Notes under the pieces: generated by a model
Told to the model about the DNA's origin: nothing
Seen by the model: the letters and a program-made list of their open reading frames with translations, nothing else
The model's database searches: none
Source: a virus
IMG/VR virus record: IMGVR_UViG_3300027896_004242
Location: 1 to 21,969 of that record
Length of the DNA stretch: 21,969 nt
Reading direction: 5' to 3' (one strand)
Translations under genes and position numbers: made by a program
Part shown: in pieces, positions 1-21,969 of the stretch
Layout: the number at the start of each line of letters is the position of its first letter
Position numbering within the stretch: position 1 is the stretch's first letter

Positions 1-1974
1 AAAACCATCTTCAATTTTTTTAATTTCTTCAGGACTTAAAGTTACTTTTGGAATAATATTTTCTTGCTTTGGTGGAGAAGATTTTACTTCTTCAATAATA
101 TTATTTTCTTTAATATTTGTTTCTTTTAATGGTAAATCTTCTAATTTTACCTCAATTTCAGTTTTATTTACAGTAAATGTTTCTCCACTCCAATCTAATA
201 AATCATCTTTTTTCGGCATACCAATGGCTGGATTCATATAATATACCCTGCCAGAAGGCTGTGACATTGCATTATTTAATTCTTCTGTTGTATTTTCAGT
301 TACATTCTTATTTTCAATTTTTGTTTCTATATTACCATCTATTTCAAAAAGTTCTTCAGTTTTAGTTGTTTCAGTATATTCATTATCAGTATTATCATTC
401 TTTTTAAAGAATTGTTCAGTATCTATTGGTGCTTCTTTATCTAATATTGTATTAATTAATGCTGGGTCATTAATTCGACTTATCAAACTTTCTTCACGTT
501 TACTAAGTGCACTATGTATATTAATGTCCGATGATTTCTTCTGTATTTCAGTTACATTTTTATCAAGTAAATTTATATCTTCAGTATCGCTATGTTTTAT
601 TCCTTTAACCTGCAGTGGATATCGTTTATCTTCAATAATAATTTGTAATGTATCATTATTAAATATACAATCATCAAATGCCTGACCATCCTTTGCAAAT
701 CTGGCTTTAATAATTCTAATATTAGCTAAACTTGCTTCTTGCTGATCTTTGGTTTTAGCTACACTCATGAAGAAATGTGCTTTTTGTACTCTTTTAATGC
801 TACCACCAGTTTGATATGCTTCCACATATTCCGCATTAAAACCACTGCGATTGGTTTGTATTGCAGTCCAAGCAGGTATATCAAAATCGGCAGCCAATGT
901 TTCAAATCCTTTGATAATTACAAGTTCAGCTTCATTTCTATCAGGAGATTTTTTATGTGGTTCAAGACAATCCAAATAGTCAAGTACCAATATATCAAAC
1001 TTAATACCAAATTTTTTCTGATATCCAATCATCCATTTACGAATATCAACAATTGTGGTATTTTCCTGACTAAATCTTTTAACCATTAAACAACCTTTGC
1101 CTATCATTTTCTCACATTTGTCATGTGCAACTTTATTGACTCTACTATTTTCTTCCTCTTCATCCATTTTACTTAAAGCAGAATTTGCCCAAATAGCAAA
1201 ATGTTTACGTTGAATTTGTTCTTTAGTATCCTCAAAGATAATTTGAGCAACATTTTTGCCTTCATCAAATGCAGTATTAGCTATTTTTGTTAGCAAGGTC
1301 GTTTTTCCAACCCCGCTGGGCGTGAGTATCACGCCTATTTCACCCTTACCCAAACCACCACCAGTAAGAGCATCAATAACATGTACACCAGTTGCAATTG
1401 GCTGACGAAATTCTTTTCTCAATGCGTGATCAATATTATCAAAAACATTAATACCATAATCTTCATCATCTCCAATATGTGCAACTTTCTGAAAATCGTC
1501 TTCTATTTTGGCAATAGTATATTTGCTTTTTATCTCACCATTTTTAACCTTAACAATAATTCCTTCAGCAATTTTTCTATATTCCTGTTGTTTAATAAAA
1601 TCTGTTGTTTGTCTTTGTACAATATCTCCATCATATAATAATTGTTTATTAATGATTCTTTCATTCCACATTTCAATACGTTTGATTACAGCAAATAACG
1701 ATTCTTCCTCAATTGTATTGTTAGGATTTTTATATTTATTAATTGCTTGAAATATACTTTGATTCTGAAGATTTGGTACTTTTTCAAATTCTTTAAAATA
1801 TTCCAGAATTATAATAAAAAGTCTTTTAAGATTTGGGTCATCAAAGTATTCAATTGCTAAATTTGGAATTGTCTTTTCAGCAAATTCTGGTTCAACCAAT
1901 AATTGCCACATAAGACGTTGTTGAAATTCCGGACCGAGATACGCTGATAGGGTATTGTCAATATTTTCACTCAT
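1..1974 (-). CDS. dnaB: DnaB/gp41-like replicative helicase (3' end off window)
   Basis: Hexameric 5'-3' replicative helicase that unwinds DNA at the phage fork. The frame opens at ATG 1974 and is still open at base 1, giving 658 visible residues. Residues 1-140 are helical and match the position of the DnaB N-terminal domain. The RecA-like motor follows: Walker A PSGVGKTT at about 219-226, Walker B FDILVLDYLD at about 326-335, and the DnaB-type QTNRSG motif at about 373-378. The motor ends near residue 450. About 200 further residues are acidic, Asn/Thr/Lys-rich and apparently disordered, which is far longer than T4 gp41 or bacterial DnaB (roughly 470 residues). The gene is separated from the 204-aa gene upstream by a 118-bp gap holding a nested inverted repeat. 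Sure of the family; the role of the tail is unknown. Confidence 0.9.
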   Translation of the reverse strand, partial: MSENIDNTLSAYLGPEFQQRLMWQLLVEPEFAEKTIPNLAIEYFDDPNLKRLFIIILEYFKEFEKVPNLQNQSIFQAINKYKNPNNTIEEESLFAVIKRIEMWNERIINKQLLYDGDIVQRQTTDFIKQQEYRKIAEGIIVKVKNGEIKSKYTIAKIEDDFQKVAHIGDDEDYGINVFDNIDHALRKEFRQPIATGVHVIDALTGGGLGKGEIGVILTPSGVGKTTLLTKIANTAFDEGKNVAQIIFEDTKEQIQRKHFAIWANSALSKMDEEEENSRVNKVAHDKCEKMIGKGCLMVKRFSQENTTIVDIRKWMIGYQKKFGIKFDILVLDYLDCLEPHKKSPDRNEAELVIIKGFETLAADFDIPAWTAIQTNRSGFNAEYVEAYQTGGSIKRVQKAHFFMSVAKTKDQQEASLANIRIIKARFAKDGQAFDDCIFNNDTLQIIIEDKRYPLQVKGIKHSDTEDINLLDKNVTEIQKKSSDINIHSALSKREESLISRINDPALINTILDKEAPIDTEQFFKKNDNTDNEYTETTKTEELFEIDGNIETKIENKNVTENTTEELNNAMSQPSGRVYYMNPAIGMPKKDDLLDWSGETFTVNKTEIEVKLEDLPLKETNIKENNIIEEVKSSPPKQENIIPKVTLSPEEIKKIEDGF

Positions 1975-2001
1975 TAAATATGTGTATTAAGAATAGGGGA
2001 C

Positions 2002-2069
2002 AGTTACTGAATTAAAAGATACTGTTATTGCTAATAATTGACTTATCTTCTAATTGGAATTCAGTAACT
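2002..2069 (-). promoter_or_regulatory. Nested stem-loop in the helicase leader
   Basis: A perfect 12-bp inverted repeat (2002-2013 with 2058-2069, AGTTACTGAATT on the plus strand) encloses a second 6-bp pairing (2016-2021 with 2044-2049) and a small TTATT/AATAA pairing near the tip. It lies in the 118-bp gap between the 204-aa gene and the helicase start at 1974. No T-run follows on the minus strand, so it is not a classical terminator. It could be a leader RNA structure, an operator or a replication signal; the sequence does not decide. Confidence 0.45.
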
Positions 2070-2092
2070 ATCTCCAATAATGATTATTTTAC

Positions 2093-2707
2093 TTAGTTAT
2101 GCCTAAGTCGCCTCAACATTTCTTCTCTTTTGATAGGAGAAAGTTCTCTTATTTGATTAATAGACAATCCTTTAATGTTAATTAAATCATAATCATCCCA
2201 CATATTTTTAACGTCAGTATGTAAAATTTTAACTTTTATCATATTAGTAATGCTACATACTTCATCAATTAATTCAGTTGACCATCTTGCAACTGGATTA
2301 AAACCATCAACATAAAATATTCTTTCAACAATCGGTTTATCATTAATATAAAACCCGATTTTACATTCAACACCACGAATTGTCTTTTCTTCAATTTGCT
2401 GGATAATTGGCTGCGGGTTATATTCCATACCTTCTCTATATTGTTTTGGATATGCATTAACCATAGTCTGATAATAACCATACAATTCATATCCGCTGCC
2501 TTCACCAACACTAATACTAGTTTCATATGTTCTTCTGGAAAGTACCTTTTGTAATTTAGTAATTGATCTTGGTAAAATGTCTCTAATATCAATTGAATAT
2601 CTCGTAAATGGATTACATTTATCAGCATCAAATACTTTCTCACACAACATAACATTTTCCTGATACAGTGAAAACCTAAATAAATTACTATGTTCCTTTT
2701 CGTTCAT
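2093..2707 (-). CDS. Hypothetical 204-aa protein with internal duplication
   Basis: I do not recognise a family. The protein has no signal peptide or membrane segment and is soluble and charged. Residues 10-45 and 115-150 align without gaps over 36 positions and share Y, E, F, D, NP, R, S and D in the same order (for example NPFTRYS and NPVARWS), so the protein is an ancient tandem duplication of one fold. The C-terminus is basic (REEMLRRLRHN). It lies between the 5' nuclease gene and the helicase gene, so a replication accessory role is a reasonable guess from position only. ATG 2707 is preceded by an A-rich leader without a Shine-Dalgarno sequence, and a TACATTTG box (2748-2741) resembles a Bacteroides -7 element but has no clear -33 partner. 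Confidence 0.75.
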   Translation of the reverse strand: MNEKEHSNLFRFSLYQENVMLCEKVFDADKCNPFTRYSIDIRDILPRSITKLQKVLSRRTYETSISVGEGSGYELYGYYQTMVNAYPKQYREGMEYNPQPIIQQIEEKTIRGVECKIGFYINDKPIVERIFYVDGFNPVARWSTELIDEVCSITNMIKVKILHTDVKNMWDDYDLINIKGLSINQIRELSPIKREEMLRRLRHN

Positions 2708-2755
2708 CTTTATATTTTTTTAAATTGTTAATAAACTATACAAATGTATTTAGAA

Positions 2756-2773
2756 TCTTTCTAAATAGAAAGA
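2756..2773. repeat. Short inverted repeat after the nuclease gene
   Basis: TCTTTCT (2756-2762) and AGAAAGA (2767-2773) form a 7-bp stem with a 4-nt loop, just past the stop of the nuclease gene at 2777. No T-run follows on the minus strand, so terminator function is doubtful. Confidence 0.35.
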
Positions 2774-2776
2774 CTT

Positions 2777-3823
2777 TTATAAATTATTCTTATTGTTTTT
2801 ATAATACTCTGAAAGCAAATGCTCTTCGCTTGTAATCACAGTATAAAACGGCTCAATATATTGAGCAAATGTACTGCCATATACTGTTAAAAAATCGTCT
2901 TCAATCATTAATTTATATGCATTTCCTCTTTCCTCTTTTAATAATGGCATTTCCAATACCAGCATTGCTTCTTTTGCCTGATCATTAAGTATTGGTTCTC
3001 TTAGATTAACTAATTTGAAGTTTGTTTTTAATCTATCAATATTATTTAATAAATTTTCAAATGATTTTAATGGTTTCTTTTTATTTAAAATTCTTTCTTT
3101 ATTGATTTCATCAGCTCTTTTACAAATTTCTCTTACTGTCATGTGCTTATATTTCAGTTCTGGAAAATATTTTAATAAAGTATCTTCTCCCATTCCTTCA
3201 ATTCCTTTGATATTATCTGAAGTATCGCCACATATTATTTTCAAAATTAATGCATTTGAATAATAATGATTAAAATACATTATATAGTTTGTCTTTGTTA
3301 CTGGTTGCTCAATATTTGGAAATATTATTGTAATATTTAAATCCAATAATTGTGCAAAATCTCTATCATTTGAATAAAGAAAAATTTCTTCTTTGTTATT
3401 ATATTTAAGACAATATGCTGCAATTATATCATCAGCTTCCGTATCATCCACTTCAATTTGTCTTAAAAAAAGTTCTTCAGCATATGCTTTTATACTCTGT
3501 CTTTGCTTTAAAATTGAATCCTGTTTATCTTTTTCTCTGCGTATTTCTGCAGCAGACATTTCTATTTTTTTATACCATTCTTTATTTTTGCGGTTAGCTT
3601 TATATTCTCTGTCAATACGATAACGTTGAACTCCGCCACCCTCACCATCCCACGTAAGGACCACCTTGTTTATCATATGCTCCTTAATTAACTTTCTAAT
3701 AGTGGTAAAAAAACTATAAAGTCCTCCTATATGTCCAAATGATTGTGTATAAACATTTTTAGCACCATGAAATGAACGTTTAAGTAAATACGAAGCATCA
3801 ACCAATAATGTACGTGTTTTCAT
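2777..3823 (-). CDS. rnh: RNase H/FEN-like 5'-3' exonuclease
   Basis: Structure-specific 5' nuclease of the T4 RNase H / Pol I N-terminal domain / FEN-1 family, which removes RNA primers and 5' flaps during lagging-strand synthesis. The metal-binding acidic residues are all visible: D9 (LLVDASYLLK), D59 (LTWDGEGGG), the cluster DDTEADD (126-132), SNDRDF (D153, D155), and GDTSDNIKG (D200, D203), which also opens the helix-hairpin-helix region (IEGMGEDTLLKYFPEL). The conserved basic patch RYRIDREYKANR (67-78) follows the D59 loop. At 348 aa it is close to the family norm (T4 RNase H is 305 aa). Its ATG overlaps the stop of the upstream GIY-YIG gene by 4 bp, so translation may be coupled to that mobile gene. 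Confidence 0.9.
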   Translation of the reverse strand: MKTRTLLVDASYLLKRSFHGAKNVYTQSFGHIGGLYSFFTTIRKLIKEHMINKVVLTWDGEGGGVQRYRIDREYKANRKNKEWYKKIEMSAAEIRREKDKQDSILKQRQSIKAYAEELFLRQIEVDDTEADDIIAAYCLKYNNKEEIFLYSNDRDFAQLLDLNITIIFPNIEQPVTKTNYIMYFNHYYSNALILKIICGDTSDNIKGIEGMGEDTLLKYFPELKYKHMTVREICKRADEINKERILNKKKPLKSFENLLNNIDRLKTNFKLVNLREPILNDQAKEAMLVLEMPLLKEERGNAYKLMIEDDFLTVYGSTFAQYIEPFYTVITSEEHLLSEYYKNNKNNL

Positions 3824-4581
3824 ATTTTTTTTCTTTTAATCATATGCTTACTAAATTCATCAATCCAACCATTTTTATGGGCAACTGAATATGCAGTTAC
3901 TGAATTTAATTTTACATCATTTTTTGTATTATATTTTAGAAATTCTAATCTACACATCTCTTTAGTCCAATAATTACGTGGTTTTATTTTATTTACCATA
4001 TGTAAGCAAATATCATTAAGCCAATTATTGACAAACGCACATTGATATGCACCATTGGCAAATTTTCTAAAATCGCTTCTATTTTTATATTCTAATGCAA
4101 TATTTTCACATTTTTCTTTTGTCCATTTTTTAACACTACCAATACTTCCCGCTTTTACTTTGTTTAATATTTTCCATCCATCATTATTATATTTATTAAT
4201 ATAATCAAATTCTAATTTTACTGCCAAGTCAACAGGAATATATTCAGTTATTTGTATTAATTTTGGAATTAATCCCGTTTTATTTATATGTAAAATAACT
4301 GAATCAGTTTTACTTTTATTTCTATCACGAATTCTTTTATTTATGTTATATGTTATACCAACATATACTGAATTATCTGGAAATTCATAAACATAAACAC
4401 ATTTATTATATCTATTACCAGTTTTTATCATATGCCAACAAATTTCATCTAACCAATTATTTCTTAAACATGCTTCATATGCACCATTTGAATTAATTTT
4501 AAAATCGGTTCGTGTAAAATATTTTAATGCTTCTTCTTGGCATCTTTTTTTATTATTCCAATATTTAAATGGTTTTTTCAT
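3820..4581 (-). CDS. GIY-YIG homing endonuclease with three flanking repeats
   Basis: Free-standing GIY-YIG endonuclease, a selfish gene that cuts homologous DNA lacking it. The catalytic domain spans about residues 60-145: VYVYEF and VYVGIT stand for the GIY and YIG strands, R84 or R86 lies in the following helix (NKRIRDRNK), and E124 (KLEFDYINKYN) is the metal-binding glutamate. The domain is flanked by three copies of a roughly 44-residue helical unit at 8-52, 153-196 and 205-248, each beginning with an aromatic W, containing Y and AY, and ending NGW(L/I)DE...HM or a close variant. These are probably DNA-recognition modules; one copy lies before the nuclease and two after. The gene fills the space between uvsX and the 5' nuclease and overlaps the latter by 4 bp. 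Confidence 0.85.
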   Translation of the reverse strand: MKKPFKYWNNKKRCQEEALKYFTRTDFKINSNGAYEACLRNNWLDEICWHMIKTGNRYNKCVYVYEFPDNSVYVGITYNINKRIRDRNKSKTDSVILHINKTGLIPKLIQITEYIPVDLAVKLEFDYINKYNNDGWKILNKVKAGSIGSVKKWTKEKCENIALEYKNRSDFRKFANGAYQCAFVNNWLNDICLHMVNKIKPRNYWTKEMCRLEFLKYNTKNDVKLNSVTAYSVAHKNGWIDEFSKHMIKRKKI

Positions 4582-4584
4582 AAT

Positions 4585-4621
4585 TAAAAATTGGTAGATA
4601 GCTTATTTACTATCCACCAAT
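4585..4621 (-). terminator. Intrinsic terminator after uvsX
   Basis: Arms 4590-4601 and 4610-4621 pair over 12 positions with one A-C mismatch and an 8-nt loop. On the minus strand the hairpin is followed by TTTTTAATT (from 4589 down). It fills the whole 45-bp gap between the uvsX stop (4627) and the GIY-YIG start (4581), so the homing gene is partly insulated from uvsX transcription. Confidence 0.7.
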
Positions 4622-4626
4622 ATTTT

Positions 4627-5772
4627 TCATTCTATTGCTTCTCCCACTTCTTCACCTGCACTTTTTTCAATTAAATCATCTTCAAATGATATTTTACCAT
4701 TAGCATCAATATTTTTTGTTGATAACGTAAGATCATCAGCATTAATAGTATCATCTTCAAATAAATTACGAAAATATAATATATGCTGTTTTTTGAATAT
4801 ATCAATATCTTCAGGTGCTACAAAACCAAGCGGGGTTGAAATAATTGTGCCCTGCATTGATATTCCACCAAGCGGTCCGTCAATATGGTTTTTAGCAACA
4901 CTGATTTTAGTTTCAATGCCATAACTAACAGTACGTTTTTTACTATCTGCAGTTGCTGCCTTTGTTCCATGTGTTACAATACCACCAAAATGATATATAA
5001 GTCTTGCACCCAGATTCCATGTTTCACCACCTTTATGCTTAACAACACCTTTATTCATATTATCAATCCAAATTTTCTGAACTGCAACTACTGTATTTGT
5101 ATATGGTCTGTTGATTTTTCTACTACTTGGTATTGTATTGTTTAATAAATACATAAATGCTTTTTCATACGCACCAGCATTCCACATATTATTCTGGCTA
5201 TCATCTTTTTCCTGTGCATTGATTGTTTTAATACAATTTAACGTACCAATTGAATCAATTGCAAATAATAAATCATATGGTAGGTCGCCATTTGCTTGTA
5301 AATCAAGAAAATAATAAAAACATTTTGCAAGGTCTTCAATTGCAGCTTCTTTTCTGTCTTTATCTTGTACTTTACCAAAATTTTGAAGAAGATAATCATT
5401 ATCAACTCTAATATAGTTATCAAAATCAAATCCTAATTCAGTTAATCTGTAACTACCCTTTCCCATATTGTTTTCAGTATCAATAAGAATTGGTAAAATT
5501 CCCATTTTTTGTGCTGTTACAAGTACTTCACAAATTGCTGTTGATTTACCTGTATTTGTATGTCCACGAACTTGATTAACATAACCTTTAGCGAAACCGG
5601 GTAAGCCTGTTGCTTTTTTAAAACCTTCAGACATTGGTATCCAAACTAATGGTTTATCTGGACTATCATCAACATTTGCTTTTTTCTTAAAATTATCAAG
5701 TGAAAAATTTTTCTTAGCTGTTGGTTTGCGTACCTTATCATTTGAAGGTACTTCTTCTATTACTTTTGCCAT
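4627..5772 (-). CDS. uvsX: UvsX/RecA-like recombinase
   Basis: ATP-dependent strand-exchange protein for recombination-dependent replication and repair. The Walker A motif is GHTNTGKST at residues 70-78, followed by the RecA-type strand ILPILIDTENN (92-102). Walker B is YDLLFAIDSIG (166-176). A GG-containing segment (KGGETWNLGARL) matches the L2/ATP-contact region of the UvsX family. The C-terminus is acidic (EKSAGEEVGEAIE), as in RecA and UvsX. At 381 aa it matches T4 UvsX (391 aa). The start ATG 5772 follows an A/T-rich leader with no Shine-Dalgarno. A terminator separates it from gene 32 upstream and another follows it, so it appears to be its own transcription unit. Confidence 0.92.
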   Translation of the reverse strand: MAKVIEEVPSNDKVRKPTAKKNFSLDNFKKKANVDDSPDKPLVWIPMSEGFKKATGLPGFAKGYVNQVRGHTNTGKSTAICEVLVTAQKMGILPILIDTENNMGKGSYRLTELGFDFDNYIRVDNDYLLQNFGKVQDKDRKEAAIEDLAKCFYYFLDLQANGDLPYDLLFAIDSIGTLNCIKTINAQEKDDSQNNMWNAGAYEKAFMYLLNNTIPSSRKINRPYTNTVVAVQKIWIDNMNKGVVKHKGGETWNLGARLIYHFGGIVTHGTKAATADSKKRTVSYGIETKISVAKNHIDGPLGGISMQGTIISTPLGFVAPEDIDIFKKQHILYFRNLFEDDTINADDLTLSTKNIDANGKISFEDDLIEKSAGEEVGEAIE

Positions 5773-5798
5773 TTTTTTAAAATTTATTGTAAGATAAT

Positions 5799-5827
5799 AA
5801 AGGGGAAATGAAAAATTTCCCCTTTTT
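5799..5827 (-). terminator. Intrinsic terminator after gene 32
   Basis: An 11-bp perfect stem (5799-5809 with 5815-5825, core AAAGGGGAAA) with a 5-nt loop lies between the gene 32 stop (5848) and the uvsX start (5772). On the minus strand the stem is preceded by an A-run and followed by TTTATTATC. The plus-strand side has TTTTT, so it could work in both directions. The strong GC core is conspicuous in this AT-rich DNA. Confidence 0.75.
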
Positions 5828-5847
5828 AATTAATTATTAGTTACATC

Positions 5848-7083
5848 CTAGAAAGGTAAATCATCATACTCATTATTCGAAGTATTGTTTTCTTCCTGTT
5901 TATCTGGAATAACTGGAGCACTTTGAGTTGTGGAAGTTGATTTTAATGCTGCTTCTCCAACGTTAATTGCATCATCTTTATATTCCCCAACATTGTTGGG
6001 AGTAATGTTGCTAATTGTAACACGTGGATATTCTTCATCAATTAAATCAGATGCCTGTTCAAATGCTGCATCTTCGTCTGCATCAAGATTACGATTACGA
6101 GTATTGGCTGCTTCCTCTAAATCAGGACGATCCGGGAATACCCAATGCTTGTTGTTTGAATCAGTATCATCCCAATAAGGATTAGTACCATTTGCAATCA
6201 TTACAAGAAACTCGTAAGGAGTAACAAGAGGTGCTTGTTTTGGCTTAAATACTTCTCTCCATGTAATATTATCATCAAGCCACTGTTGCATAACAAGAGC
6301 ATCAGTGTGAAGTGGTGATTTACCACGAAAAGAAATTGCTGATATTTGTTTGTAAACGTGACCGTTGAATTCACTATCAGCCATTGTAATACTTAAATCA
6401 GTACCATTTTTTGCATCAGCAAAATCTGCTTGATTAATATCCATATACTCTTGAAGTATTGGAAGTAATTTATCAAGTGTGCCCTGATTTTTGAAATTGT
6501 GCTTAAATCTCCAGAATTTAACTCCATCTTTTTCTGCACCCTTATCAATTCCACGAACAATGTAGAATTTTTTTGCTTCCCATTTATTAGCTTCAGTGAA
6601 AATAAGTTTGTTTTTTTCGTAGATTGCTAATTCATCTGTGTTCAAAGTTTCTTTCTTTCTGCCTTTTAATGAAGGATTCTGTTGAATAAGGATTTTCTTT
6701 GCTTTATCGCACAAAGGACATGGAGCAGGAATCATAATAGGTTGACCATTAGTGTCAAATACCTGTTTTCCGTTTACCATTTTTGGAACTTTAGGGTCAT
6801 TGTGAGCAGGGCAATAGACAACAGTTCCATGTTTCTTCTTGCCACCAGATGCGTTAGTAGTAACTACATGAAAGAATGCTTCTTCAATGTGTTTTTTACC
6901 ATGTTTGCAGGGGAGAATTCTAAAAATCTCTTTGGTTTTACGAGGGACGAAATATTTCGCCAAGATTTCCTCACTTGTTTTACGTTTTTTCTGATTTTGT
7001 TTGTTCTGATAATCAGAGAACATCTTTTTCAATTCTGACAAATCGTTACTTTGAGCGTTTGTCACATTTTCATTTTCTGCCAT
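5848..7083 (-). CDS. 32: gp32-like single-stranded DNA-binding protein
   Basis: Coats ssDNA at forks and recombination intermediates and recruits replication partners. Residues 20-55 hold the basic region typical of gp32 (KRKTSEEILAKYF, FVPRKTKEIFRILP). The zinc subdomain of T4-type gp32 is visible as H72, C91-x2-H94 and C122-PL-C125, in the expected spacing around a long insertion. The central OB-fold region follows (KFYIVRGIDKG, WRFKHNFKNQGTLDKLLP). At 411 aa it is longer than T4 gp32 (301 aa); the extra length is mainly an acidic, Ser/Thr/Asn-rich tail from about residue 320. The last residues, NEYDDLPF, copy the tip of bacterial SSB rather than that of gp32. It has its own promoter and a terminator, so it is probably monocistronic and highly expressed. 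Confidence 0.9.
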   Translation of the reverse strand: MAENENVTNAQSNDLSELKKMFSDYQNKQNQKKRKTSEEILAKYFVPRKTKEIFRILPCKHGKKHIEEAFFHVVTTNASGGKKKHGTVVYCPAHNDPKVPKMVNGKQVFDTNGQPIMIPAPCPLCDKAKKILIQQNPSLKGRKKETLNTDELAIYEKNKLIFTEANKWEAKKFYIVRGIDKGAEKDGVKFWRFKHNFKNQGTLDKLLPILQEYMDINQADFADAKNGTDLSITMADSEFNGHVYKQISAISFRGKSPLHTDALVMQQWLDDNITWREVFKPKQAPLVTPYEFLVMIANGTNPYWDDTDSNNKHWVFPDRPDLEEAANTRNRNLDADEDAAFEQASDLIDEEYPRVTISNITPNNVGEYKDDAINVGEAALKSTSTTQSAPVIPDKQEENNTSNNEYDDLPF

Positions 7084-7134
7084 TTTAATAAAATTTTACA
7101 GTAAAGTTATTTTTCAATTATAAAAATTGTGCTA

Positions 7135-7165
7135 CAAATATAGCCTTCATTTTCTATAAATACAA
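7135..7165 (-). promoter_or_regulatory. Bacteroides-type promoter for gene 32
   Basis: On the minus strand a TTG (7165-7163) is followed after exactly 20 nt by TATATTTG (7142-7135). This matches the known Bacteroidota primary sigma consensus (TTTG or TTG at -33, TAnnTTTG at -7). Transcription would start near 7128, leaving a leader of about 45 nt before the ATG at 7083. The spacer also contains the GTATTTATA motif found before the virion genes. Confidence 0.6.
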
Positions 7166-7170
7166 GACTT

Positions 7171-7193
7171 TTTTTATTTAGACTAAATAAAAA
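7171..7193. repeat. 23-bp AT palindrome upstream of the gene 32 promoter
   Basis: Arms 7171-7181 and 7183-7193 are perfectly complementary around one central base (TTTATTTAG A CTAAATAAA core). It lies 6 bases upstream of the -33 box and 29 bases past the stop of the 513-aa gene. No T-run follows on the minus strand, so an operator is as likely as a terminator. Confidence 0.45.
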
Positions 7194-7221
7194 TAAGAAA
7201 TTTTATAATTTTTTATTGATT

Positions 7222-8763
7222 TTATTGTACGAAACTACCATTAGAAACAACAGTAAATGAAAGTGTTTGTTTGTTTTCATAATAGTCGCCATTTTTCATT
7301 CTAATCTGAAGATAATAATCCTGCGGAATCAGCCATGAAGTGTCAAGATTAAACTCATATCCTTTGTTTGTTCTATTCACTGGAGTAAATGGTATTAAAT
7401 CAAGTTCATATTTTTTTCCTATGGTTGTAAATAATCTGTATTCAATATCCAAAGGTAAGAAATTATTTTGATTTGCATAGAGTTCTTTGATAGTTAACTT
7501 AATTTTTTTTGTTACACCTGCTCTAATGTTCTCTTTTTCACTAATTCCCCAAAAATAAAAGAAATAATTTTCAAAATTAATCTGATTAGCATTACTAAAA
7601 TCATAAAATTTATATGGAGAAATTAAATAAAATTCACCTTCATGTGTTGTAGTTCTGCTATTTACAGTTAATGACCATATGTCTTTAAATATAACAGCAT
7701 CAGGATATGTATTTGAATCAATATTAAGAGTGATTTTATAAATACCTTTACTTACATGAACAATTGAACTGCCACTAAGTGTTGTAACCAAATTATCCTC
7801 ATAATCATATATATCTACTTTATTTACAGTAATATTTTGCTGAAAACCACCTACATTTACATATAAATATAAATCATTATCTTTGTCCAGATAGAAATAA
7901 TTTCTATCATCCTTAATATTATCATCAATTAATGTTTCAATATATGGTTCATAATAAGTATTAGTATGTTTTGCATGAAACGCAACTGCTTGCCTCATTG
8001 TTGGGTCAAGTGCTTCAAAACTATCAGGAAATTTAATGCCAAGACCAAATGAACTGCCAGTAAATGCTGAAGTACCAGTATAACCTGTACCAAATAATCT
8101 TTGATTTATATAATCAGTAACATCGATTTCAATATCTTCGTCACCTTTTTCAAAATGTTCACTTCCAATTATCTGTGTTACACCACTAATATATGCACCC
8201 GCTTTTGTCCAAAAAGTATTTCCACTTGCCTGAAACCAGTTAACTGGTTGATTGTTTGGTGTAAAATCTAATGTTTGTGAATAATTATACATGATGGTAA
8301 CTCCAGTTATTGTAGTACCTGTAATACCAGATAATATAACACCATTTCTTTCATAATATGAATTAGGTGGTTGATTAGGTAAACTAAATTGAAATAAGTT
8401 TTTACTGTAATCAAATTCATAACCATTACCTTCATCCCAATTTTGATTTATATTAAATAAATTAAGATCAAAACTGCTTGCTCTATTAATATTTGAAAGA
8501 TAAGATGCTTTACCAAGATATTCTGGAGCATATCTAATTGTGTTGGTCATATGTAATGTATGCGCACTTATTCTTGCTGGATTTATTGTGCCATCAGCAA
8601 TTTTAGCACGCAATTCATCAAAGTCCACATCAAAAATAAATCTGCTTAACTCTTTATCAGACGTACCATATGATACTTCCATAACAGGATTTTGCGAGTT
8701 GTTGGTCAGATTACTACTTATTAATGTATCGTTTTTTTTGAAATATGATCTAAAAATTGACAT
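7222..8763 (-). CDS. Virion structural protein, beta-rich, DNRLRE-like N-terminus
   Basis: Predicted tail or fibre-associated structural protein. The first part (about residues 30-280) reads like DNRLRE-type beta-sandwich proteins: SRFIFDVDFDELRAKI and ARISAHTLHMTNTI resemble the strand pattern of that family, and DVTDYINQ with FGLGIKFPDSFE matches its later half. After a spacer (TNTYYEPYIETLIDD) the protein has two further beta-rich parts of about 100 residues each, with YLYVNVGG, GIYKITLNID and YYLQIRMKNGDYYENKQT, which look Ig-like. There is no signal peptide, membrane segment or catalytic motif. It starts at ATG 8763, 12 nt after a GTATTTATAT motif and just past a terminator, so it is a separate late-type transcription unit. 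The exact place in the particle cannot be read from sequence. Confidence 0.65.
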   Translation of the reverse strand: MSIFRSYFKKNDTLISSNLTNNSQNPVMEVSYGTSDKELSRFIFDVDFDELRAKIADGTINPARISAHTLHMTNTIRYAPEYLGKASYLSNINRASSFDLNLFNINQNWDEGNGYEFDYSKNLFQFSLPNQPPNSYYERNGVILSGITGTTITGVTIMYNYSQTLDFTPNNQPVNWFQASGNTFWTKAGAYISGVTQIIGSEHFEKGDEDIEIDVTDYINQRLFGTGYTGTSAFTGSSFGLGIKFPDSFEALDPTMRQAVAFHAKHTNTYYEPYIETLIDDNIKDDRNYFYLDKDNDLYLYVNVGGFQQNITVNKVDIYDYEDNLVTTLSGSSIVHVSKGIYKITLNIDSNTYPDAVIFKDIWSLTVNSRTTTHEGEFYLISPYKFYDFSNANQINFENYFFYFWGISEKENIRAGVTKKIKLTIKELYANQNNFLPLDIEYRLFTTIGKKYELDLIPFTPVNRTNKGYEFNLDTSWLIPQDYYLQIRMKNGDYYENKQTLSFTVVSNGSFVQ

Positions 8764-8775
8764 GTTCTTTTTCTA

Positions 8776-8783
8776 TATAAATA
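8776..8783 (-). promoter_or_regulatory. Candidate late promoter motif, 513-aa gene
   Basis: The minus strand reads GTATTTATAT here, ending about 12 nt before ATG 8763. The same 10-mer precedes the virion operon at 12225. It lies between a terminator and the first codon, where a promoter is expected. It is not a TAnnTTTG box, so a phage-modified or phage-encoded factor would have to read it. Confidence 0.35.
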
Positions 8784-8794
8784 CCCGCATAACA

Positions 8795-8821
8795 AAAAAG
8801 ACTACACTTGGTAGTCTTTTT
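8795..8821 (-). terminator. Bidirectional intrinsic terminator after the virion operon
   Basis: An 11-bp perfect stem (8795-8805 with 8811-8821, GACTAC core) with a 5-nt loop lies 20 bases past the stop of the 641-aa gene at 8842. The arms end in A-runs and T-runs, so it has a U-tract on both strands. It closes the 12225-8842 unit before the 513-aa gene starts. Confidence 0.85.
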
Positions 8822-8841
8822 ATTATTCTAAATTACAATAA

Positions 8842-10767
8842 TTATAATATCTTTTTTAAATTATTATTCATTAATATTTGTACTGCTTCCTTTTTACTCA
8901 TTCCAGTTGAAATATTTCTGTTACTAAGTGTAAGTTTTGCCATTTTTATTTGCTCTTCAGTAATTAAATTATTGATTTTATTATTAACTGATTCATCAAG
9001 TTCATTTTCTTTCTTTTCTGGTTCAGTAGTTTCAGGTTCTTCTTCAGATGTTTCTTCTGGTTCAGCAAATTTCGGCTTTCTGCTTGTATCAGGTACTTCA
9101 TCACCTACATTATGTGGTTTAAATCCAAGTAAAATATCTTCCATGTCTTTATCATCACCTTCGCCACTATTAGCATCTGCGCTTGCATTTGCCTGTGCTG
9201 AATCATTAGGCGTATCTTTTGTTGTATAATATTCTGGGTCTTCTGTAAGATGATCTAATGTGATCTCCAATGCTACCATTGGGTCATCAGTATGTTCCAT
9301 TTCAACTCTCATACCCATTAATATTTGCTCTGGGTCAAATTCAAGTGGTGATTTTCCTTCACCTTTCCCACCGGGTATCATTTCACCTGCTTCTTCTTTA
9401 TCTTGTGCGATTTGTTCAATTTCATCAGCATCTGGTTCATGTGACATACCATCATCAGAATTTGGTAAATGTTTTTCTACATCTGAAGCATGTGGGTCTA
9501 AGCCATGAACAGGTTTTTCATCATTAGTTTCTGGTTCATTATCCATTGGCTGATGCGAAATTTGTTCTTCTCCATCACCTTGTAATCCTTTACGCTCTGT
9601 ATCCATAAATTCTGTATCAGTAACATTATCGTCACCAACTTCAGGTTCTTTACTTTTTTCATCTACTTCGTCATCTTCTATATTTTCACTTAGTTTAACA
9701 GAAGATGTTGGTTTTTTTCTTTTTTTAGGATAATGTTCTTTTGGTTTAAATTTTTTGCCCAGCGGGTCTGGATAATCACCCATTTTTACTTCATCAGCTT
9801 CATATAAAGTTTCTTGAACACCAATTTTTAATGCTTTCTTAATTAATTCCCTTACCTTCATTGCACTATCAAATTTAGCACCGTTAATTATAAATGTACG
9901 TGGTTCACCCTGATATTCAGCAGTAATGCGATATTTTGCATTATCAATGTCTTCAATGTTTCGAACATTAACACCGATTTCTTTAAGTGCATCAACAAGT
10001 ACATATTGATAAGTTACACTTAACTTTGATTTAAATTTACTACCTGCATCACGTGCAGCTTGTGAATAATGTAAAATACTATTCATATCTTCAGTAACTG
10101 TAGTAGGTTTAACCATTGGTTGCATTTTTAATTTCATTGCTGGTTGATCTATTTCATTTACTGGTGCAAATTTATTTAACTCAGGTGCTTTTACTCTTAT
10201 TATAGGATTTATGGGTTTTTCATCACCATATGCTGCGTTTGTTTGCATTCTTTCAGGAGTTCCACCAAATGGATATGAATCAATTTTCTTAATTGCATCT
10301 TCATAAAGACTATCTACTGGTTGTTCTTCTTCAACATCAATATATTTATCAATTACATCAAATAATTCATTTCCATATTTTGCATTAAATTGTTGTAATC
10401 CTTTTTCATCCATTTCAACTGATTCATCATTAGTTGTTGAATCAAAAGCAAAACTAGTCATTACAACGTCATTGACATTAAATACACCATCCTGATCACC
10501 GCCTTTTGCATTTACTTTAAATATAAACACAATATCATTGCCTTGTTTGTCTTTACAAACTAATTCAACATAACTTTGATCACCCTTTGCTTGACTATTA
10601 CTACGTACAATATTAAGTTGTCCATTTTTAAGTTGGGTAAATGATAAATCAAGTACTGCTTGTGGATTAAAACTTTGTCCAAATCCTTCATTTAAATTAA
10701 CTTTGGTAACTCCCTGAAATATTTCAGCGAATCTTTCTTTACTACCAATTGGTTTAAATACTTTCAT
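8842..10767 (-). CDS. Acidic head-internal-type protein with leader and DUF5661-like segment
   Basis: A 641-aa, very acidic, mostly disordered protein, probably packaged in or scaffolding the head. Residues 1-28 form a leader (MKVFKPIGSKERFAEIFQGV then VNLNE) that is clearly related to the N-terminus of the next upstream gene product. The ending LNE fits the (L/I)xE cleavage rule of T4-type prohead proteases, and further LYE sites occur near linkers (SLYEDA, TLYEAD). Two small folded parts are likely: about residues 30-170 (beta-rich, SYVELVCKDKQGNDIVFIFK) and about 230-320 (SVTYQYVLVDALKEIGV). Near residues 475-515, GMRVEMEHTDD, LEITLDHLTEDPEYYT matches the DUF5661 signature as I remember it from phage proteins. 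Long Asp/Glu-rich linkers surround it, and a short helical domain ends the protein. It is last in the virion operon, before a strong terminator. Confidence 0.7.
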   Translation of the reverse strand: MKVFKPIGSKERFAEIFQGVTKVNLNEGFGQSFNPQAVLDLSFTQLKNGQLNIVRSNSQAKGDQSYVELVCKDKQGNDIVFIFKVNAKGGDQDGVFNVNDVVMTSFAFDSTTNDESVEMDEKGLQQFNAKYGNELFDVIDKYIDVEEEQPVDSLYEDAIKKIDSYPFGGTPERMQTNAAYGDEKPINPIIRVKAPELNKFAPVNEIDQPAMKLKMQPMVKPTTVTEDMNSILHYSQAARDAGSKFKSKLSVTYQYVLVDALKEIGVNVRNIEDIDNAKYRITAEYQGEPRTFIINGAKFDSAMKVRELIKKALKIGVQETLYEADEVKMGDYPDPLGKKFKPKEHYPKKRKKPTSSVKLSENIEDDEVDEKSKEPEVGDDNVTDTEFMDTERKGLQGDGEEQISHQPMDNEPETNDEKPVHGLDPHASDVEKHLPNSDDGMSHEPDADEIEQIAQDKEEAGEMIPGGKGEGKSPLEFDPEQILMGMRVEMEHTDDPMVALEITLDHLTEDPEYYTTKDTPNDSAQANASADANSGEGDDKDMEDILLGFKPHNVGDEVPDTSRKPKFAEPEETSEEEPETTEPEKKENELDESVNNKINNLITEEQIKMAKLTLSNRNISTGMSKKEAVQILMNNNLKKIL

Positions 10768-10779
10768 GTTTTTATTTTA

Positions 10780-11226
10780 TTATTCAAAAATTATTGGATT
10801 TTTTGCACCAAATTCTCTCATAAATACACCAGCAAGAGCATTAGCTTCATTTTCCTGCTCACTACCAGTAGCGTTTGAATCTGGATTTATATTTCCTTTT
10901 AAACGTTGCATATGATGAATTAATTCATGTGCTAATGTTCTTAATACATCTGCTAAATTTCTATTCACCGCAACAACTCTCAATTCATTTTTTTCTGGTG
11001 TGTATTTACCAAAAGAATGCATACCAGCAGCTTCTTTTTCATCATACGATATTGCAATATTTGGCATATTATCACCAAATTTAAGTTTTTCTTTTATAAA
11101 TTCAATAAATTGTTTAATAACCTCATTTTTCTTCTCTATTGGAAGAACATTTTCATTAAGATTATTAACTCTCTTCATCATTTCAAAGAGACGTTCAGGA
11201 GTACCGTATGCATTAAAAACTTTCAA
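10780..11226 (-). CDS. Leader-tagged HExxH zinc metalloprotease
   Basis: A small putative zinc peptidase of the gluzincin type. H100-E101-L-I-H104 (LAHELIHHMQRLKG) supplies two zinc ligands and the catalytic Glu. SEQENEANALAGVFMREF (122-139) supplies the third acidic ligand (E125 or E127) in the E-x-x-A context of ImmA/IrrE- and SprT-like enzymes. Residues 1-25 are not part of that fold: they repeat the leader of the 641-aa protein and end in NLNE. I chose the TTG at 11226 because only this start gives the shared MKVF...G..ER leader; it lies 2 nt after the upstream stop. After removal of the leader a compact 123-aa enzyme remains. It could cut virion proteins during maturation or be injected to act on host proteins. 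There is no membrane or secretion signal. Confidence 0.75.
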   Translation of the reverse strand: MKVFNAYGTPERLFEMMKRVNNLNENVLPIEKKNEVIKQFIEFIKEKLKFGDNMPNIAISYDEKEAAGMHSFGKYTPEKNELRVVAVNRNLADVLRTLAHELIHHMQRLKGNINPDSNATGSEQENEANALAGVFMREFGAKNPIIFE

Positions 11227-11228
11227 AA

Positions 11229-12026
11229 TTATATCTCGTTAAAACTATTTTGTACATCAATCTTAGATTTTTGTGGTAAGTCATCAAAGTCTGCAACAAA
11301 TGTACCATCTGGTAATTCATTTATACCTTTTTCATGTTGTTTTTCTCTTTCATCCGTAAACCAATTACCTTTCCAAAAATCATTTAAATTAAAATAAAAA
11401 GGATAACTTACGTTCTTTTTACTCATAAGTTTTTCAGTATTAGTTGGTTCACGAACTTCTTCAACTTCAGCACTAAGAGATTTTGATTGCATATTTAAAG
11501 CCTGAACAGTTGCATTAAGACTTTCTAATTGATCATGAATGCTTTTCATTGCTTCAATATTATGCTTAATAATTTCGTTTTGTATATTATCAACTTCTTG
11601 TGCTGGAGCAGGAGCACCAATACCCATTTCATCACCCATCGGATTTATTTGTTCACCACCTTCTTCTGGCGGTGGAAGTTGATCATTGCCACCAGTTTTA
11701 TCAAATGCTGGTACTGGAGCATCAACAGGAGCACCTGCTTGTGGTACATCAGCGTTTTGTGGTTGATCATTTGAAGGCGCAGGAGGTTCTTGACCATCTG
11801 GTTTAGGTACATCTTCTTGATTACCTGCTTCCATTGTTAATCCCTGACTCGTAGGAACAGGTTGACCATCCTTCGTAGCGTAAATGCTATCTGGAACTTT
11901 ATCATATTCCTCTGAATCATTGACCAATGGACGATATTTAGGAGACTCGTTGATCTTATAGTCAACACGATGTTTTATCTTTCTAAGATGTTCCTCAAAA
12001 AGATTGCTCTTTTTTTCATTTTTCAT
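11229..12026 (-). CDS. Virion-type protein, proline-rich with coiled coil
   Basis: A 265-aa protein of unrecognised family. Residues 1-28 are basic and helical and end in DYKINE, again an (I/L)xE site of the kind cut by T4-type prohead proteases. About residues 50-150 are Pro/Gln/Asp/Gly-rich and disordered (PPAPSNDQPQ, PPPEEGGEQ). A coiled coil follows at about 155-205 (NEIIKHNIEAMKSIHDQLES and heptads after it), then a short folded C-terminal part with YPFYFNLNDFWKGNW and DLPDGTF-like turns. The segment SIYATKDGQPV resembles VFVTKDGKQL in the 61-aa protein next door, hinting at a shared small motif. Its stop is 2 nt from the TTG of the metalloprotease gene, so the two are probably translated together. 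It is probably a head core or internal protein by context. Confidence 0.65.
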   Translation of the reverse strand: MKNEKKSNLFEEHLRKIKHRVDYKINESPKYRPLVNDSEEYDKVPDSIYATKDGQPVPTSQGLTMEAGNQEDVPKPDGQEPPAPSNDQPQNADVPQAGAPVDAPVPAFDKTGGNDQLPPPEEGGEQINPMGDEMGIGAPAPAQEVDNIQNEIIKHNIEAMKSIHDQLESLNATVQALNMQSKSLSAEVEEVREPTNTEKLMSKKNVSYPFYFNLNDFWKGNWFTDEREKQHEKGINELPDGTFVADFDDLPQKSKIDVQNSFNEI

Positions 12027-12039
12027 TGTCGAATGAATA

Positions 12040-12225
12040 TTAATATCTTTCTCTTAATAATTGTTTGCCGTCCTTAGTAACAAAAACTTTATCAACCCTT
12101 TCAATCAAGCCTTCACGTTCATCAAGAACAACTTTTTTTGAGTCTTCTTCTTTTGTTTTTTCAGTTAATTCTTCTGCTGGTTGAGCAATAAAATCATTAA
12201 CAGCTTTTTCTACTTTATTTTCCAT
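12040..12225 (-). CDS. Small charged protein, first gene of the virion operon
   Basis: A 61-aa, highly charged, mainly helical protein of unknown function (KTKEEDSKKVVLDEREGLIE). Its C-terminal VFVTKDGKQLLRERY resembles SIYATKDGQPV in the 265-aa product, suggesting a shared binding element. The start ATG 12225 comes 19 nt after a GTATTTATAT motif, and the stop is 13 nt before the next gene, so it opens the 12225-8842 unit. Codon use is like its neighbours. Coding status rests on the tight spacing and the charge pattern. Confidence 0.6.
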   Translation of the reverse strand: MENKVEKAVNDFIAQPAEELTEKTKEEDSKKVVLDEREGLIERVDKVFVTKDGKQLLRERY

Positions 12226-12244
12226 AGTACTTATAATTATTTCA

Positions 12245-12252
12245 TATAAATA
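12245..12252 (-). promoter_or_regulatory. Candidate late promoter motif, virion operon
   Basis: The minus strand reads GTATTTATAT, identical over 10 nt to the motif before the 513-aa gene. It lies in the 38-bp gap between the 219-aa gene (stop 12264) and ATG 12225. Confidence 0.35.
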
Positions 12253-12263
12253 CTACGTTGCTT

Positions 12264-12923
12264 TCAATTTGACAAAATAACTATTAGATATCTTTTAAGG
12301 TAAGCGAAATTAGGAAGTATTTTATAATATGATAGATATACATCGCCCTGTAAATCTTCATATATGACTTTTGATCTTGCTGAAATTTTACTAAGTATTT
12401 CTTGAACATCAAATAAAAAAAACTCATACATTTTTAAATTAATACCAGTAATATTTTTTTTATTTGTAATTTTATCTTTATGAAGAAAATAAAGCATTTC
12501 ATTTTTAAAATTATAAAGCGCATCAATTTCTTCTTCTTTTGGTATTACATCCATCAATCCTTGAACATCGGGAATTTGAAAAAATACTGGGTCTAAATTA
12601 ATATATGTATACTTTGGCTGAAAATAAAACTGCGGTACTAAACTTATAAATTTTTCAACACCTTTTACATGTGATGATTTGCTTTCTTCAAAGCTCATTT
12701 CCCAATACAATTCATTAAAAATTATTTTCTTTTTTAAAATATCAGCATTTTGAATTATCTCATTATTAGGATTGCATGCTTTCATGAAAGACCAACCAAC
12801 GTATAATGTTGGCAATAATTTATCAACTTTATCATACTCAGTAGGTGCATTAATATAATTAATGTAGTCTACTTTGGTATGATTCACCAATTCTTTTTCA
12901 TAAATAATATTACCAAGTTTCAT
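12264..12923 (-). CDS. Hypothetical 219-aa protein
   Basis: I do not recognise a family. The protein is soluble, aromatic-rich and mixed alpha/beta (LLPTLYVGWSFMKACNP, PQFYFQPKYTYINLDPVFF). There is no signal peptide or clear active-site motif. The closing segment (YLKRYLIVILSN) is hydrophobic but too short and charged to call a membrane anchor. Its ATG lies inside the end of hldD (14-bp overlap in another frame), so it is translationally linked to the heptose cassette, while the gene after it belongs to the virion operon. It may therefore serve either group. ATG 12923 is the first good start. Confidence 0.65.
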   Translation of the reverse strand: MKLGNIIYEKELVNHTKVDYINYINAPTEYDKVDKLLPTLYVGWSFMKACNPNNEIIQNADILKKKIIFNELYWEMSFEESKSSHVKGVEKFISLVPQFYFQPKYTYINLDPVFFQIPDVQGLMDVIPKEEEIDALYNFKNEMLYFLHKDKITNKKNITGINLKMYEFFLFDVQEILSKISARSKVIYEDLQGDVYLSYYKILPNFAYLKRYLIVILSN

Positions 12924-13818
12924 ATATTAATTTATTTACATATTTCAAAACACTTTCTTCCAACTCATGAAATGGTTTATTATAACCAGCAATTCTTAAT
13001 TTATTTATTTTAGCCTCAGTAAAATACTGATATTTATCTCTTATTTTAATTGGGGTGTCAATATACTCAATTTTTGGCGGTTTTGCAAGACTTAAAAAAA
13101 CTGCTTTGGCAACATCATTAAAACTACGTGCTTTTCCAGTACCAACATTATATATTCCAGATAATGGCTTTTCTGTACCCATAAATATACAAACATCAAC
13201 TATATCATCAATATAAACAAAATCTCTTTTTTGTTCACCATCCTTATAATCAGAACGATGCGATTTAAATAATTTCACTTTATCACTTATAGTAGCTTGA
13301 TTAGTAAAATGAAATATTGTTGAAGCCATTTTACCTTTGTGTGCTTCACCATAACCATAAACATTAAAAAACTTCAGACCGTACCAATTTGGTGGACAAT
13401 TTTCTTGTGTTTCTACCCAAATATCAAATTGTTGTTTTGACCAACCATATGGATTAAGTGGTTTTAAATTTATGATATCTTTTTCATCATCAAAACCTTT
13501 TTCACCATCACCATATGTAGCTGCGCTAGAAGCATAAATTAATGGTATTTGATTATAAGTACATAAATTCCAGATAAATATTGAACATTCAACATTATAT
13601 TTGTCAAACTTTTCTCTATCCATTTCTGTGGTATCGGTAATTGCTCCCAAATGATAGATACAATCAATTTCTTTTTCATGTACTATTAACCACTGATAAA
13701 TTGATTCCAATGATTCATTTTTAACGTCAAGACTAATAACACCAATATTACCCTGTCTTTGCAATTCTGCAATAAGGTTTTTACCAATAAATCCTTCACC
13801 ACCAGTTACTACTATCAT
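12910..13818 (-). CDS. hldD: ADP-L-glycero-D-manno-heptose 6-epimerase
   Basis: NADP-dependent short-chain dehydrogenase-type epimerase that converts ADP-D-glycero- to ADP-L-glycero-D-manno-heptose, the last step of the pathway. The Rossmann loop is TGGEGFIG (5-12). The active site has S98/S99 (YASSAATYGDG) and Y124-x3-K128 (NPYGWSK). Several stretches are diagnostic of HldD rather than general UDP-sugar epimerases: YGDGEKGFDD (102-111), FFNVYGYGEAHKGKMAS (150-166) with K161 at the family's second catalytic Lys, DGEQKRDFVYIDDIV (193-207), NVGTGKARSFNDVA (224-237) and IRDKYQYFTEA (259-269). The length of 302 aa equals the family norm and no residue is missing, so the enzyme should be active. 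Its ATG overlaps the tnpB stop (ATGA), and its end overlaps the 219-aa gene by 14 bp. Confidence 0.92.
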   Translation of the reverse strand: MIVVTGGEGFIGKNLIAELQRQGNIGVISLDVKNESLESIYQWLIVHEKEIDCIYHLGAITDTTEMDREKFDKYNVECSIFIWNLCTYNQIPLIYASSAATYGDGEKGFDDEKDIINLKPLNPYGWSKQQFDIWVETQENCPPNWYGLKFFNVYGYGEAHKGKMASTIFHFTNQATISDKVKLFKSHRSDYKDGEQKRDFVYIDDIVDVCIFMGTEKPLSGIYNVGTGKARSFNDVAKAVFLSLAKPPKIEYIDTPIKIRDKYQYFTEAKINKLRIAGYNKPFHELEESVLKYVNKLIYETW

Positions 13819-14981
13819 GAACTACTAATTAATTTAGTTTCAGAAGTCATTACTCCCACCAATGTGGGCAGTTCGTTCTGATTTTCTTGTATACGTCCCG
13901 TACACAAATAATTTTTTAAAGCAAAATTTTTAATATTTATTGCCGCATTTATATCCCTATCATGTGTTGTATTACAAATTTTACAAGTCCATTCACGGTC
14001 TTTTAATGTTAGTTCTTTATTAATGTTACCACAAACATGGCAAGTCTTAGAACTTGGTTCAAATCTACCTATTTGCAAAATATTTTTGCCATACCATTCT
14101 GCTTTATATTTAAGCATATCAACAAATGTACTCCAACTAACATCACTTATTGACTGCGTCAAACAGTGATTTTGTAACATGCCATTAATGTTAAGATTTT
14201 CAATGGCAATACAATCGTGGTTCTTGATTAATTGTATTGAAATCTTATTTAAAAAATCTTTTCTTTGATTAGTAACTTTTTCATACAAAATTGCTAATCT
14301 ATGTTTTGTTTTCTTACCTTTATATTTTGAATATTTACTTTGTATGTATTTTAGTTTTGATTGAGCACTACGTAAATATTTGGGATTATCGAATTCTTGT
14401 CCATCGGAAGTTACAAGAAAAGATTTAATACCCAAATCAATACCAATAGTACAATTACTTTTAATAGTCGTTTTAATTGGATTTGCAACATTGTTTTCAA
14501 CGAGTATTGAAACAAAATATTTTCCTGTTGGTGTTTTACTTATAGTTGCTTGCTTGATGTTTCCTTTAAATGTTCTGTGTAAAATGATTTTAATACCTCT
14601 TTTAAATTTAGGAATTATTAATTTATTGTTTTCAATAATCGCATTTTGTGGTATATTAAATGATTGTTTTACACTTTTCTTTTTAAATTTTGGAAAGTCT
14701 GCTTGTCCTTTATAAAACTTTGTAAAAGCATTGTCTAAGTGTGTTATTGATTGTTGTAATGATTGCGCATTTATTTCTTTAAGCCAAACACATTCTTTCT
14801 TTAAATCTGGAAGTTGTTTTATTAAATCAAAACAATCTAAGTTAACCTTATTGCCAGCATAGGCGGTTTGTTTTGTTTCTAAAGCTAAGTTATATACGAA
14901 CCTACAACTACCAATATGTTTATTTATTAGTTCTTGTTGTGCCTTTGTTGGCATAATTCGATATTTAAATGATTTTAACAT
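13815..14981 (-). CDS. tnpB: TnpB, IS200/IS605-type RNA-guided nuclease
   Basis: RNA-guided DNA nuclease of the TnpB/OrfB family (Cas12 ancestor). The N-terminus has the helical WED/REC pattern (KSFKYRIMPTKAQQELI, GSCRFVYNLAL). All three RuvC residues are present: D182 (TIGIDLGIKSF), E261 (IAIENLNINGM) and D343 (DRDINAAINI). The four zinc cysteines are C314-x2-C317 and C333-x2-C336. At 388 aa it is full length, so it is probably active. I start it at ATG 14981; a TTG directly before it is less likely. No TnpA is present. The stop overlaps the hldD ATG by 4 bp and the start is 52 bp past the rfaE2 stop, so it sits cleanly between two genes of one pathway. The element's right end must therefore lie inside the coding sequence or be lost. 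Confidence 0.9.
   Translation of the reverse strand: MLKSFKYRIMPTKAQQELINKHIGSCRFVYNLALETKQTAYAGNKVNLDCFDLIKQLPDLKKECVWLKEINAQSLQQSITHLDNAFTKFYKGQADFPKFKKKSVKQSFNIPQNAIIENNKLIIPKFKRGIKIILHRTFKGNIKQATISKTPTGKYFVSILVENNVANPIKTTIKSNCTIGIDLGIKSFLVTSDGQEFDNPKYLRSAQSKLKYIQSKYSKYKGKKTKHRLAILYEKVTNQRKDFLNKISIQLIKNHDCIAIENLNINGMLQNHCLTQSISDVSWSTFVDMLKYKAEWYGKNILQIGRFEPSSKTCHVCGNINKELTLKDREWTCKICNTTHDRDINAAINIKNFALKNYLCTGRIQENQNELPTLVGVMTSETKLISSS
13855..13907 (-). ncRNA. Candidate omega-RNA hairpins in the tnpB 3' end
   Basis: Two hairpins lie in the last 95 bases of tnpB: a 9-bp stem with one G-T pair and a 3-nt loop (13887-13895 with 13899-13907), and CCCAC/GTGGG with a 4-nt loop (13855-13859 with 13864-13868). 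In IS200/IS605 elements the guide RNA scaffold comes from the tnpB 3' end and the right end, so this is where such structure is expected. The scaffold boundary and guide cannot be set from sequence. Confidence 0.35.
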
Positions 14982-15032
14982 CAAATATAAATACTTAAAT
15001 TTAAAGAAAAATTATATTTCTATAAATAACTA

Positions 15033-15461
15033 TCATAAATTCTTTATTTTATCAATAATATTTGTTGTTGATCTCATATCTACAGGATAATAAACTACCC
15101 CGTATTTTGAGTTTTCACTGCCAATTACTTCTTTATCCTTATATTGATCACCAACTATCATAACATCAATCACCAAATGTCTTATCAAATTTCTGAGATC
15201 GTCATCAGTATCAAATATAAATACTTCATCTACCATCTTCAAATTCTTCATTATTGTTAACCGAGTATTAAGATCATTAATAGGTCGTTTATCACCTTTC
15301 AATCTTTTAACACGTTCATCACTGTCAAGTCCAACAAACAATTTATTTGTTGGGTCAAGAATAGGTGGAACATCACCCGGTTGGTAATTCTTTGCATATC
15401 TCAATAAATTAATATGTCCTGTATGTAAGATGTCAAAACATCCATTTGTCCAAATATTCAT
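15033..15461 (-). CDS. rfaE2: Heptose-1-phosphate adenylyltransferase (RfaE2/HldE C-domain)
   Basis: Cytidylyltransferase-fold enzyme that joins D-glycero-beta-D-manno-heptose 1-phosphate to AMP from ATP, giving ADP-heptose. The nucleotide-binding signature is NGCFDILHTGH (6-16; H13-x2-H16). GLDSDERVKRLKGDKRPIND (44-63) carries the family's sugar and nucleotide contacts, and VIGSE (112-116) and STTNIIDKI (131-139) complete the pattern. It is a stand-alone 142-aa domain, whereas E. coli fuses it to the kinase as HldE; here the kinase is a separate gene 1.5 kb upstream. An insertion of about 12 residues (QPGDVPPILDPT) after the first helix is unusual. The start ATG overlaps the stop of the HAD-nuclease gene by 4 bp. 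Confidence 0.9.
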   Translation of the reverse strand: MNIWTNGCFDILHTGHINLLRYAKNYQPGDVPPILDPTNKLFVGLDSDERVKRLKGDKRPINDLNTRLTIMKNLKMVDEVFIFDTDDDLRNLIRHLVIDVMIVGDQYKDKEVIGSENSKYGVVYYPVDMRSTTNIIDKIKNL

Positions 15462-16408
15462 AATTCCTTTTTACGTTTAAAACCCAAAGAATTTTTATTT
15501 CCCATTAACTTTTCACTTATTTTATTTCTTGTTTCTTCATTAAATTTTCTTCCTTTATTGGCAATAGAAATTTTTCTTCTAGTCTCATCAGATAACGTTT
15601 TTCCAACTTGTTTTCCTTTATTTGCTTCGCTAATTTTTTTCTTATGTTCTTCCGATAACGTCTTTCCTTTATTAAAATCTCTTAATTTTTGCTTTGCTTC
15701 TTCGGATAAATGTCTCCCCTTGCTTGTTTCACCAATTTTTTTTATATGTTCTGACGATAATTTCTTTCCTTTATTCGATTCACTAATTTTTCTTTTATGC
15801 TCTTCAGAATATTTCATTCCCAAATTACTATCAGCTTTTTTTCTATTATTAAAAAATGGATTTATTAAATCTAAATAATGTTGTTCATACATTATTAATT
15901 GATTTCTTTTGCATCTAAAAATTATTGAAAATTGTAAGTCTGATTCACCATACTTATAATAATGATTTTGTAATTTTTGAGAATGATGTCTATTGTTTCG
16001 CAAATCATTCAAATGCTTATTCCATCTTACATGAATATTAATCGCACTTCCGATATAAATCCTTTCTGGTTTAACTTTAGATTGTATTTGATATATTCCA
16101 GTAATTTTATTAGTCTCACTAAAAAATATATCTTTAAAATTCAATGACTTATCATCTATACAAATATCATAAGAAGGTTTACCTGTTTCAAGCCAATGAT
16201 ATAAACAATTCCAATCATTTAATTGTTTTTTTGTTAATTCAATCCAATCAATACCACTATTACCACCTCTTGCGGTCCAATAAACAATAGTGTGACCTTC
16301 ATCATAAAGTTTATTGATTTTAGCAATAGCATCATAATCTGGTTTGGCATTATCGTATCCACCTTCAGTATGACAAATTGTACCGTCTATATCAACATAT
16401 ATCAACAT
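15458..16408 (-). CDS. HAD phosphatase fused to GIY-YIG/NUMOD3 homing nuclease
   Basis: A 316-aa in-frame fusion. Residues 1-96 are a complete small HAD-superfamily phosphatase: DIDGT (D6, D8), T45 in YWTARGG, K77 in GKPSYD, and D85/D86 in CIDDK. Residues 102-190 are a GIY-YIG nuclease: GIYQIQ, IYIGSA, R128 (VRWNKHL) and E175 (MYEQHYLD). Residues 199-310 are about six NUMOD3 DNA-binding repeats of roughly 18 residues (for example LSEEHKKKISEANKGK). HAD proteins of this type usually end soon after the IDDK motif, so the nuclease appears to have joined at the natural 3' end. I chose ATG 16408 because it starts directly at the HAD strand and has AGGAG 6 nt upstream; the frame is open further up. 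It is flanked by overlaps: 17 bp with the 72-aa gene and 4 bp with rfaE2. Confidence 0.85.
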   Translation of the reverse strand: MLIYVDIDGTICHTEGGYDNAKPDYDAIAKINKLYDEGHTIVYWTARGGNSGIDWIELTKKQLNDWNCLYHWLETGKPSYDICIDDKSLNFKDIFFSETNKITGIYQIQSKVKPERIYIGSAINIHVRWNKHLNDLRNNRHHSQKLQNHYYKYGESDLQFSIIFRCKRNQLIMYEQHYLDLINPFFNNRKKADSNLGMKYSEEHKRKISESNKGKKLSSEHIKKIGETSKGRHLSEEAKQKLRDFNKGKTLSEEHKKKISEANKGKQVGKTLSDETRRKISIANKGRKFNEETRNKISEKLMGNKNSLGFKRKKEL

Positions 16409-16610
16409 AACAAACTCCTGATCTTTCTTCAAATACTTGTAATATTTCAATATTATTAAAATCCAATTCCCAATCAAATTTACCGTATCTGTTTAATATG
16501 TTCCAGAGCCAAACACGACATTCTTCTTTTGTTGGCTCAGTTTCAAAACTAAATACTTTATAATCAATATAGTTCTGATTTAAACGATATTTAATTCTAT
16601 ATGCTTTCAT
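16392..16610 (-). CDS. Hypothetical 72-aa protein
   Basis: A small soluble protein of unknown family with several aromatic residues (CRVWLWNILNRYGKFDWELD) and no recognisable motif. Its end overlaps the start of the HAD-nuclease gene by 17 bp, and its ATG overlaps the stop of the cupin gene by 4 bp, which supports real translation. AAGGAG lies 10 nt before the ATG, inside the cupin gene. A regulatory or adaptor role in the sugar cassette would be a guess. Confidence 0.6.
   Translation of the reverse strand: MKAYRIKYRLNQNYIDYKVFSFETEPTKEECRVWLWNILNRYGKFDWELDFNNIEILQVFEERSGVCYVDIC
16415..16419 (-). promoter_or_regulatory. Shine-Dalgarno that sets the HAD start
   Basis: AGGAG on the minus strand lies 6 nt before ATG 16408. 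It supports that start over the longer open frame reaching 16477. Such a site is rare in this window, where most starts have only A/T-rich leaders. Confidence 0.4.
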
Positions 16611-16978
16611 AATTGACTATCTCCTTTCTCTATTCTATAACTATCGTAATCATAATGCATGGTTGATGCTTCAAAAATTTCACTATCTGTTTCCCAAGCA
16701 ATTAATTGATGCGGTGAACATTTGTCAATGTCAATTGTCATTCCAACAGTCAACATTTTTTCAAGTTTTTCTGCCGTATCTGTATTAATATAAATCAGCT
16801 TAAATGCACCTTTAGCTACATACTGAGTTTCAGCCTTTTCTTTATGAAAATGTAAACTGAATTTAGAACCTTTAGTGTTAAAATGTAGAATTTTTGCACA
16901 GTAATCTACTCTATTATGTAAGATTAATTCATAACCCCATTTTTTTTCAACGTATTTTGGATTTATAATTTCTATCAT
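16607..16978 (-). CDS. Cupin, sugar-phosphate isomerase-like
   Basis: A 123-aa single-domain cupin. Residues 40-60 carry cupin motif 1 (SLHFHKEKAETQYVAKG, with H46, H48 and E53 as likely metal ligands), and residues 80-100 carry motif 2 (MTIDIDKCSPHQLIA, H91). The opening EKKWGYELIL and the ending STMHYDYDSYRIEKGDS resemble the C-terminal cupin of type II mannose-6-phosphate isomerase/GDP-mannose pyrophosphorylase and small sugar-biosynthesis cupins. It probably acts on a phosphorylated or nucleotide-linked sugar, but the substrate cannot be read. ATG 16978 is preferred over an upstream TTG at 17005, because it follows the kinase stop by one base and begins at the conserved part. It lies between the RfaE1 kinase and the 72-aa gene. 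Confidence 0.75.
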   Translation of the reverse strand: MIEIINPKYVEKKWGYELILHNRVDYCAKILHFNTKGSKFSLHFHKEKAETQYVAKGAFKLIYINTDTAEKLEKMLTVGMTIDIDKCSPHQLIAWETDSEIFEASTMHYDYDSYRIEKGDSQL

Positions 16979-16979
16979 G

Positions 16980-17762
16980 TTATTCAATTTTATGTTTATC
17001 AACAATACTCACACCTTTTTGTGTAACTGCCCATCCAGCACACTTATTAGCAAATATAATTGCATCATTAATATTATTTTTTTCTAAATATCCAACAACT
17101 AATCCCGCAAGAAATGTATCTCCCGCACCAGTAAGATCACGTACAGGATGCTGAATTGTGTTATAAAAATACATTGCTTTGCGTTCATCATCTTCAATAT
17201 AATATTTTGCTGCACCAGCCTTACCTAATGTCACTATTACATCATTTGGATGTTCAAACATTAAATAATCCCTGTTCTGATTAAATTCTTTCTCATTGAT
17301 CTTAATATATTTAACTTTTTTTGCCCACTTATTAATTTTTTTCTTAGTATCCATAAAAACTAATGGATGATTCTTTGCAATATTTTCTATAAGTTTTTCA
17401 TTTAAAAATCCTTTGTCATAATCACTAATAACAATTGCTTCATATGCTTTATAATCAAAATTTTTAATTTTGTTATATGTGCTAGGAGAAACAAATATCA
17501 TATCATTTTCATCAACTCTAAGTAACATTTGATTACTTACTTCATCAACATATCTAGTTTTAGTAATACCACTATATGTGAGAATGTCACATTTAACACC
17601 TAATGCAATAAGATTATTATATACATTTACTGCCATTCCGCCATTTGATTTGTTTTTTGTTGGTTTAAATACTGGAACAGGTGCTTCAGGACTTAACCTC
17701 TCACACTTTCCATATTGAAATACATCTTTACAACCATCGCCAATTACTAAAACTTTATTCAT
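16980..17762 (-). CDS. rfaE1: Heptose-7-phosphate kinase (RfaE1/HldE N-domain)
   Basis: PfkB/ribokinase-family enzyme that phosphorylates D-glycero-beta-D-manno-heptose 7-phosphate at C1. ERLSPEAPVPVFKPT (21-35) and GGMAVNVYNNLIALG (41-55) are close to the HldE N-terminal signature (RISPEAPVPV, GGAANV), which separates it from other ribokinases. ITKTRYV and NQMLLRVDEND (66-87) match the sugar-binding lid. The anion hole and catalytic base are DLTGAGDT (209-216; D215). At 260 aa it is shorter than the roughly 315 aa of bacterial kinase domains, mainly through a missing segment before ITKTR. Catalytic residues remain, so it is probably active. It is a separate gene from rfaE2. A 22-bp gap divides it from the methyltransferase upstream. 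Confidence 0.88.
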   Translation of the reverse strand: MNKVLVIGDGCKDVFQYGKCERLSPEAPVPVFKPTKNKSNGGMAVNVYNNLIALGVKCDILTYSGITKTRYVDEVSNQMLLRVDENDMIFVSPSTYNKIKNFDYKAYEAIVISDYDKGFLNEKLIENIAKNHPLVFMDTKKKINKWAKKVKYIKINEKEFNQNRDYLMFEHPNDVIVTLGKAGAAKYYIEDDERKAMYFYNTIQHPVRDLTGAGDTFLAGLVVGYLEKNNINDAIIFANKCAGWAVTQKGVSIVDKHKIE

Positions 17763-17784
17763 TTTAAAATTTTTAATATCTTCA

Positions 17785-18360
17785 TTATTCTTTTATTATA
17801 AAATAACTTTCGCCACTTTTCTTTATTTTTTCTGTTTTGTCTTTAAAAAAATCATTAATTGCTTTAGTTGCACCCAAACAGGTTGGTACGTTATAATCAT
17901 CAAAAATTATGCAACCCCCTTTTATCATTTTTTCATAAAAAAATTCTAATGATTCTTTATATGAAATATATGTATCAACATCCAAATGAACAAGTTTAAA
18001 TTTTATATTATCAATATATTTAGATGTATCTTGAGGAAATATTCCTTTATGTATGTGTACTTTGTTATTATTAAATAATTTTTGAACTTCAGTATATGAA
18101 CTATCTCCAAAGTCACCAATACCCACAACATTATCATATTCAGATTTATTTGGAATTCCTTCAAATGTATCAAATAAATATAAATCATGTTCTTTATTCA
18201 TTGCTCCAAATATTATCTTGGCAGTACCACCTTTATATACACCAACTTCAGCAATTGCAAATGGTATTTTATTTAATTCATTAACTTTTGATTTAATAAA
18301 ATTTCTTTTATTAATATCAACAATAGTTTCTCCAAATTTTAACCGTTTACTTGTTATCAT
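17785..18360 (-). CDS. TylF/MycF-like O-methyltransferase
   Basis: A SAM-dependent, metal-dependent O-methyltransferase of the macrocin-O-methyltransferase (TylF) family, which methylates sugar hydroxyls. Motif I is AEVGVYKGGTA (37-47). LYLFDTFEGIP (60-70) is the family hallmark. VHLDVDTYISYKESLEFFY (124-142) and GGCIIFDDYNVP (148-159) carry the metal-binding acidic residues D127, D129, D154 and D155. CLGATKAINDFF closes the fold. At 191 aa it is a little shorter than typical (about 220-250 aa), with a short N-terminus. It lies 3 bp from the next methyltransferase gene and 22 bp before the rfaE1 kinase, so a sugar in the same pathway is the likely substrate. Confidence 0.85.
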   Translation of the reverse strand: MITSKRLKFGETIVDINKRNFIKSKVNELNKIPFAIAEVGVYKGGTAKIIFGAMNKEHDLYLFDTFEGIPNKSEYDNVVGIGDFGDSSYTEVQKLFNNNKVHIHKGIFPQDTSKYIDNIKFKLVHLDVDTYISYKESLEFFYEKMIKGGCIIFDDYNVPTCLGATKAINDFFKDKTEKIKKSGESYFIIKE

Positions 18361-18363
18361 AAT

Positions 18364-18864
18364 TTATTTTGTTTTTTCACCAACAATCATAAACGAATCA
18401 TTTAAATCTTTTCCACTATAAAAAATATTAATAAATCCTTTATGTATCATCCAATCTCTTATTATTTCTGCAGTAAAAACATTTACATGTTTTCTATTAT
18501 TCCAAGGTCGCCAATATTCTTGATCATAATGTGGTAAATATAAAAATATTACACCACCTTCCTTTAAATAAGAATACCAGTATTCCAAAACTTCAACCCA
18601 ATTTGAAATATGTTCAAGGCAATGGCTGGAGTATATATAATCAACCTTTTCAAGAAAAGGAAAATTCATTGCATGAAATCCATCATGAAATGCAATATCA
18701 ATAGGCGTTGCACCCGGGAATGCCCATTCTTTTTTCATGCAACCAACATCATAGCCAACTCCTTTACAGTAATGTTTAGCATAAGGTGCTGCAAATTGAG
18801 TACCGTTGCCCATTGTTTGATGCAATGGATATTTTTTCCCATTAAATCTTATTGTTTCTATCAT
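18364..18864 (-). CDS. Class I SAM methyltransferase, short
   Basis: A 166-aa SAM-dependent methyltransferase of the Methyltransf_11 type. VGYDVGCMKKEW (36-47) is a modified motif I in which the usual GxGxG is replaced by DVGC. IDIAFHD follows as the second strand, and VDYIYSSHCLEHISNW gives the post-II acidic/HCLEH motif. LKEGGVIFLYLPHYDQEYW is the strand 5 region. It lacks the usual N-terminal helical cap. The 4-bp ATGA overlap with the gene upstream (18861-18864) suggests coupled expression with that second methyltransferase. The substrate is unknown; a glycan is likely from the neighbours. Confidence 0.75.
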   Translation of the reverse strand: MIETIRFNGKKYPLHQTMGNGTQFAAPYAKHYCKGVGYDVGCMKKEWAFPGATPIDIAFHDGFHAMNFPFLEKVDYIYSSHCLEHISNWVEVLEYWYSYLKEGGVIFLYLPHYDQEYWRPWNNRKHVNVFTAEIIRDWMIHKGFINIFYSGKDLNDSFMIVGEKTK

Positions 18865-19499
18865 TTATTTTTTTTAAATACTCCCGTTAATATGTTTGTA
18901 TAATTATATTCTGGCTTTCTAATAATATCTTCAATATTAGATATGTTAATTAAACTAAATCCTTGGCTTCGCATAAAATTAATTAATGCTTGTTCTGAAA
19001 AATGCCAAAAATGTTCATTCATTCTTCTATGTTTCCAGTTTTTAAACCATTCATCAGAAAAATTATGATATTCAGGAACACTAATTATAATATATTCACA
19101 ATCTAATCTATTTAAAAAATATATATCTTTTACATGTTCCAATGAATCAAAAAAAGAAATAACATTAAAATATTTAATATATAATTCATTAATATTCATA
19201 ATTCTCTCAATACCATTGGGTACATCAAATTCTCCAATATCATAACCATAACAATTTTTTATTTTTTCTTTACATACATTTAAAAATGCACCATTTCCAT
19301 ATCCAAAATCCAATAAAGAATATGGTGTTTTTTTAATTGACGCAATTAAATATCCATATCTTAAATATGAAATATAATTTGTTAATTCACCATATTTTTC
19401 ATAACTATTTTCAACATAATCTTTATTATAATTAACATTTTCAGTAATATTAATTTGAAATATAACACCATTTTTATCGATTGAATAATTTTCTAACAT
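18861..19499 (-). CDS. Class I SAM methyltransferase (Methyltransf_23 type)
   Basis: A 212-aa methyltransferase. Motif I is LLDFGYGNGAFLNVCK (62-77), motif II is YGYDIGEFDVP, and the post-II motif is FDSLEHVKD. The next strand is YIIISVPEYHNF, followed by WKHRRMNEHFWHFSEQALINF, which closely matches the C-terminal H-x-x-FS pattern of sugar C-methyltransferase-like proteins in surface-glycan clusters. The first 50 residues are a Tyr/Asn-rich extension. The gene overlaps the next methyltransferase by 4 bp and is 11 bp from the GT9-like gene upstream. Confidence 0.78.
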   Translation of the reverse strand: MLENYSIDKNGVIFQINITENVNYNKDYVENSYEKYGELTNYISYLRYGYLIASIKKTPYSLLDFGYGNGAFLNVCKEKIKNCYGYDIGEFDVPNGIERIMNINELYIKYFNVISFFDSLEHVKDIYFLNRLDCEYIIISVPEYHNFSDEWFKNWKHRRMNEHFWHFSEQALINFMRSQGFSLINISNIEDIIRKPEYNYTNILTGVFKKNK

Positions 19500-19510
19500 A
19501 ATTATAACTA

Positions 19511-20233
19511 TTAATGATAAATATATTTTTTATTTAATAAATAACTATAAGCTGAATGATCATAATAACCACCAGTATTTTCATTAAATCTTCTATATAT
19601 CTGCATATCTTCAGGCATTATATCCATTGCATCCAATAAAAAAATAATTGAAGTTGCAACAGTATGAATAGATTGTGCTTTTTCCATTACTCCAATCCAA
19701 TCCAAAAGACTATATCCATCAATTTTATTCATATAAATATTTTTATTGCCATTATTAACAACTATTGGTGTTCTTTGAAAAAATGGACGATGAAATTCAT
19801 TAATTAAATTATATTTATCACCATCTTGTATATTTAAATAATTTAATAATTCTTTTTCCTTTTCATAATCTCTTGTAATTTGTATATTTCTCCATGTTTC
19901 AAGAGGCAAATCTACATAATTATATTTGTTTTTCATATGAAAATGTTCAGATTCTCTAATTATTGATTTATGAAACGGTAAAGTAATATATTCTTCATCT
20001 TCAATTATCTGTATACTACTATATTTTTCAATTAAATTTGGTATTTGATTAATTGAAATTATATTAACTGTTGGAAAATTCTTTTTTAAATTCAAATATT
20101 CATCACGAACTGGAAAAATGACATTATATCCCTCATTTACATATTTTTGTACTGCAGCCATTACAAATATAATATCACCCAAATAATATGGTTGTATAAC
20201 TAAAATTTTTTTATTTGCCGTAAATTGTTTCAT
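19511..20233 (-). CDS. GT9/heptosyltransferase-like glycosyltransferase
   Basis: A 240-aa GT-B-like protein. KILVIQPYYLGDIIFVMAAV (9-28) has the Rossmann strand and GD-x-x-x-x-x-P/A-x region of GT9 heptosyltransferases. YSLLDWIGVMEKAQSIHTVA (174-193) followed by TSIIFLLDAM matches the C-terminal nucleotide-sugar site (HT-x-x-TS). It is shorter than bacterial heptosyltransferases (about 320-350 aa), so part of the C-terminal lobe is reduced. With rfaE1, rfaE2 and hldD in the same unit, ADP-heptose is the natural donor candidate; this is inference. Its start lies 23 bp inside the end of the GT8-like gene, in another frame. Confidence 0.65.
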   Translation of the reverse strand: MKQFTANKKILVIQPYYLGDIIFVMAAVQKYVNEGYNVIFPVRDEYLNLKKNFPTVNIISINQIPNLIEKYSSIQIIEDEEYITLPFHKSIIRESEHFHMKNKYNYVDLPLETWRNIQITRDYEKEKELLNYLNIQDGDKYNLINEFHRPFFQRTPIVVNNGNKNIYMNKIDGYSLLDWIGVMEKAQSIHTVATSIIFLLDAMDIMPEDMQIYRRFNENTGGYYDHSAYSYLLNKKYIYH

Positions 20234-20903
20234 AATCTTTTTTTATTTGTTCAATTCTTGTTTTTATTGTATCTCTTTCAAAAATACCACCACCTGCATA
20301 ATGAATAATAAATGATTCAAATCTATTGGCGTTCAGCCAAGATTCAGAAAACATTGTCATATGATTCCATTTATATTCTAATTCTTTAACCTTAAAACCA
20401 TACTTATGTATATTATAACTTAAATGCACATCTACTGACCCCCATTCAAGCCAATATTGATTTTTATGTGGTAAAAATATATTTTTATGCATTGATGATA
20501 ATACAAAAGTACCTGCATTTGTATATCCTTCCCTCCAGCCAACATTGCCCCAAGCATTCTGTATACCTAATATTTTTTGATGCCTGTCATATCTTCTGCT
20601 TCCTTTATCTTCATAAATCGACCCAATCATGTCTTCAGGAACAATATCAAATATATTTGGACAATTCTTATTTATTAACATATCCGCATCTAAACATAAT
20701 ACTCTATCATATTCATTTAAAATATCATAAACCTTTAAAATTCTGTAATGTGGTTTGTCATCTGCAGTTAGAAATGGCGGATTTTCTGACAATATAATAA
20801 AATCAGCACCAATTTTATTTGCATAATTTTTTATTGGCGGAAATGTTATGTCTGTCATTTCTTTAATATTATCATCTGCTCTGGTGACAAGTGCTAATTT
20901 CAT
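20211..20903 (-). CDS. GT8-like glycosyltransferase (GT-A fold)
   Basis: A 230-aa retaining-type GT-A glycosyltransferase. KLALVTRADDNIKEM opens the nucleotide-binding fold. LCLDADMLI (69-77) holds the metal-binding D72-x-D74 motif. GYTNAGTFVLSS (126-137) is the typical N-x-G acceptor-side motif, and the final H201 in IIHYAGG is the third metal ligand of GT8-like enzymes. WGSVDVHLSYN carries a possible catalytic acidic residue. No membrane segment is seen, so it acts in the cytoplasm on a soluble or DNA/lipid-linked acceptor. Its ATG overlaps the stop of the formyltransferase gene by 4 bp. Confidence 0.78.
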   Translation of the reverse strand: MKLALVTRADDNIKEMTDITFPPIKNYANKIGADFIILSENPPFLTADDKPHYRILKVYDILNEYDRVLCLDADMLINKNCPNIFDIVPEDMIGSIYEDKGSRRYDRHQKILGIQNAWGNVGWREGYTNAGTFVLSSMHKNIFLPHKNQYWLEWGSVDVHLSYNIHKYGFKVKELEYKWNHMTMFSESWLNANRFESFIIHYAGGGIFERDTIKTRIEQIKKDYETIYGK

Positions 20904-21757
20904 AATTTTATTTTTAATTTATTAAATTTAAATTCAATATTTTTATTATCAACAACCTTTGTTAATTTAATTAATCCATGTCCACATATAATAATCGGTG
21001 CTTGATCAATTAATTTTAAAAATTTACCAACATGTATTTCTCTTCCAATAATTTTAATATCATCAACAACTTCACAATCAATTACAGTTAATTCATTGTT
21101 TTCAAACATAAATTTTGCACCAGCATATGGATATCCTACTGCATCTACAAATCTTTTAATTTCTTCTGCAGAATTATTCCAATTTATAAAATAATCATCA
21201 TGATTTCTCCAAATACAAAATGATTCATTTCCTTTCATTAAATATGGTTTGGGATTGCTAATAACAATAATTTTTATTATATCAACATATAGTTGTGAAA
21301 CGAGATTTATTGCTTCATTAATTTTTATTGGGTATTTAATTTCAATTGTCCTTTGATAATATATATCACCAGTATCCATTTTTTCAGTTGGTTTGAATGC
21401 TGTTACACCCAGATATGAACTTCCTTGAATCAAGTAATTAATTGTTGGAGACCATCCCTTAAATTCGGGTAATTTCGAATCATGTATTACAATTAATTTG
21501 TCAAAATTTTCTTTTAATAAAAATTGCCAACCAATCACAAATATTTTATCTACTTTTTCATATTCTTCTGGTGGTAATATTTTTCCTTCAAAAAAAGGTA
21601 TTTTTCTGCCAAGGCAAATTTCTTTTATTAAATAAAATGAATTATCAAACATTTCTTTATCATTATATGATAAAACAAACTTAATATCAAGGTCTTCAAC
21701 AATATTTTCCAGAACTTGTTGTCCTTTACTACCAACTAAAAATAATCCAAATTTCAT
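20900..21757 (-). CDS. Formyltransferase-family protein, sugar N-formyltransferase-like
   Basis: A 285-aa protein of the methionyl-tRNA/sugar formyltransferase fold, expected to use N10-formyl-tetrahydrofolate. The core is IHDSKLPEFKGWSPTINYLI (91-110), with catalytic H92, and MDTGDIYYQ (127-135), with D128. The usual Asn two residues before the His (N-x-H) is V90 here. The C-terminal part (about 175-285) has the FMT-type arrangement: IWRNHDDYFINWNNSAEEI then VGYPYAGAKF, and a small beta domain. With glycosyltransferases and methyltransferases around it, an amino-sugar formyltransferase is likelier than an initiator tRNA enzyme. The missing Asn leaves activity open. The stop of the truncated gene upstream is 9 bp before its ATG. 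Confidence 0.72.
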   Translation of the reverse strand: MKFGLFLVGSKGQQVLENIVEDLDIKFVLSYNDKEMFDNSFYLIKEICLGRKIPFFEGKILPPEEYEKVDKIFVIGWQFLLKENFDKLIVIHDSKLPEFKGWSPTINYLIQGSSYLGVTAFKPTEKMDTGDIYYQRTIEIKYPIKINEAINLVSQLYVDIIKIIVISNPKPYLMKGNESFCIWRNHDDYFINWNNSAEEIKRFVDAVGYPYAGAKFMFENNELTVIDCEVVDDIKIIGREIHVGKFLKLIDQAPIIICGHGLIKLTKVVDNKNIEFKFNKLKIKL

Positions 21758-21766
21758 AATATTCTT

Positions 21767-21958
21767 TTATTGTGGAATACAAAGATATTCACCCCAAGAA
21801 GTAAATCCTTGTACTTCATTATATCTCTCATCATATATTTTATAATTCAAATTTTTAAATGTATTAAAATCAAATCCACCGTCTTCAACATTTACAAAAC
21901 CCGGATAACCATCATATTTAACATCAAGACCAATATGATAACCAATTTGCCATATTGG
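21767..21958 (-). CDS. 3' end of an unrecognised gene, cut by the window end
   Basis: The last 63 codons of a minus-strand gene, ending at TAA 21769-21767, 9 bp before the formyltransferase ATG. The readable product includes WQIGYHIGLDVKYDGYPGF and ends WGEYLCIPQ; I do not recognise it. No start codon is present. The frame is closed by a TAA at 21961-21959 that lies inside the terminal inverted repeat, so the real upstream coding sequence is probably replaced by fold-back sequence there. Confidence 0.5.
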   Translation of the reverse strand, partial: PIWQIGYHIGLDVKYDGYPGFVNVEDGGFDFNTFKNLNYKIYDERYNEVQGFTSWGEYLCIPQ

Positions 21959-21969
21959 TTATCATATTG
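21931..21969. repeat. Perfect 16-bp inverted repeat flush with window end
   Basis: Arms 21931-21946 (CAATATGATAACCAAT) and 21954-21969 are exact reverse complements with a 7-nt loop. The second arm ends at the last base and carries the stop that breaks the last reading frame. A contig-end fold-back artefact is likelier than a genomic hairpin. Confidence 0.8.

Follow-up and report, generated by a model that had tools for sequence, protein, structure and literature searches.

The internal head proteins of T-even phages are highly diverse, the only element common to them being the capsid-targeting sequence (CTS) (PMC3012670; PMC9026906). In T4, the CTS, which is removed by gp21, reads MKTYQEFIAE in both IPII and IPIII and begins MKTFKEF in IPI. 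Residues 4 and 7 of the IPIII CTS matter for targeting and residues 8 and 10 for processing, and a T4 CTS carrying Asp at residue 10 is blocked in processing but not in targeting (PMC9026906). In giant phages of the phiKZ/SPN3US type, head proteins are also cut C-terminal to Glu, the motif being A-x-E (S-x-E in phiKZ), and several of the propeptides exceed 100 residues. The first 15 residues of SPN3US gp53 and gp54 are identical (PMC5694885). Flavobacterium phage immuto (Immutovirus), like the phage group described here, has an annotated gp20, gp21 protease and gp23. It also has common N-termini of its own that finish in (L/I)xE, namely MENFDLKKFLVEN... and MKKQILSEQF.RMQ.LAGIITES, although these differ in sequence from the leaders described below.

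The window analysed here is a 22-kb viral fragment of 21,969 nt (IMG/VR record IMGVR_UViG_3300027896_004242, positions 1 to 21,969). It contains three adjacent genes, encoding proteins of 641, 148 and 265 aa, whose features are as follows.

10767-8842, minus strand: 641-aa protein, start MKVFKPIGSKERFAEIFQGVTKVNLNE
10687..10767, minus strand: leader of the 641-aa protein, residues 1-27 MKVFKPIGSKERFAEIFQGVTKVNLNE, predicted cut after E27
8842..10686, minus strand: rest (predicted mature part) of the 641-aa protein, residues 28-641 plus stop
11226-10780, minus strand: 148-aa protein, start MKVFNAYGTPERLFEMMKRVNNLNE, with a TTG start in the window and ATG in relatives
11152..11226, minus strand: leader of the 148-aa protein, residues 1-25 MKVFNAYGTPERLFEMMKRVNNLNE, predicted cut after E25
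10780..11151, minus strand: rest (predicted mature part) of the 148-aa protein, HExxH zinc-metallopeptidase-like domain
12026-11229, minus strand: 265-aa protein, start MKNEKKSNLFEEHLRKIKHRVDYKINE
11946..12026, minus strand: putative leader of the 265-aa protein, residues 1-27 MKNEKKSNLFEEHLRKIKHRVDYKINE, a different leader with an INE end
11229..11945, minus strand: rest of the 265-aa protein, with a linker, a coiled-coil-like segment and a C-terminal domain

The initial annotation of this locus proposed that the 641-aa and 148-aa proteins begin with a common leader and are otherwise unrelated, and both points hold. When the two starts are aligned locally they score 46, whereas none of 20,000 shuffles exceeded 40, and no other pair of N-termini in the window does better; beyond the leader, comparison of the two proteins reveals no relation. 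The shared NLNE, which had been placed at residues 25-28 of both, in fact lies at residues 24-27 of the 641-aa protein and 22-25 of the 148-aa protein. M1, E15, V20 and E27 are invariant across 15 orthologues of the 641-aa protein, and G8, L13, F14, V20 and E25 across 14 orthologues of the 148-aa protein. The latter is present in twelve close viral contigs, in which the leader is retained both on the 148-aa protein and on a neighbour of roughly 500-830 aa. In the AlphaFold2 model of the 148-aa protein, residues 30-148 form a mostly confident domain and the leader before it is a helix of low confidence (residues 10-25, pLDDT about 50), an arrangement that fits a detachable leader. The hydrophobic moment of the leaders is suggestive at best.

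Two HMMs were made to describe the leader, a long form with the consensus MKxFxxxGSKERLFEMMxxVNKVxLNE and a short form with the consensus MKKDxKQRLFEVMGRLDKTFKPxLNE. The leader of the 641-aa protein scores 53.6 bits (E 2e-15) and that of the 148-aa protein 50.2 bits. Both HMMs were run on 2,749 mechanically called ORFs of related contigs, together with shuffled and reversed decoys, and every match above the best decoy (13.5 bits) begins at residues 1-13. The larger of these contigs, two of them 322 and 326 kb long, were fetched via the tail sheath of a relative. A census combining two pattern scans of IMG/VR with the earlier contigs yielded 145 distinct leader proteins, which blastp clustering of the post-leader sequences (E 1e-4) divides into 31 families. 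The leader begins within the first 15 residues in 141 of the 145, as a head-targeting tag would predict; in the other four it begins at residues 16-61, possibly through miscalled start codons. The leader is a modular, conserved N-terminal element.

Such an element could conceivably be a functionless remnant of gene duplication or recombination. The genes in the window are adjacent, and one related contig (G014) encodes two neighbouring proteins whose leaders are nearly identical (86% DNA identity) and whose remaining sequences are not significantly similar, as this explanation would have it. We nevertheless regard it as very improbable. The leader is kept across the orthologues of the 641-aa protein and is better conserved than the remainder of that family, whose mean column identity is only 30%. 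In DNA, the two leaders of the window match at only 67%, and their 12 shared residues include three synonymous codon changes. Its occurrence on 31 families in many contigs also speaks against a remnant.

The terminal motif of the leader was examined in the ORFs recovered by the IMG/VR scans. Since these scans required the helix core only, and not LNE, they provide an unbiased test of whether the core is followed by this motif. [LIV]NE occurs within 20 aa after the core in 28/36 and 20/25 ORFs of the two scans, compared with 4.5% and 2.9% of control windows. It is absent from the remaining 8/36 and 5/25, while the relaxed motif [LIVF]xE is found in all but 4. The residue at P1' is varied; this, like the leaders that lack [LIV]NE, counts against the head-targeting propeptide proposed below. 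The test replaced an initial tally of [LIV]xE behind the core, rejected because MxE within the helix and HMM selection on LNE had both inflated it. Taken without the core, [LIV]NE near N-termini is enriched 1.2-fold across the proteomes of the jumbo-phage pool (p=0.053, not significant) and weakly, 1.8-fold, in the Lak-B1 megaphage (p 5e-4). With so weak a positional enrichment, LNE alone cannot be used to list packaged proteins.

If the leader were a processed head-targeting signal, the phages bearing it would be expected to resemble T4 in their head genes, and the initial annotation had called for a search for a gp21-like protease gene. The window is a fragment with no head genes, the protease included. 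Searching the window and twelve related contigs (G001-G012) with Pfam S77 revealed no protease; as those contigs have no head region, the result there is uninformative, and contigs with head genes were then obtained via the tail sheath. These relatives encode a gp20-type portal, TerL, a gp23-type major capsid protein (MCP) and a gp21-type protease; in five cases (G013, G014, G017, G018 and G020) a contig carries both the protease and leader proteins. The protease matches the T4 gp21 structure 5jbl (E 6e-12) and keeps a His (LNHPP in alignment with EADHPD) and a Ser (GVSSRG with GISSRG) equivalent to His85 and Ser140, the catalytic residues of T4 gp21. The MCP matches T4 gp23 structures. In 6/6 MCPs of the group the sequence reads MINE↓S or MINE↓A (↓ marks the presumed cut) in alignment with FLTE65↓A of T4, the site at which gp23 is cut, and the MCP of immuto reads IVSE↓A at the aligned position. 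LxE sites (LTE↓S, LNE↓N, IAE↓N, ITE↓G and INE↓S) are also present at the N-termini of the proteases, immediately ahead of the conserved domain, and are compatible with autoprocessing.

On this sequence evidence, we propose that the leader is most likely a capsid-targeting propeptide resembling the T4 CTS, and we infer that its proteins are packaged and cleaved and perhaps injected. The leader's basic segment, probably a helix with the core K-x-R-L-F-E-x-M/F, stands in front of many unrelated cargo proteins and would bind the scaffold core or the inner shell during prohead assembly. The gp21-type prohead protease would then cut behind the (L/I)NE at the leader's end and release the mature protein into the head interior, where it would stay alongside the DNA. 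Some of the cargo may be injected, though injection is speculative. In the window, the predicted cargo comprises the metallopeptidase-like 148-aa protein, the DUF5661-containing 641-aa protein and probably the 265-aa neighbour. A head-targeting and processing tag had been suggested at the outset, and the suggestion is supported by the recurrence of the leader at the N-termini of many proteins, by the motif seen in the LNE-blind scans, by the gp21-type protease of the relatives and by MINE↓S/A in their MCPs.

It is also conceivable that the leader sends proteins elsewhere, to the tail or baseplate, the membrane or an intracellular phage compartment, or that it recruits a chaperone. The surroundings of the three genes in the window would suit such a role, as they adjoin gp32-like, RecA/UvsX-like and exonuclease genes and not a head cluster. 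We consider it unlikely, given that the leader's terminal motif recurs at the aligned cleavage site of the MCP, that leader genes flank TerL in two contigs (G013 and G018) and lie near the MCP in two (G015 and G020), and that a short N-terminal segment with an (L/I)xE end reproduces the layout seen in T4. Alternatively, the leader may target the prohead and mostly not be removed, with (L/I)NE serving as a helix cap or as part of a binding site. Some leaders do lack (L/I)NE, and targeting and processing are separable in T4 (PMC9026906). Yet in none of the three window protein families does the terminal Glu vary, in contrast to the residues after it, and the gp21 homologue of related phages has its catalytic residues intact, so an uncut leader is rather improbable. 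We retain the cleaved, head-targeting propeptide as the preferred reading.

Compared with the CTS of IPI, IPII and IPIII, the leader has the same general design: a short N-terminal segment on diverse proteins, a prohead-protease motif and Glu at P1, in a phage group that has both a gp21-type protease and a gp23-type MCP. It differs in length (25-28 aa, against 10-20 aa for the CTS), in its core (K.RLFE.M) and in its spread, being found on 31 census families where the CTS is found on few proteins. Alignment of the leader with MKTYQEFIAE scores within shuffles, and the leader HMMs reach at most 1.1 bits on IPI-III. Without detectable homology to the T4 CTS, the leader is to be seen as an analogue and not as a proven member. 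Cleavage C-terminal to Glu, here predicted, is a feature in common with the phiKZ/SPN3US-type phages; the (L/I)NE motif and the short leader set the present group apart from them. No report of these leaders was found in the open-access papers searched.

The third protein of the cluster was also thought to carry such a leader, and the outcome for it is mixed. The start of the 265-aa protein is basic and probably helical and ends in KINE, with INE at residues 25-27. Y23 and E27 are invariant in 8 orthologues, the next residue being S, T or A. Its alignments with the leaders of the 641-aa and 148-aa proteins score 15 and 19, within shuffles, and similarity to those leaders was rejected. After this start come a Pro/Gln/Asp-rich linker, a coiled-coil-like segment and a conserved C-terminal domain without assigned function. 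The 265-aa protein is probably cargo too, with an INE-ending leader of its own. In relatives, the 265-aa and 148-aa genes are separated by one for a protein of about 160 aa that the window lacks; its leader is of a short form, M.K.DKRKLFEVFEKVNKINLKE.

Few of the cargo domains are identified. They are DUF5661, GP88, an AAA_33/zeta-toxin-like kinase, DUF4313 and the HExxH protein of the window. DUF5661, of which no mention was found in the open-access papers searched, lies at residues 480-515 of the 641-aa protein (1.6e-8). The leader of this protein is followed by a mainly beta N-terminal domain (about residues 31-140) and then by long acidic linkers of low confidence, and the AlphaFold2 model as a whole is of low confidence (mean pLDDT 56). 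The 148-aa protein matches the metallo-protease family phrog_87 (3.5e-6) and has both the HExxH motif and the downstream Glu ligand by which a metallopeptidase is recognised; H100, E101, H104, E125 and E127 are invariant in its 14 orthologues. Foldseek returned only weak matches of its model to IrrE/PprI-like folds (best E about 1e-2), and its Pfam M78 match falls below the cut-off. The protein thus appears to be an HExxH metallopeptidase-like cargo (M78/IrrE-like), its placement in a particular family being weak.

Outside this group of jumbo phages, a search of 50,697 phage records with the short leader gave matches in nine Lak-B genomes only (E about 3, not significant alone). We translated Lak-B1 with TAG as Gln and compared its N-termini all-against-all and with an HMM. 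A leader of the form KKxLYESIMKSVSKTVKKKLNE is found at the N-terminus of 12 proteins belonging to 10 families; two further HMM matches lie away from the N-terminus of their called ORFs. The Lak and jumbo leader types align with a score of 57, against a maximum of 41 in 50,000 shuffles, for a pair picked after the search. Lak-B1 encodes a Gp23 MCP (PF07068, 3e-32) with AHNTAKLNE↓DAF in its N-terminal region, and its S77 protease (PF03420, 1e-14) has the start ...PLTLNE↓S. The Lak-B1 leader proteins include a sigma-70 factor (198324-199337, leader MKLNEKKALYESIMKSVSKTIRKKLNE) and one with a lysozyme domain. The leader region of the sigma factor is kept in Lak-A and Lak-C, the whole sigma factor being about 75% identical, and among the matches listed most non-Lak sigma factors align only from about residue 50. 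We tentatively suggest that a modular head-import code, made up of a basic helix and (L/I)NE, may operate in both Bacteroidota jumbo phages and Lak phages and load the head with a large and mixed enzyme cargo, including the metallopeptidase and, in Lak, a sigma-70 factor that would enter the host together with the genome and begin early transcription.

Most giant Bacteroidota phages are uncultured and most of their genes unannotated, so the contents of their heads and the proteins they deliver are largely unmapped. As the leader is most likely a head-packaging tag, it offers a handle, in sequence, on the head contents of these uncultured phages. Because it can be recognised by sequence, it supplies named candidates for head cargo, so far 31 families together with about 12 proteins of a Lak genome. 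The leader would also provide a packaging tag with which chosen proteins could be loaded into these heads, as is possible with the T4 CTS.

GIY-YIG endonuclease genes and a TnpB-type gene are present in the window:

3820-4581, minus strand: GIY-YIG endonuclease gene, flanked by RecA/UvsX-like and 5'-3' exonuclease genes
13815-14984, minus strand: IS605 OrfB/TnpB-type gene (Cas12f1-like TNB domain), flanked by sugar-nucleotide genes
15458-16477, minus strand: ORF that starts like a HAD-type phosphatase gene and reads through, without a change of frame, to a GIY-YIG/NUMOD3 homing endonuclease

The counterpart of this last ORF in G002, a related contig without the head region, is only 95 aa long. 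An N-terminus similar-looking to that of the TnpB-type gene is common to four ORFs of the Lak megaphage genome Lak-B1.

In the related contig G020, the gp21-type protease gene (L164:13524-15428) is interrupted by an intein-like insert of ~390 residues, which begins immediately past the catalytic HPD and matches Pfam Intein_splicing at 5e-4, under that model's cut-off. Judged from sequence, protease activity would require splicing at this position. The T4-type portal protein gene of G017, another relative (L149:1450-4701), also contains an intein-like insert (Intein_splicing 2e-7).

The C-terminal segment of a 450-aa Lak-B1 ORF (L243:3135-4487), KKKALYESIMSKVAKTIKRKLQLI, resembles the proposed head-targeting leader of that phage, though without NE; a comparison is offered by T4 Alt, which is processed C-terminally (PMC9026906). 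A second common N-terminus, MNKxIKxLVESLFDDE, is found in ~5 Lak-B1 proteins (e.g. L245:26288-28204 and L239:21945-23015).

In the Flavobacterium phage immuto, four proteins share the N-terminus MENFDLKKFLVENKLTxNSKxL and two others share MKKQILSEQFxRMQxLAGIITES (shared-N-terminus proteins at NC_055915 positions 1803, 103806, 117631 and 118632). On sequence grounds, these proteins form a candidate set of head cargo, and the phage is one that has been cultured.
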